Below, in pieces: positions 1 through 64,000 of a DNA stretch of 64,000 bases. Position 1 is the first letter of the stretch. Every line of letters starts with the position of its first letter. The stretch lies in contig CAJXLF010000007.1 in assembly GCA_913055805.1 (NCBI GenBank), positions 62,001 to 126,000 of the forward strand, in the 5' to 3' direction. Origin of the DNA: an uncultured Salinisphaerales bacterium (lineage in GTDB: Bacteria; Pseudomonadota; Gammaproteobacteria; Nevskiales; CAJXLF01). The notes beneath the pieces were generated by a model. The model worked only from the letters and a program-made list of their open reading frames with translations, was not told where the DNA came from and searched no databases. Position numbers and translations under genes: made by a program.

Positions 1-241
1 CCTGGGCTATCCCAAGGAAGATGCGCGTTTCTGGCCGCTGTTTGCCAAGCGGCAGGCGCTGCAGCCCGGTCGCGCGCTACTGGTGGACGACAACCTGCAT
101 GTGCTGCACACCGCACGCGAGTTCGGCATCAGTCATTGTGTGGTGGTGAGCCGTCCCGACAGCCGGCATCCGGCGCGGGACGTGGGTGAGGGCTGGCCAG
201 TCGTGGAGCGGCTGGCGGAGTTGGGCGCAGGTTTGATCTAG
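1..241 (+). CDS. yrfG: GMP/IMP nucleotidase-like HAD hydrolase, C-terminal fragment
   Basis: The reading frame is open from base 2 to a TAG at 239-241, so only the last 79 residues are inside the window. The fragment carries the HAD motif IV signature, LLVDDN, followed by a helix reading HTAREFGI, as in the YrfG family of 5'-nucleotidases acting on GMP and IMP. The tail after this motif is also YrfG-like. Its stop codon interlocks with the rhlB stop on the other strand at a CTAG palindrome. The catalytic motif I lies upstream of the window, so substrate assignment rests on family resemblance alone. Confidence 0.7.
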
Positions 242-1560
242 CCGTTGCCCCGGCCCTGTCGCGAGCGACCGCCGCCACCACCACCGCGGCGCCGGCCGCC
301 ACCACCGTCCTTGCGCGGCTTGCCATGATGCACACGTTCCTCACGCGGATCGTAATACGGCGGTTTGAGATCACGGACCATGAGACTTTCGTCGGGCGCT
401 TCCGTGGGCAGACGGTGACCGATGTATTCCTCGATTTCGGGCAGGGAATAAACATAGGTTTCACAGCACAGCGACACGGCATCGCCCTCGGCGCCGGCAC
501 GTGCTGTGCGGCCGATGCGGTGAACATAGTCTTCCGGATCCTGCGGCAGGTCGAAGTTGAACACGTAGCTCACATCCGGGATATGCAGGCCGCGTGCCGC
601 CACGTCGGTGGCCACCAGCAGGGGCAGGGTGCCTTCCTGGAATTCGCGCAGCAGGCGCAGGCGCTTCTTCTGCGGCACATCGCCGGACAGGATGGCGGTC
701 TGCCAGTCATTGCCGCGCAGCATGGCGGCCAGTTTGTCGCCCATGCGCTTGGTGTTGACGAAGATCAGGCCGCGCGCGGGCTTGTGCTTGCCCAGCAGTC
801 CGATCAGCAGCGGAATCTTGTCGTCGTTGGCTACGTGATAAAGCGTCTGGCGCACGCGGTCGGCGGTGACCTTGTCCGGCTCGATCTCCACCAGCTGCGG
901 GTCGTTCATGTGCTCGTAGGCCAGCTCCATCACGCGGAAGGAGAGGGTGGCCGAGAACAGCATGTTCATGCGCTTGTCCGGGTGCGGCATACGCCGCAGC
1001 AGGAAGCGGATGTCCTTGATGAAGCCCAGGTCGAACATGCGGTCGGCTTCGTCCAGCACGGCCACTTCAATGGCGCGCAGATCGAACACCTTCTGCTTGA
1101 AGTAGTCGATGATGCGCCCGGGCGTGCCGATGAGAATGTCGACGCCGTCTTCCAGAGTCTTGCGCTGTTTTTCGTAATCGGTGCCGCCGAAGGCCAGGCC
1201 CAGCTTCAGGCCGGTGCTGGCGCCCAGCGCCTCGGCGTCCTTGTGAATCTGCACCGCCAGTTCACGCGTCGGCGCCAGAATCAGCGCGCGCGGCTGGGTG
1301 GGTTTGCGCTGTTCATCAGGGGCGCGGGTCAGCAGGTGATTAAACGTCGCGAGCAGAAAGGCGGCGGTTTTCCCGGTGCCGGTCTGGGCCTGTCCGGCCA
1401 CATCTTTGCCCTTGAGCGCAATGGGCAGGGTTTGCGCCTGAATCGGCGTGCAACGGTCGTAACCAAGACCGTTCAGGGCTTGCATGAGACTGTCGTGCAG
1501 GCCCAGGCTGTCCATCCGCGTGGCGGATAAATGCTGACTGTTGTCGCTTTCGGAATTCAT
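238..1560 (-). CDS. rhlB: ATP-dependent DEAD-box RNA helicase RhlB
   Basis: This is a 440-residue DEAD-box helicase. It has Walker A AQTGTGKT at about residues 58-65, PTRELAVQ, the DEAD box [10 protein letters not shown], motif III SAT and motif [12 protein letters not shown]. After about residue 400 comes a basic Gly/Arg-rich tail ([20 protein letters not shown]), typical of RhlB tails that bind RNA. In Escherichia coli RhlB unwinds structured RNA for the RNase E degradosome. The ATG at 1558-1560 is preferred; an upstream in-frame extension of 17 residues is not helicase-like. It is divergent from trxA and rho, the same neighbourhood as in E. coli, which supports RhlB over other DEAD-box paralogues. 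Confidence 0.93.
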
Positions 1561-1919
1561 ATAGATGTTATGTGATATAGGGTCTGGCTCCCATGGCCAG
1601 ATGGCGTTCAACCGCCTTTTGATTCAAGCGGTTAAACGTGGTGAATATAAATGCTTGCAAATCTTGCCGAGTTGTACTCAAATAGACTTTGTATCGGGTG
1701 CAGGCATTGTACCTACAAAGGGTCGGGAGTCGAGTTTCCGGCTCGTTGCACCGAACAAATGATCCTACGCGCAAGCTCCGCGCCCCGAATAATACCGTAT
1801 CTTCCGGTTATCCGGTGGCAGCCGCATAACTAACGCGCATGGCCAGACGTTCCCGCCAACGGACCAGCTGACTTCATCACCCGATCCAGTCCGATTCATT
1901 TCACAAGTAGCATAGAGCG
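1561..1919. promoter_or_regulatory. rhlB/trxA divergent control region with a long hairpin
   Basis: These 359 bases between the divergent rhlB and trxA starts hold no convincing gene. The visible structure is an imperfect palindrome at 1687-1720. Arm CTTTGTA (1687-1693) pairs with TACAAAG (1714-1720), and after a 3-base bulge GGTGCA (1697-1702) pairs with TGTACC (1708-1713) with one G-T pair, leaving a 5-base loop. A shorter pair, AACCGC (1610-1615) with GCGGTT (1628-1633), lies nearer rhlB. No sigma-70 promoter stands out. Both genes must start transcription here. Whether the hairpin is an operator or a trxA leader structure is not known. Confidence 0.5.
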
Positions 1920-2243
1920 ATGAGTGACCATATAACCTTGACCGACGATAGCTTCGATAGCGAAATTGCTGGCAGCGACCTGCCGATCCTGGTGGATTAC
2001 TGGGCAGAATGGTGTGGCCCCTGCAAAATGATTGCGCCGATTCTCGACGAGATCTCCGGGGAATATGCCGGCCGTCTCAAAGTGGCGAAACTGAATATTG
2101 ACGAAAACCCCAACACGCCGCCGAAATTCGGTATTCGGGGTATTCCGACGCTCATGCTGTTCAAGAACGGCGAAGTGGCGGCCACCAAGGTGGGCGCGCT
2201 TTCAAAATCGCAGTTGGCCGAATTCCTGGACGCGAACATTTAA
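1920..2243 (+). CDS. trxA: Thioredoxin 1
   Basis: This 107-residue thioredoxin carries the redox centre WCGPC at residues 31-35, inside [10 protein letters not shown], and the cis-proline segment GIPTLMLF. Length and motifs match classical cytoplasmic TrxA, which donates electrons to ribonucleotide reductase, methionine sulfoxide reductase and other disulfide partners. The ribosome binding site is weak (AGAG before the ATG). It sits directly upstream of rho, the standard gammaproteobacterial order. Confidence 0.96.
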
Positions 2244-2251
2244 ACATCTGC

Positions 2252-2280
2252 GTGGTGGCGAGTTGGCAGCTCGCCATCAC
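2252..2280 (+). promoter_or_regulatory. Hairpin in the trxA-rho spacer (rho leader)
   Basis: GTGGTGGCGAG (2252-2262) pairs with CTCGCCATCAC (2270-2280) around a 7-base loop, giving an 11-bp stem with one G-T pair, 8 bases after the trxA stop. No T-run follows, so it is not a canonical intrinsic terminator. It could shield the trxA mRNA 3' end or form part of a rho leader; E. coli rho is autoregulated through its leader. A weak promoter-like pair, TTGCTA (2289-2294) and TATATC (2313-2318) with an 18-base spacer, lies between the hairpin and the rho start. Confidence 0.5.
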
Positions 2281-2341
2281 GGACTCTCTTGCTAAAGCCG
2301 CCATCCCCCCTCTATATCTATTTCCATAACCGGAACATCCC

Positions 2342-3847
2342 GTGAGTGAAGAAAATACAGACGTAATTGTTGAAACCGAGGAGAACGAAACCCTGGGCAA
2401 CAGCCAGACCGATTCAGGTCAGTCGGAGCAGTCCAGGGCCGCAGCAGAGGATGATCAGGGCAATGCCTCATCTGATGACCAGCAGGGCAATGGCCGTGGT
2501 CAGGGCAAGGGGCGTGGCCGCGGACGCCGGCGTCAACAACAGGCTTCCCAGAGTCAGTATGTACAGCCGGCAGAAGACGCGCCGGTCATGGACCTGACTG
2601 AACTCAAGAGCAAGAGCGCGGCCGAGATTCTGGATATCGCCCAGGAACTGAATCTCGAAAATACTTCGCGTGCGCGTAAACAGGATGTGATTTTCTCCAT
2701 TCTCAAGGCGCATGCTCGTCGCGGTGAGCAGATTTATGGTGGCGGTGTTCTGGAAATTCTTCAGGATGGTTTTGGCTTCCTGCGCTCCCCGGGTTCTTCC
2801 TATCTGGCCGGACCTGATGACGTTTACGTCTCTCCCAGTCAGATTCGCCGCTTTGCCTTACGTACGGGCGACACTATTGTCGGTCGTATTCGTCCGCCCA
2901 AGGACAACGAGCGTTATTTCGCGCTGCTCAAGGTGGATGAGATCAACTATGAGGCGCCGGAAGTCTCCCGACACAAGGTGCCGTTCGAGAATCTGACGCC
3001 ACTGTTTGCGCAAGACCATCTGCGCATGGAAATCGGCAATGGCAGTACCGAGGACATTACGGCACGTGTCATCGATATCGTGGCACCTTTCGGCAAGGGA
3101 CAGCGCGGCCTGATCGTGTCACCGCCCAAGGCCGGCAAGACCATGATTCTGCAGAATATCGCGCAGTCCATCGCAGCCAATCACCCCGAGGTTTACCTCA
3201 TTGTGATGCTGGTTGACGAGCGCCCCGAGGAAGTGACCGAAATGGAACGCTCGGTGAAGGGTGAGGTGATCTCCTCCACCTTCGACGAGCCGGCCACCCG
3301 CCACGTGCAGGTTGCGGAAATGGTCATCGAGAAGGCCAAGCGCCTGGTGGAGCACAAGCGCGACGTGGTCATCCTCTGTGATTCGCTGACCCGCCTGGCC
3401 CGTGCCTACAACACCGTGGCCCCCAGCTCCGGCAAGGTGCTGACCGGTGGTGTCGACGCCAACGCACTGCAACGCCCCAAGCGCTTCTTCGGTGCCGCGC
3501 GTAATATCGAGGAAGGCGGTTCGCTGACTATCATCGCTACTGCCCTGGTGGAGACCGGCTCCAAGATGGACGAGGTCATCTACGAAGAATTCAAGGGTAC
3601 CGGCAACCTGGAACTGCACCTGGAACGCCGCATTGCCGAGAAGCGCATCTTCCCCGCCATCAATATCAACCGCTCAGGCACCCGCCGTGAGGAGTTGCTG
3701 ATGGACCCGGACGAACTGCAAAAAGTCTGGGTGCTGCGCAAGCTGCTGCATTCCATGGACGAACTGGCGGCGATGGAGCTGCTGATCGACCGCATGAAGC
3801 AGACCAAAACCAATATGCAGTTCTTCGATGCGATGAAGCGCGGCTAG
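2342..3847 (+). CDS. rho: Transcription termination factor Rho, N-terminally extended
   Basis: This 501-residue Rho is a ring ATPase that terminates transcription. The classical start, MDLTELKS, is only reached at residue 83. From there the protein follows E. coli Rho closely: Rho N-terminal helix bundle, RNA-binding cold-shock-like domain (DGFGFLRS), Walker A PPKAGKT at about residue 260 and Walker [13 protein letters not shown]. Residues 1-82 are acidic and Gln/Ser-rich, then [17 protein letters not shown], a likely disordered RNA-binding segment. The start is GTG at 2342. An internal ATG at 2588 would give a standard 419-residue protein, but no good ribosome binding site precedes it and the upstream frame stays open, so both forms are possible. 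Confidence 0.95.
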
Positions 3848-3867
3848 GACGTTTTTCTGTGTTTTTG

Positions 3868-3889
3868 GAAGCCGCCGTCAGGCGGCTTC
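3868..3889 (+). terminator. Rho-independent-type terminator after rho
   Basis: GAAGCCGCC (3868-3876) and GGCGGCTTC (3881-3889) form a perfect 9-bp stem with a GTCA loop, followed on the plus strand by TTTGTGTG. The stem lies 20 bases after the rho stop and also covers the last codons (Lys-Glu-Ala-Ala) and the stop of the convergent ligase gene. On the minus strand the stem is followed by A-rich sequence, so it is most convincing as the rho terminator. Confidence 0.7.
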
Positions 3890-4864
3890 TTTGTGTGCAA
3901 ACAGTTGTTGGGCAATACGGGCCCGTTCAGCCGGGTCCTGGGGAATCTCGTCGAGTTCTTCCACGCGCTGCAGGCGTTCGTGCAGCCCCATGCCGTTGGC
4001 CAGTTGGATCGAGAGGCCGGGACGGGCGTTGAATTCCAGTACCAGCGGACCCAGGTCGCGATCCAGCACGATATCCACACCCAGGTAGCCCAGACCGGCC
4101 AGATCGTGGCAATGCGCTGCCAGGGTCAGCAGGTTGTTCCAGTGCGGAATCTGCAGGCCGGCAATGGGGATGCCGGTATCGGGATGTTCGGTGATGCGGC
4201 GGTCCTTGCAGACGGCCAGGGTGGTTTGTCCGGTCAGTAGATCGATTCCGGTGCCTACGGCACCCTGGTGCAGGTTGGCCTTGCCATCCGAAGCGCGGGT
4301 AGGCAGGCGCACCATGGCCGCCACCGGAATACCCTTGAAGACGATGGTGCGGATGTCGGGCACGCCGCGATAGCTTACCGGTTCGAACAGCGGGTCGAAT
4401 TTCACCCGGTATTCAATCAGCGCCTTGTCGGCCTGGCCGCCCAGGCTGTAGAGGCCGTTGAGGATATTCGACAGGTGATGCGAAATGCCGTCTTCATCCA
4501 TCAGCGCACCGTTGGCACGCTGGTAGCGGTTGTTGGTTTTGCCGGTGATGACCAGGATGCCGTTGCCGCCGCTGCCCTGGGAGGGCTTGATGACGAAGTC
4601 CTTGCGGCCTTCGACGATCTTGCTCAGCTTGGGGATATCGTGTTCGATTTCGATCACGCCGTAGAGTTCGGGCACTGCGATACCGGCTTTTTCGGCCAGG
4701 CGCTTGGTTCTCAGTTTGTCGTCCACCAGCGGGTAGAAGCGGCGCGGGTTGTAGCCGAAGATGTAATCGGCGTTGCGCATATTCATGCCCAGCACGTTCT
4801 GTTCACGCAGGCGCCGCGGCCAGTGCGGCATGTCGGTCAGGGTACGCAGCCAGTCGGTGGCCAT
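3878..4864 (-). CDS. RimK-related alpha-L-glutamate ligase-like ATP-grasp protein
   Basis: This 328-residue ATP-grasp enzyme belongs to the RimK-related ligase group. It has the phosphate-binding loop VIKPSQGSGGNGILV near residue 95 and a metal-binding end motif LVLEFNARPGLSIQ near residue 285, typical of enzymes that make acyl-phosphate intermediates and amide bonds. RimK itself adds glutamates to ribosomal protein S6. Here the N-terminal half differs from RimK and opens with NADYIFGYNPRR. It is the last gene of a three-gene run with an inactive transglutaminase/7TM protein (4-bp gap) and an exported aspartic-protease-fold protein. The family is known only from genome context, and the substrate is unknown. 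Confidence 0.85.
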   Translation of the reverse strand: MATDWLRTLTDMPHWPRRLREQNVLGMNMRNADYIFGYNPRRFYPLVDDKLRTKRLAEKAGIAVPELYGVIEIEHDIPKLSKIVEGRKDFVIKPSQGSGGNGILVITGKTNNRYQRANGALMDEDGISHHLSNILNGLYSLGGQADKALIEYRVKFDPLFEPVSYRGVPDIRTIVFKGIPVAAMVRLPTRASDGKANLHQGAVGTGIDLLTGQTTLAVCKDRRITEHPDTGIPIAGLQIPHWNNLLTLAAHCHDLAGLGYLGVDIVLDRDLGPLVLEFNARPGLSIQLANGMGLHERLQRVEELDEIPQDPAERARIAQQLFAHKEAA

Positions 4865-4868
4865 GGCG

Positions 4869-6404
4869 CTATGGTTTTTCCTGCTGCAACAGGGCGCGGA
4901 AGCGCCAGAACTCGGTCAGGCGGTAGCCGGTATAGCGGCCCATGAGCAGGGTGATGGCCAGCACCACCAGCAGCAGCTCGGGGAAGACGAAGATCAGGTA
5001 GCTGAGCCAGGAATTGCTCATGACCACATAACCCAGCGAGGCTACGGCCAGGCTGCCCAGGCCCTGCTGGAAGGCTTCGCCGGCGCCGCTTTCCTCCCAT
5101 ACCAGCGACATGCGTTCGATGGTCATGGCCAGGATGACCATGGGGAACAGCGCCACCGACAGACCCAGGTCCAGCCCCATGCGGTGGCTGACGACGCTGA
5201 TGCCGGCCATGAGCAGTACCACGATGATGAGCACCGAGGCGAGCCTGGGCACAAGGAGCAATTTCAGTTGCTCCAGATAGAAGCGCAGGCCCAGACCCAG
5301 GGCCACGATCAGGCTGAACAGGATGACGCCCCACAGCCATTCGGTTTCGCGGAAGGCCAGGGCGATCAGGATCGGCATGAAGGTGCCGAAGGTCTTGATG
5401 CCCACCAGGTTGCGCATGACCACCACCAGCAGCGCGCCCAGCGGCACCATCAGAATAATGCGGTATACGTTCTGCGACTGCACGGGCAGGCTGAACAGCG
5501 AGAAGTCCATCACCCTTGAGCCTTCCAGGCGGGCACGTTTCTGTGCCACGGCCACCAGCTCGTGCATATTGCGGGCAATGGAGAATTCCACGGTCGGGGC
5601 GGCGCCGCCTTCCAGGCGGATGAGCGGGTCGCTGCCAATGCGCCACACCAGGAAGTCCTTGGGAATGCCGGCATCGCCGGTGGTGGGGTCGAAGGACGCC
5701 CAGCCCTGGCCGTCATGCACTTGCAGCCAGGGTTCGAGCTGGCCATGGCGGGTGCCGTCCACCAGGCGCAGGCCATAGATCACGCGCGCTGGAATGCGGG
5801 CGCCGGCCAGGATGCGCACGATGTCTTCCACCCACACGCCTTCGCCGGGCATGTCCTTGCGCAGCACGGCTACGTTTTCGTCCGGCTCCTTGGCGTTCAG
5901 ACGGGTCAGCAGCTGGCGGGTGAAGCTCTTGATGTCGGCCGACTGGCTGCGTACTTCGTCCAGCATGCTGAATACGGCCGAGCCGTAGGGCTCGCCGAAT
6001 TCGGGAATTTCAGGGAACAGCGGCGGCGCGGATTCGGACGGCTGATGGGCACTGGCATCCTGGTAAATGGATGCCCGGTAGTAGAGCAACTGCTTGCCGT
6101 TGGCGCGTCGCACCGACCACATGGCCATGCGGTTGTTTTCCTGGCGCTCGGTGGCCAGGCCGTAGTTGCCGGAAACGAAGTCTTCGTCCAGCAAGGAGAA
6201 GCCGGGCGGTTGATTGGGAATGGGGAAGCTGAGTTTGACGGTGCCGGCACGGGCGCGGAAAACGATGCGGGCTTCAACGCTCCAGACTTCGGTGCGCTCT
6301 GCCGGGGTCAGCGGCAGGCCCAGTTGGGTTACCTTATACGCACAAAGCCAGATACCTACTGCGGTCAGGCACAGGGCCAGCATCTTGACGTGCAGGTTTT
6401 TCAT
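4869..6404 (-). CDS. Inactive transglutaminase fused to seven transmembrane helices
   Basis: This 511-residue protein begins with a membrane anchor (MLALCLTAVGIWLCAY). A periplasmic region follows, with a transglutaminase-like core at about residues 195-260 (GARIPARVIYGL, then PWLQVHDGQGWASFDPT), and then about seven hydrophobic helices from residue 320 onward. In active transglutaminases the core holds a catalytic Cys and a HAW histidine. Here the Cys position reads Val/Trp and the His position reads PWL, so catalysis is not expected. The ATG at 6402-6404 is chosen because the 19 codons upstream encode only an Arg-rich, non-conserved stretch. It probably acts as a membrane receptor or scaffold for the flanking protease and ATP-grasp ligase. 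Confidence 0.85.
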   Translation of the reverse strand: MKNLHVKMLALCLTAVGIWLCAYKVTQLGLPLTPAERTEVWSVEARIVFRARAGTVKLSFPIPNQPPGFSLLDEDFVSGNYGLATERQENNRMAMWSVRRANGKQLLYYRASIYQDASAHQPSESAPPLFPEIPEFGEPYGSAVFSMLDEVRSQSADIKSFTRQLLTRLNAKEPDENVAVLRKDMPGEGVWVEDIVRILAGARIPARVIYGLRLVDGTRHGQLEPWLQVHDGQGWASFDPTTGDAGIPKDFLVWRIGSDPLIRLEGGAAPTVEFSIARNMHELVAVAQKRARLEGSRVMDFSLFSLPVQSQNVYRIILMVPLGALLVVVMRNLVGIKTFGTFMPILIALAFRETEWLWGVILFSLIVALGLGLRFYLEQLKLLLVPRLASVLIIVVLLMAGISVVSHRMGLDLGLSVALFPMVILAMTIERMSLVWEESGAGEAFQQGLGSLAVASLGYVVMSNSWLSYLIFVFPELLLVVLAITLLMGRYTGYRLTEFWRFRALLQQEKP

Positions 6405-6424
6405 AATGCTTTTCTGGCGTTGTC

Positions 6425-7027
6425 CTAGTCGTCTTTGTCGTCGTCTTCGTCTTTGCCGCAATCCGGCGTGGTAAGGAAGGTTTCAGAGGCATCGACCAAG
6501 GCGATGTCCTTCAGTGCTCTCCGTCCCAGCAGCACAGGATACAGGAAGCGAGAGCGATCAATCAGACTAAATTGTTCCTTGTGCACCTTGCCGTTGATGC
6601 ACAACTCCATTTCCACCACGTGCCGCTCCTGGTAGTCGCTGTTGTGTCGCTTGATGACGACCTTGCGTACCCGTTTGCGTTCGAAGGTAATGCGGCGCTC
6701 TTCTACCTTGTCGTTGGTTTCCAGGTCTTTGTAGTCTTTGGATTCGAAGGTGAAGCGCACCCAGGTGTCGCCGTTTTTCTTGAAGGTTTCGATGTCTTCG
6801 GCATGCATGGACGAGGTCTTGGCGCCGGTATCCAGCTTGGCCTTGACGAAGAAGTCCACGGGCTCGATGCGCACATATTCCACCCAACCCATGATGTTCT
6901 TTTCACCACTGGTTGCCGTGGCAGGCCAGGCGACAAGGCAGGCCACTGCCACATACGCCGGCCAGCGCGCTAAATCACGAAATTTCTTCCCCATATTCAA
7001 TGTTATACGTCGAGCGGCCATGCCCAT
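6425..7027 (-). CDS. Exported retropepsin-like ATP-dependent zinc protease family protein
   Basis: This 200-residue protein has an N-terminal signal-like helix (WPAYVAVACLVAWPATA), then the retropepsin-type motif KLDTGAKTSSMHA, and ends in an acidic tail DEDDDKDD. The family name 'ATP-dependent zinc protease' is historical; the fold is that of aspartyl proteases with a DTG(A) loop, and RimB-type relatives work with RimK. A strong AAGGAG lies 7 bases before the ATG at 7025-7027, deciding the start over a second ATG two codons later. It is the first gene of the run that continues with the transglutaminase/7TM and ATP-grasp genes, suggesting one envelope-associated peptide-modifying unit. Confidence 0.82.
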   Translation of the reverse strand: MGMAARRITLNMGKKFRDLARWPAYVAVACLVAWPATATSGEKNIMGWVEYVRIEPVDFFVKAKLDTGAKTSSMHAEDIETFKKNGDTWVRFTFESKDYKDLETNDKVEERRITFERKRVRKVVIKRHNSDYQERHVVEMELCINGKVHKEQFSLIDRSRFLYPVLLGRRALKDIALVDASETFLTTPDCGKDEDDDKDD

Positions 7028-7048
7028 GCAATAACTCCTTGTTGATGA

Positions 7049-8353
7049 TTATCCGGCGCTGCCGGTCGCCTTTTCGCGGGCAATGGCCCGATAGCCGATG
7101 TCGCTGCGGCACTGCAGGCCTTCCCAGCGGATGCCGTCTACTCTTGCATAGGCCTGCTGCTGGGCGGCGCTGACGCTGTTGCCGAGTCCGCAGACACACA
7201 ATACCCGTCCCCCGCTTGTGACCACGTTTTCGCCATCAAGTTTGGTGCCGGCGTGAAATACCTTGGTGTCAGGCAAGTCTTTTTGCAGTCCTGAGATGAC
7301 ATCGCCCTTGCCGTAACTGCCGGGATAGCCGCCGGCAGCCAACACCACGCCCAGGGCCGCACGCGGGTCCCATTGGCAATCTGTCTGGTCCAGGCGGCCC
7401 TCCAGCGCGGCTTCGACCAGGTCTACCAGGTCGGACTGCAGGCGCATCATGATGGGTTGGGTTTCGGGGTCGCCAAAGCGTACGTTGAATTCCAGCACCT
7501 TGGGCGTGCCGTCCGCGGCCACCATGACGCCGGCATACAGAAAGCCGGTGAAGTCGCGGCCTTCGGCGGCCATGCCGTCCACGGTGGGGCGGATAACCTC
7601 GTTGACGATGCGGTCGTGGATTTCCGGGGTCACCACCGGCGCCGGCGAGTAGGCGCCCATGCCGCCGGTGTTGGGGCCCATATCGCCGTCCAGTGCGGCC
7701 TTGTGATCCTGTGAGGAGGCCATGGGCAGAATGTGCTTGCCGTCCACCATGCAGATGAAGCTGGCTTCCTCACCGGTGAGGAATTCCTCGATCACCACGC
7801 GGCTGCCGGCTTCGCCAAACGCATTACCGGACAGCATGTCGGTCACGGCGGCAATGGCTTCATCTTCGCTCTGCGCCAGAATGACGCCCTTGCCGGCGGC
7901 CAGGCCATCGGCCTTGACCACGATGGGAGCGCCCATTTCGCGGATGTAGGCGACGGCGGGGTCGACTTCGGTAAAGACCTGATAGGCAGCAGTGGGAATA
8001 CGGTGGCGCGCCAGAAAATCCTTGGTAAAGGCCTTGGAGGCCTCCAGCTCGGCCGCCGCCTGGCTGGGGCCGAAGCAGCGCAGGCCGTGGGCGGTAAAGT
8101 GGTCCACAATGCCCTTGGCCAGCGGCGCTTCCGGACCGACGATGGTCAGGTCCACGCCTTCATCGGCGGCCAGTCTGGCCAATGCCTCGATATCTTCGGC
8201 ATCGACCGCGACATTGCGCACCCCGGGTTCGGTAGCCGTGCCGGCATTGCCCGGTGCCACCAGTACTTCAGAAACTTTGGGAGACTGTGCCGTTTTCCAG
8301 GCCAGGGCATGTTCACGGCCGCCGCCGCCGACAATCAGGACTTTCTGGGACAT
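7049..8353 (-). CDS. purD: Phosphoribosylamine-glycine ligase (GAR synthetase)
   Basis: This 434-residue ATP-grasp enzyme joins glycine to 5-phosphoribosylamine in the second step of purine synthesis. The N terminus MSQKVLIVGGGGREHALAWK is the family signature, and FNVRFGDPETQP near residue 290 is the conserved metal/ATP segment (PurD signature RFGDPExQ). The ATG at 8351-8353 places the signature at the N terminus; in-frame sequence further upstream is not conserved. PurH, often adjacent in other proteobacteria, is not here. The gene ends 21 bases before the zinc protease start on the same strand, so it could be read into that cluster. Confidence 0.96.
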   Translation of the reverse strand: MSQKVLIVGGGGREHALAWKTAQSPKVSEVLVAPGNAGTATEPGVRNVAVDAEDIEALARLAADEGVDLTIVGPEAPLAKGIVDHFTAHGLRCFGPSQAAAELEASKAFTKDFLARHRIPTAAYQVFTEVDPAVAYIREMGAPIVVKADGLAAGKGVILAQSEDEAIAAVTDMLSGNAFGEAGSRVVIEEFLTGEEASFICMVDGKHILPMASSQDHKAALDGDMGPNTGGMGAYSPAPVVTPEIHDRIVNEVIRPTVDGMAAEGRDFTGFLYAGVMVAADGTPKVLEFNVRFGDPETQPIMMRLQSDLVDLVEAALEGRLDQTDCQWDPRAALGVVLAAGGYPGSYGKGDVISGLQKDLPDTKVFHAGTKLDGENVVTSGGRVLCVCGLGNSVSAAQQQAYARVDGIRWEGLQCRSDIGYRAIAREKATGSAG

Positions 8354-8467
8354 TTGCTGCAATAAAATGTGACAAGGACGCGAATTGTACGTCTTCACGT
8401 AATGTTATTCACGGCTCAAGGCCCTATCATTGGCAAACAAGAACGGCCAGCAGCCCTTTAACGTCAC

Positions 8468-10069
8468 ATGAAATTACGCGAAAGCAATATTCAGCGCCTC
8501 AAGAGTGAAGTCTACGATGTGCTCATTATCGGGGGCGGCATCAACGGTGCCGTTTCCGCGGCGGCCCTCTCGGCTCGCGGGCTGCGGGTGGGGCTGATTG
8601 ATCGCGGTGACTTTGCCGGCGGCACCAGCCAGCAGTCTTCCAACCTGGCCTGGGGCGGCATCAAGTACATGGAAAGCGGCGAGTATCTGCTGGTGCGCAA
8701 CCTGTGCAAGAGCCGCAACCGCCTGATTCGCGAGTATCCCTCCACTGTTCAGGAAATCCGTTTTTTCACCACCATTGCGCGCGGATTCCGCTGGCATCCG
8801 TGGATTCTGTGGCTGGGCACCTGGTTGTACTGGATTATCGGCCTGGGCTTCACCGAGCCGCCGCGGCTGCTGTCACGGCGGAAGATCGAGGCCGAGGAGC
8901 CGGTGGTAAACGCCGATGACGCGCTGGGTGGCTTCGAATATTCCGATGCCTATCTGCACGACAACGATGCGCGCTTTGTATTCAATTTCGTGCGTTCCGC
9001 GCTGTCTAACGGCTGCATTGCCGCCAATTATGTGGAGTCGCTGGGCGCCGAGTACGCCCATGACGTATGGCGGGTGATGGCGCGAGACGTGGAAAGCGGT
9101 GCCGGTTTCACGGTGCGTGCCAAGGTGCTGATCAATGCCGCCGGCGCCTGGGTGGATGCGCATAACCAGCTGACCGGCATCCGGACCGAACACCGGCATG
9201 CGTTGTCCAAGGGTATTCACCTGATCGTGGACCGCATCAGCCAGGTGGAGCGAGTGCTGACGTTCTTTGCCGACGATGGCCGCCTGTTTTTTGCCATTCC
9301 CATGGGGCCGTGTACCTGTATCGGCACTACCGACACGCGCGTTTCTGACCCTCAGGTGGAAGTGACCGAGGAGGACCGTCAGTTTGTGCTGGATAACATC
9401 AACAAGCGCCTGCGGCTGGACAAGCCCTTGACCTCGGAGGATGTCATCGCCACCCGCTGCGGCGTGCGGCCTTTGGCGATCAAGGGAGAAGTGGGTGCAG
9501 ACACCGATTTTTTGCAGCTTTCCCGCAAGCATGTGATTGAAGCCGATCGTTCCCGGGCACATTTGTCGGTGTTTGGCGGCAAGCTGACCGACTGTATCAA
9601 TGTCGGCGAGGAAGTCTGTGAACTGGTGCAGGCAATAGGCCTCGAACTGCCGTTTCCGCGCTACAAATGGTACGGCGAGCCTTCCCGCGTGGTGTGCGAG
9701 GAATTCGAACACCAGGCGCGTCTGATGAATCTGGATGACATGACTGCGCCCGAGTCATCCGAGCCGCTGTCGCGGCGCCTGTGGCGGCGCTACGGTGCTC
9801 AGGCTATCGGACTGCTGGAAAACATCCGCGAGGATTCGCGTCAGGCTGAAGTACTGATCAAGGGCACCGAGTACATACGTTGCGAGCTGCGCCAGGCCGC
9901 GCGGCGCGAAATGATCGTCACACTCGACGACTTTCTGCGCCGTCGATCCAAGATAGCGCTGGTGGAGCGCGAAGACGTTATTCGCAACGCACCGGGTTTG
10001 ATGGAAGCCTGTGAAATTCTGTTTGGCGACAAGGCGCAGGCGCGTTTTGATGAATATTTCGGGCGGTAA
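8468..10069 (+). CDS. glpD: FAD-dependent glycerol-3-phosphate dehydrogenase/oxidase family protein
   Basis: This 533-residue protein has an N-terminal FAD-binding Rossmann motif, VLIIGGGINGAVSAAALSAR, at about residues 19-38, and GGTSQQSSNLAWGGIKYM, the substrate-side signature of GlpD/GlpA enzymes. The C-terminal domain is helical. GlpD oxidises glycerol-3-phosphate to dihydroxyacetone phosphate and feeds electrons to quinone at the membrane. There is no glpK, glpF or glpR nearby, so the role could be phospholipid-derived G3P turnover rather than glycerol catabolism. A small lipoprotein gene overlaps its 3' end by 20 bases. Confidence 0.85.
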   Translation: MKLRESNIQRLKSEVYDVLIIGGGINGAVSAAALSARGLRVGLIDRGDFAGGTSQQSSNLAWGGIKYMESGEYLLVRNLCKSRNRLIREYPSTVQEIRFFTTIARGFRWHPWILWLGTWLYWIIGLGFTEPPRLLSRRKIEAEEPVVNADDALGGFEYSDAYLHDNDARFVFNFVRSALSNGCIAANYVESLGAEYAHDVWRVMARDVESGAGFTVRAKVLINAAGAWVDAHNQLTGIRTEHRHALSKGIHLIVDRISQVERVLTFFADDGRLFFAIPMGPCTCIGTTDTRVSDPQVEVTEEDRQFVLDNINKRLRLDKPLTSEDVIATRCGVRPLAIKGEVGADTDFLQLSRKHVIEADRSRAHLSVFGGKLTDCINVGEEVCELVQAIGLELPFPRYKWYGEPSRVVCEEFEHQARLMNLDDMTAPESSEPLSRRLWRRYGAQAIGLLENIREDSRQAEVLIKGTEYIRCELRQAARREMIVTLDDFLRRRSKIALVEREDVIRNAPGLMEACEILFGDKAQARFDEYFGR

Positions 10070-10820
10070 GGGCGTGGCGGGCAGGGTGGTTAGAGGGCGT
10101 CTGGTCATCATGCTGGTTCTGTTGGCCATGCTGCCAGCCTGTGCCACGACCGGCACTACCAGCCCGGGCGGCGTGCAGAAGACTCCAGAGAAGAAACAAG
10201 GCAATTTCCGCATTTCCAACCTGGCCAAATCCGATGTCAGTTACATGGCCGATATCGCCAAGGAACAGATGGAGAGCATGCTCCAGGAGTTGATGGTCAA
10301 GCTCTACAAGCGCAACCCCCGTGAATTACGCAAGAGCGCAGCGCCGGATATAAAGGCCCGCCTGGATGCGATATTCGGGCATCGCGGCCGGCTGGTGTTC
10401 GACGAACTGGAGGGCAAGGAAGAGATCTATGCCATGCTGCTGGGGCTGGACCCCGAATACGCGGGAGACCGCGTATTCGCCATTGTGGCCGGCCTGACCG
10501 GCATGGTGCGGCGTTCCTACGGTTATCGCGAGGAATTCTTTATTCTCGATGCACTGAACGAGCAGGCGCTGTATAACGCGGCGCGTAACGTTGAGGTGCT
10601 GTCCTGGCGCCTGCGGGTCCGAGAGAACGAGCAGGGCGATCCCATGCTACTGACCAACAGCCTGCCGGACGAGCCCGAGAACCTCAGCTTCGCGCGTCTG
10701 TTCGGCAAGATGATCGGCACCCAGGATCTGATGGCGCAGTTCGTGGCCAGCAGCGAAAACCGCACCATCACCAAGGTGGTGCATACCGTGGGCAGTATGG
10801 TCTTTATTCCGGTGCCTTAG
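10050..10820 (+). CDS. Uncharacterised lipoprotein
   Basis: This 256-residue protein has a signal peptide with lipobox LPAC (Cys31), reached from an ATG at 10050 inside the end of glpD. An internal Met at residue 21 would give a shorter but equally usable signal peptide. The mature part is mostly helical and soluble, starting with a Thr/Pro/Lys linker, and contains MADIAKEQMESMLQELM and a hydrophobic segment AMLLGLDPEYAGDRVFAIVAGLTGMV. I do not recognise a characterised family. It is likely an outer-membrane-anchored periplasmic protein. Overlap with glpD suggests co-transcription. Its stop interlocks with the convergent gene at 10817-10820. Confidence 0.75.
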   Translation: MNISGGKGVAGRVVRGRLVIMLVLLAMLPACATTGTTSPGGVQKTPEKKQGNFRISNLAKSDVSYMADIAKEQMESMLQELMVKLYKRNPRELRKSAAPDIKARLDAIFGHRGRLVFDELEGKEEIYAMLLGLDPEYAGDRVFAIVAGLTGMVRRSYGYREEFFILDALNEQALYNAARNVEVLSWRLRVRENEQGDPMLLTNSLPDEPENLSFARLFGKMIGTQDLMAQFVASSENRTITKVVHTVGSMVFIPVP

Positions 10821-11188
10821 CTCGCGGCCTGTTGCAGTTTGCGTTCACGCATCAGCAGGAAGAACGGAAAGCCGACGGCGAACGCTACACCCAGCGTCAG
10901 CAGGATATAAATCCACCAGTGCCGTATACCCAGCTTGCGCGCCTCGGGAATCATCCAGCACAGGAAGGCCGTGCCACCGATGATGGCATCCACCGTCAGA
11001 AAGGCGGCGCCGGGGTTGACGAAGCCGCTGGAGAAAAACGCTACCCAGTCGAATTTGAGCAGCGTCGCCAGGCTGGCCTCACCGGCGTTCCATTCCAGGA
11101 AGGCGATCAGGTGATATTGAGTCCAGACAAGACCGACGATAGCCAGGATGGCAAACAGCCCCTGGCGGATTAATGTTCCTTTCATCAT
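10817..11188 (-). CDS. DUF2834-like small membrane protein
   Basis: This 123-residue protein has three to four hydrophobic helices (GLFAILAIVGLVWTQYHLIAF, FLTVDAIIGGTAFLCWMI, WIYILLTLGVAFAVGFPFFLL) and the loop FSSGFVNPGAAFLTVDA, which resembles the DUF2834 family of small inner-membrane proteins of unknown function. Two adjacent ATG codons (11186-11188 and 11183-11185) follow a GGGAG. Spacing favours the second, and a TTG three codons upstream is less likely. The gene stands alone between two convergent or tandem neighbours, with no functional clue. Confidence 0.7.
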   Translation of the reverse strand: MMKGTLIRQGLFAILAIVGLVWTQYHLIAFLEWNAGEASLATLLKFDWVAFFSSGFVNPGAAFLTVDAIIGGTAFLCWMIPEARKLGIRHWWIYILLTLGVAFAVGFPFFLLMRERKLQQAAS

Positions 11189-11316
11189 CTCTCCCAAGGA
11201 TTCCTGGATTCAATTTCCTGCAGACGCAGCGTGATCTGTGCAGGCTTTTGCGTCAGAGAAAGCTGTGGCCAACTGTGTAATCTGTGGATGCTTTCCCGCG
11301 CCCTGGTAGATGAGGG

Positions 11317-13281
11317 TTAGACCTTGCCCTGCAACTGCGCCACGATCGCTGGATTCTCCAGCGTGGAAATATCCTGTGTGATTTCCTCGCCCTTGGCGAT
11401 GGAACGCAGCAGGCGGCGCATGATCTTGCCGGAACGCGTCTTGGGCAGGTTGTCGGCAAAGCGGATGTCATCCGGCTTGGCGATGGGCCCGATTTCCTTG
11501 CCCACCCAGTCGCGCAGTTCCTTGGTCAGACTTTCGGCTTCTGCGTCGGTGGGGCGGTCACCCTTGCAGATGACGAACGCGGAAATGGCCTCGCCCTTGG
11601 TATCGTGCGGACGCCCCACCACGGCGGCCTCGGCCACGCGCGGATGGGCAACCAGTGCCGATTCCACTTCCATAGTGCCCAGGCGATGGCCGGAGACATT
11701 CAGCACGTCATCGATGCGGCCCATGATCCACACATAGCCGTCTTCGTCCTTGTGCGCGGAGTCGCCGGCTACGTAGTAGCGGTTGTTGAACTTGCCCCAG
11801 TAGGTATCGATGTAGCGCTCGTTGTCGCCCCAGATGGTGCGCAGCATGGATGGCCAGGGTTTGCGGATCACCAGGTAGCCGCCGTAATGCGGATCGGTGA
11901 TTTCATTGCCTTGCTCGTCCACGATGGCGGCGTCGATGCCGGGCAGCGGACGCGTGCAGGAGCCGGGCTTGGTGGCGGTGACGCCAGGCACCGGCGCGAT
12001 CATCTGCGAGCCGGTTTCGGTCTGCCACCAGGTGTCGACAATGGGACAACGTTCCTTGCCGATGACTTCGTGATACCAGATCCAGGCTTCCGGGTTGATG
12101 GGTTCGCCCACCGTGCCCAGCAGGCGGATTTTCGAAAGATCGTACTGGTTCGGAATGTCGTCGCCCAGTTTCATCAGCGCGCGGATGGCGGTGGGCGCGG
12201 TGTAGAAAATGGTCACGCCCAGGTCCTGGCACATTTTCCAGAAACGGCCGCCGTCCGGCACGGTCGGTGCACCTTCGTACATGACCACGGTGCCGCCACA
12301 GGCCAGCGGGCCGTAGACCACATAGGTGTGGCCGGTGATCCAGCCCACATCGGCGGTGCACCAGAAGACGTCGTTGTCCTGCAGGTCCATAACCCACTTG
12401 TTGGTGCAGATGGCGTTGAGCAGATAGCCGGCGGAGGAGTGCTGGATGCCCTTGGGCTTGCCGGTGGAGCCGGAGGTGTAGAGCAGGAATAGCGGGTGCT
12501 CGGCATCCACCCATTCCGCCTCGCATTCGGTGGCTTGGCCATCGACCGCATCATGCCACCAGACGTCGCGGCCTTCGGTCATGCCGACATTGTGGCCGGT
12601 GCGCTTGAGGACGATAACCGTCTCGATGGTTTCACAGCCGGAGGCCAGCGCTTCGTCGCTGGCTTCCTTGAGTTCCACGATATTGCCGCCGCGGTGGGCG
12701 CCGTCCGCCGTGATCACCGCCTTGGCGCCGGCGTCTTCAATACGGTCACGCAGGGAGTTGGCGGAGAAGCCCCCGAACACCACCGAGTGGATGGCGCCGA
12801 TACGCGCGCAGGCCAGCATGGCCACGGCCGCTTCGGGCACCATCGGCATATAGATCACCACCCGGTCACCCTTGCCGATGCCCTGGGCCTTGAGGGCGTT
12901 GGCCAACTGACCTACCTGCCCATGCAGTTCACGGTAGCTGATACGGCGCAGATCGCCTTTCTCACCTTCGCCGATGATGGCGATGCGTTCTCCGCGCTCG
13001 GCCAGGTGGCGGTCCAGGCAATTATGCGCAACATTGATGCGGCCTTCGGTGAACCATCGGTAATTGGGCGCCTGACTGTCGTCCAGCGGGGTACTGAACG
13101 GCTGCTGCCAGTCCAGTTCCTCGCGTGCCAGATCTGCCCAGAAACCGGCATGATCAGCAGCGGCCTTCTCGTGCAGCGCGTCGAGTCGCGCACTGTTCAG
13201 GCGGCAATCAGCCGTGAATTCGGCACTGGGTTCAAAGACACGGGTTTCGTGCAGGATGGATTCGATATCGCGGTCGCTCAT
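11317..13281 (-). CDS. acs: Acetyl-CoA synthetase (AMP-forming)
   Basis: This 654-residue enzyme activates acetate to acetyl-CoA through acetyl-AMP. It shows the adenylation motif [16 protein letters not shown], the ATP motif [10 protein letters not shown] and the hinge [16 protein letters not shown]. The C-terminal [10 protein letters not shown] contains the lysine that is reversibly acetylated in Acs proteins. The ATG at 13279-13281 follows GGAGA, and about 70 in-frame codons upstream are not conserved. The gene lies divergent from a NUDIX gene. It gives the cell acetate scavenging at low concentration. Confidence 0.97.
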
Positions 13282-13386
13282 GATGTCTCCGTATTCTCGC
13301 GATGAAATTATGCCGCGCATATTGTTGGCGGACTGTAAGCATCTTAGTCTACGACAACGAGGGGCGAGCACAAGCAAGGCGAGGTA

Positions 13387-13929
13387 ATGGCTTTTACTGG
13401 CAAAGATGAGCTTGAAGAACTCTATCGGGGCAAGTTTCTGCGCTTGGTGAAAAGGGGGCGCTGGGAGTACGTGGAGCGCACCAATGCGCATTGTGCGGCC
13501 GTGATTGTGGCCGTGACCGATGACGACGAGTTATTGCTGATCGACCAGACCCGTGTGCCTCTGGGCGGGCGGGTGATCGAACTGCCGGCCGGACTGGTCG
13601 GTGACCAGGGCGACATTCCCGAAGAAGCCCTGGAAGAGGCGGCCAATCGCGAGTTGATCGAGGAGACCGGTTACAGCGCCGCGCGCTGGACGCCGTTGAT
13701 TGACGGGCCACCGTCGCCCGGGCTGGCCAACGAGCACCTGTTTTTCCTGTTGGCGGAAGGCCTGACCAAGGTAGGGGAGGGCGGCGGCGTGGGGCTTGAG
13801 GATATCCGGGTATTCCGGGTGCCGCTGGCCGAAGCCGAGGACTGGATCATGGCGCGCAAGGCAGAGGGAGAGATCGTCGACCCCAAGGTGTTTGCCGGCC
13901 TGTATTTTCTTTTAACCCGGCGTAAATAG
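13387..13929 (+). CDS. NUDIX hydrolase, ADP-ribose pyrophosphatase-like
   Basis: This 180-residue protein has the NUDIX helix ending RELIEETGY, preceded by [13 protein letters not shown]. The core REUXEEXGU is intact, while the leading Gly of the box is one position out of register. ELPAGLV just upstream and the C-terminal [16 protein letters not shown] resemble ADP-ribose or sugar-nucleotide pyrophosphatases of the NudF/YjhB type, which clear ADP-ribose. GAGGT precedes the ATG. It is 2 bases upstream of the Na/Pi transporter gene, so they are probably co-transcribed. Confidence 0.85.
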
Positions 13930-13931
13930 TC

Positions 13932-15518
13932 ATGCTGACCATACTGTCATCAGTGCTCGGCGGGCTGGGTCTGTTCCTGCTGGGTATGGCGCTGATGACC
14001 GATGGCCTGGCCTCCCTGGCCGGCGGCTCCCTGCGCAAGCATCTGGCCGACTCCACCCGCACGCGGCGCCGCGCGGTTTTCAGTGGCGCCTGGATCACCG
14101 CGACCGTGCAGTCTTCAAGCGCCACCACGCTGGCCACGATTGGCTTTGTCAGCGCCGGCCTGTTGTCCTTCGAGTCGGCTATCGGTGTGGTCATCGGCGC
14201 CAACATCGGCACCACCAGCACCGGCTGGCTGGTGTCACTGTTCGGCCTGAAATTCAGTATTGCCAAGCTGGCCCTGCCGATGATTGGTGTGGGCGCGCTG
14301 ATGCGCCTGCTGGCCAAGGGACGCAAGGTGCATCTGGGCACTGTCATCGCGGGATTTGGGCTGATCTTCGTGGGCATTGATTTTCTGCAGGCGGGCATGG
14401 AAGGACTCGCCGAGCATCTGAATCCCGCTGAATATGCGCTGCCTGGACTCTGGGGGCGGCTGGTACTGGTGCTGATTGGCTTGCTGATGACGGTGGTTAT
14501 GCAATCCTCCAGTGCTGCGGTAGCGACGACGCTGGCAGCCCTGGCCGGTGGCACGCTGACAGTGGATCAGGCGGCGGCGCTGGTAGTAGGTCAGAACGTG
14601 GGCACCACTGTCACGGCGGTGATCGGTGCTGTGGGCGCTTCAGTGCCGGCCAGGCGCACGGCGGTTGTACATGTGATTTTCAATCTGACGACCGGTTTAA
14701 TTGCTTTTCTGATGCTGCCGGCCTTCACCCATCTGGTCACGCAGACCATGGAACAGTGGGCGCCGCATGACCATGCGTTGACCATCGCCGCCTTCCACAC
14801 GGCATTCAACGTGCTCGGAGCCCTCATTTTCTACCCGCTGACCCCTTATGTGGCGCGTTTCGTGGAAGCGGTCGTACGGGAGGAAGAAGGCGATCTGCTG
14901 CGCTACCTGCACCCCGGTTTGCATCAGTTGCCGGATGTGGCGGTGGCGGCGGTGCGCCAGTCACTGGTGGCCAGTACGTTACTGCTGCTCAAATCGGCCG
15001 GTGCGCGTTTGTTGGGCGCAGGTCAGGAACGCAAGGCGACCTATCAGGAAATCCGCAATGCCCTGGAGCGGATGACGGCTTTTCTCGGGGATACTTCCAT
15101 TGCCGTGCAGAACGAGAGCATCATGCGCCGCCGCATAGCGGTGCTGCATACCCTGGACAATCTCGCGGTGGTTATTGAGGAACTGGAAGACCCTATTGAT
15201 CTTGTTCGGGCAGTGCATTCGCCGCGGGTGGGCGTGGAGATGAAACGGGTATCCGCCGATCTGGAGCGCATGCGTCTGGATCTGGAGGAAGACGAAAGGC
15301 TCGATCCCATCGTTGCCGAGGAACTGCTTGCGGAGTACAGCGAGTTATCGAAATCGACCCGGCCGGTCATTCTCAATGACATGGCGACAGGTAACGTCAA
15401 AACGTCCGAGGCCTTGCTGGACCTGGCCGTACAGCGCTGGATTGAGCGTCTGCTCAGGCATCTGTGGCGCGCAATGATTCACCTTGAAGAGGCAGCCGAT
15501 TCGCCGCCTGGAGACTAG
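13932..15518 (+). CDS. Na+/phosphate symporter family protein with PhoU-like tail
   Basis: This 528-residue membrane protein has the duplicated PNaS signature: TVQSSSATTLATIGF near residue 57 and VMQSSSAAVATTLAAL near residue 186, each inside a block of hydrophobic helices with GANIGTT/GQNVGTT loops. From about residue 330 the chain becomes soluble and helical, like PhoU. Family members (NptA/YjbB type) move phosphate with sodium, YjbB as an exporter. The PhoU-like tail suggests regulation of flux. It is likely co-transcribed with the upstream NUDIX gene. Its stop codon interlocks with the convergent kinase-like gene at CTAG, 15515-15518. Confidence 0.9.
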   Translation: MLTILSSVLGGLGLFLLGMALMTDGLASLAGGSLRKHLADSTRTRRRAVFSGAWITATVQSSSATTLATIGFVSAGLLSFESAIGVVIGANIGTTSTGWLVSLFGLKFSIAKLALPMIGVGALMRLLAKGRKVHLGTVIAGFGLIFVGIDFLQAGMEGLAEHLNPAEYALPGLWGRLVLVLIGLLMTVVMQSSSAAVATTLAALAGGTLTVDQAAALVVGQNVGTTVTAVIGAVGASVPARRTAVVHVIFNLTTGLIAFLMLPAFTHLVTQTMEQWAPHDHALTIAAFHTAFNVLGALIFYPLTPYVARFVEAVVREEEGDLLRYLHPGLHQLPDVAVAAVRQSLVASTLLLLKSAGARLLGAGQERKATYQEIRNALERMTAFLGDTSIAVQNESIMRRRIAVLHTLDNLAVVIEELEDPIDLVRAVHSPRVGVEMKRVSADLERMRLDLEEDERLDPIVAEELLAEYSELSKSTRPVILNDMATGNVKTSEALLDLAVQRWIERLLRHLWRAMIHLEEAADSPPGD

Positions 15519-16567
15519 TCGCCGAGCAGGGCCAGGGCCGCCTGCCAGTTAGGTGGGCGCGCCTGCAATACCAGAGGCAGACAGCGCCAGGCTTCTGCGG
15601 CACGTTCCATGGAGCGGCCCTTGTCCGGACGCTTGATGGCCCATTGCAGTTTGCGCTGGGTGCGCCAGACCAGGGCAGAGGCAATAAAGAACTGCGCATG
15701 CTGTTCCCAGAGCTCCCGGCATTCAGGCGGGCAGCTTTTCAGATACGCCTCGCTCAGACAGAACCGGCGTTGGCCGTCATCGCCGCAGTAGTTCTGTAGC
15801 AGGGCGTTGGCCAATTCCAACGGGCCGGGCTCGAATCCGATGCGGTCGCAGTCGATGAAATACAGTTGACCCTCTGTGGTGATCAGGAAATTGCCGCCCG
15901 CCGGATCGCCGTGCGTGAGATGGAAACGCTGAACGCTTTCCAGGAACTGGCCCTGTTCCAGCAGCCAGACCATCACCCGATCAACCTGGGGATCGCTGGC
16001 AAAGGCGGCATGCGTTCGCAGCTGCCGGGCCGTCTGTCGCCAGTATTGCTTCAGTGCCGGCCAGTAGTGTCCTCGGCTGGCAAAGTTGCTCAGCAACGGG
16101 CCGTGGGCGTCGGCGGTGATGGCCTGCAGACGGCCCAGGGCGTCGCCCAGCGCGGTCAGGGTTTCTTCACTGCAATTATCATTCAGAGGCGCGCCTTCGA
16201 TATACGGCACCACCAGCGAGAATGCATGGTCCCTGATCAGGTCTCGCCAGCGGGTGCGCACCAGCAGCGGCTGCGGAACATGCAGCTCCAGCTTTTGCGC
16301 CTCGCTACTGAACCATGCCAGGTTGCGCAGACCGCGTGGCCAGTGGTGGATGTAGCAGATATAAGTTGCGCCACCGCTTTCCACCGTGATTTTGCGGAAT
16401 TTGAAATTGCGCCGAATACGCAGCACCCGGATGGGAGCGTCGCCTTCCACAGGCAGCAGCTTGCGCAAGAGGTGCTCGGATTCCATCCAGGCCTGCAAGC
16501 GGGCCAGCAAGGGTGGAATGGAATCCCGTGATTCGCGACTGGAGCTGGGCGGTGTTTCGGACTTCAT
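15515..16567 (-). CDS. Aminoglycoside-phosphotransferase/choline-kinase-fold protein
   Basis: This 350-residue protein has the kinase-like catalytic loop LTHGDPAGGNFL (HGDxxxxN) and the metal motif LYFIDCDRIGFEPG, both in the C-terminal half, as in the APH and Rdo/choline-kinase group. The N-terminal lobe includes VESGGATYICYIHHW, probably the ATP-binding sheet. The substrate cannot be read from sequence. Such proteins phosphorylate small molecules or proteins, or assist LPS/sugar metabolism. The start is ATG at 16565-16567. It follows a phosphatase lipoprotein gene on the same strand by 65 bases. Confidence 0.75.
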   Translation of the reverse strand: MKSETPPSSSRESRDSIPPLLARLQAWMESEHLLRKLLPVEGDAPIRVLRIRRNFKFRKITVESGGATYICYIHHWPRGLRNLAWFSSEAQKLELHVPQPLLVRTRWRDLIRDHAFSLVVPYIEGAPLNDNCSEETLTALGDALGRLQAITADAHGPLLSNFASRGHYWPALKQYWRQTARQLRTHAAFASDPQVDRVMVWLLEQGQFLESVQRFHLTHGDPAGGNFLITTEGQLYFIDCDRIGFEPGPLELANALLQNYCGDDGQRRFCLSEAYLKSCPPECRELWEQHAQFFIASALVWRTQRKLQWAIKRPDKGRSMERAAEAWRCLPLVLQARPPNWQAALALLGD

Positions 16568-16632
16568 CAAGGGCGACGATACCCTGCTGTTCTCCGGGCC
16601 GCCAGAGGAAAGCCCCGAACGACAGTGGGTGC

Positions 16633-17724
16633 CTACTCTGGTTTGCTCACCGTCTGTTCAAATGCTGCTGCAGGCCGTCCGCCGGCGCTGGGTAATTCCA
16701 GGCCATCAAGCACATAAGCGGCACCCGTCATGGCGTCGCGGGTGATTTCAAACCAGAAGAAACCCAGCTGGTTATCCACCTGCCAGAAGCTGGCATTGCG
16801 GCTGGCATCCCCGAACGGGCGTGGGCCTTCGGCAGCCCCGGAGACCACGAAATGCGTATTGCCGCAGCTTTCCACCGGTTCCAGCCACTCCAGATCATGA
16901 TCATGACCCTGCAGGAACAGGTCGACGCCTTCGGCGCAGATGCTGGATTCCAGAAACTCCTTCCAGGGTTGCCCGCTAGCGGTGATAACCGGCAGGGCCG
17001 GGATGCCGTCATAGTTGCCGGCATTGCCATGCAGACCATTTGAAATATAGGGGTGGTGGGCAAAGGCGATCTTCCAGTGCGCTGTGGAAGTCTGCAGTGC
17101 TTCAGTCAACCAGCTGAGTTGTTCCTGACCGTAGGTAATCGGGTTCCACGACGGGTTGAGGTCCGAAAGGATGGCGGTCAGGGGGTTGGAGTCCAGGGAG
17201 AAGAATTCAACCAGGGGAGTTTTGCTGTCAGCCGGAGCGCTGAAGCTGTAATAACGGGCAGGCATGCGGAATTTGTCTGATGTGCGACCGGCCAGATAAT
17301 GGTATTCCACCTGATAATCGCCGCGGCTGTTGTCGGACCCCTCACCCGGTCCCTGGCTGTTGTCGTGGTTACCCAGTGTGACATAGACGGGTACTTGCAG
17401 ATTCTCGTAGGGAATTTCAAATTTACTCTCGAACTGTTCGTCATCCACGCTTTGCACGCCGGACAAATAGAAGTTGTCGCCCAGTTCCAGAGCGAAATCG
17501 CAGCCGCGTACCTGGCAAACCTCGGCCATGGCATTGCCGACCGCAATCTGGCGTTCCGAGCCGGTGCCGGCATCGCCAAAGGCGACAAAGCGAACGGATT
17601 CGCTGTTCGCGCTGGCGCCCGCTGTATTTTGTGTATCTGAATCGTTGCTGTCGCCACAGGCGCTGAGCAGCAGTGTGGCGCTTGCACAGAGCCAGAGGCC
17701 CGCTTTGAAGTGCGTAGGTGTCAT
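16633..17724 (-). CDS. Purple acid phosphatase-like metallophosphoesterase lipoprotein
   Basis: This 363-residue protein has a lipobox LSAC (Cys23) after a signal helix and a Ser/Asp/Asn linker. The metallophosphoesterase ligands follow in order: FGDAGTG, ELGDNFY, TLGNHD, AHHPY and QGHDHDLEWL. This set and spacing fit the type 5 tartrate-resistant (purple) acid phosphatases, dinuclear Fe/Zn enzymes, here tethered to the cell envelope. It could release phosphate from periplasmic esters. GGGGAGAG precedes the ATG at 17722-17724. It is divergent from thiC. Confidence 0.85.
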   Translation of the reverse strand: MTPTHFKAGLWLCASATLLLSACGDSNDSDTQNTAGASANSESVRFVAFGDAGTGSERQIAVGNAMAEVCQVRGCDFALELGDNFYLSGVQSVDDEQFESKFEIPYENLQVPVYVTLGNHDNSQGPGEGSDNSRGDYQVEYHYLAGRTSDKFRMPARYYSFSAPADSKTPLVEFFSLDSNPLTAILSDLNPSWNPITYGQEQLSWLTEALQTSTAHWKIAFAHHPYISNGLHGNAGNYDGIPALPVITASGQPWKEFLESSICAEGVDLFLQGHDHDLEWLEPVESCGNTHFVVSGAAEGPRPFGDASRNASFWQVDNQLGFFWFEITRDAMTGAAYVLDGLELPSAGGRPAAAFEQTVSKPE

Positions 17725-17766
17725 TTTCTCTCCCCTTGATGTGCTAATTCTGAGCAGCTTGCATGA

Positions 17767-19740
<1,974 letters not shown>

Positions 19741-19771
19741 AGCTGTCATTTCGACCGGAGCCGGGTAACGA

Positions 19772-20539
19772 ATGAACAAAGACAAATCCCAGAACATGGC
19801 GTTGTTCTGCGACTTCGAGAACATCGCGCTGGGTGTGCGCGACGCCAAGTACGAAGACTTCGACATCAACAAGGTGCTGGAGCGCCTGTTGGTCAAGGGC
19901 GCCATCGTGGTCAAGAAAGCCTATTCCGACTGGGAGCGTTACAGCAAGTTCAAGAAGGTGATGCACGAGGCGGCTTTTGAGTTGATCGACATTCCGCATG
20001 TGCGTGTGTCCGGCAAGAACTCGGCTGATATTCGCATGGTGGTGGACGCGCTCGACCTCTGCTACACCAAGGAGCATGTCGATACCTTTGTCATCATTTC
20101 TGGCGATTCGGATTTCTCGCCCCTGGTCAGCAAGCTGCGTGAGAACAACAAACTGGTCATCGGCGTGGGCGTGAAGAACTCCACTTCCGATCTGCTGACT
20201 GCCAACTGCGACGAGTTCATTTTCTACGATGACCTGGTGCGTGCGCCGAAGAAGCCGCGCCGTCGCTCGTCAGCCAAAAAGACCAAGGCCGAGGACAAGA
20301 CCCAGGAAGCCTATGACCTGGTACTGGAAACCTTCGAGGCCCTGCAGGGCGAACGCGAGGACGACAAGATCTGGGGCTCGATGATCAAACAGGCCATGAA
20401 GCGACGTCGCCCCGGCTTCAGTGAGTCCTACTATGGCTTCAGTTCCTTCAGTGAATTGCTGGAAGCCATGGCCCAGGCCGGTCAGCTCAAACTGACCCGC
20501 GACGAACGTTCCGGCGGATTCATCGTTAACGAAGCATGA
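19772..20539 (+). CDS. NYN-domain (LabA/DUF88) protein with C-terminal OST-HTH domain
   Basis: This 255-residue protein has a PIN-like NYN nuclease domain at residues 8-150, with acidic motifs DFENIA, SADIRMVVDAL and ISGDSDFSPLV that form the metal site. A basic linker (KKPRRRSSAKKTK) follows, then a winged-helix OST-HTH/LOTUS domain at about residues 175-250. NYN domains cleave RNA and OST-HTH domains bind RNA, so an RNA-processing role is inferred; the target is unknown. Its stop overlaps the YcgL start by 4 bases (ATGA). Confidence 0.85.
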   Translation: MNKDKSQNMALFCDFENIALGVRDAKYEDFDINKVLERLLVKGAIVVKKAYSDWERYSKFKKVMHEAAFELIDIPHVRVSGKNSADIRMVVDALDLCYTKEHVDTFVIISGDSDFSPLVSKLRENNKLVIGVGVKNSTSDLLTANCDEFIFYDDLVRAPKKPRRRSSAKKTKAEDKTQEAYDLVLETFEALQGEREDDKIWGSMIKQAMKRRRPGFSESYYGFSSFSELLEAMAQAGQLKLTRDERSGGFIVNEA

Positions 20540-20805
20540 CGCTCGATTGCATCGTCTATCGCTGCAAAAAGCAGGCTGAAATGTATCTCTATGTCCGTGC
20601 GGACATGGAGACGGATGATTTGCCTGAGTTACTGCTGCGGCAGGTTGGTGCGCTTACACAGGTTATGGAACTGTCTCTGTCGCCGGCGTCGAAACTGGCG
20701 CGGGCGGATGTCTCTACCGTGATGCAAAAGCTGGACGCCGATGGTTTCTACCTGCAAATGCCGCCTTCCGGTTTGATAAATCCGCATCTGCATTTTGGTG
20801 ATTGA
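20536..20805 (+). CDS. ycgL: YcgL-domain protein
   Basis: This 89-residue protein matches the YcgL family: CIVYRCKKQAEMYLYV at the N terminus and DGFYLQMPPSGLINPHL at the C terminus. YcgL is a small soluble alpha/beta protein of unknown function widespread in gammaproteobacteria. Translation is probably coupled to the NYN/OST-HTH gene through the 4-base overlap. In many gammaproteobacteria YcgL sits beside rnd (RNase D); here rnd is 13 kb away. Confidence 0.85.
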   Translation: MTLDCIVYRCKKQAEMYLYVRADMETDDLPELLLRQVGALTQVMELSLSPASKLARADVSTVMQKLDADGFYLQMPPSGLINPHLHFGD

Positions 20806-20925
20806 AGCAGCCAGACTCGCAAGCCATCGTCTGTCATATCCCTGTGCCAAATTTTGCGCGAGAATGTTGACTTGAACTGTTGCGCCCGACGGGCGTCCAA
20901 ACCCGTGATTCTAGTGAGGGATGGT

Positions 20926-21939
20926 ATGTGGATGAGAGTGGCATCGCTGCTGGCCGTTCTGGCCGTTATTTTCTCTGCCGGCTGTGATAGGAATATTCCC
21001 GAGGAAAACCAGGGGGTTGTAAGCGGCCAGGTGGGTTACCTGCAGCGTATAGCGTTGCCGGAGGATGCCGTGCTTATCGTGCAACTTGAGGATGTGTCGG
21101 AGGCCGACGCCCCGGTTGAAGTGCTGGCCGAACAGAAGATTGAACTGCAGGGCCAACAGGTGCCGGTCGAATTCGAGCTGGTCTACGATCGACGCCAGGT
21201 CGACAAGAAACACCGTTATGCGGTGGCGGCACGCATCGAGGACAGCAGCGGTCTGCGTTTTATCACCACCGAACTCTATGGTGTGTCCCTGGCCGAGCCG
21301 GAAGTGGACATTGAAGTGATGGTGGATCCGGCTGCGTCCACGGCCGGCGTGGAGGATGGCGGGCCGACCTTCCGTTGCAGTGGCAATGAACCCTTCTGGA
21401 GCTTTAGCCTGGCTTCCGACGGCATGGACTACAAGCGCCTGGGCGATAGCATTGCAGAGTCGCATTTCACCGGTGGTTACACCACCTTGTTCGGACCGGA
21501 TGGTGGCGCGTTCTACGAGTGGGTGGGCCAGGGGCCTGGGGGCAGCAAGATCAAGGTTCGGATTCTGCCGGGTCAATGTGAAGACAGCATGGCCGGGCCG
21601 GAAGAGAGCGGCCTGTTCGATTACTCGGTCGGCTTCAGTATTGGCAAGGAATCGTTGGCAGGTTGCTGCCGCATGGCCGAACAGGCTCTGATGGAACCGG
21701 CGGTGGATTATGTCTGCGACGATGAAACCGAATTCACCGCCATATACGAGGAAGCCGGTAACAGCAGCCAGATGCGTCTGTTGATGAGTGACGACAGCGA
21801 GTTGCTTCTGACTCGCGAGATTTCGGCCTCCGGCGAAAAATTCAGCGACGGCAACAACCTGTTCTGGTCCAGAGAGGATGAAGCCTTTCTGGAGCTGGAT
21901 GGCGCAGAAGCCGTGCGTTGTGAAATTTCCGCGAGCTAA
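20926..21939 (+). CDS. Three-domain envelope lipoprotein: YbaY-like, COG3650-like, MliC-like
   Basis: This 337-residue protein has an N-terminal signal with Cys20 (FSAGC, an imperfect lipobox with Ser at -3). Residues 29-125 resemble YbaY (VSGQVGYLQRIALPEDAVLIVQLEDVS in parts). Residues 140-230 carry FRCSGNEPFWSFSL, the signature of COG3650-type putative lipoproteins. Residues 245-335 resemble MliC/PliC lysozyme inhibitors, with YVCDD, a SGEKFSDG loop and a terminal Cys. The ATG at 20926 follows GAGGG by 5 bases. MliC domains inhibit host or predator C-type lysozyme from the periplasm. The three parts are normally separate proteins, so the fusion suggests one envelope-defence or cell-wall-sensing factor. 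Confidence 0.75.
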   Translation: MWMRVASLLAVLAVIFSAGCDRNIPEENQGVVSGQVGYLQRIALPEDAVLIVQLEDVSEADAPVEVLAEQKIELQGQQVPVEFELVYDRRQVDKKHRYAVAARIEDSSGLRFITTELYGVSLAEPEVDIEVMVDPAASTAGVEDGGPTFRCSGNEPFWSFSLASDGMDYKRLGDSIAESHFTGGYTTLFGPDGGAFYEWVGQGPGGSKIKVRILPGQCEDSMAGPEESGLFDYSVGFSIGKESLAGCCRMAEQALMEPAVDYVCDDETEFTAIYEEAGNSSQMRLLMSDDSELLLTREISASGEKFSDGNNLFWSREDEAFLELDGAEAVRCEISAS

Positions 21940-21967
21940 CTCTTTGAAAAACAATAATTAACGATTC

Positions 21968-21984
21968 TTGGCACGTCGCTTGCT
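21968..21984 (+). promoter_or_regulatory. Sigma-54 (RpoN) promoter
   Basis: TTGGCACG (21968-21975), four bases, then TTGCT (21980-21984) matches the sigma-54 -24/-12 consensus almost perfectly, with GG at 21970-21971 and GC at 21982-21983 separated by exactly 10 bases. It lies 33 bases before the GTG start of the flavoprotein gene, giving a plausible start of transcription near 21995. An enhancer-binding activator site should lie upstream inside the previous gene. No NorR-type GT-N7-AC pair was found there, so the activator is unknown. Confidence 0.8.
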
Positions 21985-22017
21985 CCGTGCTTTTGGGCAT
22001 TAAATGGAGCAAAGCCT

Positions 22018-23478
22018 GTGTCGCGCAAACCCGAACAGCGGCCGGTCATCATCATAGGAACGGGGCCGGCCGGCATGTGTGTCGCCGACGAATTGACCCG
22101 GATTGCTCCCGAGCAGCAGATCATCATGTTCGGTGGCGAGCCGTGGCGTCCCTATGACCGTATTCAGCTGACCTCTCTTCTGGCCGGGGATGTGCGCCTT
22201 GCCGACATGAATTATGAGGACGGCTTTGCGTCGAGTACCGCCAAGGTGGTGCAGTATCGCAATCAGCCGATCCGCGCCATCGATCCCTACGGCCGTTACG
22301 TCACCGATTCGGAAGGTCATGAGTACCGCTATTCGAAACTGGTGCTGGCCACCGGCTCTACGCCGCGCAGTCTGGACATTGCAGGCGTGGATCTGCCGGG
22401 TGTGTTTACCTTCCGCAATCTCGATGATGCCATGCAACTGATGGCGCGGCAGGTGACGTCGCGCAGAACGGTGGTTATAGGCGGTGGCTTGCTGGGCCTG
22501 GAGGCCGCGCGCGCCATGCAACGCCACAATACCCAGGTCTGGGTAGTGGAACGTGAGAACCGCTTGCTGCCGCGCCAGCTGGACGAGGATGCGGCCGGTT
22601 TCTTCAGTGAATATGTACTGGCCGCGGGTATCAATGTGTCGCTCAATACCACAGTAGCGGCGATTGAGGGTCGTGACCGGGTGCGGCGCGTGTGGCTGGA
22701 AGATGGCTGCGAGATTTCCTGCGATACGGTGGTGATTGCCGTCGGCATCGAACCGAACGTGGAGTTGGCGCGTCATGCCGGTCTTGAAGTGGGGCGTGGT
22801 ATCCGCATCCAGGATGATACCCGTACCTCGGATCCGAATATTTTCGCTGTCGGTGAGTGTGCTGAACACAACGGCAAGGTCTATGGGCGCGTGGCGCCCG
22901 GTCAGGAGCAGGCGCGTGTAGCTGCGCATACCATTGCCGGCAATGCCGCGACTTATGTGGGCACAGTGGCGGCCACCAAGCTGAATCTGTTTGGCGTGGA
23001 TCTTTACAGCCTGGGCAAGGTCCAGAAGCTTGGGGCAGAGGAGCGGCCCTATATCTGGCGTTCCAGCAAGGACAATATTTACCGCAAGCTGGTAGTGCGG
23101 GATGGTCGCGCCGTCGGCGTCATTTCGGTGGGTAACTGGCCGGCATTGCCGCGGGTGCAGGATTTCGTCAATCAGCAGCGCAAGTTCATGCGCAAGCATG
23201 CGGAATGTTTCCAGCGCACCGGTTTCATCTGGTCGCCGGAAGGTCAGCCCGAGGTGATTCACTGGCCGGACAGCGCCGTGGTGTGTCACTGCACGGGCAT
23301 GACGCGCGGTGAACTGGGCCGGGTAATTCGTAAGGGTACGCGTAGCCTGGAGGCCGTGGCGCGGGAAACACGCGCCGGCTCGGTGTGCAATTCCTGTGAG
23401 CCTCTGATCAGTGAATTGCAGCAGGATATGGCCGCACGGCCGCTGGGCAGGAAAATGCTGGAGCTGTTCAGCCGTTAG
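22018..23478 (+). CDS. NirB-type NAD(P)H/FAD oxidoreductase with BFD-like [2Fe-2S] domain
   Basis: This 486-residue flavoprotein starts at GTG, 8 bases after GGAG. It has an FAD motif VIIIGTGPAG (residues 10-19), an NAD(P) motif TVVIGGGLLGLEAA near residue 155 and FAVGECAEH. The C-terminal BFD module holds Cys423, Cys425, Cys457 and Cys460 (CHC...CNSC). This order is that of the N-terminal half of nitrite reductase NirB and of rubredoxin reductase-like enzymes, but the sirohaem half is absent. Such proteins pass electrons from NAD(P)H to a redox partner. The sigma-54 promoter upstream and the globin downstream suggest the partner is that globin, in nitric oxide removal. Confidence 0.85.
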   Translation: MSRKPEQRPVIIIGTGPAGMCVADELTRIAPEQQIIMFGGEPWRPYDRIQLTSLLAGDVRLADMNYEDGFASSTAKVVQYRNQPIRAIDPYGRYVTDSEGHEYRYSKLVLATGSTPRSLDIAGVDLPGVFTFRNLDDAMQLMARQVTSRRTVVIGGGLLGLEAARAMQRHNTQVWVVERENRLLPRQLDEDAAGFFSEYVLAAGINVSLNTTVAAIEGRDRVRRVWLEDGCEISCDTVVIAVGIEPNVELARHAGLEVGRGIRIQDDTRTSDPNIFAVGECAEHNGKVYGRVAPGQEQARVAAHTIAGNAATYVGTVAATKLNLFGVDLYSLGKVQKLGAEERPYIWRSSKDNIYRKLVVRDGRAVGVISVGNWPALPRVQDFVNQQRKFMRKHAECFQRTGFIWSPEGQPEVIHWPDSAVVCHCTGMTRGELGRVIRKGTRSLEAVARETRAGSVCNSCEPLISELQQDMAARPLGRKMLELFSR

Positions 23479-23515
23479 CTGCTGTCCCTCAAGATTGTGA
23501 CGGGGCTGCCGATAA

Positions 23516-23562
23516 TCCTTGATATGGGCGTATGCATCCAGGCTGCCCTGCATAATCAAGGA
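23516..23562 (+). promoter_or_regulatory. Hairpin overlapping the globin ribosome binding site
   Basis: TCCTTGAT (23516-23523) pairs perfectly with ATCAAGGA (23555-23562), and TATGCA (23531-23536) pairs with TGCATA (23549-23554), giving about 14 base pairs with a 7-base bulge and a 12-base loop. The 3' arm contains AAGGA of the globin Shine-Dalgarno sequence, so the fold would hide it. It may be a translational switch or an mRNA stabiliser. Confidence 0.55.
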
Positions 23563-23570
23563 GAGAGTAG

Positions 23571-23990
23571 ATGACCCCCGAAGATATCGAACGCGTTCAG
23601 GCTACCTGGAAGAAGGTTCTGCCCATCCGCAATACGGCTGCCGAACTGTTTTACGGCAAGCTGTTTGAGATGGATCCGCAACTTCGCGACCTGTTCCCGG
23701 CTGATCTGGCAGATCAGAAACGCAAGCTGATGATGATGCTCAACACCGCAGTCAGCGGTCTCTCCAACGTCGATGCGCTGGTGCCGGCGGTGCAGGAACT
23801 GGGCCGACGCCATGTGGGCTACGGGGTCAGGGACGAGCATTACGCCACGGTGGGGGCGGCTTTGCTGTGGACGCTCGAACAGGGCCTGGGCGAGGCGTTC
23901 ACCGATGAGGTCAAGGCCTCATGGGGCAAAGTCTACGGCGTACTCTCCTCGGTGATGCAGCAGGCTGCCGCGGAATCCGCCGCCGCCTGA
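23571..23990 (+). CDS. Flavohaemoglobin-type single-domain globin
   Basis: This 139-residue haem protein aligns with Vitreoscilla haemoglobin and the globin domain of Hmp flavohaemoglobin. Key haem-pocket residues are Tyr28 (B10), Gln49 (E7), proximal His81 (in GRRHVGYGV) and Tyr91, the set linked to nitric oxide dioxygenation, in which NO and O2 become nitrate. It has no reductase domain of its own; the flavoprotein gene ends 92 bases upstream. AAGGAG precedes the ATG but is part of a hairpin. The closest alternative role is oxygen storage or delivery, as proposed for Vitreoscilla haemoglobin. Confidence 0.88.
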   Translation: MTPEDIERVQATWKKVLPIRNTAAELFYGKLFEMDPQLRDLFPADLADQKRKLMMMLNTAVSGLSNVDALVPAVQELGRRHVGYGVRDEHYATVGAALLWTLEQGLGEAFTDEVKASWGKVYGVLSSVMQQAAAESAAA

Positions 23991-23996
23991 AGCTGT

Positions 23997-24941
23997 TCAG
24001 TGACGTTCCGGTCCGCGTAGCTCGCTGACCGGAATACGCACTTCCTGCGGCAGTTCCGGCTGCAGGGTGGCGTGACCGATGCCGAAGCGCGTCTGCAGCA
24101 TTGCCTGCAGGTTGCGCAGGACTGCCTGCCAGTCATCCATGTTGCGCAGGACCACATGGGCGGACAGCGCCACCTCCTGTGACGACAGGTTCCAGATGTG
24201 CAGGTCATGCACCGAGCACACCTGTTCCGTGGCCGCCATGGCTTCACCCACCTCTTCGATGTTGAGATGTCTGGGCACGCCTTCCATGAAGACATGCAGC
24301 GCTTCGCGCAACAGCCGGATGCTGGATATCAGAATCACCACGCAGATCACCAGCGACAGGATGGGGTCGATGGCCAGCCAGCCGGTGGCCCAGATAATCA
24401 GGCCCGAGGCCAGGGCTGCTACCGAGCCCAGCAGATCGCCCATCACATGCAGGATGGCGCCGCGGGTGTTCATGTCCTGATGGCCGTGACTGAGCGTCCA
24501 TAACACCACCAGATTGATGCCCAGGCCGAGCGCCGCCACCAGGGCAACGACGGGGCCGTCGACATCAGTCGGCGTCTGCAGGCGTTGTACTGCGCCGATC
24601 ACGATACTGGTCACGATGGCCAGCATGAACAGGGCGTTGACCGCCGCGGCCAGCACTTCGATACGGCCCAGGCCGAAGGAATGGCGCCGTGTCACACCGC
24701 CGCGCGCCACGATGCCGGCCAGTGCCGCCAGGCCCAGTGCACTGGCATCGGTCACCATGTGCCCGGCGTCGCCCAGCAGGGCCAGGGAGCCGGCCCACCA
24801 GCCGGCCGCGGCTTCGACGGCGGCAAAGCCCAGGGTAAGCAGCAGCGCCCAGCCCAGATGACCGTGGCTGTGGGCATGCCCCATGTGATGGTCATGCCCG
24901 GCATGTTCGTGGTGGTAGTGATGTTCGTGGCTGTCGTTCAA
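23997..24941 (-). CDS. Cation diffusion facilitator (zinc-type) metal exporter
   Basis: This 314-residue CDF transporter opens with a His-rich metal-binding segment (HEHHYHHEHAGHDHHMGHAHSHGH). Six transmembrane helices follow, with GDAGHMVTDASALGLA in TM2 and HVMGDLLGSVAALASG in TM5, the HxxxD/DxxxH zinc sites of ZitB/CzcD-type proteins. A cytoplasmic C-terminal domain carries VHDLHIWNLS. It exports Zn2+ or similar ions by proton exchange. The start appears to be TTG at 24939-24941 after GAGG; the next ATG would remove the His-rich tail. It is convergent with the globin gene, 6 bases apart. Confidence 0.92.
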   Translation of the reverse strand: MNDSHEHHYHHEHAGHDHHMGHAHSHGHLGWALLLTLGFAAVEAAAGWWAGSLALLGDAGHMVTDASALGLAALAGIVARGGVTRRHSFGLGRIEVLAAAVNALFMLAIVTSIVIGAVQRLQTPTDVDGPVVALVAALGLGINLVVLWTLSHGHQDMNTRGAILHVMGDLLGSVAALASGLIIWATGWLAIDPILSLVICVVILISSIRLLREALHVFMEGVPRHLNIEEVGEAMAATEQVCSVHDLHIWNLSSQEVALSAHVVLRNMDDWQAVLRNLQAMLQTRFGIGHATLQPELPQEVRIPVSELRGPERH

Positions 24942-25081
24942 AACCCGGCCTCTTGTGCACTAGACTGGAGAGTATACGCAGTCACCTGGAGTGGCTTGCG
25001 CTTACCTTAGCAAAGAGCCTAAAGCCTTGAGCGGACTCCAGGGTCAATCGGCTGAGCGATTCAGCCAAGGAGGCGGAAGCG

Positions 25082-26383
25082 ATGAGACAGTCAGCTTTGC
25101 TGACCGATCTTTATCAACTGACCATGCTGCAGGCCTACTGGCAGCAGGGGCGGCAGGGCGAAGCCGTCTTCAGCCTGTTCTACCGGGAACTGCCGCCCGG
25201 GCGCCAGTACATGCTGGCAACCGGCCTGGAGGCGGTGCTGGCGTACCTGGAGAACTTCCACTTCACCGAAGAAGAGCTGGCCTTTCTTTCCCGGCAGCCA
25301 CAGTTTTCGGATGATTTCCTGCAGTGGCTGGCCGGGCTGCGTTTCACCGGCGATGTTTATGCCATGCACGAGGGCACGCCGGTATTCCCCGACGAGCCCC
25401 TGCTGGAAGTGGTAGCGCCCATGCCACAGGCCCAGATCGTTGAACCCCTGCTCATGAACCAGATGCATTGCGCCACCGTGCTGGCCTCCAAGGCGGCGCG
25501 CATTGTGCAGGCCGCCGCAGGCCGGCCGGTGCTGGATTTTGCCCTGCGCCGCATGCACGGCATGGACGCGGCCATGATCGGTGCGCGCGCCTTCTACCTG
25601 GCCGGCATTACGGCCAGCAGCAATGTGCTGGCGGGTATGCGTTACGGCTTGCCCATCTCCGGCACCATGGCGCACAGCTACGTACAGTCCTCGGCGGATG
25701 AATATGCCGCTTTTCGCGATTTCGCGAAGCTGTACCCGCAGACCGTGTTGCTGGTCGATACCTATGACAGCCTGCAAGGCGTGCGCCACGTCATCCGCCT
25801 GGCGGAGGAACTGGGCGATGACTTTGCCGTGCGCGCCATCCGGCTGGATTCCGGCGATCTCGGTGAACTGGCCCGCCTGAGCCGGCGGTTGCTGGATGAG
25901 GCCGGTCTGCAGCAGGTGCAGATCTACGCCAGCAGCGGGCTGGATGAATACCGTATCGCCGAACTGGTCGCTGAAGACGCGCCCATCGACGGCTTCGGTG
26001 TGGGTACGGCACTGGGTGTGTCGGTGGATGCCCCGGCGCTGGACCTGGTCTACAAGCTGGTCGAATACGACGGCCGGCCCAGCGTCAAGCGCTCACCGGG
26101 CAAGCAGACCCTGCCGGGCCGCAAGCAGGTGATTCGCCGTTTCGAGAACGGGACGGCAGCGGGCGACTGGCTCTGTGCGGTCGATGAGGAGGCCGACGGC
26201 ATGCCGCTGTTGCATCAGGTGATGGCCGGTGGGCAGCGCCTGCCGGGTGCTTCGCCAGGCCTGGAGGAATGCCGTGCACACGCACGACGCTGTCTTGAAA
26301 CATTGCCGCCCTGTCTTCACGCACTGGATGGTGACGCAGCCTATCCGGTGGAGATAAGTACTACACTGCATGCAGGCACTTGA
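25082..26383 (+). CDS. pncB: Nicotinate phosphoribosyltransferase
   Basis: This 433-residue enzyme converts nicotinate and PRPP to nicotinate mononucleotide for NAD salvage. Signatures are TDLYQLTMLQAYW at the N terminus, DFALRRMHG, SGTMAHSYV (with the phosphorylated His region), DTYDSLQGV and IRLDSGDLGEL. A strong AAGGAGG lies 7 bases before the ATG. It is followed after 13 bases by pncA, forming a salvage operon in which PncA makes the nicotinate that PncB uses. Confidence 0.96.
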   Translation: MRQSALLTDLYQLTMLQAYWQQGRQGEAVFSLFYRELPPGRQYMLATGLEAVLAYLENFHFTEEELAFLSRQPQFSDDFLQWLAGLRFTGDVYAMHEGTPVFPDEPLLEVVAPMPQAQIVEPLLMNQMHCATVLASKAARIVQAAAGRPVLDFALRRMHGMDAAMIGARAFYLAGITASSNVLAGMRYGLPISGTMAHSYVQSSADEYAAFRDFAKLYPQTVLLVDTYDSLQGVRHVIRLAEELGDDFAVRAIRLDSGDLGELARLSRRLLDEAGLQQVQIYASSGLDEYRIAELVAEDAPIDGFGVGTALGVSVDAPALDLVYKLVEYDGRPSVKRSPGKQTLPGRKQVIRRFENGTAAGDWLCAVDEEADGMPLLHQVMAGGQRLPGASPGLEECRAHARRCLETLPPCLHALDGDAAYPVEISTTLHAGT

Positions 26384-26396
26384 TTCTGGAGGTGAC

Positions 26397-27050
26397 ATGA
26401 GCCGGGTTCAGGTTGATCAGGACCGTTCGGCGCTGCTGCTGGTGGATATCCAGCCAGATTTCATGCCGGGTGGCGCCCTGGCCGTGACCGGTGGCGACCA
26501 GATTCTCAGGCCAGTGCGCGAACTGATGCTGCACGGTGCCTTTGCAGTGCGGGCCGCCACCCAGGACTGGCATCCGCGCGGGCATGCCTCCTTTGCCAGC
26601 AGCTACGAGGGTGCCGCCGCCTTTGATACCCGTGAAATCTACGGTCATGTGCATACCTTGTGGCCTGATCACTGTCTGCAGGGCAGTGCCGGGGCTGCCC
26701 TGCATCCGGACCTGCCCTGGGACCAGGTCGATGTCATCGTGCGCAAAGGTACGGATCCGGATGTGGATTCCTATTCGGCCTTTCGCGAGAACTGGAATGC
26801 CGAAGGGCAGCGCTTGCCGACCGGCCTGGCGGGCTATTTGCGTGAGCGTGACATCCGGCAGGTATTCTGCTGTGGTCTGGCGCGCGATGTCTGTGCCAAA
26901 TGGTCGGCCGAGGACGCCGCCGAGGCCGATTTCGAGACCTGGTTTCTCTGGGACCTGACACGTGGCGTCGATCCCGCTGTGGATGAGGCAGTACGCAAGG
27001 AACTGACTGACGCCGGTGTGGGCATCATCGAGTATGCCGATGTGCTGTAA
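26397..27050 (+). CDS. pncA: Nicotinamidase
   Basis: This 217-residue isochorismatase-fold amidase hydrolyses nicotinamide to nicotinate. The triad is visible: Asp in LLVDIQPDF, Lys in IVRKGTD and Cys in LARDVCAKWSA. The metal site is in ATQDWHPRGHASF, and LWPDHCLQGS is conserved. GGAGGTGAC precedes the ATG at 26397. Slightly upstream in-frame codons belong to the end of pncB and are not part of the protein. Confidence 0.95.
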   Translation: MSRVQVDQDRSALLLVDIQPDFMPGGALAVTGGDQILRPVRELMLHGAFAVRAATQDWHPRGHASFASSYEGAAAFDTREIYGHVHTLWPDHCLQGSAGAALHPDLPWDQVDVIVRKGTDPDVDSYSAFRENWNAEGQRLPTGLAGYLRERDIRQVFCCGLARDVCAKWSAEDAAEADFETWFLWDLTRGVDPAVDEAVRKELTDAGVGIIEYADVL

Positions 27051-27053
27051 CGC

Positions 27054-27524
27054 TTACCTGTGATGGCTGAATCGTCCGTGTTCGGCTCCGCCCATCAGAC
27101 GTTGAAACTCGGCGCCTGAAATGTGCACCAGATCGGTATGGTCGCCGGCTTCGAAAAAGACATCGCCGCACTCCGCCAAGCTGTCATCCCACACCACATC
27201 CATGCCGTAGGCTTCGCCAATGGGCGGGATGGCGCCACTCTCGCAGTCGTCAAACAACTGTTTCAGGGTGGACTCGCTGGAAAGATTCAGGGCTTCGCCG
27301 CAGCGTTCCCTCACCGTGTTCAGGGAGAGTTTGTTGCTGGCCGGCAGGACGGCTATCAGATAGCCCCGATGATCCTCCAGTACCACCGCCTTGGCCATTT
27401 GTTCGTCGGGAATATGGGCTTTGCGGGCGGCTTCCAGGCTGCTGTGTGAATAACCGTGTTCGACCAGTTCGTAGGTGACGCCGTTGCTGTCCAGGTAATT
27501 ACGCAGTCTCATTGAAATGCTCAT
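27054..27524 (-). CDS. YbaK/ProX-type aminoacyl-tRNA deacylase
   Basis: This 156-residue protein has the YbaK fold: a helix with MAKAVVLED containing the conserved Lys, YLIAVLPASNKLSL, and GAIPPIGEAYGMDVVWD, the substrate-loop GxxPP motif. Members remove mischarged amino acids (Cys-tRNAPro, Ala-tRNAPro and others) in trans. Which tRNA is edited cannot be read here. The start at 27522-27524 has GGAGGT 6 bases upstream. It is convergent with pncA, only 3 bases apart. Confidence 0.85.
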   Translation of the reverse strand: MSISMRLRNYLDSNGVTYELVEHGYSHSSLEAARKAHIPDEQMAKAVVLEDHRGYLIAVLPASNKLSLNTVRERCGEALNLSSESTLKQLFDDCESGAIPPIGEAYGMDVVWDDSLAECGDVFFEAGDHTDLVHISGAEFQRLMGGAEHGRFSHHR

Positions 27525-27591
27525 ATCGTACCTCCGCATCCGGGAATGATGACTCCCTGAATATAGTCAAAGAATCACGGCAGTGTGAGCT

Positions 27592-29145
27592 TCAATTTGC
27601 CGGCACCGTCCTGTCCGCGGCCCAGTGGCGAAGGTGGTCGATATCTTCGGCGCGCACGACCGACAAGGGCCGTGTCTGCTGCATCTCTTCGAGGATATGC
27701 TGCGTACTCAGGCCGCCATCTTCCGAGGCGGCGGCAAAGCGTGCCGCTACTACGGCCTGCTCGAGTTCTGCGCCTGAGAAACCGTCGCTGGCCCGGGCCA
27801 GCGCGGCCAGGTCAAAACTGGCGGGATCCATTTCGCGCTTGCGCAGATGCACAGCCAGGATGGCCTCGCGGGTATGGCTGTCAGGCAAATCGACAAAGAA
27901 AATTTCATCGATGCGCCCCTTGCGCATAAGCTCAGGCGGCAGGGCGCTGACATCATTGGCCGTGGCGACCATGAAAACCGCGGATTTGCGTTCCGCCATC
28001 CAGGTGAGCAAGGTGCCCAGCACGCGTTGCGAAGTGCCGCCATCGGCATCTCCGGACTGCACGCCTTTCTCGATTTCGTCGATCCACAGTACACAGGGCG
28101 CCAGGGATTCGGCTGAGTGCAGGGCCTCACGAATGTTCTTTTCGGTTTCACCGATCCACTTGCTGTAAAGCGCACCGATATCCATGCGCAGCAGTGGTAC
28201 ACCCCAGACGCCGGCGATGGTTTTTGCCGCCAGGCTCTTGCCGCAGCCCTGCACGCCCAGCAGCAGGATGCCCTTGGGTAGATCCGGTGCATTGCCGTCG
28301 CGGTTGGCCAGGAAATAGTTCTTGCGGCGTTCCAGCCAGGTCTTCATGTTGGCGAAGCCGCCGATATCCGAGAATCTGGCCGTGTCGTATTCATAGGACA
28401 GAATGCCGTCCTGGCCGCCCAGACGGTATTTGGCGTCCATGACGCTTTCCACGTCGCTATGCGTGATGGCGCCGTCGTCGTAAATGGCGTTGCGAATGAG
28501 GCGGCGCGCGTCGCTTTCCGTCATGCCCACCAGATTGCGCACCAGCAGTTCCATGGCCCTGCGGTCGGCGCCCACCTTCCGGTTGCCGTTTTTCATCTGC
28601 CAGTTGCGTGCTTCTGCGCGGACCAGTTCCTGCATGCGGTCGGTGTCGGGCAGGCTGAGCCGGTAATGTGTGCACAGACGCTCGACCTCCGCGGGGATCT
28701 CCAGCTGATGGCTGATCAGTACCAGGCTGTTGCCGTGCAGATCCAGGTTCTGGGCAATCTCCTTGAGCTGGCGCAGCGTGCGCGGGTCTTCCAGGTAGGG
28801 GTGGAAATCGAGCAAGACGACCACGGCATTACGGATCTTGCGGTCGATATGCTCCAGGGTTTCACGTGGTGAGGGCGGGTTGTCCTCACCCTCTGCCGGT
28901 TGCGGCCCGGCGTCCACCAGCTTCAGATTCTGCGCCTTGCCGAGCAGGTTGTTCTGCAGGCCACTGGCTGCGCTCCAGGTGAACAGGCTCTTGCCGGTGG
29001 GACGCACCACGGCTTCCAGCAACTGCACCGCCCGGGCTTCCTCGTGAGTCTCGATCACCAGAATGGGGAAATGCGAGGCCAGCAAGAGGCCCAGGTTCTT
29101 TTTGTCCTGCATTTTGTTTGTGACGTTTGATAACCGGGAACTCAT
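27592..29145 (-). CDS. Ycf46-like AAA+ ATPase
   Basis: This protein of about 517 residues has an N-terminal P-loop-like regulatory region (LLLASHFPILVIETHEEARA, VVVLLDFHPYL) and a full AAA+ module after residue 260: Walker A GVQGCGKSLAAK, Walker B VLWIDEIEKG, sensor 1 VATANDVS and the arginine-finger segment LMRKGRIDEIF. This arrangement matches the cyanobacterial/plastid Ycf46 group. Its role in proteobacteria is unknown; Synechocystis Ycf46 has been linked to inorganic carbon use. Two start codons are possible (ATG 29145 or 29112), neither with a good ribosome binding site. It is divergent from the HExxH protein gene. Confidence 0.82.
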   Translation of the reverse strand: MSSRLSNVTNKMQDKKNLGLLLASHFPILVIETHEEARAVQLLEAVVRPTGKSLFTWSAASGLQNNLLGKAQNLKLVDAGPQPAEGEDNPPSPRETLEHIDRKIRNAVVVLLDFHPYLEDPRTLRQLKEIAQNLDLHGNSLVLISHQLEIPAEVERLCTHYRLSLPDTDRMQELVRAEARNWQMKNGNRKVGADRRAMELLVRNLVGMTESDARRLIRNAIYDDGAITHSDVESVMDAKYRLGGQDGILSYEYDTARFSDIGGFANMKTWLERRKNYFLANRDGNAPDLPKGILLLGVQGCGKSLAAKTIAGVWGVPLLRMDIGALYSKWIGETEKNIREALHSAESLAPCVLWIDEIEKGVQSGDADGGTSQRVLGTLLTWMAERKSAVFMVATANDVSALPPELMRKGRIDEIFFVDLPDSHTREAILAVHLRKREMDPASFDLAALARASDGFSGAELEQAVVAARFAAASEDGGLSTQHILEEMQQTRPLSVVRAEDIDHLRHWAADRTVPAN

Positions 29146-29161
29146 ATTACGTCGCAAGGCA

Positions 29162-29191
29162 TTGGGGATAAAGCGCATAACGCGGTAAAAT
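29162..29191 (+). promoter_or_regulatory. Possible sigma-70 promoter for the HExxH gene
   Basis: TTGGGG (29162-29167) and TAAAAT (29186-29191) are separated by 18 bases, 38 bases before the ATG at 29229. The -10 is good and the -35 is moderate. No other candidate is visible in the 83-base divergent spacer. Confidence 0.35.
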
Positions 29192-29228
29192 CGGAACTAC
29201 TGGCCCGTAGCGCAGCGAGGTGCCAGCC

Positions 29229-30158
29229 ATGCGACAGCGCAACCTGCATATACTTAACTGGTTGATCGGGTTCGTGATTTTTCTGCTGCTGGCGGTGATC
29301 AGCCCGCCGGTCAAGTCCGGCGCTTTGCAACCGGTCATCGAGGTGCAGACGCCCGGCAAGGTGCAGATCGAGCCCGCCAACAACTATTCCGAAAATACCC
29401 GCCTGCGAATCCGTCTGCTGTATCCACCGGACCACCCGCGTGCCGGCGAAGTGATGACCGGTCTGCCCGGAACCGTGACGATCTCCGAGTATGTCACCCG
29501 CATATACGATGGCGCGCATGGCGCTACCCGGCTGCCGATGTCGGTGACGGCCGCTGAAGGCGAATGGGACGTTCTGCTCAAGTCCCTGGCCCGCTATACC
29601 GTACCGGACCAGCGTTTCGCGCCGGTACCCAAGGTAGAAGTACGTTACGCCGGTAGCCTGGCCAGCGTCCGCGTGCCGCAATGGGTGGATAACGATGGCG
29701 ACGAACAGATGGACTGGCTGCAGCAACGGGTCGACGATCTGATTGCTGCCATGCAGTCGAGCGGTATTCCCGAAGTCATGGAAGTCATCTCAGCCCTGGA
29801 AGGCTGGCACGAGTCCTATCGTATTGAATGTGGCGGTATCGATCCCGGGCAGCCTTATGTGGCGAGAATCGGGCCGTCCTGCCTGAACTGGGATGGCGAG
29901 AATGACCATCGCCTCAATACCCATCAGGAACTGACCGCGACCCTGTTGCACGAGGCGCGGCATGTCTGGCAGCGGCGCCAGGGCATGATGGCGCAGGGCA
30001 GGGAGGACACGGTTTTTGCCCGCAATACCGGCAAGCCCGGCTGCGAACGCACCCAGAATGACTGCTTTACCCAATATGTGGTCGGCAACCCGCACTCGGC
30101 TTATCTGGAAGAGGATGCCGAGCTTTTCGCCAATCGCTACAAGGGGCTGTTCCCCTAG
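29229..30158 (+). CDS. Exported HExxH zinc-metallopeptidase-like protein of unknown family
   Basis: This 309-residue protein has an N-terminal signal or anchor helix (WLIGFVIFLLLAVI), a beta-rich region at residues 35-150, an acidic Ca-site-like segment DNDGDEQMD near 154-162, and a putative zinc site HEARH at residues 241-245 with a possible third ligand in LEEDAELFANRY near 293-303. Cys201, Cys218, Cys272 and Cys279 could form disulfides. I recognise no characterised family. The ATG at 29229 follows GAGGTG; a GTG 3 codons upstream is less likely. It is followed by a YafK-type gene on the same strand after 49 bases, so cell-envelope work is plausible. A peptidase role is inference from the motif alone. 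Confidence 0.7.
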   Translation: MRQRNLHILNWLIGFVIFLLLAVISPPVKSGALQPVIEVQTPGKVQIEPANNYSENTRLRIRLLYPPDHPRAGEVMTGLPGTVTISEYVTRIYDGAHGATRLPMSVTAAEGEWDVLLKSLARYTVPDQRFAPVPKVEVRYAGSLASVRVPQWVDNDGDEQMDWLQQRVDDLIAAMQSSGIPEVMEVISALEGWHESYRIECGGIDPGQPYVARIGPSCLNWDGENDHRLNTHQELTATLLHEARHVWQRRQGMMAQGREDTVFARNTGKPGCERTQNDCFTQYVVGNPHSAYLEEDAELFANRYKGLFP

Positions 30159-30207
30159 ACTGGATGGCGGTGAAATTATCAGGCATGCTTGAACACAGAG
30201 GACAGCT

Positions 30208-31152
30208 ATGCATAAAACCCTGCGAATTCTGCTGACGGCGCTGATTCTGGCGGGCGCAAGTCCAGCCGGGGCGGAGCTGCTTTTCAGCGAGGATTCCCAG
30301 GAAGCGGTAGCCCGCCAGACGCCGCGTCTCAAGGCGCAACTTGCCAAGGCCGGGTTTGAATTCGGCACGCCGATTTTCGTGCGCATTTTCAAGCAGAGCA
30401 ACACGCTCGAATTGTGGCTGCAGAAGGGCGGGAAGTTCGAGTTGTTCCGTACCTATCCCATCTGCGAGCGTTCCGGTGCTTTAGGGCCAAAGCAGGTTCA
30501 GGGGGATGACCAGGCGCCCGAAGGTTTTTATTCCGTGAACGCCGACTGGATGCATCCTTTCAGCGATTTCCATCTGGCCTTTAACATCCGTTACCCCAAC
30601 GACTATGACAGCCTGCTGGGCCGCACCGGTTCAGCCATCATGGTGCACGGCGGTTGTTCATCTTCCGGTTGTTTTGCCATGACCGACGAGGGTATCGAGG
30701 AGATCTATACTCTGGCGGAGGCGGCCCTGCTGAATGGCCAGGCCGGCTTCAAGGTGCATGTATTCCCGTTCCCGCTAACGGCCGCCAATCTGGAGAAGAA
30801 CCGCAATTCCAGATGGTACGATTTCTGGGTCAACCTCAAGGAGGGTTATGACCTGTTCGAGGCCTATCGCATTCCGCCCAATGAGTTCGTGGTGGATGGC
30901 CGTTACGAGTTCGAGGAAACCAGTACTCATTGTGCGGTTGCCGAATGTGATGCCGAGGTTTGTGAAACTCGTCAGAATGCCCAGGCGCAGGCGCTGGACA
31001 GTCTGTGGCTGGAGGTTATGGAACAGCAGGCCAGGGACGAAATGGCTGCTGCTGAAAATGCCCGCGCCGAGGTGCTGGCCCAACAAGAGTTGGACAAAGA
31101 AAAAGCCCCGTCCGGCGAACCGGACAGGGCTGTCAGCAACAAGCTCGACTAG
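30208..31152 (+). CDS. YafK-type YkuD-fold peptidoglycan enzyme (L,D-transpeptidase family)
   Basis: This 314-residue periplasmic protein has a signal peptide (LLTALILAGASPAGA) and a YkuD catalytic site IMVHGGCSSSGCFAM with His147 and the nucleophile Cys155. The match to YafK (now DpaA), an amidase that cuts the link between Braun lipoprotein and peptidoglycan, is better than to transpeptidases that form crosslinks. The C-terminal 60 residues form a charged Ala/Gln/Glu helix (QARDEMAAAENARAEVL), a likely coiled coil, and its last codons also encode the ppa terminator on the other strand. Confidence 0.85.
   Translation: MHKTLRILLTALILAGASPAGAELLFSEDSQEAVARQTPRLKAQLAKAGFEFGTPIFVRIFKQSNTLELWLQKGGKFELFRTYPICERSGALGPKQVQGDDQAPEGFYSVNADWMHPFSDFHLAFNIRYPNDYDSLLGRTGSAIMVHGGCSSSGCFAMTDEGIEEIYTLAEAALLNGQAGFKVHVFPFPLTAANLEKNRNSRWYDFWVNLKEGYDLFEAYRIPPNEFVVDGRYEFEETSTHCAVAECDAEVCETRQNAQAQALDSLWLEVMEQQARDEMAAAENARAEVLAQQELDKEKAPSGEPDRAVSNKLD
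31095..31131 (-). terminator. Intrinsic terminator of ppa inside the YafK-like gene
   Basis: AGCCCCGTCCGG (31104-31115) and CCGGACAGGGCT (31120-31131) form a 12-position stem with one mismatch and a CGAA loop. Read on the minus strand, the stem is followed by TTTTTCTTTG, a classic terminator 25 bases after the ppa stop. It sits wholly within the 3' coding end of the convergent YafK-like gene. Confidence 0.85.
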
Positions 31153-31155
31153 CGC

Positions 31156-31689
31156 TTACTTGTTCTTGTAGGCGTCAATCGCTTTCTGGATCTCGGCCTT
31201 GGCTTCGGCGGCGGTGTGCCAGCCGGTGACCTTCACCCACTTGCCGTCTTCATTGTCCTTGTAACGTTCGAAGAAGTGCTGAATGGTGTTCTTCAGGCGG
31301 TCCGGTACATCGGCCAGATCCTGCATATCCTTGTAGTAGCCGGTAGAGACCTTGTCGGTCGGCACGGCCAGAATCTTGGCGTCCAGACCGGATTCGTCTT
31401 CCGTGTTCAGATAAGCAATGGGGCGGCATTTGATGACCGAGCCGGCCACCACCGGGTAGGGGGTCAGCACCAGCACGTCGACGGGGTCGCCATCGTCGTA
31501 CAGGGTGTGGTTCACAAAGCCGTAGTTGGCCGGGTAGTGCATGGCCACGTTCATGAAACGATCGACGTACAGACACTGAGTGTCCTTGTCGATTTCGTAT
31601 TTCACCGGGTCGCCACCGGCAGGAATTTCAATAATGACGTGGATTTCATCGGGCGCGTTCTTGCCCGGGCCAACCAGTTCGTAACCCAT
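31156..31689 (-). CDS. ppa: Soluble inorganic pyrophosphatase
   Basis: This 177-residue family I pyrophosphatase hydrolyses PPi to phosphate. Conserved segments are VIIEIPAGGDPVKYE, DRFMNVAMHYPANYGFV and DDGDPVDVLVLTPYPV, which carry the metal ligands. GAGGA lies 9 bases before the ATG, and a TATAAT element on the minus strand (31737-31742) lies further upstream. It is next to a PPi-dependent phosphofructokinase on the same strand, so both enzymes compete for the PPi pool. Confidence 0.97.
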   Translation of the reverse strand: MGYELVGPGKNAPDEIHVIIEIPAGGDPVKYEIDKDTQCLYVDRFMNVAMHYPANYGFVNHTLYDDGDPVDVLVLTPYPVVAGSVIKCRPIAYLNTEDESGLDAKILAVPTDKVSTGYYKDMQDLADVPDRLKNTIQHFFERYKDNEDGKWVKVTGWHTAAEAKAEIQKAIDAYKNK

Positions 31690-31736
31690 GTTTAATAGTC
31701 CTCTAGGCGCATATGAGATCTTTGAAAGCGGCGCGC

Positions 31737-31742
31737 ATTATA
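31737..31742 (-). promoter_or_regulatory. -10 element of a putative ppa promoter
   Basis: On the minus strand TATAAT is perfect, 47 bases before the ppa ATG. The -35 region (TAACTC-like) is poor, so strength is uncertain. Transcription from pfp could also reach ppa. Confidence 0.4.
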
Positions 31743-31761
31743 CCGGCTTTGCCTGAAAGAG

Positions 31762-33024
31762 TTAGATTTCGAAGCTTTTACCGGTCTTTTTCGGCACCGC
31801 GACATTTTTCAGTTTCACGTACTGTGGCAGGCCGTTTACGTATTCCGGATAGTGCTCGCCGGCAATCAGCGGCGCCAGGTAACGGCGGCAGGCATCGGTG
31901 ATGTGGAAGCCGTCGCCGGTGATGAAGTCGGCTGGCATTTTCTTTTCCACGTTAGCCACCTGGTCCAGCGGGGCTTCGCCGATCGACCACTCATAGGGCT
32001 CGTCGGACTCGCGCACGATGGAAACCATCACGCCACCCTTGCCGGCGGCAGCCATTTCCACGGCGGCCTTGCCTACTGCATAGGCCTGTTCCAGGTCGGT
32101 GCCGGAAGCAATGTGACGGGCCGAGCGCATCAGGTAGTCGGCAATGGCGTAGTGGTATTTCAGGCCCAGGCTGGACTTGATCATGGTGGCCAGGGTCTGG
32201 GCGACGCCGCCAAGCTGGGTGTGACCAAAGGCATCGGTGGTGCCGGCGTCGGCCACGAATTTGCCTTCGGCATTCTTGATGCCTTCCGAAGCGACAATGG
32301 TGCAGTAACCGTAGCTGTCCACACACTCTTTGACGCGGGCGAGGAATTTTTCCTGGTCGAAGACCACTTCCGGGAAGAGGATGATGTGCGGGTCGTCACC
32401 CTCCTTCTCGGCAGCGAGGCCGCCGGCGGCTGCGGTCCAGCCGGCATGGCGGCCCATCACTTCCAGAATGAACACCTTGGTCGAGGTCAACGCCATGCTG
32501 GCCAGATCAAAGCCGGCTTCGCGAATGGAGACGGCCGTGTATTTGGCGACCGAGCCAAAACCGGGACAGCAGTCGGTGTGCGGCAGGTCATTATCCATGG
32601 TCTTGGGCACATGGATGGCCTGGATGGGATAGCCCATGGCCTCGCCCAGCTGGCTGACCTTGTGGCAGGTGTCGGCCGAATCACCGCCGCCGTTGTAGAA
32701 GAAATAGCCGATGTCATGCGCCTTGAAGACCTCGATCAGGCGTTCGTACTGGGCGCGGTTTTCTTCCAGACTCTTGAGTTTGTAGCGGCAGGAGCCAAAG
32801 GCGCCTGCTGGCGTGTTTTTCAGGGCGGCGATATCGGCGTCGCTTTCGGCACTGGTATCAATCAGGTCCTCGGTCAGAGCGCCGATGATGCCGTTTCTGC
32901 CGGCATATACCTTGCCTATCTGTTCAGGATGCTTGCGTGCCGTTTCGATGATGCCGCAGGCAGTGGCGTTGATAACGGCGGTAACTCCGCCGGACTGAGC
33001 GTAGAAGGCGTTTTTGGCTGCCAT
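31762..33024 (-). CDS. pfp: Pyrophosphate-dependent 6-phosphofructokinase
   Basis: This 420-residue phosphofructokinase has NGGGDSADT at the phosphate-donor loop, where an Asp replaces the Gly of ATP-type enzymes, and PKTMDNDL, where Lys replaces the Gly of ATP-type PGTIDND. These two changes are the sequence marks of PPi-linked enzymes, which run reversibly between glycolysis and gluconeogenesis. The start at 33022-33024 puts MAAKNAFYAQSGGVTAVINA at the N terminus; 54 further codons upstream are not conserved. ppa follows after 72 bases on the same strand. Confidence 0.92.
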   Translation of the reverse strand: MAAKNAFYAQSGGVTAVINATACGIIETARKHPEQIGKVYAGRNGIIGALTEDLIDTSAESDADIAALKNTPAGAFGSCRYKLKSLEENRAQYERLIEVFKAHDIGYFFYNGGGDSADTCHKVSQLGEAMGYPIQAIHVPKTMDNDLPHTDCCPGFGSVAKYTAVSIREAGFDLASMALTSTKVFILEVMGRHAGWTAAAGGLAAEKEGDDPHIILFPEVVFDQEKFLARVKECVDSYGYCTIVASEGIKNAEGKFVADAGTTDAFGHTQLGGVAQTLATMIKSSLGLKYHYAIADYLMRSARHIASGTDLEQAYAVGKAAVEMAAAGKGGVMVSIVRESDEPYEWSIGEAPLDQVANVEKKMPADFITGDGFHITDACRRYLAPLIAGEHYPEYVNGLPQYVKLKNVAVPKKTGKSFEI

Positions 33025-33185
33025 GTTGTGAGTGTCCCTGTGTTTCAGGTGTTCTGGAAAAAGCAAAAAAGTGACGTTTCCGGCACTCGGTGAAGCGGCA
33101 TAGGATACTGGAAAGAGTGGGGTAAAAACTACGCCAAACGGCGGTTTGGGCGGTGCTGTGGGTGGTTTCACAGAGCGGTTCGGCA

Positions 33186-33214
33186 TTGACTTGACGGGCT
33201 CCGGACGCTAATTT
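33186..33214 (+). promoter_or_regulatory. Sigma-70 promoter for adk
   Basis: TTGACT (33186-33191) and TAATTT (33209-33214) are separated by 17 bases, 110 bases before the adk start. Both hexamers are close to consensus. The remaining bases to adk hold no other clear feature apart from the GGGAGG ribosome binding site. Confidence 0.5.
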
Positions 33215-33323
33215 TGCGCCCCTTATCCTTTATTTGTTCATTTTCATCGGGCCGAGGTAACGCAGTTCGGCACGTGCTGCGGTGACGTTATGGTGGCCGC
33301 AATACCCCGGGAGGGTGCTAGTA

Positions 33324-33965
33324 ATGCGACTCGTACTTTTGGGCGCGCCGGGTTCCGGCAAGGGAACCCAGGCCAAGCTGCTGATGGATCGCAAGAATAT
33401 TCCGCAGGTTTCGACCGGGGATCTCTTGCGTGCGGCGGTGAAGGCCGGCACCGAACTCGGTCAGAAAGCCAAGGCTGCAATGGATGCCGGCGAACTGGTA
33501 GCCGATGAAATTGTTATCGGCATGATTCGTGAGCGTCTGGCGGAGCCAGACACCGCCAATGGTTTCATTCTGGACGGCTTTCCGCGCAGTATTCCGCAGG
33601 CCGAGGCGCTGGACAAGATGCTGGAAGAACTGGGTCAGCCGCTGGACAAGGGCGTGCTGATCGACGTGGCTTTCGACTCCCTGCTCAAGCGCCTGACCGG
33701 CCGCCGCACCTGTGCCGATTGCGGCCAGATGTACAACGTCTACTTCAGTCCACCCAAACAGGAAGGCGTCTGCGACCGCTGTGGCGGTGAGGATTTGCAG
33801 CATCGCGCTGACGATAACGAGGAAACCATCACCAACCGTCTGGAGGTTTACCAGAACCAGACGGCGCCGCTGGTGGACTACTACAAGGCCCAGGGCAAGC
33901 TGGTCAGTGTTCCCGGCGAAGGGGATATCGAAGAGATTTACACCCGGCTGACAGAGGAACTGTAG
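33324..33965 (+). CDS. adk: Adenylate kinase with a cysteine-type zinc lid
   Basis: This 213-residue nucleotide kinase interconverts ATP, AMP and ADP. The P-loop is GAPGSGKGTQ at residues 7-16, and FILDGFPRS is conserved. The LID holds CADCGQMYN and CDRCGG, a Cys4 pattern that binds zinc in Gram-positive enzymes; the E. coli enzyme uses hydrogen-bonding residues instead. The ATG at 33324 follows GGGAGG; 14 codons upstream are open but non-conserved. Confidence 0.97.
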   Translation: MRLVLLGAPGSGKGTQAKLLMDRKNIPQVSTGDLLRAAVKAGTELGQKAKAAMDAGELVADEIVIGMIRERLAEPDTANGFILDGFPRSIPQAEALDKMLEELGQPLDKGVLIDVAFDSLLKRLTGRRTCADCGQMYNVYFSPPKQEGVCDRCGGEDLQHRADDNEETITNRLEVYQNQTAPLVDYYKAQGKLVSVPGEGDIEEIYTRLTEEL

Positions 33966-34006
33966 CGCCTGCGCTCTGGTTGCGGCATTGCTCGCCGCGA
34001 CCAGAA

Positions 34007-35149
34007 TTATTCTCTGGCCAGGTGGCCGTTGCTGACTTTCAGGCTGGCTTTGCCTTCCAGTACTTCCAGCAATGCCTCGCCGGCGGCCGTACGCCGCCAG
34101 CCACGCAGCAACGGCAGATCCCGTTCGCCGGCCACCAGTCTCTCCAGGTCGGCGCGCTTGCCGAGCATGGCCGGGGACAGGTCGTTGCGGATGGCGGTAT
34201 CGCGCAGGCAGGCCATTAACAGATCTACCACCGGTTCCTGACTCTGATCGATCAGGCGCTTGCCTTCTACCAGTGGCTCGGCCGGCAGGTCCTGTTGGTC
34301 GTCCAGCAGCTTGATCAGGGTCTCGCCGTAGCGGTTGATGCTGTCGTTGCCGATGTCCCGGAAACGCCGCAGGTCGTCGAGGCTGCGTGGCGGGCGCTGG
34401 GCCAGGTCGGTGAGGGCGTTGTCGCCGAGTATCCATTTGCGCGGCAGATCACGCTCCATGGCCAGCTGCTCGCGCCATTCGGCCAGTCGTGCAGCCAGGT
34501 GTTGCTGGCGTGGCTTGAGGCGTCCCAGACCTTTGAGGCGCCGCCAGGCCTGGGCCGGATCGGGAGTGTACTGGGCAGGGTCACTGAGTTCATCAAAATC
34601 CGTCTGTAGCCACGCCAGTCGGCCGCGGCTTTCCAGTTCGTCGCTCAGCGTCTTGTACAGCGCGCCCAGGTGGCGCACATCATCGGCAGCATAGGCGAGT
34701 TCGGCATCGGACAGGGGACGTCGACTCCAGTCACAGCGGGCATGGCCCTTGTCCAGTTCCACATTCAGCACACTCTGCACCAGGTTGCCGTAGCCAATCT
34801 GATCGCCATGTCCGGCCAGAGCCGCCGCCAGTTGTGTGTCGAAAACCGGTGCCGGCGGCCGACCGGCAGCCAGGTGAAAAATCTCCATATCCTGGCGCGC
34901 GGCATGGAACAGTTTCAGCACCGCCGGGTTGTCCATGAGCGCCATTGCAGGCGCCATGTCCTCGATGGCCAGCACATCTATGCAGGCGATCTCTTCCGGC
35001 GTGGCCAGTTGCAGCAGGCACCAGCGCGGGTAGTAGGTTTTTTCCCTGATGAACTCGGTATCCACAGCCAGCCAGGGAAAACGCGCGGCCGTTTCGCAGA
35101 AATGTCCGAGTTCTTCGGCGGTATCGATAAAGCGGTAGCTGGCTGGCAT
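34007..35149 (-). CDS. rnd: Ribonuclease D
   Basis: This 380-residue 3'-5' exonuclease trims tRNA 3' ends. The DEDD site is visible: AVDTEFIREKTYYPRWCLLQ (Exo I), FHAARQDMEIF (Exo II) and YAADDVRHL (Exo III). An HRDC domain follows from about residue 205. The ATG at 35147-35149 starts just before the exonuclease domain (RFIDTAEELGHFC). An upstream ATG at 35216-35218 would add 23 residues and also lacks a ribosome binding site. It is divergent from a membrane-protein gene. Confidence 0.94.
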   Translation of the reverse strand: MPASYRFIDTAEELGHFCETAARFPWLAVDTEFIREKTYYPRWCLLQLATPEEIACIDVLAIEDMAPAMALMDNPAVLKLFHAARQDMEIFHLAAGRPPAPVFDTQLAAALAGHGDQIGYGNLVQSVLNVELDKGHARCDWSRRPLSDAELAYAADDVRHLGALYKTLSDELESRGRLAWLQTDFDELSDPAQYTPDPAQAWRRLKGLGRLKPRQQHLAARLAEWREQLAMERDLPRKWILGDNALTDLAQRPPRSLDDLRRFRDIGNDSINRYGETLIKLLDDQQDLPAEPLVEGKRLIDQSQEPVVDLLMACLRDTAIRNDLSPAMLGKRADLERLVAGERDLPLLRGWRRTAAGEALLEVLEGKASLKVSNGHLARE

Positions 35150-35237
35150 AGAACGGGTCACGGCGTATGAGTTGAATGGTCGGATGTGAAGAGCGAGTCG
35201 GGTATTATGCGCGTTCATTCAACTTGATGCCGAAAGC

Positions 35238-35816
35238 ATGCTTAGCTTTATGACACGCGCCACCCTGGATATTCTCTTGCTGCGGCGCGGCCCCCAGGAT
35301 CTGCCTGCACGGCGCGAAGTGCTGTATGTAGTGATTCTGGCCTATCTCGTTTTGTCGGCGCCGGCCTATGTCGCGGTTATCCAGATGCAGGTGCATGTGG
35401 CGCTGATGCAGTCGGTCAGCAGCCTGGCCTATCTGGCCGGTTTTGCCTGGGCGGTACTGGCCCTGGGCGGGCGGCGCGAACGTTTTCAGCAAAGCTTCAT
35501 GGCCCTGGTGGCTACTGCGGCCGTATTCAATATTCTGGAAGTCGGGCCGCTGATCAGTCTTATGCCCTATTTTCTGCAGATTCAGGATCTGATGCTGCAG
35601 GCCCAGGGGCAACCGGATGCACTCGATCCTGCCGTCGTTGAGGCAATTGATGTACCCGGTTTTGCCTTGGTGATGTTGTTGCTGGTTTATGTGTGGCGGC
35701 TGATGGTGATGGCGCATGTCTTTCACCATGCGCTGGAAATCAGTCGTGGCCGCGCCATGGCGATCGCCTTGTTGTTTCCGGGACTGATCATGTTCCTGGC
35801 ACTGATGGTGCGCTGA
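35238..35816 (+). CDS. Uncharacterised Yip1-like membrane protein
   Basis: This 192-residue protein has about five hydrophobic helices (VLYVVILAYLVLSAPAYVAVI, LMQSVSSLAYLAGFAWAVLA, FMALVATAAVFNILEVGPLI, FALVMLLLVYVWRLMVMAHV, AIALLFPGLIMFLALMV). The helix pattern resembles the YIP1 family, but no diagnostic motif is visible. It ends 14 bases before mpl, so the two are probably co-transcribed. Function unknown. Confidence 0.7.
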   Translation: MLSFMTRATLDILLLRRGPQDLPARREVLYVVILAYLVLSAPAYVAVIQMQVHVALMQSVSSLAYLAGFAWAVLALGGRRERFQQSFMALVATAAVFNILEVGPLISLMPYFLQIQDLMLQAQGQPDALDPAVVEAIDVPGFALVMLLLVYVWRLMVMAHVFHHALEISRGRAMAIALLFPGLIMFLALMVR

Positions 35817-35830
35817 GCATCGGGAGAGTT

Positions 35831-37189
35831 ATGCACGTTCATATTCTGGGTATATGCGGCACGTTCATGGGGGGTGTCGCGTTGTTGGCCCGTGCCGCGG
35901 GGCATCGGGTGACCGGGTCTGACGAAAATGTTTATCCGCCCATGAGCACCATGCTGGCCGAGCAGGGCGTGGAAGTCATGCAGGGCTTCGATCCCGCGCA
36001 TCTGGATCCGGCGCCGGATGTGGTGGTGATCGGCAATGTCATGACACGGGGTAACCCGGCCGTAGAATATGTGCTGAACAAGGGGCTGGCCTACACTTCC
36101 GGACCCCAGTGGCTGGCTGAGCACGTTCTGCACGACCGCTGGGTGCTGGCCGCCTCGGGTACTCATGGCAAGACCACAACCAGCAGTATGCTGGCCTGGA
36201 TACTGGAACACGCCGGCCTTAAGCCGGGCTTCCTGATTGGTGGAGTGGCGGCTGATTTCGGCGTGTCCGCGCGCTTCGGGGAGAGTCCGTTTTTTGTGGT
36301 GGAAGCCGACGAATACGATACGGCCTTTTTCGACAAACGCTCCAAGTTTGTGCACTACCGTCCGCGCACCTTGATTGTGAACAACATCGAGTTCGACCAT
36401 GCGGATATTTTCGACGATCTCAAAGCCATCCGGCGCCAGTTCCATCACCTGATCCGCACGGTGCCGGGCGAGGGGCGCATTCTGGCGCCCGCCGCCGATG
36501 CCGAGGTGCAGACCACACTGCAAATGGGTTGCTGGACGCCGGTGGAGGCAGTCGATAGCGCGGACGGCTGGCAGGCGCAGATGCTCAGGCCAGACGGCAG
36601 CGAATTCAGTGTCCTGCTGGCAGGTGAGAAGCAGGGAGAAGTGCGCTGGGGCATGCTGGGCCGGCACAACGTGCTTAATGCCCTGGTAGCCATCGGCGCT
36701 GCACGCCACGCCGGGGTAAAGCCGGCTGATGCCTGCGCTGCGCTGAGCTGTTTCCGCGGCGTGAAACGCCGTATGGAACTGCGTGGTGAGGTGCGTGGCG
36801 TACGCGTCTACGACGACTTTGCCCATCACCCGACGGCTATCGAAACGACACTGGAAGGTGTACGCGCGCAGACCACGCAGGGTCGTATTCTGGCCGTTCT
36901 GGAACCGCGTTCAAATACCATGAAGATGGGCGTCCACGGCAGTCAGTTGGCGGATTCGATGCGGGCGGCGGATATCAGTTATATCTACCAGGGCCCAGGT
37001 GTCGACTGGGACGTGGCCGGGGCTTTTGCGCCTCTGGCTGAGCGCGCTCAGGTGTACCGTGATCTTGATGCGCTGGTGTCTGCGGTTACTTCGGCGGCCG
37101 CTGCTGAAGATCGTATTGTGGTCATGAGTAACGGTGGTTTCGGCGGTGTTCATGGCAAGTTGCTGGATGCCCTGCAGGCTACGGCCTGA
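35831..37189 (+). CDS. mpl: UDP-N-acetylmuramate:L-alanyl-gamma-D-glutamyl-meso-diaminopimelate ligase
   Basis: This 452-residue Mur-ligase-family enzyme recycles the tripeptide released from old peptidoglycan by joining it to UDP-MurNAc. The N terminus MHVHILGICGTFMGGVALLA, the P-loop SGTHGKTTTSSMLAW and VEADEYDTAFFDKRSKFVHY are typical of Mpl rather than MurC. The ATG at 35831 follows GGGAGAG. In frame, an open stretch runs upstream inside the membrane-protein gene but is not conserved. Confidence 0.95.
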   Translation: MHVHILGICGTFMGGVALLARAAGHRVTGSDENVYPPMSTMLAEQGVEVMQGFDPAHLDPAPDVVVIGNVMTRGNPAVEYVLNKGLAYTSGPQWLAEHVLHDRWVLAASGTHGKTTTSSMLAWILEHAGLKPGFLIGGVAADFGVSARFGESPFFVVEADEYDTAFFDKRSKFVHYRPRTLIVNNIEFDHADIFDDLKAIRRQFHHLIRTVPGEGRILAPAADAEVQTTLQMGCWTPVEAVDSADGWQAQMLRPDGSEFSVLLAGEKQGEVRWGMLGRHNVLNALVAIGAARHAGVKPADACAALSCFRGVKRRMELRGEVRGVRVYDDFAHHPTAIETTLEGVRAQTTQGRILAVLEPRSNTMKMGVHGSQLADSMRAADISYIYQGPGVDWDVAGAFAPLAERAQVYRDLDALVSAVTSAAAAEDRIVVMSNGGFGGVHGKLLDALQATA

Positions 37190-37520
37190 CTTGACCCCTG
37201 CTGCGAACGGGCGCAAACTCCGCCGCGCTATGAATAACTTTATGCACCGACTTCCGACGATTCGCATCCAGGCGCGCCGCGTATGGCGCAAGCCGGGGTG
37301 GCTGCGTGCCGTCGTGAGTTGCAGGAGTGCTTCATAGACTTTGTAACAGGATTCCACGAAAGGCCGCAGCGTTTTAAACCCTGCGGCCTTTTTTGTTTGC
37401 ACAACGCCTTCCCCTTCGGGAAGACCCTTGACTCAAGGGGAGAGGCGGCAGGAAAGGAAAAGGCAGGAACTGCAGGACGCGTAGCCCGAGTGGATTGGGT
37501 GTAACGAGTAAGGAAGAATC
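37190..37520. other. Intergenic region between mpl and the EamA transporter
   Basis: This 331-base spacer holds a small open frame starting with ATG at about 37230 and ending at 37337, without a ribosome binding site and unlike any family I know. A strong terminator follows at 37359-37396, then the leader of the EamA gene with AAGGAAG before its ATG. The 170 bases between the mpl stop and the terminator are longer than a mpl 3' tail needs and could encode a small RNA. Near 37480 the sequence GCGTAGCCCGAGTGGATTGG resembles dispersed GTAGCCCGGATG-type intergenic repeats. Confidence 0.4.
37359..37396 (+). terminator. Intrinsic terminator downstream of mpl
   Basis: AAAGGCCGCAG (37359-37369) and CTGCGGCCTTT (37381-37391) form an 11-bp perfect stem with an 11-base loop, followed by a T-run (TTTTTTGTTT). 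It is strong and is placed 170 bases after the mpl stop. Confidence 0.88.
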
Positions 37521-38420
37521 ATGTCGATACCGGCAGCCTATACAACCGTCGTACTGATATGGGCGACAACGCCTCTGGCGATCAAGTGGAGCAGCATCGG
37601 CCTGGGTTATACCGGGGCCGCCCTGGGGCGCATGGCCCTGGGCGCATTTCTGGCCAGCCTGCTGGTATTGTTGCTGCGCAAACCCTTTCCCTGGCATGCG
37701 CGTGCACAGCGCGGTTACGCTGTCGCCAGCCTCGGCGTGTTTGGCGCCATGTCACTGGTTTACTGGAGCAGTCAGTACGTGCCGTCAGGCCTGATTTCCG
37801 TACTTTTCGGTATCACGCCCATTCTGTCCGGGGTGCTGGCCTACTGGATTCTCGATGAGCGTAGTCTGTCGCCCTTGCGTTTCCTGGCTTTGCTGAGCGC
37901 TGTCGGCGGTCTGGCCATGGTCTTTGGCGGTGAAGCTTTTGCGCTGGACGGGGTGAATGCCCCTGCCTTGAAAGGCTTGCTGGGCCTGGTTGGCGCCACC
38001 ATATGCTTTTCGCTGAGCGCCGTGCTGGTGAAGCGTTATGACAGTGGCATTGATCCGCTATCGCATACCGCTGGCACCTTGCTGTATTCACTGCCCGGCT
38101 ATGTGCTGACGTGGTATTTCATGGATGGGCATCTGCCGGTCGCGGTAGACAGCCGTTCAGTCATGGCGACCCTGTATCTGGCCCTGTTCGGCTCCGTGGT
38201 GGGGTTTGTAGCCTACTTTTATGTGCTGCAGCGCCTGTCGACACTGACCGTGGCCCTGATCCCCTTGCTGACGCCGGTGTTGGCGCTGGCTCTGGGTAAT
38301 ATGCTGGAAGGAGAGACACTGAGTGTCATGGCGCTTGGCGGCGCCGGCCTGATTCTGGTCTCGTTGGCTGTGTTTCAGCTGGACGGGCTGCTGCGCTCGA
38401 CCTCATTGGCTGATCAATAA
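37521..38420 (+). CDS. EamA/DMT-family transporter
   Basis: This 299-residue membrane protein has about ten helices in two repeated EamA halves (for example WATTPLAIKWSSIGLGYTGAAL and GLLGLVGATICFSLSAVLVKRY). Each half has the typical bundle of five helices. DMT-superfamily members export or import small metabolites; the substrate cannot be read. AAGGAAG lies 4 bases before the ATG. The 3' end overlaps a small lipoprotein gene on the other strand. Confidence 0.88.
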   Translation: MSIPAAYTTVVLIWATTPLAIKWSSIGLGYTGAALGRMALGAFLASLLVLLLRKPFPWHARAQRGYAVASLGVFGAMSLVYWSSQYVPSGLISVLFGITPILSGVLAYWILDERSLSPLRFLALLSAVGGLAMVFGGEAFALDGVNAPALKGLLGLVGATICFSLSAVLVKRYDSGIDPLSHTAGTLLYSLPGYVLTWYFMDGHLPVAVDSRSVMATLYLALFGSVVGFVAYFYVLQRLSTLTVALIPLLTPVLALALGNMLEGETLSVMALGGAGLILVSLAVFQLDGLLRSTSLADQ

Positions 38421-38698
38421 GCGCGGTCGATGCAATTGAAACGCCAGATGACGCGATATTCAGTGGCGCCGGGTTCGGTGCTGTCGACGACCGCATTGGT
38501 TTCGGACTGCAGGTCGTAGACCTGCTGTGTCTTGCGGCAGGCCTTGGTGGCTTCGCTTTCGGCTGAGCGCCGGGCCGACTCAATGCTGGGGCCCTGGGCG
38601 ATTACCTTGAGGCTATGGTCACCCTGCGGCAGCAGGGTGGCCTGGCCCGCACAGGCGGACAGGTAAAGACTCAATACCAGGATCAGGCAGTTACGCAT
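38414..38698 (-). CDS. Small lipoprotein, uncharacterised
   Basis: This 94-residue protein has a lipobox LSAC (Cys16) after MRNCLILVLSLY. The mature region contains ARRSAESEATKACRKTQQVYDLQ and ends in VIWRFNCIDRAY, with two further Cys residues that could pair. I do not recognise the family. The start ATG at 38696-38698 gives a clean signal peptide. Its stop lies within the end of the EamA gene. Confidence 0.65.
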   Translation of the reverse strand: MRNCLILVLSLYLSACAGQATLLPQGDHSLKVIAQGPSIESARRSAESEATKACRKTQQVYDLQSETNAVVDSTEPGATEYRVIWRFNCIDRAY

Positions 38699-38794
38699 GA
38701 TTGATTTATACCACAGCTCCGTTCCGGTGACTGAAGCCAGCCAGGCGACATGGCACAATGCGAGTGTTTTATTCCTTCAGGTAACTGACCAGAC

Positions 38795-40168
38795 ATGCAA
38801 CTCGTAGCCGCGCGTAACCCGCAACTTGACCAGAAACTTCCCGACGAATCCGCGCTGATCGAGGTTGTGCGAAACGCGCTGGATGTGGCCAGGACATCAG
38901 GAGCGACGGCAGCGGCCGCCAGTGTCGGTGTCAGTACGGCATTGACGGTGCAGGTGCGCAAGGGCGAAGTGGAAACCGTCGAGTTTCAGGATGACCGTGA
39001 TCTGGGGGTCACGGTTTACTTCGGCAAGCGCAAGGCCCATGCCAGTACCGCCGATTTTGCAGCGACAGCTGTTGCCGAGACGGTGGAAATGGCCTGCAGT
39101 ATGGCGCGGCATATGGCGGAAGATCCCTGGTCCGGTCTGGCGGATGCCGACCGCATGGCGAGCGAATTCCCGGATCTCGGCCTGGACCATCCCTGGCCGC
39201 TGGAAGTGGATCAGGCCATCGAACTGGCGCGCCGTAGTGAAAGCGCCGCTTTCGACTACGATTCCCGTATTCACAACAGCGACGGCGCCAGTCTGGATAC
39301 CCGACGGGGCGTTTCGGTTTATGCCAACAGCCACGGTTTCGTCGGCTGCAAGCGGGGCACCGAGCACAGCCTGTCCTGCGTGGTGCTGGCGAAAGATGAA
39401 AAGACCGGCGCCATGCAGCGCGATTACTGGTACGACAACGTGCGCCTGCCGCAGAATCTGGCTGATCCGGAAAGCATCGGCCGCCAGGCGGCGCAACGCA
39501 CCGTGGCGCGGCTGGGAGCCCGCGAATTCACGACCTGCCAGGCGCCGGTGCTGTTTCCGGCCGAACTGGCGCGTGGCCTGATCGGCAGCTTCATCGGCGC
39601 AATCAGCGGTGGCGCGCTGTACCGCAAGGCCAGCTTTCTGCTCAACAAGCTGGGTGAGCCTGTATTTGCCGATCATGTGCGCATTCATCAGCAACCGTTG
39701 TTGCCCGGCGGCATGGGCAGTGCGTCGTTCGATCGGGAAGGCGTGACCACACAGACCCGCGACCTGATCACCGGCGGGGTGTTGCAGGGTTATGTGCTGG
39801 GTTCCTACTCCGCCCGCCGCCTGGGGCTGGAAAGCACGGGTAATGCCGGCGGTGTCTATAACCTGATCGTTGAGCCGGGCGAACTGGATCGTAGCGGAAT
39901 GCTGCAGGAAATGGGCACCGGCCTGCTGGTCACCGAACTCATGGGCTCGGGCGGCAGCACAGTGACCGGCGACTATTCCCGTGGCGGTTCGGGATTCTGG
40001 GTGGAGAATGGCGTTATTGCCTATCCGGTGGAGAACATCACCATCGCCGGCAATCTCAAGGATATGTATCGCGGCATTGTGGCCGTCGGCAATGACGTCG
40101 ATATGCGCGGCAATATCCGCAGTGGTTCGATCCTGGTCGACCGCATGACCATTGCAGGGCAGGGATAA
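38795..40168 (+). CDS. pmbA: Metalloprotease PmbA/TldE
   Basis: This 457-residue protein belongs to the TldD/TldE (PmbA) family. With TldD it forms a heterodimeric peptidase that matures microcins and degrades unfolded peptides; TldE lacks the zinc HExxxH site, and none is visible here. Typical segments are GSASFDREGVTTQTRDLI, NAGGVYNLIVEPG and SGFWVENGVIAYPVENITIAGNL. TldD is not in the window. It is convergent with mgtE. Confidence 0.95.
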   Translation: MQLVAARNPQLDQKLPDESALIEVVRNALDVARTSGATAAAASVGVSTALTVQVRKGEVETVEFQDDRDLGVTVYFGKRKAHASTADFAATAVAETVEMACSMARHMAEDPWSGLADADRMASEFPDLGLDHPWPLEVDQAIELARRSESAAFDYDSRIHNSDGASLDTRRGVSVYANSHGFVGCKRGTEHSLSCVVLAKDEKTGAMQRDYWYDNVRLPQNLADPESIGRQAAQRTVARLGAREFTTCQAPVLFPAELARGLIGSFIGAISGGALYRKASFLLNKLGEPVFADHVRIHQQPLLPGGMGSASFDREGVTTQTRDLITGGVLQGYVLGSYSARRLGLESTGNAGGVYNLIVEPGELDRSGMLQEMGTGLLVTELMGSGGSTVTGDYSRGGSGFWVENGVIAYPVENITIAGNLKDMYRGIVAVGNDVDMRGNIRSGSILVDRMTIAGQG

Positions 40169-40172
40169 GGAA

Positions 40173-40300
40173 CTCACGCAAAGGCGCAGACAGCGCGGAA
40201 GAAAGAGATCCCCCGTAATTCCCTGGAATGACGTTTTCCTATTGAATCTGCATTAATTTGCGTATTAACAGGCATTGGCGTCTGTGCGCCTTTGCCTGAG
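40173..40300. repeat. Inverted repeat flanking the pmbA/mgtE convergent spacer
   Basis: CTCACGCAAAGGCGCAGACAG (40173-40193) is matched on the opposite strand by CTCAGGCAAAGGCGCACAGA (40281-40300), differing at a few positions. The two arms lie just inside the two stop codons and the centre is A+T-richer. The spacer is otherwise without a gene. It resembles the GCAAAGGCGC-type intergenic repeats seen in many proteobacteria, and could fold or end transcription from both sides. Confidence 0.6.
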
Positions 40301-40303
40301 GGT

Positions 40304-41662
40304 TCAAAGCAGGATCAGGGCGCCTAGTCCCAGGAAAGCGAAAAACCCGACCACGTCGGTAATCGTGGTCAGCACCACGCTGCCCGCCAGCGCCGGATCA
40401 ATGTTGAGCTTGCGCATGATCAGCGGCAGGCCCACGCCGGATGCCGCAGCGATGATCTGATTCAGAATCATGGCCATGCCGATCACGGCAGACAGCAAGG
40501 GATTGCGGAACCAGACCAGTACAATCAGCGCGACCACGACCGCCCAGGCCAGGCCATTGATAGTGGCTACCGCCAGTTCCTTGAGTAACAGGGTGCGCGC
40601 ATTACGGGTGCCGATCTGTCCCAGAGCCAGGCCCCGGATCATCAATGTAAGTGTCTGGCTGCCGCCTATGCCGCCCATACTGGCGACGATGGGCATGAGC
40701 ACTGCCAGCGCTACTACCTGGTCGATCGTACCTTCGAACAGCCCCACGACGCGGGCGGCGAGAAAGGCGGTAAAGAGGTTGATGCCCAGCCAGACAGCGC
40801 GGCGGCGGGCGCTGGAAATAATGGGCGCAAACAAGTCTTCTTCTTCGTCAAGACCTGCGCGGCTCATGAAGTTATGTTCCGCTTCGTCGCGGATGGTATC
40901 GACCACGTCGTCAATCGTGATGCGGCCGAGCAGCACACCCTGGTCATCGACGACGGGCGCGGATACCAGGTCCAGATCCTGGAATTTTCTGGCTACCTGG
41001 GTTTCGCCGGTGTTGACATTGAGCGGGTCCAGCTCGGTGTCCATGATTTCCGCAATGCGCTTGTCGGGATCCAGTGTCAGTAACTTGTCCAGTGACACTG
41101 CGCCCAGGTAACGGCCATAGCGATTGACCACAAACAGTTTGTCGGTGCCGTCGGGCAACTCCGCACGCTGGCGCAGGTAGCGCAGTACCACATCGACAGT
41201 GACGTCCGGGCGGATAGTCACAGTGTCGATGTTCATCAGGCCGCCAGCACTGTCGGCGGGGTAGGAAAGAATGGACTCCAGACGCTGGCGGTTCTGGTAA
41301 TCCATTGACCTCAGTACCTGCTGGGTCAGTGTTTCCGGCAGATCTTCGAGAAGGTCGGCGAGGTCGTCGATGTCGAGGCCTTCGGTGGCGGCCAGCAACA
41401 CCTCATCGTCCAGGCGCTCAATGAGGTTGGTTCGCACTTCGTCATTGACGTGCAGCAGGACTTCACCGTGATCCTCGGGATCGACCAGGCCCCAGACGAT
41501 TTTGCGCTTGGTGGGTGGAATGCCCTCGAGCAGAACGGCGACCTCGGCAGCGTTCAGCTCGTGCAACATGGGTTGCACACGCCGCATACGACCGGTTTCC
41601 AGCGCACGATGCAGGTGCGCCAGAACGTCGTCGCTGTCACGCTGCTGGACGTTCTCGGTCAT
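40304..41662 (-). CDS. mgtE: Magnesium transporter MgtE
   Basis: This 452-residue magnesium channel has an N-terminal MgtE-N helical domain, two CBS domains (LFVVNRYGRYLGAVSLDKLL and SAPVVDDQGVLLGRITIDDVVD) and five C-terminal membrane helices with GGIGGSQTLTLMIRGLALG, the pore motif. Mg2+ bound to the CBS part closes the channel. It follows the ptsI gene on the same strand after 158 bases, the last of the long minus-strand train. Confidence 0.96.
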   Translation of the reverse strand: MTENVQQRDSDDVLAHLHRALETGRMRRVQPMLHELNAAEVAVLLEGIPPTKRKIVWGLVDPEDHGEVLLHVNDEVRTNLIERLDDEVLLAATEGLDIDDLADLLEDLPETLTQQVLRSMDYQNRQRLESILSYPADSAGGLMNIDTVTIRPDVTVDVVLRYLRQRAELPDGTDKLFVVNRYGRYLGAVSLDKLLTLDPDKRIAEIMDTELDPLNVNTGETQVARKFQDLDLVSAPVVDDQGVLLGRITIDDVVDTIRDEAEHNFMSRAGLDEEEDLFAPIISSARRRAVWLGINLFTAFLAARVVGLFEGTIDQVVALAVLMPIVASMGGIGGSQTLTLMIRGLALGQIGTRNARTLLLKELAVATINGLAWAVVVALIVLVWFRNPLLSAVIGMAMILNQIIAAASGVGLPLIMRKLNIDPALAGSVVLTTITDVVGFFAFLGLGALILL

Positions 41663-41820
41663 GCCGCCGATCCTGATTGGGGAAATCGCAGCAAAGTTAC
41701 CTGCAATCTCGTTGGCCGTCCATTGGCCGGCGCTAAGTACTTGTTGCTTTTAGGCTTTCAAGATCAGTCCGGGCATGCCGCAGCGCAAGAAAAAGCTGCG
41801 GGAAGTCAGCCGTGCCGGAT

Positions 41821-43563
41821 TCAGTGGCCGTTGCTGAGGGCGGCGATGCGCTCGTGCATTTCGGCGGCATCGCTGCTTTCCAGCACCGCAGCCGCCCTGA
41901 TGCGCAGTTCGGCAATATTGCTCTGCATGATGATGCGCTTGACCTCCAGGATGCTGGAAGGATGCATGCTGAACTCGGTCAGCCCCAATCCCAGCAACAG
42001 ATGGGTGTAGCGCGGATCGGAGGCCATCTCACCGCACATGGAGACAGGGATGCCGGCCGCCTGGCCGCTTGTAATGCTCATGTGGATCAGGCGTAGCACT
42101 GCCGGGTGCAACGGGTCATAAAGATAGTTGACTTCGTCGTCCACGCGGTCGATGGCCAGCGTGTACTGGATGAGGTCATTGGTGCCCAGGGAGAAAAAGT
42201 CGGCGTAACGAGCCAGCATGGGGGCTGCCAGTGCTGCCGCCGGCACCTCGATCATTGCACCTACCGGTACGTTGTTGTCGAAAGCCAGTCCCTCCGCCCG
42301 CAGCTCGACTTTCAGTTCTTCAATGATATGCCGTGCCTGCCGCAGCTCCTGCAAATTGGAAATCATCGGCAGCATGATGCGCACCGCGCCTTCGGCAGAT
42401 GCGCGCAGCAGGGCGCGTAACTGGACGCGGAACATGTCGGCTTCTTTCAGGCACAGGCGAATAGCGCGCAGACCCAGGGCCGGGTTGCTCGGGGTGGGGC
42501 CGGAATGACTGCGACCGCTGTCGATCTGTTTGTCCGCGCCCAGGTCCAGCGTGCGGATGGTAACCGGGCCGTGGGCCGCGGAGACCACTTTGCGGTAGGC
42601 CTCGTATTGCTCCTCTTCGTCCGGCAGTCTGTCCCGGTTCATGTAGAGGAATTCGGTGCGGTAGAGACCCACGCCTTCCGCGCCGACCGCGTGCGCGGCC
42701 TTGCTGTCCTCGGACAGTTCGATGTTGGCCAGCAGAGTGATTTTCTGACCGTCACTGGATACCGCCGGTTCTTTCTTGAGGCGTGAAAGCATGCGCCGGT
42801 AGCGGGCGTCGCGTGCCTGGCGCCGGCGGTAGAATTCCAGCGCCTGCAGATCGGGGCTGGCGATGGCATGCCCCTGTTCGCCGTCGAGTATGATTTCCTC
42901 GTCATCGCTGAGCAGGCGGCGGGCATGGTGCAGGCCCACGATGGCCGGAATGCCCAGGCTGCGCGCCAGAATGGCCGTATGTGACAGCGGGCCGCCATAT
43001 TCGGTGATGTAAGCGGCGACTCCCTGTTGATGCAGAATAATGATGTCTGCCGGCGTGATGTCATCGGCGACGACAACGGCCGGTGCGGTATTTTTCCCCC
43101 TCGGCGCATTCAGTGGACGGTCTTGCTTGAGCAGGATGCGTTGAATGCGCTGGGTAACATGTTCGACGTCGTCCCGGCGGGTGCGCAGATAGGCGTCTTC
43201 CATCTGATCGAAGACCGCGACCAGACTGTCACGCTGCAGTTTCAGGGCCCATTCGGCGTTGCAGTGGCGTTCGGCAATCAGCGCTTCCACGGCATCACTC
43301 ATGGCGCTGTCCTGCATCATCAACAAGTGGGTGTCGATGAAGGCGGCAATGTCGGGGGGCGCGCTGGCCGGTATCTTTTCACGTATATCGCTGAGCTGGC
43401 GCTTGGCTTCCGCCAGCCCTTCACGGAAACGCTGTACCTCGTCAGCGATTTGCCCATTGCTGATCTCGACTTCGGGAATATCCAGTTCGCCACTGTGCAC
43501 CTTGTGCACGCGGCCAATCACGACTCCGCGTGATACGCCGATGCCGGACAGCCACAAGCTCAC
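41821..43563 (-). CDS. ptsI: Phosphoenolpyruvate-protein phosphotransferase (PTS Enzyme I)
   Basis: This 580-residue Enzyme I takes phosphate from PEP and passes it to HPr. The active histidine lies in GGPLSHTAILARSLGIPAIVG near residue 195. PEP-binding parts are GVGLYRTEFLYMNRD and FFSLGTNDLIQYTL, with the catalytic Cys in VSMCGEMASDP. There is no GAF domain, so this is EI and not EI-Ntr (PtsP). The start is GTG at 43561-43563 with GGGAGA before it. It closes a set of HPr, EIIA, RapZ, HprK and PtsN genes with no sugar permease. Confidence 0.95.
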   Translation of the reverse strand: MSLWLSGIGVSRGVVIGRVHKVHSGELDIPEVEISNGQIADEVQRFREGLAEAKRQLSDIREKIPASAPPDIAAFIDTHLLMMQDSAMSDAVEALIAERHCNAEWALKLQRDSLVAVFDQMEDAYLRTRRDDVEHVTQRIQRILLKQDRPLNAPRGKNTAPAVVVADDITPADIIILHQQGVAAYITEYGGPLSHTAILARSLGIPAIVGLHHARRLLSDDEEIILDGEQGHAIASPDLQALEFYRRRQARDARYRRMLSRLKKEPAVSSDGQKITLLANIELSEDSKAAHAVGAEGVGLYRTEFLYMNRDRLPDEEEQYEAYRKVVSAAHGPVTIRTLDLGADKQIDSGRSHSGPTPSNPALGLRAIRLCLKEADMFRVQLRALLRASAEGAVRIMLPMISNLQELRQARHIIEELKVELRAEGLAFDNNVPVGAMIEVPAAALAAPMLARYADFFSLGTNDLIQYTLAIDRVDDEVNYLYDPLHPAVLRLIHMSITSGQAAGIPVSMCGEMASDPRYTHLLLGLGLTEFSMHPSSILEVKRIIMQSNIAELRIRAAAVLESSDAAEMHERIAALSNGH

Positions 43564-43589
43564 TGTTTTCTCCCGGTGATATGAACGGC

Positions 43590-43693
43590 GAGATGCGAGA
43601 TATGAAGTGTGAAATGAAAGGCATGCAGCAGTTTGCCGGCAGCCATGACCGGTGCTTTACGTCTCAGGTCTTCCATCTCACGTCTCACGTTAC
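43590..43693. repeat. Heptad (7-bp) tandem repeats in opposite orientation between HPr and ptsI genes
   Basis: Bases 43590-43617 read as heptads GAGATGC, GAGATAT, GAAGTGT, GAAATGA. Bases 43659-43693 read ACGTCTC, AGGTCTT, CCATCTC, ACGTCTC, ACGTTAC, the opposite orientation of the same kind of unit. The 41-base centre is unrepeated. The array fills the spacer between the HPr stop and the ptsI start. Related heptads occur at 58271-58298 inside hisC. Confidence 0.65.
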
Positions 43694-43965
43694 TATTCGT
43701 CTTCGTCGAAACGCCTTGCGATCAGGGCGTCAAGCGCGTCCAGTGCCTGTTCGGCGTCGTCGCCTTCGGCGCTGAGGGTGAGCACAGACCCCTTGGCAGC
43801 CGCCAGCATCATGACACCCATGATGCTTTTGCCGCTGACCTCGCGACCGCCCTTGGTAATGCGGATATCGCAGCTGAAGTGAGCGGCTTCGGTGACCAGT
43901 TTGGCGGCAGCGCGTGCATGCAGGCCCAGCTTGTTAATGATCTGAACTTCCCTTTCGAGTGCCAT
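43693..43965 (-). CDS. ptsH: Phosphocarrier protein HPr
   Basis: This 90-residue HPr has the phosphorylated histidine in GLHARAAAK (His16) and the regulatory serine in KSIMGVMML (Ser47), the site HprK would phosphorylate. Both are intact. HPr receives phosphate from EI. It follows an EIIA-Man gene and precedes ptsI. Confidence 0.95.
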   Translation of the reverse strand: MALEREVQIINKLGLHARAAAKLVTEAAHFSCDIRITKGGREVSGKSIMGVMMLAAAKGSVLTLSAEGDDAEQALDALDALIARRFDEDE

Positions 43966-43980
43966 GTGTGTGTCTCTGTA

Positions 43981-44376
43981 TCAGTTGTTCTCATCCGCCA
44001 CCAGAATGCCCTGGCGGCCACCCTTGACCACGCCCTGGGTCATGGCTTCAAGTTCGAGCTCCGGATAATTGAAAATGCGAACCAGCATGGGAAGATTGAG
44101 TCCGGCCACCACGCGCGCCTGGCAACTTTCGGCGGCACGCATGGCAATGTTGCTGGGTGTGGAGCCGAAAGCATCCGTGAGCATCAGTACGCCATCGCCG
44201 CTATCCAGTGCCTGCGCCTTGTCCAGCGTTTGTTGCACCATTTCGTCCGGATCCTGGGTGCGATGAATATCCACTACTCCAAGCGGCATGGGCGCTTCAC
44301 CGATCATTTCGGTGACGGTGTTGACCAGGTCTGCACCCAGTTTTCCATGGGTGACGAGTAAAACGGCTACGGCCAT
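43981..44376 (-). CDS. PTS fructose/mannose-type EIIA domain protein
   Basis: This 131-residue single-domain EIIA of the mannose class has the active histidine in VTHGKLG (His10) and GVLMLTDAFGSTPSNIA. No EIIB, EIIC or EIID partner is in the window, so it likely serves as a regulator or phosphate sink rather than in sugar import. It lies between rapZ and the HPr gene. Confidence 0.92.
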   Translation of the reverse strand: MAVAVLLVTHGKLGADLVNTVTEMIGEAPMPLGVVDIHRTQDPDEMVQQTLDKAQALDSGDGVLMLTDAFGSTPSNIAMRAAESCQARVVAGLNLPMLVRIFNYPELELEAMTQGVVKGGRQGILVADENN

Positions 44377-44426
44377 AGTGAGTGCCTGTCCTTCGCTGTT
44401 ATCCGGCGCGGCGTCAGCCTGCGACT

Positions 44427-45281
44427 TTAGGGTAATTCGGTATGGCGGACCAGGGTGGTTGGATAATGTTGCCTGAATCGGGCCGCCAACTGTTCCACTA
44501 TATAGACTGAACGGTGCTTGCCGCCGGTGCAGCCGATGGCCACGGTGACGTAAGCCCTGTCTTCGGCCTGAAACTTGGGCAGCCAGTGTTCCAGAAAGCG
44601 GCTGATGTCGTCGAGCATCTTCTTCGTGTCTTCCTGGGCCTCCAGGTATTTCACCACGCCCGCATCGCGTCCGGTCTGTATCCGCAGTTCCTCCTGCCAG
44701 TGGGGGTTGGGCAGGCAGCGCACATCGAAAACAAAATCCACGGCATCCGGCATGCCGTACTTGAAACCGAAGGACTGAAACAGCAGGGACAGCCCCTCTT
44801 CGTTCTGGCCCTGAAGATGGCTACGTACCAGTTCTCGCAACTGGTGGATGTTGCTGCGGCTGGTGTCGATCACGCGCTCTGCCGAGTCGGCGATCGGTTG
44901 CATCAGTTCGTGTTCGCGATCAATCGCCTCGGCCAGCGGTGTGTTGGCGTCGGTGAGCGGGTGCTTGCGGCGGGTTTCACTGTAACGCCGCAGGATGACA
45001 TCGCGATCCGCCTGGAAGAAAAGTACCTGTATATCCAGGCCGGCCTCGCGCAGCTCTGCAATACGCTTCGGAAACCCGGCAATATCGCCGCGCGAGCGGG
45101 CGTCAATGCTGACGGCCAGTAATGGAAACTCCTCATCGCGGTGTTGCAGCGTCTGCGGCTTCAGCGTAGCCAGCAGCGCCAGCGGCAGATTGTCGATGCA
45201 GTAGTAATCGAGATCCTCGAGCATGCCGAGCGCAACGCTTTTGCCGGAGCCGGAAAGGCCACTTACAACAATGATTTTCAC
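44427..45281 (-). CDS. rapZ: RNase adapter protein RapZ
   Basis: This 284-residue protein has Walker A GLSGSGKS at residues 8-15, an N-terminal ATPase part and the C-terminal domain with FGFKYGMPDAVDFVFDVR, CTGGKHRSVY and HR motifs. In E. coli RapZ presents the GlmZ sRNA to RNase E to control GlmS. Its start is GTG at 45279-45281, overlapping the hprK stop by 4 bases. Confidence 0.95.
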   Translation of the reverse strand: MKIIVVSGLSGSGKSVALGMLEDLDYYCIDNLPLALLATLKPQTLQHRDEEFPLLAVSIDARSRGDIAGFPKRIAELREAGLDIQVLFFQADRDVILRRYSETRRKHPLTDANTPLAEAIDREHELMQPIADSAERVIDTSRSNIHQLRELVRSHLQGQNEEGLSLLFQSFGFKYGMPDAVDFVFDVRCLPNPHWQEELRIQTGRDAGVVKYLEAQEDTKKMLDDISRFLEHWLPKFQAEDRAYVTVAIGCTGGKHRSVYIVEQLAARFRQHYPTTLVRHTELP

Positions 45282-46240
45282 TGGCCGTTCTCCTGCAGGT
45301 TTTCTTCCTGCATGGCGCGCATCTGGCGTTGCGCAAATGCTTCGTCGGCGGCATAGCCCTGTTGTCGCAACAGATGATCCCGACAGGCGGCCTCTACCAG
45401 CACGCCGAGATTGTGTCCCGGCACGACGGTGAGCGAAATTTTCGGAATCTTGACCTCAAGAATATCGATCAGGGTACGGCTGCCGGCGAGGCGCTCGGCA
45501 TGCGGCAGGTGGCGGCCGTCGATGGCGGGCACCAGCTGGATAATGAGCTCCAGTTTTTTCTGCTGGCGTACCGCGCTTTGTCCGAACATGGCGCGTACGT
45601 CCAGAATGCCCAGGCCGCGGACTTCCAGAAAGTTGCGCAGCAGGGGCGGGGCGCGACCGCTGATGTTGTCGGGCGCCAGGCGAAAGAATTCCGGGGCATC
45701 GTCGGCGATCAGACGATGACCGCGGCTGACCAGTTCCAGCGCGAGTTCGCTCTTGCCAATGCCGCTTTTACCGGTAATCAGGACGCCAATGCCGAGGATT
45801 TCCAGATACACCCCGTGCATGGTGACCTGGGGCGCGAGTCCCTCGCTGAGGAAATGCCGCAGGCGGTAAAGCACCTTGTGTCCGGGCAGGGGGGTGTGGA
45901 GGACGGCGATGCCCGCGGCCTCCAGGCCCTCGGCAAAATTTTCGGGCAGCGCGAGATTCTCGGCCACGATGATGACAGCCGTCTGATGCTCGCTCATAGC
46001 CGCCAGGTTGCGGGCCATGCGCGCATCATCGGTGGACTTGATGTATTCCACCTCGGCTTCACCCACGACCTGTACCTGGGGCGGGTGCACGAAGTTCAGA
46101 TAACCGGACAGCGGAATCGGCCGCCCCTGGCGCTGGGCATGGCCGATCCTGTTCTGCAGGCCACAATCCGTGGCGCTGGTCAGCGCGCAGGCTTCTCCCA
46201 ACCGGGCTGCCAGTTCATGGACGGTCAGGCTCTGGGGCAT
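45278..46240 (-). CDS. hprK: HPr kinase/phosphorylase
   Basis: This 320-residue bifunctional enzyme phosphorylates and dephosphorylates the regulatory serine of HPr. The P-loop is GKSGIGKSE (residues 157-165). ADDAPEFFR and EVRGLGILDVRAMFG (the HprK signature) are present. HprK is absent from E. coli but common in beta- and some gammaproteobacteria with an incomplete PTS. It lies between ptsN and rapZ. Confidence 0.95.
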   Translation of the reverse strand: MPQSLTVHELAARLGEACALTSATDCGLQNRIGHAQRQGRPIPLSGYLNFVHPPQVQVVGEAEVEYIKSTDDARMARNLAAMSEHQTAVIIVAENLALPENFAEGLEAAGIAVLHTPLPGHKVLYRLRHFLSEGLAPQVTMHGVYLEILGIGVLITGKSGIGKSELALELVSRGHRLIADDAPEFFRLAPDNISGRAPPLLRNFLEVRGLGILDVRAMFGQSAVRQQKKLELIIQLVPAIDGRHLPHAERLAGSRTLIDILEVKIPKISLTVVPGHNLGVLVEAACRDHLLRQQGYAADEAFAQRQMRAMQEENLQENGQ

Positions 46241-46258
46241 GTTGTCGGAAAGAAGGTG

Positions 46259-46732
46259 TCAGGAAGCTTCGGCAACCGGGGGGGTGTAAGCGGCCAGCAG
46301 TTCGTAGAGTTCCTGGTTGCTTTCCGCCTTGCGCAGCTTGGCAGTGAAATCATCATCTGTGAACATTTCAGCCAGGGTGCGCAGCGTGTCCAGGTGCTCC
46401 TGGGTGCAGTCAACGGGAACGATCAGGCCGAATACCAGATCGGCGGGTTGCCCGTCGTTGGATTCGTAGTCTATGCCCTGGGTCAGGCGAAAGAATGCGC
46501 CGATCGACTGTTCCAGGCCACGAACCCGGCCATGAGGAATGGCGACGCCCGCGCCCAGTCCGGTGCTGCCCAGTTTCTCGCGGTTGACGAGGCTGGTGAA
46601 GACCTCGTTTTCGGCCAGGTCGAGACTGGCCTGTGACAGTAGTTTGCTGACGTCTTCAAGGACGCGTTTCTTGCTGCGTAAATCGTGGCGGACTTCAACC
46701 CGCTCCTGGGTAATAAGATCGGCAATGTTCAT
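46259..46732 (-). CDS. ptsN: Nitrogen-regulatory PTS EIIA (EIIA-Ntr)
   Basis: This 157-residue EIIA of the fructose class has the active histidine in VAIPHGRV (His67). EIIA-Ntr regulates potassium uptake, sigma-54-linked and cell-envelope functions by its phosphorylation state and does not feed a sugar permease. It follows rpoN and hpf, the standard position. Confidence 0.95.
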   Translation of the reverse strand: MNIADLITQERVEVRHDLRSKKRVLEDVSKLLSQASLDLAENEVFTSLVNREKLGSTGLGAGVAIPHGRVRGLEQSIGAFFRLTQGIDYESNDGQPADLVFGLIVPVDCTQEHLDTLRTLAEMFTDDDFTAKLRKAESNQELYELLAAYTPPVAEAS

Positions 46733-46809
46733 TCGCTTTCCTAACGAGGCGGCGGGGAAACCCCCGCCGCATTCACTATTGTTAAGTGTCAGGCGTGCGT
46801 ATTACACAC

Positions 46810-47136
46810 CTATTGCAAAGACAAACCGGATTTATGCGCCTGTTCGGCATGGTGGTCGTGCCGCTTGCCGTTGTGTTTGTTTATCTGGCGATCCAGTTTG
46901 TCGACCAAGCCGTCGATGGCCGCGTACATGTCTTGTTTGGTGTTTTCGGCGAACAGTGTAGCGCCGCTGACCTGTACGGTGGCTTCAGCCTTATGCTGAT
47001 GTTTGTCTACCTCCAGGATCACGTTGACTTCGATCAAGTCGTCGCTGTGCCGTGAAAGCCGCTCTATTTTACCCGATATGAAATCACGAAGTGCATCGGT
47101 CAGGTCGACGTGGTGTCCTTGGATGTTCAGGTTCAT
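46810..47136 (-). CDS. hpf: Ribosome hibernation promoting factor (short HPF)
   Basis: This 108-residue protein is of the short HPF/RaiA class: MNLNIQGHHVDLTDALRDFISGKIERLSRH at the N terminus (in parts) and MYAAIDGLVDKLDRQINKH. It binds the 30S subunit and promotes 100S dimers in stationary phase. AGGAG precedes the ATG. In E. coli the same gene also lies between rpoN and ptsN. Confidence 0.95.
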   Translation of the reverse strand: MNLNIQGHHVDLTDALRDFISGKIERLSRHSDDLIEVNVILEVDKHQHKAEATVQVSGATLFAENTKQDMYAAIDGLVDKLDRQINKHNGKRHDHHAEQAHKSGLSLQ

Positions 47137-47184
47137 ATAGCACTCCTGTTGGTGGTTGGAAACAGAGCGGCATTCGCTAGATGT

Positions 47185-48612
47185 TCATGCCGTGTGTTTC
47201 CTTTCGTGAGAAGGTGGAATGTTCATGGCTTCACGGTATTTGGCGACCGTACGCCGGGCAACCTGTACGCCTTCGTTCAGCAGCATGTGCGCCAGACGGC
47301 TGTCGCTGAGCGGCTTGCCGGGGCTCTCGCTCTGGATCAGGCGTTTGATCATGGCCTGTATGGCCGTAGCCGAGCAGGTGCCGCCACTGGTGGTGGAGAC
47401 GTGGCTGGAGAAGAAATACTTGAGTTCGAAAAGCCCGCGCGGCGTATGCATGTACTTGTTCGCCGTTGCCCGGGATACGGTGGATTCGTGTACCCCGAGC
47501 CGTTCTGAGATGTCACGCAAGATCATGGGCTTCATAGCTTCCTCCCCATATTCCATGAAAGCCCGCTGTTCTTCAACTATTGTTTGTGCAACGCGCAATA
47601 AGGTCTCGTTGCGGCTCTTGAGGCTGTTCAGAAAATAGCGTGCTTCCTGCAGATGCGTTTTCAGGGTCTGTTGTTCCTCGCTCTGATCCGCGCGCTTGAT
47701 GAGGCTGTAGTAGAAGTCGTTTATGCGCAGTCTGGGGGCTATTTCCGGATTGAGGCTGACGACCCAGCGGCCCTCTTTCTTGCTGACGAACACTTCGGGA
47801 ATGACGTAACTCGAGTCGGTATCGGCAAAGGTGCTGCCGGGCCGGGGGTTAAGCGACTGGATGAGTTGAATGGTGGATTCCAGTGTCTCGTCATCCAGCG
47901 CCAGCTGCTGCTTGATGGCGCCCAGCCTGCGTTCAGCCAGGAAGGCCAGCAGACCGCTTTCCACCAGTTGCAGGGCAGGGGCGCGAGCCTTGGTTTCTTC
48001 CGGTAGTTGCTGCAACTGCAGGGCGATACATTCCACCGGATCGCGCGCCGCTACGCCCGGGGGGTCGAAATCCTGCACGGTTGTGAGGGTATCCCTGATC
48101 AGGGCTTGAGTGGCGCCTTCGATCTCCAGCATGCGCTTCTCAAGCGCCGGCCAGTCCTGTATGTAACCATCCTCGTTGACGGCGTCAATGATGTGCGTGG
48201 CGATTTCCAGGCCGCTGGGTGAGAAGCCGCAGACCTCCGCCTGCCACAGCAGGTGTTCGCGCAGGCTGGGCAGGCTGTGCATGCTGGCCTGGCGATAGTC
48301 CATGAGATCCGCGTCATTTCTGTCGCTGCTGCCGGGAGTTGAGGTGTCGTAAAAGTCTTCCCATTCGGCATCGACAGGCAATTCCTCGGGGATATCCTCC
48401 CCTTCAGCCGTTTCGCGCGGTTCGTCAGCTTCCTTGCTGGCGGGGCCTTGTTCCTCTTCCAGCTCCAGCATCAGGTTGGATTCCAGTGCTTCGCTGATTT
48501 CCTGACGCAGATCCAGAGTCGACAGTTGTAGTAGACGTATTGCCTGCTGTAATGCAGGCGTCATGGTGAGATGCTGGCCGAGGCCGAGTGTCAGAGACTG
48601 CTTGAGTGCCAC
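47185..48612 (-). CDS. rpoN: RNA polymerase sigma-54 factor
   Basis: This 475-residue sigma factor has the Gln/Leu-rich activator-interaction region (LTMTPALQQAIRLLQLSTLDL), the core-binding region, the HTH VHESTVSRATANKYM and the RpoN box ARRTVAKYRE, which reads the -24 element. It needs ATP-driven enhancer-binding proteins. Its start is GTG at 48610-48612. A near-perfect target promoter lies elsewhere in the window (21968-21984). Confidence 0.97.
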   Translation of the reverse strand: MALKQSLTLGLGQHLTMTPALQQAIRLLQLSTLDLRQEISEALESNLMLELEEEQGPASKEADEPRETAEGEDIPEELPVDAEWEDFYDTSTPGSSDRNDADLMDYRQASMHSLPSLREHLLWQAEVCGFSPSGLEIATHIIDAVNEDGYIQDWPALEKRMLEIEGATQALIRDTLTTVQDFDPPGVAARDPVECIALQLQQLPEETKARAPALQLVESGLLAFLAERRLGAIKQQLALDDETLESTIQLIQSLNPRPGSTFADTDSSYVIPEVFVSKKEGRWVVSLNPEIAPRLRINDFYYSLIKRADQSEEQQTLKTHLQEARYFLNSLKSRNETLLRVAQTIVEEQRAFMEYGEEAMKPMILRDISERLGVHESTVSRATANKYMHTPRGLFELKYFFSSHVSTTSGGTCSATAIQAMIKRLIQSESPGKPLSDSRLAHMLLNEGVQVARRTVAKYREAMNIPPSHERKHTA

Positions 48613-48627
48613 GGTGAACCCGTTGGA

Positions 48628-49407
48628 TTACATGCGGAAATCCTGGCCCAGATAAACCCGCCGTGCGTGTTCGTTGGCCAGAATTTCTTCCCGCGCGCCT
48701 TCTGCGATGACCTTGCCTTCGCTGAGAATATAGGCGCGTGAGCATATGCCCAGGGTTTCACGTACGTTGTGGTCTGTGATCAATACACCAATATCGCGCG
48801 CGGTAAGATGATTGATGATTTCCTGGATGTCGCCCACTGCGATCGGATCCACACCGGCGAAAGGCTCATCAAGCAGGACGAATTTAGGGTCGGAGGCCAG
48901 TGCGCGCGCAATTTCCACGCGTCGGCGTTCGCCGCCGGACAGGCTGATGCCTTCATTACGGCGGATATGGTCGATGTGCAGCTCGCCCAGCAGTTCTTCC
49001 AGGGCATGCTCACGTGCATCCCGGTCCAGATCCTTGCGTGTTTCCAGCACAGCCATGATGTTGTCTTCCACAGACAATTTGCGGAAAACCGAGGCTTCCT
49101 GCGGCAGATAGCCCACACCCAGTCGGGCGCGGCGATGCATGGGCAGGGGGGTGATTTCCTGATCGCCCAGGTGGATGACGCCTTCGTCAGCTGGAATCAG
49201 CCCCACGATCATGTAGAAAGTGGTGGTCTTGCCCGCGCCGTTGGGTCCTAGCAGTCCAACCACCTCGCCGCTTCTCACGTCAAGTGAGACGCCGTCCACC
49301 ACAGGTCGTTTGCGGTAACGTTTGACCAGGCCCTCGGCCTTCAGCTTCAGGCCGAAGCCCGCTTCGTTATCAGGTTCGCTGATCACCAGGTCTTCAGCAG
49401 TACTCAT
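48628..49407 (-). CDS. lptB: LPS export ABC transporter ATPase LptB
   Basis: This 259-residue ATPase has Walker [11 protein letters not shown], signature [15 protein letters not shown], Walker [14 protein letters not shown] and the H-loop ITDHN. It powers the LptBFG extractor of LPS from the inner membrane. The N-terminal 20 residues are an unusual acidic extension. The start overlaps the lptA stop by 4 bases, a sign of translational coupling. Confidence 0.96.
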
Positions 49408-49904
49408 TGGCCGGGCTGCAGCGTGATTTTGACGCGGCCACCGCTGGTGCCGTTATTGTTGACCAGGGTGCGACGCTCGCGGACGTTATAGCGGATGCTC
49501 TCGCCGGCTATTTTTTCGCCGCCCCGGTCGATGGCTGCGTCCCCCCTCAGTTCCAGGATTTCCTGGCCGGAGCCGTATTCAATCTGATGGGCGCTGCCCC
49601 GGATGGGGGCGGCGCCTTGCTGCTCGGGTGGCTGGTAAATGTTGGCAGGACGTCCGCTCAGGCTCAGGTTGAAGTTGCCGCCGGTGCCCTTGCGCACTAC
49701 GAGCCGGTCGCCGGACAGCACCATGCCGCCCTGGGTCAGGCGCACGCGGCCAGTGTAAACACTGACATCTTCCTTGAGATCCGCGCTGTCGGCCTCGATA
49801 TTGATCGGGTCGTTCTTGTTGACCGCCCAGGCAGCCGGGCCGGCTGTCGACAAGCCGCAGATAACCAAAAAACATGCCAAGCGGCGTAAATTTCTACCAC
49901 GCAT
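49404..49904 (-). CDS. lptA: LPS transport periplasmic protein LptA
   Basis: This 166-residue protein has a signal peptide ([19 protein letters not shown]) and the OstA-like beta-jellyroll ([35 protein letters not shown] in parts). LptA bridges LptC and LptD and carries LPS across the periplasm. Its start lies 11 bases inside the end of lptC. Confidence 0.95.
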
Positions 49905-50460
49905 AGCGGACCTGAACGTCTTTACTGAGGGAAATCACATCCTTAACTATATCAGCCTCCATGCCCACAGCGGTGATTTTGGCATCTGGTTTGATGATGG
50001 AGACAGCCGAATCCGTGCGTAAAAGTCCCTCGGTGGGAAACAGTTTCACTTCCGACATGCGCATCTGTGTCAGGCCTTTTTCAGGCTGTTTGCCTTTGAT
50101 GACGACATCGCCAATCAATTCCACGGTGCCGCCGCCGGCGGGAATGCGGCCTTTGCTGGCCTTGAGCATCCAGATGCCGGCCGGTCCGCCCTGGTAGTGA
50201 AGGCGCATGTCGGTCAGGTCTGCAGAGCGGTCGGGGAAGTGCAGAATTTCCTCGGCCTGTACCTGGTACATGAGTTTGCCGGTCGGACTCAGGGCGCTGA
50301 GTTTGGCGCCACGGATGAAGTAGTCAGCATATTCCGGTGGCTGGCTCTTCTCGCTGCTGTCTTCCTGGTAATTCAGCTGCAGGGTAAGGGTGATGATCAC
50401 GGCCAGCGCCAGCAGGGGCAGCAGGCCCCAGCCCAGTGGTTGAGTGGCCGTACTCGCCAT
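49894..50460 (-). CDS. lptC: LPS export protein LptC
   Basis: This 188-residue protein has one N-terminal transmembrane helix (LLPLLALAVIITLTLQLNY) and an LptC jellyroll (MYQVQAEEILHFPD, GKGRIP-like turn, LLRTDSAVSIIKPD). It docks on LptBFG and receives LPS. The ATG at 50458-50460 is preferred because the upstream in-frame codons belong to the kdsC end. Confidence 0.92.
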   Translation of the reverse strand: MASTATQPLGWGLLPLLALAVIITLTLQLNYQEDSSEKSQPPEYADYFIRGAKLSALSPTGKLMYQVQAEEILHFPDRSADLTDMRLHYQGGPAGIWMLKASKGRIPAGGGTVELIGDVVIKGKQPEKGLTQMRMSEVKLFPTEGLLRTDSAVSIIKPDAKITAVGMEADIVKDVISLSKDVQVRYAW

Positions 50461-50465
50461 GCGTT

Positions 50466-50969
50466 TCAGTCGCCGTTGTCTTCGCGCGCCTGCCGCAGCC
50501 AGTCGCAGGCCTGTCTTACGGCGCCATGGCCGGCCGGCAGTGTGCTGGTCCAGTCGGCTACTTCGAGCACTTCCGGCATGGCGTCGGCCGGCGCCAGTGC
50601 CACGCCGCAACGGGTCATCAGTGGCAGATCGGGTTCATCATCGCCCATGAAGCTGCATTCATCGGCGCTGATATTCAGGCTGCTCAGCAGTTTTTCGAAA
50701 ACCGGCAGCTTGTCTTCAATGGCCAGAAAGACATGATCAAATCCGAGTTCGCGCAGACGGTGCTCCATGGCTTCGGAAGGGCGTCCGCTGATAACGCCGA
50801 GTTGTACGCCACTGCGCTGCAGGCGCTTCAGACCATGCCCGTCCTTGACGCTGACGGCCTTGAATTCCTGGCCTCCGGGGCCAATGTAGAGGCGGCCGTC
50901 TGTCAGGACACCGTCAATATCGAACAAGGCCAGGCGAATGCGGCCTGCCCGTGAATTCAGGTCGCTCAT
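50466..50969 (-). CDS. kdsC: 3-deoxy-D-manno-octulosonate 8-phosphate phosphatase KdsC
   Basis: This 167-residue HAD phosphatase has motif I FDIDGVLTDG, motif II ISGRPS and motif IV GDDEPDLPLM. It removes phosphate from KDO-8-phosphate in LPS core synthesis. The spacing to lptC and kdsD is only 5 bases each, one operon. Confidence 0.95.
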   Translation of the reverse strand: MSDLNSRAGRIRLALFDIDGVLTDGRLYIGPGGQEFKAVSVKDGHGLKRLQRSGVQLGVISGRPSEAMEHRLRELGFDHVFLAIEDKLPVFEKLLSSLNISADECSFMGDDEPDLPLMTRCGVALAPADAMPEVLEVADWTSTLPAGHGAVRQACDWLRQAREDNGD

Positions 50970-50974
50970 GGTGC

Positions 50975-51952
50975 TCAGACAACTCCTGCGCGCAAGAGGT
51001 CGTGCATATTGAATACGCCGACCAGCCGTTTTTCTTCGTCCAGTACCGGGACAGCATTGATCTTCTGGGTTTCCATCAAATGCAGGGCTTCGCTGGCCAG
51101 CATGTCGGGTGTAGCCGTGGTGCCGCCGCGGGTCATGACTTCATCGATGGTTTTGACATGTACGTCCACCGGTCCATCCAGCGCGCGGCGCAAGTCACCG
51201 TCGGTGAAGATGCCGGCGAGTCTGTCGCCATCCATGATGGTCGTGACGCCCAGGCCCTTGGCGGTCATCTCCATCAGTGCTTCACGCAGGCTGCTGCCGA
51301 GTTTGACGCTGGGAATACGGTTGCCGGTATGCATGATGTCCGATACGCGCAACAGCAGGCGTCGTCCCAATGTGCCCCCGGGATGGGAAAGGGCGAAATC
51401 CTCTTCGGTAAATTTGCGCGATTCCAGCAAGGTGATGGCCAGGGCATCGCCCATGGCCAGGCTTGCAGTCGTGCTTGATGTGGGCGCCAGATCAAGGGGG
51501 CAGGCCTCGCGTTCGACGCTTACATTCAGGTGCACGTCTGCCGCGCGCGCCAGCGTGGATTTCGGCCGGCCGGTCATGGCGATAAGCGGCACGGCCATGC
51601 GCTTGATGACGGGCAATATGGTGAGTACTTCACCGGTTTCTCCGGAATTCGACAGTGCCAGCACGACATCGCGGTCCACCACCATGCCCAGATCTCCATG
51701 ACTGGCTTCTCCGGGGTGCACAAAGAAGGCGGGGGTGCCGGTGCTGGCCAGCGTGGCGGCAACCTTGCCGGCAATGTGGCCGGACTTGCCCATGCCGGTC
51801 ACGATGACCCGACCGGTACAGCGGTACATCAGTTCACAGGCTTTTACGAATGTTTCGTCCAGCCGCGTATGCAGCCCGCTGATGGCTTCGGCTTCTGCCT
51901 GCAGTACACGCTGGCCGATGCTGATTAATTCTGTGGGATCGAGTTTTTCCAT
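50975..51952 (-). CDS. kdsD: Arabinose-5-phosphate isomerase KdsD
   Basis: This 325-residue enzyme has an N-terminal SIS domain (GMGKSGHIAGKVAATLASTG, SNSGETGEVL) and two C-terminal CBS domains. It makes D-arabinose 5-phosphate from ribulose 5-phosphate, the first committed step to KDO. CBS domains probably sense a nucleotide ligand. Confidence 0.95.
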   Translation of the reverse strand: MEKLDPTELISIGQRVLQAEAEAISGLHTRLDETFVKACELMYRCTGRVIVTGMGKSGHIAGKVAATLASTGTPAFFVHPGEASHGDLGMVVDRDVVLALSNSGETGEVLTILPVIKRMAVPLIAMTGRPKSTLARAADVHLNVSVEREACPLDLAPTSSTTASLAMGDALAITLLESRKFTEEDFALSHPGGTLGRRLLLRVSDIMHTGNRIPSVKLGSSLREALMEMTAKGLGVTTIMDGDRLAGIFTDGDLRRALDGPVDVHVKTIDEVMTRGGTTATPDMLASEALHLMETQKINAVPVLDEEKRLVGVFNMHDLLRAGVV

Positions 51953-51981
51953 TGTCTATTCGAATAAGGCCTGGAGTGATT

Positions 51982-52956
51982 TTACGCGTTTATGACCGAG
52001 CGGTAGAGCAGCAGTTCATAGCCGACAAAGCCCAGCAGCAACAGCGTGGCTTCAAAACGGTTAATGCGCCCGCCATGTTGCTTGCCGCGCAGCGGATAGC
52101 ACATCAGGAACAGGGCGGCGGTAAAGGTCAGCATGACCGGGATATCGCGGCTGATAACATCCGGCGACAGTTCACCAGGCGCGATCAGGCCGGGCATGGC
52201 CAGCACGATCAGCAGGTTGAACATGTTGGAGCCCAGCACATTGCCCAGGGCGATATCGTGTTCGTTCTTGAGTACGCCGGCCAGCGAGGCCGCCATTTCC
52301 GGCAGGCTGGTGCCGATGGCGATAATGGTCAGGCCGATAATCAGGTCGCTGACGCCCAGCGCCATGGCCACGTTGACCGCGCCCCAGACCAGCAACCGGG
52401 AGCTGAGCGGCAACAGTACCAGCCCCACCAGCAGCCAGAACACGGCGCGCGGCATGGGGAGCGGGTTCTTGAGTTCCTCGCTGTACTCCTGCTCGATGGG
52501 GTCATGCATGCCCCGCCGCGCCATCCAGCCCAGAAACAGCACGAAAGCTACCGCGCCGCAAATCAGCGTCAGACCATCAGCCCGGTCGAGGTTGTTGTCC
52601 ATGCACAGGGCATAGGTCAGGGCGCCGGTCAGTAACAACAGAGGCAGTTCGCGCCGCAGCACCGCGGAATGTGCCTGCAGTGGCTTGGCCAGGGCGACTA
52701 CGCCCAGGATCAGACCGATGTTGGTGATGTTCGAGCCCAGGGCGTTGCCGACCGCCAGTCCGGGGTTGCCCTGCAGCGCAGCCACTACGGAAACCAGGAT
52801 TTCCGGGGCGGAGGTGCCCAGGGCCACGATGGTCAGGCCAATCAGTAACGGTGGCGCACCCAGGCGCTGGGCCACGCCGGCGGCGCCGGCGATGAAACGG
52901 TCTGCGGACCAGATCAGCAGGCAGAAACCGCCCAGTATGGCCAGCAGGTTGAGCAT
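51982..52956 (-). CDS. yrbG: Calcium/sodium antiporter, YrbG type
   Basis: This 324-residue CaCA-family exchanger has duplicated alpha repeats, IVALGTSAPEILVSVVAAL and IIAIGTSLPEMAASLAGVL, each with the GTS(A/L)PE cation motif, and ten hydrophobic helices. AAGGA lies 6 bases before the ATG at 52954-52956. It heads the LPS train, as yrbG does in E. coli, and is divergent from an ABC exporter. Confidence 0.94.
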   Translation of the reverse strand: MLNLLAILGGFCLLIWSADRFIAGAAGVAQRLGAPPLLIGLTIVALGTSAPEILVSVVAALQGNPGLAVGNALGSNITNIGLILGVVALAKPLQAHSAVLRRELPLLLLTGALTYALCMDNNLDRADGLTLICGAVAFVLFLGWMARRGMHDPIEQEYSEELKNPLPMPRAVFWLLVGLVLLPLSSRLLVWGAVNVAMALGVSDLIIGLTIIAIGTSLPEMAASLAGVLKNEHDIALGNVLGSNMFNLLIVLAMPGLIAPGELSPDVISRDIPVMLTFTAALFLMCYPLRGKQHGGRINRFEATLLLLGFVGYELLLYRSVINA

Positions 52957-53028
52957 AAATATCCTTGCCAGAACGAATGCAGAGGCGCACATGATAGCAG
53001 GGCGGCCGCAAGGACTTGACCGGCCCTT

Positions 53029-53034
53029 TATAAT
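53029..53034 (+). promoter_or_regulatory. -10 element of a putative promoter for the YadGH-type genes
   Basis: TATAAT is perfect, 31 bases before the ATG at 53066, but the -35 at the right distance (CCGCAA-like) is poor. An alternative -35 TTGACC sits too close. Confidence 0.35.
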
Positions 53035-53065
53035 GTCTGCCCATTCGCCTCCAGTATTCGCCGCC

Positions 53066-53980
53066 ATGCAGGCTCTTCACATCGACAATATCCACAAGCG
53101 CTACGGCAACGTGCAGGCGCTCAAGGGCGTATCGTTCGATATCCAGCAGGGGGAATATTTCGGCCTGCTGGGTCCCAACGGCGCCGGCAAGTCCACCCTG
53201 ATCAGTATCGTGGCCGGACTGGTGCGCGCCGATGCCGGGCAGATTGCGGTGCTGGGGCACGACGTGGTCAGCGACTTCCGCGCGGCGCGCAAATCCCTGG
53301 GCGTGGTTCCGCAGGAGCTGGTGTTCGATCCCTTCTTTCCGGTCATTGATTTGTTGCGATTGCAGGCCGGTTACTACGGTTGCGGGCGTGAGCAATGGCC
53401 CTGGATTGACGAGCTGCTGGAAGAACTGGAACTGAGCGACAAGCGCGAAGCCAATATGCGCCAGCTGTCCGGTGGTATGAAGCGCCGCGTGCTGATTGCC
53501 CAGGCGCTGGTGCACAAACCGCCGGTAGTGATCCTGGATGAACCCACTGCCGGCGTGGACGTGGAGCTGCGCCGCGCCCTGTGGCGCTTTACCCGCCGTC
53601 TGCACAAGGATGGGCACAGCATTGTCCTGACCACGCATTACCTGGAAGAGGCCGAGGAGCTTTGCGATCGCATTGCCATCCTCAACAAGGGCGAACTGCG
53701 TGCGCTGGAGGGCAAGCGTGCACTATTGAATCTGCATCCTTTCCGCCTGCTGCGCCTGAGCCTGGAAGGCCGCGCGGCGTTGCCCGAGGCGCTGCAGTCC
53801 AAGCTGGTCGGCGAAGTGGAGGGCGAGTTCGAGCTGAAACTGGAAAAGGGCAAAGACCGTATTGCCGATGTGCTGGACGCGATACGCAGTGCCGGCTTGC
53901 GCGTGGAAAACGTGCAGACGCGGGATCCGAGTCTGGAGGATATTTTTGTGGAGATGACATCTGCAGAGGTCGCATCATGA
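53066..53980 (+). CDS. ABC-2 type exporter ATP-binding subunit, YadG-like
   Basis: This 304-residue ATPase has Walker [11 protein letters not shown], signature LSGGMKRRVLIAQAL, Walker B VVILDEPTAGVD and the H-loop TTHY. Its Q-loop, gap and C-terminal tail are those of the DRA/YadG group of ABC-2 exporters. The start ATG at 53066 lacks a ribosome binding site. The next gene overlaps by 4 bases (ATGA) and encodes the permease. In E. coli the equivalent position holds mlaF, a different family. Confidence 0.92.
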   Translation: MQALHIDNIHKRYGNVQALKGVSFDIQQGEYFGLLGPNGAGKSTLISIVAGLVRADAGQIAVLGHDVVSDFRAARKSLGVVPQELVFDPFFPVIDLLRLQAGYYGCGREQWPWIDELLEELELSDKREANMRQLSGGMKRRVLIAQALVHKPPVVILDEPTAGVDVELRRALWRFTRRLHKDGHSIVLTTHYLEEAEELCDRIAILNKGELRALEGKRALLNLHPFRLLRLSLEGRAALPEALQSKLVGEVEGEFELKLEKGKDRIADVLDAIRSAGLRVENVQTRDPSLEDIFVEMTSAEVAS

Positions 53981-54750
53981 TCGCTGCTTTCAACAGTTAC
54001 GGCGCCTGGACGCTGTTACGCAAGGAAGTGCGCCGCTTCATGAAAGTGGTCGGCCAGACCGTGCTGGCGCCGATGATCACTTCGGTCCTCTACCTGCTGG
54101 TGTTCGATCAGGTCATGCGTGACCGGGTTGAGGTCTACGACGGCGTGGCCTACACCGCATTCCTTATTCCCGGGCTGATGATGATGAGCGTCATCCAGAA
54201 TGCTTTCGCCAACACCTCGTCCAGCCTGATCCAGTCCAAGATCATGGGCAATCTGGTATTGCTGCTGATGACGCCGCTGTCTTCGCTGGAAATGTTTCTG
54301 GCCTTTGTCGGTGCGGCCCTGCTGCGCGGCGTGCTGGTGGCGGCCGGTGTCTATGTGGTGGCGATCTTTTTCGTGCCGCTGCCACTGGAGGCCGCCTGGG
54401 CGGCGCTGTTGTTGCTGGTGTTGTCCAGCGGCTGCCTGGCGGTGCTGGGCATTATCGCGGGTATCGTGGCCGACAAATTCGAGCACCTGGCGGCCTTTCA
54501 GAACTTTTTCATCATGCCGCTTTCATTCCTTTCCGGGGTGTTTTATTCCATCCATTCGCTGCCGCCGTTTTGGCGCGAAGTGTCCCACTACAACCCCTTC
54601 TTCTATATGATTGACGGCTTCAGATACGGGTTTTTCGGGGTTGGGGACGCTTCGCCCCTGTTGAGTGTGGCCGTGGTCAGCGGCTTTTTCCTTGCGCTGT
54701 CGGTGATCTGTCTGGCCATGTTGCACACCGGCTACAAACTTCGCCCCTGA
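53977..54750 (+). CDS. ABC-2 type exporter permease, YadH-like
   Basis: This 257-residue permease has six hydrophobic helices and the ABC-2 signature PLSSLEMFLAFVGAALLRG, with SFLSGVFYSIHSLPPFWREVSHYNPFFYMIDGFRYGFFG near the end in parts. The family exports lipids, polysaccharides or drugs; the substrate here is unknown. It is coupled to the ATPase gene and followed by ibaG after 19 bases. Confidence 0.9.
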   Translation: MIAAFNSYGAWTLLRKEVRRFMKVVGQTVLAPMITSVLYLLVFDQVMRDRVEVYDGVAYTAFLIPGLMMMSVIQNAFANTSSSLIQSKIMGNLVLLLMTPLSSLEMFLAFVGAALLRGVLVAAGVYVVAIFFVPLPLEAAWAALLLLVLSSGCLAVLGIIAGIVADKFEHLAAFQNFFIMPLSFLSGVFYSIHSLPPFWREVSHYNPFFYMIDGFRYGFFGVGDASPLLSVAVVSGFFLALSVICLAMLHTGYKLRP

Positions 54751-54769
54751 ACCACGCAGAGTTGATGAC

Positions 54770-54991
54770 ATGATGACCGCAGATGAAATTAAACAACTGA
54801 TCGAAGCCGGCTTGCCCGAGGCGCAGGCCGATGTCCGGGGAGATGACGGCCAGCATTTCGAGGCGACCGTGGTGTGTGCGGCTTTTGCCGGCCAGAGTGT
54901 GATTGCTCAGCACCGCATGGTCTATCAGGCGCTCGGCAACCGTATGGGCAATGAAATACATGCTCTGGCGCTGAAAACCCGGGCGTCCTGA
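54770..54991 (+). CDS. ibaG: BolA-family protein IbaG
   Basis: This 73-residue protein has the BolA fold: DDGQHFEATVVCAAFAGQSVIAQHRMVYQALG with the helix-turn-helix-like RMVYQALGN. BolA/IbaG proteins bind [2Fe-2S] clusters with monothiol glutaredoxins. The gene precedes murA, the standard position. Confidence 0.92.
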   Translation: MMTADEIKQLIEAGLPEAQADVRGDDGQHFEATVVCAAFAGQSVIAQHRMVYQALGNRMGNEIHALALKTRAS

Positions 54992-56939
<1,948 letters not shown>

Positions 56940-56943
<4 letters not shown>

Positions 56944-58256
56944 GGCTTGAGATTGCCCGTCTGGACACGGCGGCAGCTGATTTCGAGCCGGAATTTGCGT
57001 CGCTGATGAGCCGCGATCCCAGCTCGGATGATGCGGTGCGTGAAACCGTGCGCGGAATATTGGCCGACATTCATGAGCGCGGCGATGCCGCGCTGCTGGA
57101 ATACACCCGGCGTTTTGACCGCAGCTCAGCGGCATCGGTATCCGAACTGGAGATTTCGCAGGCGCGCCTGCAGCAGGCTCTGGATGGTCTGGATGACGGC
57201 CTGCGGATGGCGCTGGAGACTGCGGCCCGGCGCATACGCAGCTATGCCGAACATCAGAAGATGCAGTCCTGGAGCTTTACTGACAGTGACGGTTCGTTGC
57301 TGGGTCAGCAGATCCGGCCCATGGACCGCGTCGGCCTCTATGTGCCGGGCGGCAAGGCCAGTTATCCCTCGTCGGTATTGATGAATGCCCTGCCGGCCAA
57401 GGTCGCCGGTGTGCCGGAAATCATCATGGTGGTGCCGGCGCCGGGCGGTGAACTCAATGATCTTGTGCTGGCGGCTGCGGCGCTGGCCGGCGTCGATCGT
57501 GTCTTTACCATTGGTGGCGCACAGGCCGTGGCGGCGCTGGCCTATGGTACTGAGACCGTGCCGGAGGTGGACAAGATTGTCGGGCCGGGCAATGCCTATG
57601 TGGCGGCTGCCAAGCGCGAGGTGTTTGGCACCGTGGGTATCGACATGATCGCCGGGCCTTCGGAAATCCTGGTGATTTGCGACGGGCAGACCGATCCGCG
57701 CTGGATTGCGCTGGATCTGTTTTCCCAGGCTGAACATGATGAAGATGCGCAGTCCATCCTGCTCTCGCCGGATGCCGGGTTTCTGGATGCCGTGGCGCAG
57801 GCCATGGCTGATGAGCTGCCGGGACAGGCGCGTGCCGAAATTATTGCCAGGTCGCTGAATGGGCGGGGTGCCTTGATCCGGGTGGCCGATCTGGATGAGG
57901 CAGTAGCCCTGAGTAATCGCATCGCGCCCGAACATCTGGAGCTGTCGGTGGCCGAGCCGGAGGCCCTGTTACCGTCTATCCGTCATGCCGGGGCTATTTT
58001 CATGGGGCGCTACACGCCGGAAGCGCTGGGCGATTATTGCGCCGGGCCCAACCACGTGTTGCCGACTGCGCGCAGTGCGCGTTTTTCCTCGCCGCTGGGC
58101 GTTTATGACTTCCAGAAGCGCAGCTCTGTCATCAATGCCTCTGACGCAGGTGCGCAGAAGCTTGCCCCGGTTGCCGCGCGCCTGGCCGAAGCCGAAGGGC
58201 TGGCTGCACATGGCCTGTCGGCGAAGTTGCGCCTGGCGGACAACGACGGAGAATGA
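56940..58256 (+). CDS. hisD: Histidinol dehydrogenase HisD
   Basis: This 438-residue enzyme oxidises histidinol to histidine in two NAD-dependent steps. [18 protein letters not shown] and [11 protein letters not shown] are signatures; the zinc ligands lie around [11 protein letters not shown] and APEHLEL. It overlaps hisG by 4 bases. Confidence 0.97.
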
Positions 58257-58259
58257 GCC

Positions 58260-59378
58260 TTGAGGCCGGGCACATCTCACATCTCACATGTCACATCTCC
58301 CGATCTCCTGGATTGGGTAAGGCCCGAAATTCGTCGCCTGTCTGCCTATCATGTGCCGGATGCCTCCGGTCTGGTTAAGCTGGACGCCATGGAAAACCCC
58401 TACCACTGGCCCGAGGACATGCTGGACGCCTGGCTGGCCGAGCTGCGCCAGGTGGCACTCAACCGCTATCCGGATCCCGCTGCGCGCGAGTTGCAGGCAG
58501 CACTGCGTCAGGCCATGCATATTCCTGACGACGCGGCCTTGTTGCTGGGTAATGGTTCGGATGAGCTGATCCAGTTGCTGGCCCTGGCCTTGCGCCATCC
58601 GGAGCCGGGTCGGGATGCGGTATTGCTTGCGCCCGAGCCTGGTTTCGTCATGTACCGCATGATTGCCGAATTTGTCGATATGCAATATCAGGGAGTGGCG
58701 CTGGGGCCGGATTTTGATCTGGATGCCGACGCCATGCTGGCGGCCATCGAGGCGCATCAACCGGCGCTGGTGTTCGTTGCCCAGCCGAATAATCCGACCG
58801 GCAATGTCTACAGTGAAGCGGCTTTACGCAAGGTGGTGAAAGCTGCACCGGGCTGGGTGGTGATCGACGAGGCTTATGCGCCGTTTACCGACCGTGACTG
58901 CCTGCCCTGGCTGAATGAATATCCGAATCTGCTGGTCATGCGCACGGTGTCGAAAATGGGTCTGGCCGGCCTGCGCCTGGGCCTGTTGGCGGGACCGCCG
59001 GCCATGATTGCCGAGGTCGACAAGCTACGCCTGCCCTACAACATCAATGTGCTGACCCAGGCCAGCGCCCGTTTTGCGCTGGAACATGCGGAAATTTTTG
59101 ATGCCCAGGCGGCGCATATTCGCGACGACCGGGCGGGCTTGAGCGAGGCTCTGAGCGCTATCGACGGATTGCAGGTCTTTCCCAGTGAGGCCAATTTCAT
59201 TCTTTTTCGCACCCCTGCCGGGCGTGCCCGTGAGTTGCATCAGGGGCTGATCGAGCAAGGCGTGCTGATCAAGTGTCTGGACGGTTCGCATTCGCGCCTG
59301 ACTGACTGTTTGCGCGTAACGGTTGGCACCGGTAATGAGAATAAAAAGTTTATAAACGCTTTAAACACCTTGATGTAA
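58260..59378 (+). CDS. hisC: Histidinol-phosphate aminotransferase HisC
   Basis: This 372-residue PLP enzyme makes histidinol phosphate. The PLP lysine lies in RTVSKMGLAGLRLG, with NPTGNVY and VIDEAYAPF upstream. The start is TTG at 58260, 3 bases after the hisD stop with GGAG 8 bases before; no ATG occurs until codon 42, which would cut off the conserved VRPEIRRLSAYHV segment. Codons 5-13 are made of four 7-bp repeats (58271-58298). The first 14 residues are therefore not conserved HisC sequence but translated repeat. Confidence 0.92.
   Translation: MRPGTSHISHVTSPDLLDWVRPEIRRLSAYHVPDASGLVKLDAMENPYHWPEDMLDAWLAELRQVALNRYPDPAARELQAALRQAMHIPDDAALLLGNGSDELIQLLALALRHPEPGRDAVLLAPEPGFVMYRMIAEFVDMQYQGVALGPDFDLDADAMLAAIEAHQPALVFVAQPNNPTGNVYSEAALRKVVKAAPGWVVIDEAYAPFTDRDCLPWLNEYPNLLVMRTVSKMGLAGLRLGLLAGPPAMIAEVDKLRLPYNINVLTQASARFALEHAEIFDAQAAHIRDDRAGLSEALSAIDGLQVFPSEANFILFRTPAGRARELHQGLIEQGVLIKCLDGSHSRLTDCLRVTVGTGNENKKFINALNTLM
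58271..58298 (+). repeat. Four 7-bp tandem repeats in the 5' end of hisC
   Basis: CACATCT, CACATCT, CACATGT and CACATCT follow each other without gaps. The unit is not a multiple of three, so gain or loss of one copy would shift the hisC frame relative to the TTG start. Confidence 0.85.
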
Positions 59379-59404
59379 AAGTGACTAACCGGTTTTGCCG
59401 GTGT

Positions 59405-59429
59405 GCGGCGTTGCCTGCCGCGGTTTTGA
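59405..59429 (+). terminator. Possible terminator after hisC
   Basis: GCGGC (59405-59409) and GCCGC (59417-59421) pair around a 7-base loop, followed by GGTTTTGATT. The stem is short. A second hairpin, CCGG-TTTTG-CCGG, lies just upstream. Together they may end his transcription before petA. Confidence 0.45.
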
Positions 59430-59441
59430 TTCGGGTATAAT
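59411..59441 (+). promoter_or_regulatory. Possible sigma-70 promoter for petABC
   Basis: TATAAT (59436-59441) is perfect; TTGCCT (59411-59416) lies 19 bases upstream, longer than ideal. The leader to petA is then about 130 bases and holds no further clear feature apart from the GGAG before the ATG. Confidence 0.4.
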
Positions 59442-59580
59442 GCCCGGCTGATGTGGCTTTCCGACCGTCACGGGTCATCGGTATAGCCGCTATAAGCTAT
59501 CTCTTTGACAGAGTTGTGAGGTTTTGGGTGTCTTCCAGCGCTAGTCGCCGGGCAGGCATTCGGAGAGAGGAGTCTGCTGC

Positions 59581-60183
59581 ATGAGTAATGAAGGGGTGGA
59601 TGTCGGAAAACGCCGTTTTCTGACTGCGGCCACCACGGTTGTCGGAGGTGTGGGTGCGGGCTTCGCTGCCTGGCCATTTCTGTCTTCCTGGCAACCCAGT
59701 GCCCGGGCCAAGGCTGCAGGTGCGCCTGTAGTCGCCGATATCAGCGAGCTGGAAGAAGGTGCGCTGGTTATTTTCGAATGGCGCGGGAAGCCCGTCTGGG
59801 TGATTCGCCGCAGTCCGGAAATGGTGGAAAACCTGCCGGCAGTCGAGGGCGATTTGCGTGACCCTCAGTCGGAGAAGGACCAGCAGCCTGAATACGCCAG
59901 GAACGAAGTCCGTTCCATCCGCAAGGACGTCATGGTGATGATCGGCTCCTGCACCCATCTTGGCTGCTCGCCGTCTTTCCGGCCGGATTATCCCGCCGAG
60001 GACATGGACCCGAACTGGAAGGGTGGCTTCTTTTGCCCCTGTCACGGCTCCAAGTTCGACCTCGCCGGTCGTGTGTACAAGGGTGTGCCGGCGCCGACCA
60101 ATCTGGTTGTGCCGCCTTATCATTTTGAATCCGACAACGTCATCGTCATCGGCGAAGACCCTGCCAATGAAGGAGTCGCCTGA
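59581..60183 (+). CDS. petA: Ubiquinol-cytochrome c reductase Rieske iron-sulfur subunit
   Basis: This 200-residue subunit has one N-terminal transmembrane helix preceded by a Tat-like KRRFLTAATTVVGGVG, and the Rieske motifs CTHLGC and CPCHGS that bind the [2Fe-2S] cluster by two Cys and two His. It takes electrons from ubiquinol to cytochrome c1. The stop overlaps the petB start by 1 base. Confidence 0.96.
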   Translation: MSNEGVDVGKRRFLTAATTVVGGVGAGFAAWPFLSSWQPSARAKAAGAPVVADISELEEGALVIFEWRGKPVWVIRRSPEMVENLPAVEGDLRDPQSEKDQQPEYARNEVRSIRKDVMVMIGSCTHLGCSPSFRPDYPAEDMDPNWKGGFFCPCHGSKFDLAGRVYKGVPAPTNLVVPPYHFESDNVIVIGEDPANEGVA

Positions 60184-61454
60184 TGCCTATCGTCCCGAAT
60201 CCTTACAAGACTACGGGCTTCCTTGGCTGGATAGACGATCGCTTCCCGCTGACCAAGATGTGGAAGGATCACGTTGCCGAGTACTACGCGCCCAAGAACT
60301 TCAACTTCTGGTATTTCTTCGGTTCTCTGGCCCTGCTGGTGCTGGTCAATCAGTTGCTGACCGGCATCTGGCTGGCCATGTTCTTCAAGCCGGATGCGGC
60401 TCTGGCCTTTGAATCCGTCGAATACATCATGCGCGATGTGGAGTGGGGCTGGCTGATCCGCTACATGCATTCCACCGGCGCCTCCGCGTTCTTCGTGGTG
60501 GTGTTCCTGCATATGTATCGCGGTCTGCTGTACGGTTCCTATCGCCAGCCGCGTGAACTGATCTGGATCTTTGGCTGCCTCATCTTCCTGGTGCTGATGG
60601 CCGAAGCCTTCATGGGCTATGTGTTGCCCTGGGGGCAGATGTCCTACTGGGGCGCCCAGGTGATTATTTCGCTGTTCGGCGCCATTCCGGTGGTGGGTGA
60701 GGATCTGGTGACCTGGATCCGCGGCGACTTCTTTATCGCCGACGCCACCATCAACCGTTTCTTCTCGCTGCATGTGGTGGCGCTGCCCTTCGTACTGGTC
60801 GGTCTGGTGATTGCTCATCTGCTGGCGCTGCATGAAGTGGGTTCCAACAACCCCGACGGCGTCGAGATCAAGAAGCACAAGGACGAGAACGGCATTCCCA
60901 AAGACGGTATCGCCTTCCATCCGTACTACACGGTGAAGGATATCTTCGGCACCGGCGTATTCCTGATCCTGTTCGCCTTCGTGATCTTCTTCATTCCGGA
61001 TTTCGGCGGCTACTTCCTGGAGAAGCCGAACTTCGAGCCGGCCAACCCGATGGTGACGCCCGAGCATATTGCACCGGTGTGGTACTTCACCCCGCAGTAC
61101 GCCATGTTGCGCGCCATCACGGTGGACCTGTTCGGCGTGCCGGCCAAGCTGTGGGGTGTGATCGTGCTGGGTGGCTCAGTGGTCATCCTGTTCTTCCTGC
61201 CCTGGCTGGACAAGAGCCCGGTCAAGTCGATCCGCTACAAGGGGCCGATTTTCAAGATCGCCCTGGCGCTGTTTACGGTGAGCTTCGTGGTACTGGGCTA
61301 TCTCGGTACGCAGCCGCCCACCCCCGGCAAGACCCTGTTGGCCCAGATCGGCACCGCGATCTACTTCGGATTCTTCTTCCTCATGCCGTTCTACACCAAG
61401 ATCGACAAGACGAAGCCCGAACCTGATCGCGTTACCATGAAGGAGGGCCACTAA
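60183..61454 (+). CDS. petB: Cytochrome b of the bc1 complex
   Basis: This 423-residue full-length cytochrome b has eight or more helices. The haem-ligand helices contain RYMHSTGASAFFVVVFLHMYR and RFFSLHVVALPFVLVGLVIAH in parts, and PVVG and a PEW-like Q-site segment (PEHIAPVWYFTPQYAMLR) follow. It is a single gene, not split as in b6f. Confidence 0.96.
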   Translation: MPIVPNPYKTTGFLGWIDDRFPLTKMWKDHVAEYYAPKNFNFWYFFGSLALLVLVNQLLTGIWLAMFFKPDAALAFESVEYIMRDVEWGWLIRYMHSTGASAFFVVVFLHMYRGLLYGSYRQPRELIWIFGCLIFLVLMAEAFMGYVLPWGQMSYWGAQVIISLFGAIPVVGEDLVTWIRGDFFIADATINRFFSLHVVALPFVLVGLVIAHLLALHEVGSNNPDGVEIKKHKDENGIPKDGIAFHPYYTVKDIFGTGVFLILFAFVIFFIPDFGGYFLEKPNFEPANPMVTPEHIAPVWYFTPQYAMLRAITVDLFGVPAKLWGVIVLGGSVVILFFLPWLDKSPVKSIRYKGPIFKIALALFTVSFVVLGYLGTQPPTPGKTLLAQIGTAIYFGFFFLMPFYTKIDKTKPEPDRVTMKEGH

Positions 61455-61455
61455 A

Positions 61456-62202
61456 ATGAAGCATCTATTGATCGCTTTGGCACTGGCCCTGCCTGGTATG
61501 GCCATGGCCGCCGGCGGCGGTGGTACCGCTTACAAGTTCGATCCCGATCTGGGTAACGAGCCTTCACTGCAACGTGGCGCAGCTGCGTTCATGAACTACT
61601 GCAGTGGCTGCCATAGCATGGGTTTGCTGCGCTATAACCGTCTGGCTGCCGATCTCGGTATTCCCGAGGATCTGTTGCAGGAAAATCTGATGTTCACTTC
61701 CGACAAGGTGGGTGCCCAGATCAATTCTGCAATGATTCCGGCGTCCGCCAAATGGTTTGGCAAGCAGCCACCCGACCTGACGCTGACAGCCCGTGCCCGC
61801 GGTGACGATTGGGTGTACAGCTTCCTCAAGACTTTCTATGTGGAAGAAGGGCGTCCCAACGGTGTGAATAACCTCACACTGCCGGGCGCTTCCATGCCGC
61901 ATGTGCTGGGTGGCCTGCAGGGTTGGCAGAAGCTGAAACCCGCTGAAGAAGGCGAGGAGCATGCTGAGGCTGGTGGCCACGGTGCCAGCCATGCGCCCGA
62001 GTTCGAAGTGCTTGAAGAAGGCGTGTTGTCGGCCAAGGAATATGACGGGCTGGTTGCGGATATCACCAATTTCATGGTGTATGCGGCGGAGCCGGTCAAG
62101 ATCAAGCGTAAGGAAATCGGTACTCTGGTGATCCTCTATCTGATGCTGTTCACCTTTGTCGCCTATCTTCTGAAGCGCGAGTTCTGGAAGGACGTGCACT
62201 AA
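61456..62202 (+). CDS. petC: Cytochrome c1 of the bc1 complex
   Basis: This 248-residue protein has a signal peptide (IALALALPGMAMA), the haem motif CSGCH (Cys49, Cys52, His53) and a C-terminal membrane anchor (IGTLVILYLMLFTFVAYLL). Between residues 158 and 178 it has a Glu/His/Gly-rich stretch (EEGEEHAEAGGHGASH) not usual in the family. The gene lies 1 base after petB. Confidence 0.95.
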   Translation: MKHLLIALALALPGMAMAAGGGGTAYKFDPDLGNEPSLQRGAAAFMNYCSGCHSMGLLRYNRLAADLGIPEDLLQENLMFTSDKVGAQINSAMIPASAKWFGKQPPDLTLTARARGDDWVYSFLKTFYVEEGRPNGVNNLTLPGASMPHVLGGLQGWQKLKPAEEGEEHAEAGGHGASHAPEFEVLEEGVLSAKEYDGLVADITNFMVYAAEPVKIKRKEIGTLVILYLMLFTFVAYLLKREFWKDVH

Positions 62203-62210
62203 ACATTGTG

Positions 62211-62238
62211 ACGGGCTGCTGCGGCAGCCCGTTTTTTT
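62211..62238 (+). terminator. Intrinsic terminator after petC
   Basis: ACGGGCTGC (62211-62219) and GCAGCCCGT (62224-62232) form a perfect 9-bp stem with a 4-base loop, followed by seven T residues. It ends the petABC operon 8 bases after the petC stop. Confidence 0.92.
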
Positions 62239-62259
62239 GGATTATCCAAGGATTTTGCT

Positions 62260-62892
62260 ATGGCGGTAACTGCCAATAGACGTTCCCTCATGACCCTTTT
62301 TTCCGAGCCCAGCGAAGCGCAGAGCCATCGCGTACGTCTGGTGCTGTCCGAGAAGGGAATCAGCAACGTTGACATCATTGACGTCAAGGTTGGGGAGCAC
62401 AATCAGGACCTCGTCGACCTGAACCCCTACAACATGGTGCCGACTCTGGTCGACCGTGATCTGGTCCTGTATGACCCGAGCATCATCTGTGAATATCTGG
62501 ATGAGCGTTTTCCTCATCCGCCCTTGATGCCTGTCGATCCCGTCTCGCGCGCCAAGGTTCGCCTGGCCTTGTTCAGGCTGGAAGAGGATTTCTACACCTT
62601 GTTGCCGGATATCGAGGAAGGTACGCCGTCGCAGGCGCGCAAGGCCAAGAAGGAGCTGCGCGAGAGCCTGATTTCCGGGGCTGAAATTTTCTCCGCCAAA
62701 CCTTTTTTCCTCAGCGATGAATTCACTCTGGCGGACTGCGCCATTATTCCCATTCTCTGGCGTCTGCCGTTCTGGGGAATAGAGCTGCCTAACGAGGCAG
62801 CGCCGATCAAGAAATACGCTCAGCGTATGTTCAATCGCGAGGGTTTTTCCAAGAGCCTGACCGAGATCGAGCAGGAGTTCGCAGGCAGCTGA
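62260..62892 (+). CDS. sspA: Stringent starvation protein A (SspA)
   Basis: This 210-residue GST-fold protein binds RNA polymerase in E. coli and shapes stationary-phase and acid-stress transcription. LFSEPSEAQSHRVRLVLSEK and YDPSIICEYLDERFPHPPLMP are typical. It lacks the catalytic GST residue, as in the family. sspB follows after 16 bases. Confidence 0.95.
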   Translation: MAVTANRRSLMTLFSEPSEAQSHRVRLVLSEKGISNVDIIDVKVGEHNQDLVDLNPYNMVPTLVDRDLVLYDPSIICEYLDERFPHPPLMPVDPVSRAKVRLALFRLEEDFYTLLPDIEEGTPSQARKAKKELRESLISGAEIFSAKPFFLSDEFTLADCAIIPILWRLPFWGIELPNEAAPIKKYAQRMFNREGFSKSLTEIEQEFAGS

Positions 62893-62908
62893 TGCCGCGA
62901 GTACGCTA

Positions 62909-63382
62909 ATGGCCACTTCAAGACGCCCCTATCTGATACGGGCGATCTACGACTGGGTGCTGGATAACGGCTATACCCCCTACTTGCTGGTAGCCGCCAA
63001 CCAGCCCAATGTCGAGGTGCCTACTCAGTACGTCGGCGATGACGGCAAGATCGTCATGAATCTCAGCCCGACTGCGGTGCGTGGTCTGGAACTGGGTAAT
63101 GAACTTATACGTTTCGAGGCGCGTTTTTCGGGCACGCCCTTTGCGGTATTTATTCCCACTGGGGCTGTGCTGGCTGTCTATGCCAAGGAAACGGGCGAAG
63201 GTATGTTATTCGGCGATCCGGAATCAGACGAGGAAGTGCCGACCGACCAGCCGGTGCCACAATTCGAGCAGCGCGCGGAAGAGTCGGAATCCGAGGCTGA
63301 CAATGGCGACGACGGGCCTGATGATGAGCCTCCGACGACGCCACACAAGCGCAAGCGCGGACATCTGACTGTTATCAAATAA
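62909..63382 (+). CDS. sspB: ClpXP specificity-enhancing factor SspB
   Basis: This 157-residue protein has the SspB domain at residues 1-105 (RRPYLIRAIYDWVLDNGYTPY, VNVEVPTQYV-like sheet) and an acidic disordered linker ending in a short basic/hydrophobic tail KRGHLTVIK, the ClpX-binding module. It delivers ssrA-tagged proteins to ClpXP. Its stop overlaps the next gene start by 1 base. Confidence 0.95.
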   Translation: MATSRRPYLIRAIYDWVLDNGYTPYLLVAANQPNVEVPTQYVGDDGKIVMNLSPTAVRGLELGNELIRFEARFSGTPFAVFIPTGAVLAVYAKETGEGMLFGDPESDEEVPTDQPVPQFEQRAEESESEADNGDDGPDDEPPTTPHKRKRGHLTVIK

Positions 63383-64000
63383 TGGCCAGATTCTGGGTGC
63401 TGTTGCTGGTTCTCTCGATACTGGGGGGCGAGCTGACCACCTGCTGGCTGTCTTTGAACGGTTACTCCTTTTCTGAATTCGAACCGGTCTACCGTTTCTT
63501 CCATCTAACGCAGATGGTCGTACTGATCCTTCTGGCCGGGTTGAGTTACCGCAAGATCGGTGATGCCTTCTGGCAGGGCATTTCGCATCTGGTATTGCTC
63601 GGCCTCAGTGTTTCTCTGGTCGGCGATATCATCAACAGCTTCCTCGTCGACCTGAGTTTCATCCTGCAGCCACAGACCCTGTTGTCGGCTGTGCCGTTCG
63701 CCATTGCACACCTTCTTTATATAACCGTGTTCTGGAAGCTCGGGCGTGGCAGTGAATCAAGTACCCCGATGCCGCTGCTGCTGATGACCGTCATCGCATG
63801 GCCACCACTGGCCGTTGTTCTGTGGTTGATCCTGGTCGATAGCTCGGCCGGTTCAATTCTGAAATGGCTTTCTTTTGCCTACGCCCATGTGGTGGTGCTT
63901 ATGGCCTTGGCCTCATTGTGGCCCCTGCGTGCCTGGGGCCGAGCTGCCTGGGTGGCTGCCGCCGGAGGATTTGTCTTTCTGATCTCCGACGCTTTCTTCG
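63382..64000 (+). CDS. YhhN-family (lysoplasmalogenase-like) membrane protein, 5' part
   Basis: This reading frame starts with ATG at 63382 and is open to the window end, 206 codons. It has at least six hydrophobic helices and the repeated small motifs SLVGDIINSF and FLISDAFF, matching the GD/SD signatures of YhhN/TMEM86 lysoplasmalogenases, which cleave vinyl-ether lysophospholipids. The C terminus lies outside the window. It overlaps sspB by one base, so it is probably in the sspAB operon. Confidence 0.75.
   Translation, partial: MARFWVLLLVLSILGGELTTCWLSLNGYSFSEFEPVYRFFHLTQMVVLILLAGLSYRKIGDAFWQGISHLVLLGLSVSLVGDIINSFLVDLSFILQPQTLLSAVPFAIAHLLYITVFWKLGRGSESSTPMPLLLMTVIAWPPLAVVLWLILVDSSAGSILKWLSFAYAHVVVLMALASLWPLRAWGRAAWVAAAGGFVFLISDAFF

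Follow-up and report, generated by a model that had tools for sequence, protein, structure and literature searches.

The window, a 64,000-nucleotide stretch of DNA from an uncultured Salinisphaerales bacterium, carries three genes on the minus strand in the order rloA-rloB-rloC with 4 to 20 bases between them, and rho is the convergent neighbour downstream of rloC. The features of the locus are:

6425..7027, minus strand: rloA, secreted retropepsin-like aspartic protease, 200 aa (from sequence, profiles and alignment)
4869..6404, minus strand: rloB, transglutaminase (TG)-7TM membrane protein, 511 aa from the ATG at 6404 (from profiles, alignment and model)
3878..4864, minus strand: rloC, cytoplasmic ATP-grasp protein of the alpha-L-glutamate ligase-like family, 328 aa (from profiles and motifs)
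7028..7048, minus strand: purD-rloA gap, 21 bases from the purD stop to the rloA ATG, with Shine-Dalgarno AAGGAG
3869..3888: inverted repeat AAGCCGCC-TGAC-GGCGGCTT, spanning the rloC stop and T-rich on the plus strand

The most likely start of rloB is the ATG at 6404, 20 bases after the rloA stop (an alternative TTG at 6461 gives 530 aa), and rloC begins 4 bases past the rloB stop. The inverted repeat is probably the terminator of the convergent rho; a scan for terminator-like sites gave a count not above that of shuffled sequences. Across 7028-8398 purD lies directly upstream, with a good ribosome site in the gap before rloA, and transcription from purD may continue into rloABC in the window genome.

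Profile searches assign RloA to PF05618 (E 4.1e-38), with a DTGAK active site, RloB to PF14400 (E 9.6e-52) and PF14402 (E 3.7e-107), and RloC to PF14397 (E 8.5e-93) and TIGR02291 (490.8 bits, cut-off 314.2); the RloC motifs IKPSQGSGGNG and GVDIV...LEFNARPG are intact. Within the class, 51 of 232 genomes contain PF14402; for the phylum the count is 71 of 397. Loci like that of the window are here called type I; in 92 of the 95 found in other genomes, rloB has rloA directly upstream and rloC directly downstream, at median distances of 5 bases (rloA-rloB) and -1 base (rloB-rloC). Because of these E-values and this conserved order chance is excluded, and we are virtually certain that 3878-7027 is an rlo operon. 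The window proteins score under the naming cut-offs of the NCBIfam models RloA3 (NF052264, 170.1 bits against 210) and RloB (NF052267, 483.9 bits against 900); hence only the wider family name is applied and the exact names are withheld. An earlier note, made from the sequence alone, had recognized the three families and the protease-membrane protein-ligase order, both of which hold, and had named a separation of the genes in most genomes as evidence that would refute it; the genes are not so separated.

The same note took the trio to be uncharacterised and biochemically unresolved, a description now outdated. The rlo operon of P. aeruginosa, rloA-rloB-rloC, was published in mBio in June 2025: RloA is a dimeric retropepsin, with structures available, that cuts at least eight consecutive glutamates in vitro; three redundant RloA proteases are present and the triple mutant fails to grow without salt; and deletion of rloB or rloC fully restores the growth of protease-less cells, which otherwise die hypo-osmotically (PMC12239564). 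The natural substrate of RloA was not found in that study (PMC12239564). The window locus is a further member of this published system, for which, the natural substrate aside, cleavage of poly-glutamate, structures and rloB/rloC epistasis are on record.

RloA of the window has an N-terminal hydrophobic signal at approximately residues 12-40, read from the sequence and from alignments, and its catalytic D66, within DTGAK, aligns with D48 of P. aeruginosa. Cys143 and Cys190 correspond in the alignment to the disulfide pair of periplasmic orthologs, and the topology suggested before, with the ligase inside and the protease outside, is confirmed. Residues K46, R114 and R137, for which binding of, or a need for, poly-Glu was reported (PMC12239564), align as K64, R135 and R158 in the window, and window R121 aligns with R92. 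After the last Cys follows an acidic tail, GKDEDDDKDD (6428-6460), and similar D/E-rich tails occur in several relatives (L151, L152, L156, L142, L143); in a protease that binds a poly-acid, such a tail could serve self-inhibition. In one other genome (G161, L022) the RloA beside an intact rloBC has DPG instead of DTG and is missing one of the Arg residues that contact poly-Glu, and is probably, judging by these residues, a degenerate protease.

The window genome encodes two PF05618 proteins, RloA and a cytosolic RimB beside RimK; with a single secreted RloA, there is therefore no redundancy. Its rimB-rimK pair lies on another contig, where the RimK-family protein scores 277.9 bits, while RloC falls far below the RimK cut-offs (27.9 against 331 bits and 50.5 against 143.4 bits), which argues against a RimK-like action on S6, the other finding that the earlier note had named as refuting its reading. 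Adjacent rimB-rimK genes also occur in genomes of a further type, III, described below (L238:1056-2483, L240, L241), and the Rim and Rlo systems therefore coexist there. A separate RLAN-type ATP-grasp protein (PF14401) is encoded at G000:C4:256828-258120 in the window genome (L001, L006).

RloB comprises a TM helix (residues 4-26), a periplasmic beta domain with TG core (37-282) and a 7TM part (approximately 308-489). Aligned to relatives that keep the triad, its TG site reads E-E-D: as had been noticed before, Cys and His are gone, with Glu at both columns, and Asp is kept, so that the window protein lacks the Cys-His-Asp triad of a catalytic transglutaminase or papain-like protease, which relatives of a second type (type II) have. 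An AlphaFold2 model of RloB (pLDDT 93.8) has a TG/cysteine-protease fold in its periplasmic part (3isr, Foldseek E 5.6e-8, VIA Z 15.2), with a weak resemblance to the periplasmic domain of P. aeruginosa TgpA (Z 6.8). For the 7TM part of this model the structural search returned a best Z of 6.7 (7zc6_A), with RND pumps at about 6, which is the noise level. By sequence, the best PDB relative of RloB was propanil hydrolase (E 0.02), which we took to be a chance match.

Dead TG sites and RloA occur together with few exceptions. RloA is on the locus in 97 of 101 dead-TG loci recovered by family searches, and the three type I loci outside the standard arrangement are G389, G103 and G149. A secreted RloA is encoded in trans in G051 and G389, both with a dead TG site and no RloA at the locus; G103 and G149, type I with a dead site, have nothing beyond cytosolic RimB-like proteins.

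Four genomes of the class instead carry a divergent RloB-RloC pair without RloA, in which RloB has the TG Cys, His and Asp. A scan of named genomes for this type II form yielded 80 loci, in Gamma-, Alpha- and Zetaproteobacteria, Nitrospirota, Campylobacterales, Myxococcota, Spirochaetota and Bacteroidota. With TSHQW and WVPFD built into its patterns, the scan favours His and Asp by design, and we reject the 80 loci as proof that these residues are retained; neither the Cys nor the absence of RloA was selected, and seven type II loci from plain family searches agree. In 12 type II rows the Asp column reads Gly or Cys; we likewise did not take these readings as losses, since type II fusion proteins read out at this point show FDPT. 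None of the 81 distinct type II RloB proteins with Cys and His in all our data has RloA on its locus. A PF05618 protein is absent from 24 of 42 type II genomes, and the secreted-RloA profile gave no match in those 24 or in the type II genomes G061, G176, G283 and G376. Three alphaproteobacterial type II genomes encode secreted retropepsins elsewhere, and the remainder of the 42 have RimB or RimBK, one match (L185) being unclassified. The secreted retropepsins of Hyphomonadaceae-type genomes (L186, L188, L190, L191) carry an extended acidic insertion in the flap and number up to two per genome, away from RloB.

Type II loci also differ in their company. A TPR protein is encoded at 70 of the 81, the rest mostly ending at a contig edge, and at many a protein of about 400 aa with a signal sequence follows, in many cases with a C-terminal aromatic residue; these signs, and one weak Pfam match below the cut-off, point to an outer-membrane barrel-like protein. 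At 25 type II loci a single polypeptide of about 810 aa comprises both RloB and RloC, with the ligase at the cytoplasmic C-terminus. In a model of the fused form (pLDDT 81) the TG domain matches 3isr at Z 24.3, higher than window RloB, and the ligase domain is nearest to ArgX (Z 18.8), then to the poly-alpha-glutamate synthetase RimK (Z 17.8). In this model Cys206 lies where a helix begins and His241 where a strand begins, as in active TG folds, a likeness of secondary structure only; the type II site is apparently a working one.

Conservation within RloB runs in opposite directions in the two types. Type I proteins vary most in the TG core, at 28% mean pairwise identity vs 54% for the TM part, whereas in type II this core is the best conserved part, with 59% vs 41% (71% vs 62% in type II loci found without patterns); the type II figures leave out the pattern columns. 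The ratio of TG to 7TM identity is 0.5 in type I and 1.1-1.4 in type II. This contrast argues for relaxed constraint on the type I core rather than for a conserved pocket, although the fold is kept, and it weakens the earlier suggestion that the dead domain binds a peptide.

In a tree built from the TM part alone, a branch sets off each of types I, II, fused II, III and IV, and one branch (SH-aLRT 94) parts live from dead TG sites; the root of this tree is not fixed. The swap therefore rests on a single event, and we rejected the link between dead TG and RloA as a repeated association, since the tree shows one change. Type III has lost the Cys, keeps the Asp and sometimes the His, and has RloA in the genome. 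Type IV (G309, G348) is a TG-less form of RloB with RloC and without a secreted RloA; at L196:5963-8958 (G309) a TG-less 7TM protein of 373 aa and RloC have a barrel-like protein encoded upstream of them, which makes a fourth layout. These comparisons suggest that one cutting enzyme, RloA, took over from another, the TG site, an idea built on one event, on the opposite selection and on type III. The presence of RloA in type I and its absence from type II might also reflect the shared ancestry of two clusters with no functional replacement, as the single branch and the unfixed root would allow; we consider this a plausible account, though one we lean slightly against, because selection on the TG domain is opposite in the two types and because type III, without Cys but with Asp and sometimes His, also carries RloA.

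We propose that RloC, in the cytoplasm, would add L-glutamate through alpha-peptide bonds to form an oligo- or polyglutamyl chain, free or carrier-bound; that the TM part of RloB would move this chain across the inner membrane to the periplasm; and that the chain would there be cut by dimeric RloA in type I, preventing the build-up of long forms, and by RloB's own TG domain in type II. As a whole this scheme is, in our judgement, evenly poised between right and wrong. Its support from the present analysis consists of the gene order, the RloC fold near ArgX and RimK, the RloB-RloC fusion and the triad where RloA is missing; we infer the poly-glutamate product, the transport by RloB and the replacement of lost TG catalysis by RloA, and transport is a guess because no structure clearly matched the 7TM part. 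We favour the scheme because the catalytic and poly-Glu contact residues are kept in window RloA, because ligase and membrane protein are one polypeptide in the type II fusions, and because the TPR and barrel-like partners match the layout of polymer exporters; the published epistasis fits a product made by RloBC and removed by RloA. Against it stand G103 and G149, dead at the TG site with cytosolic RimB-like proteins only, the DPG of G161, and the secreted retropepsins elsewhere in the three alphaproteobacterial type II genomes.

RloC and RloB might instead glutamylate one particular protein of the envelope or the stem peptide of peptidoglycan, with RloA removing the tag as RimB does on RpsF. 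The RimK/RimB precedent, cleavage of Glu-tagged RpsF by RloA in vitro and the sensitivity of the mutants to cell-wall drugs (PMC12239564) all speak for such a tag; with RloC inside and RloA outside, however, a tagged protein would have to be exported by a route of its own, and a membrane partner fused to the ligase is more in keeping with export of what the ligase itself makes, and we think this explanation unlikely. Still less probable, in our view, is that RloB is a sensor or scaffold whose dead TG domain would bind a peptide in the periplasm and pass to RloC a signal that RloA acts on: the fold is indeed kept despite its dead site, and the rlo genes of V. cholerae are under an envelope-stress regulator (PMC12239564), but the type I core is the least conserved part of the protein and no conserved pocket was seen.

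Returning to the glutamyl chain, RloB and RloC may belong to an ATP-grasp-driven non-ribosomal machine that makes a polypeptide and exports it through the inner membrane. The older form would have had a periplasmic cysteine-type domain for cutting or attaching and a TPR/barrel exporter; in the window's branch the site would have died and a retropepsin taken over, leaving a periplasmic osmotic system. We offer this broader history tentatively, as doubtful rather than probable.

In P. aeruginosa the rlo operon is important to osmotic survival, to biofilm and to tolerance of beta-lactams, and with one secreted RloA in the window genome a single deletion should show the phenotype. The sister clade offers further handles: a natural RloB-RloC fusion, that is, one protein for purification; a live TG site, which on removal is expected to leave the product trapped; and genomes free of RloA, where one would expect a stable or exported product. 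Should the swap be true, one protease class was replaced by another within a pathway and a dead domain left over. What is new is the widespread, protease-less sister system that keeps an apparently working TG-type site in its membrane protein. Literature searches for the type II form returned the rlo paper and papers that do not treat it, and, as far as shown, neither the sister system nor the apparent exchange of catalytic domains is described in the literature compared, Iyer et al. 2009 lying outside that comparison. That study, on amidoligase neighbourhoods, is reportedly the origin of the theme of a 7TM protein fused to an inactive transglutaminase.

Several known systems invite comparison. 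Exopolymer exporters with TPR and barrel components include AlgK/AlgE, PgaA and BcsC; type II loci resemble them in having a TPR protein with an N-terminal anchor and a barrel-like protein of about 400 aa, but the type II synthase is an ATP-grasp ligase, not a glycosyltransferase, and we claim no sequence kinship. The P. aeruginosa rlo operon shares with the window the three families, their order, the residues of the secreted retropepsin, the dead TG-7TM protein and the RloC-type ATP-grasp, and differs in that three secreted RloA proteases are found there against one in the window genome, where the operon lies directly behind purD. RimB-RimK (RimABK, PMC11957791) is likewise a retropepsin and ATP-grasp pair working on poly-alpha-glutamate, but is cytoplasmic, acts on RpsF and has no membrane partner. 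The Anbu operon (ATP-grasp, alphaE, transglutaminase-like, Anbu; PMC6376114) also combines an ATP-grasp, a transglutaminase-like and a peptidase-fold protein, although with neither membrane protein nor retropepsin, having a proteasome-like particle instead.
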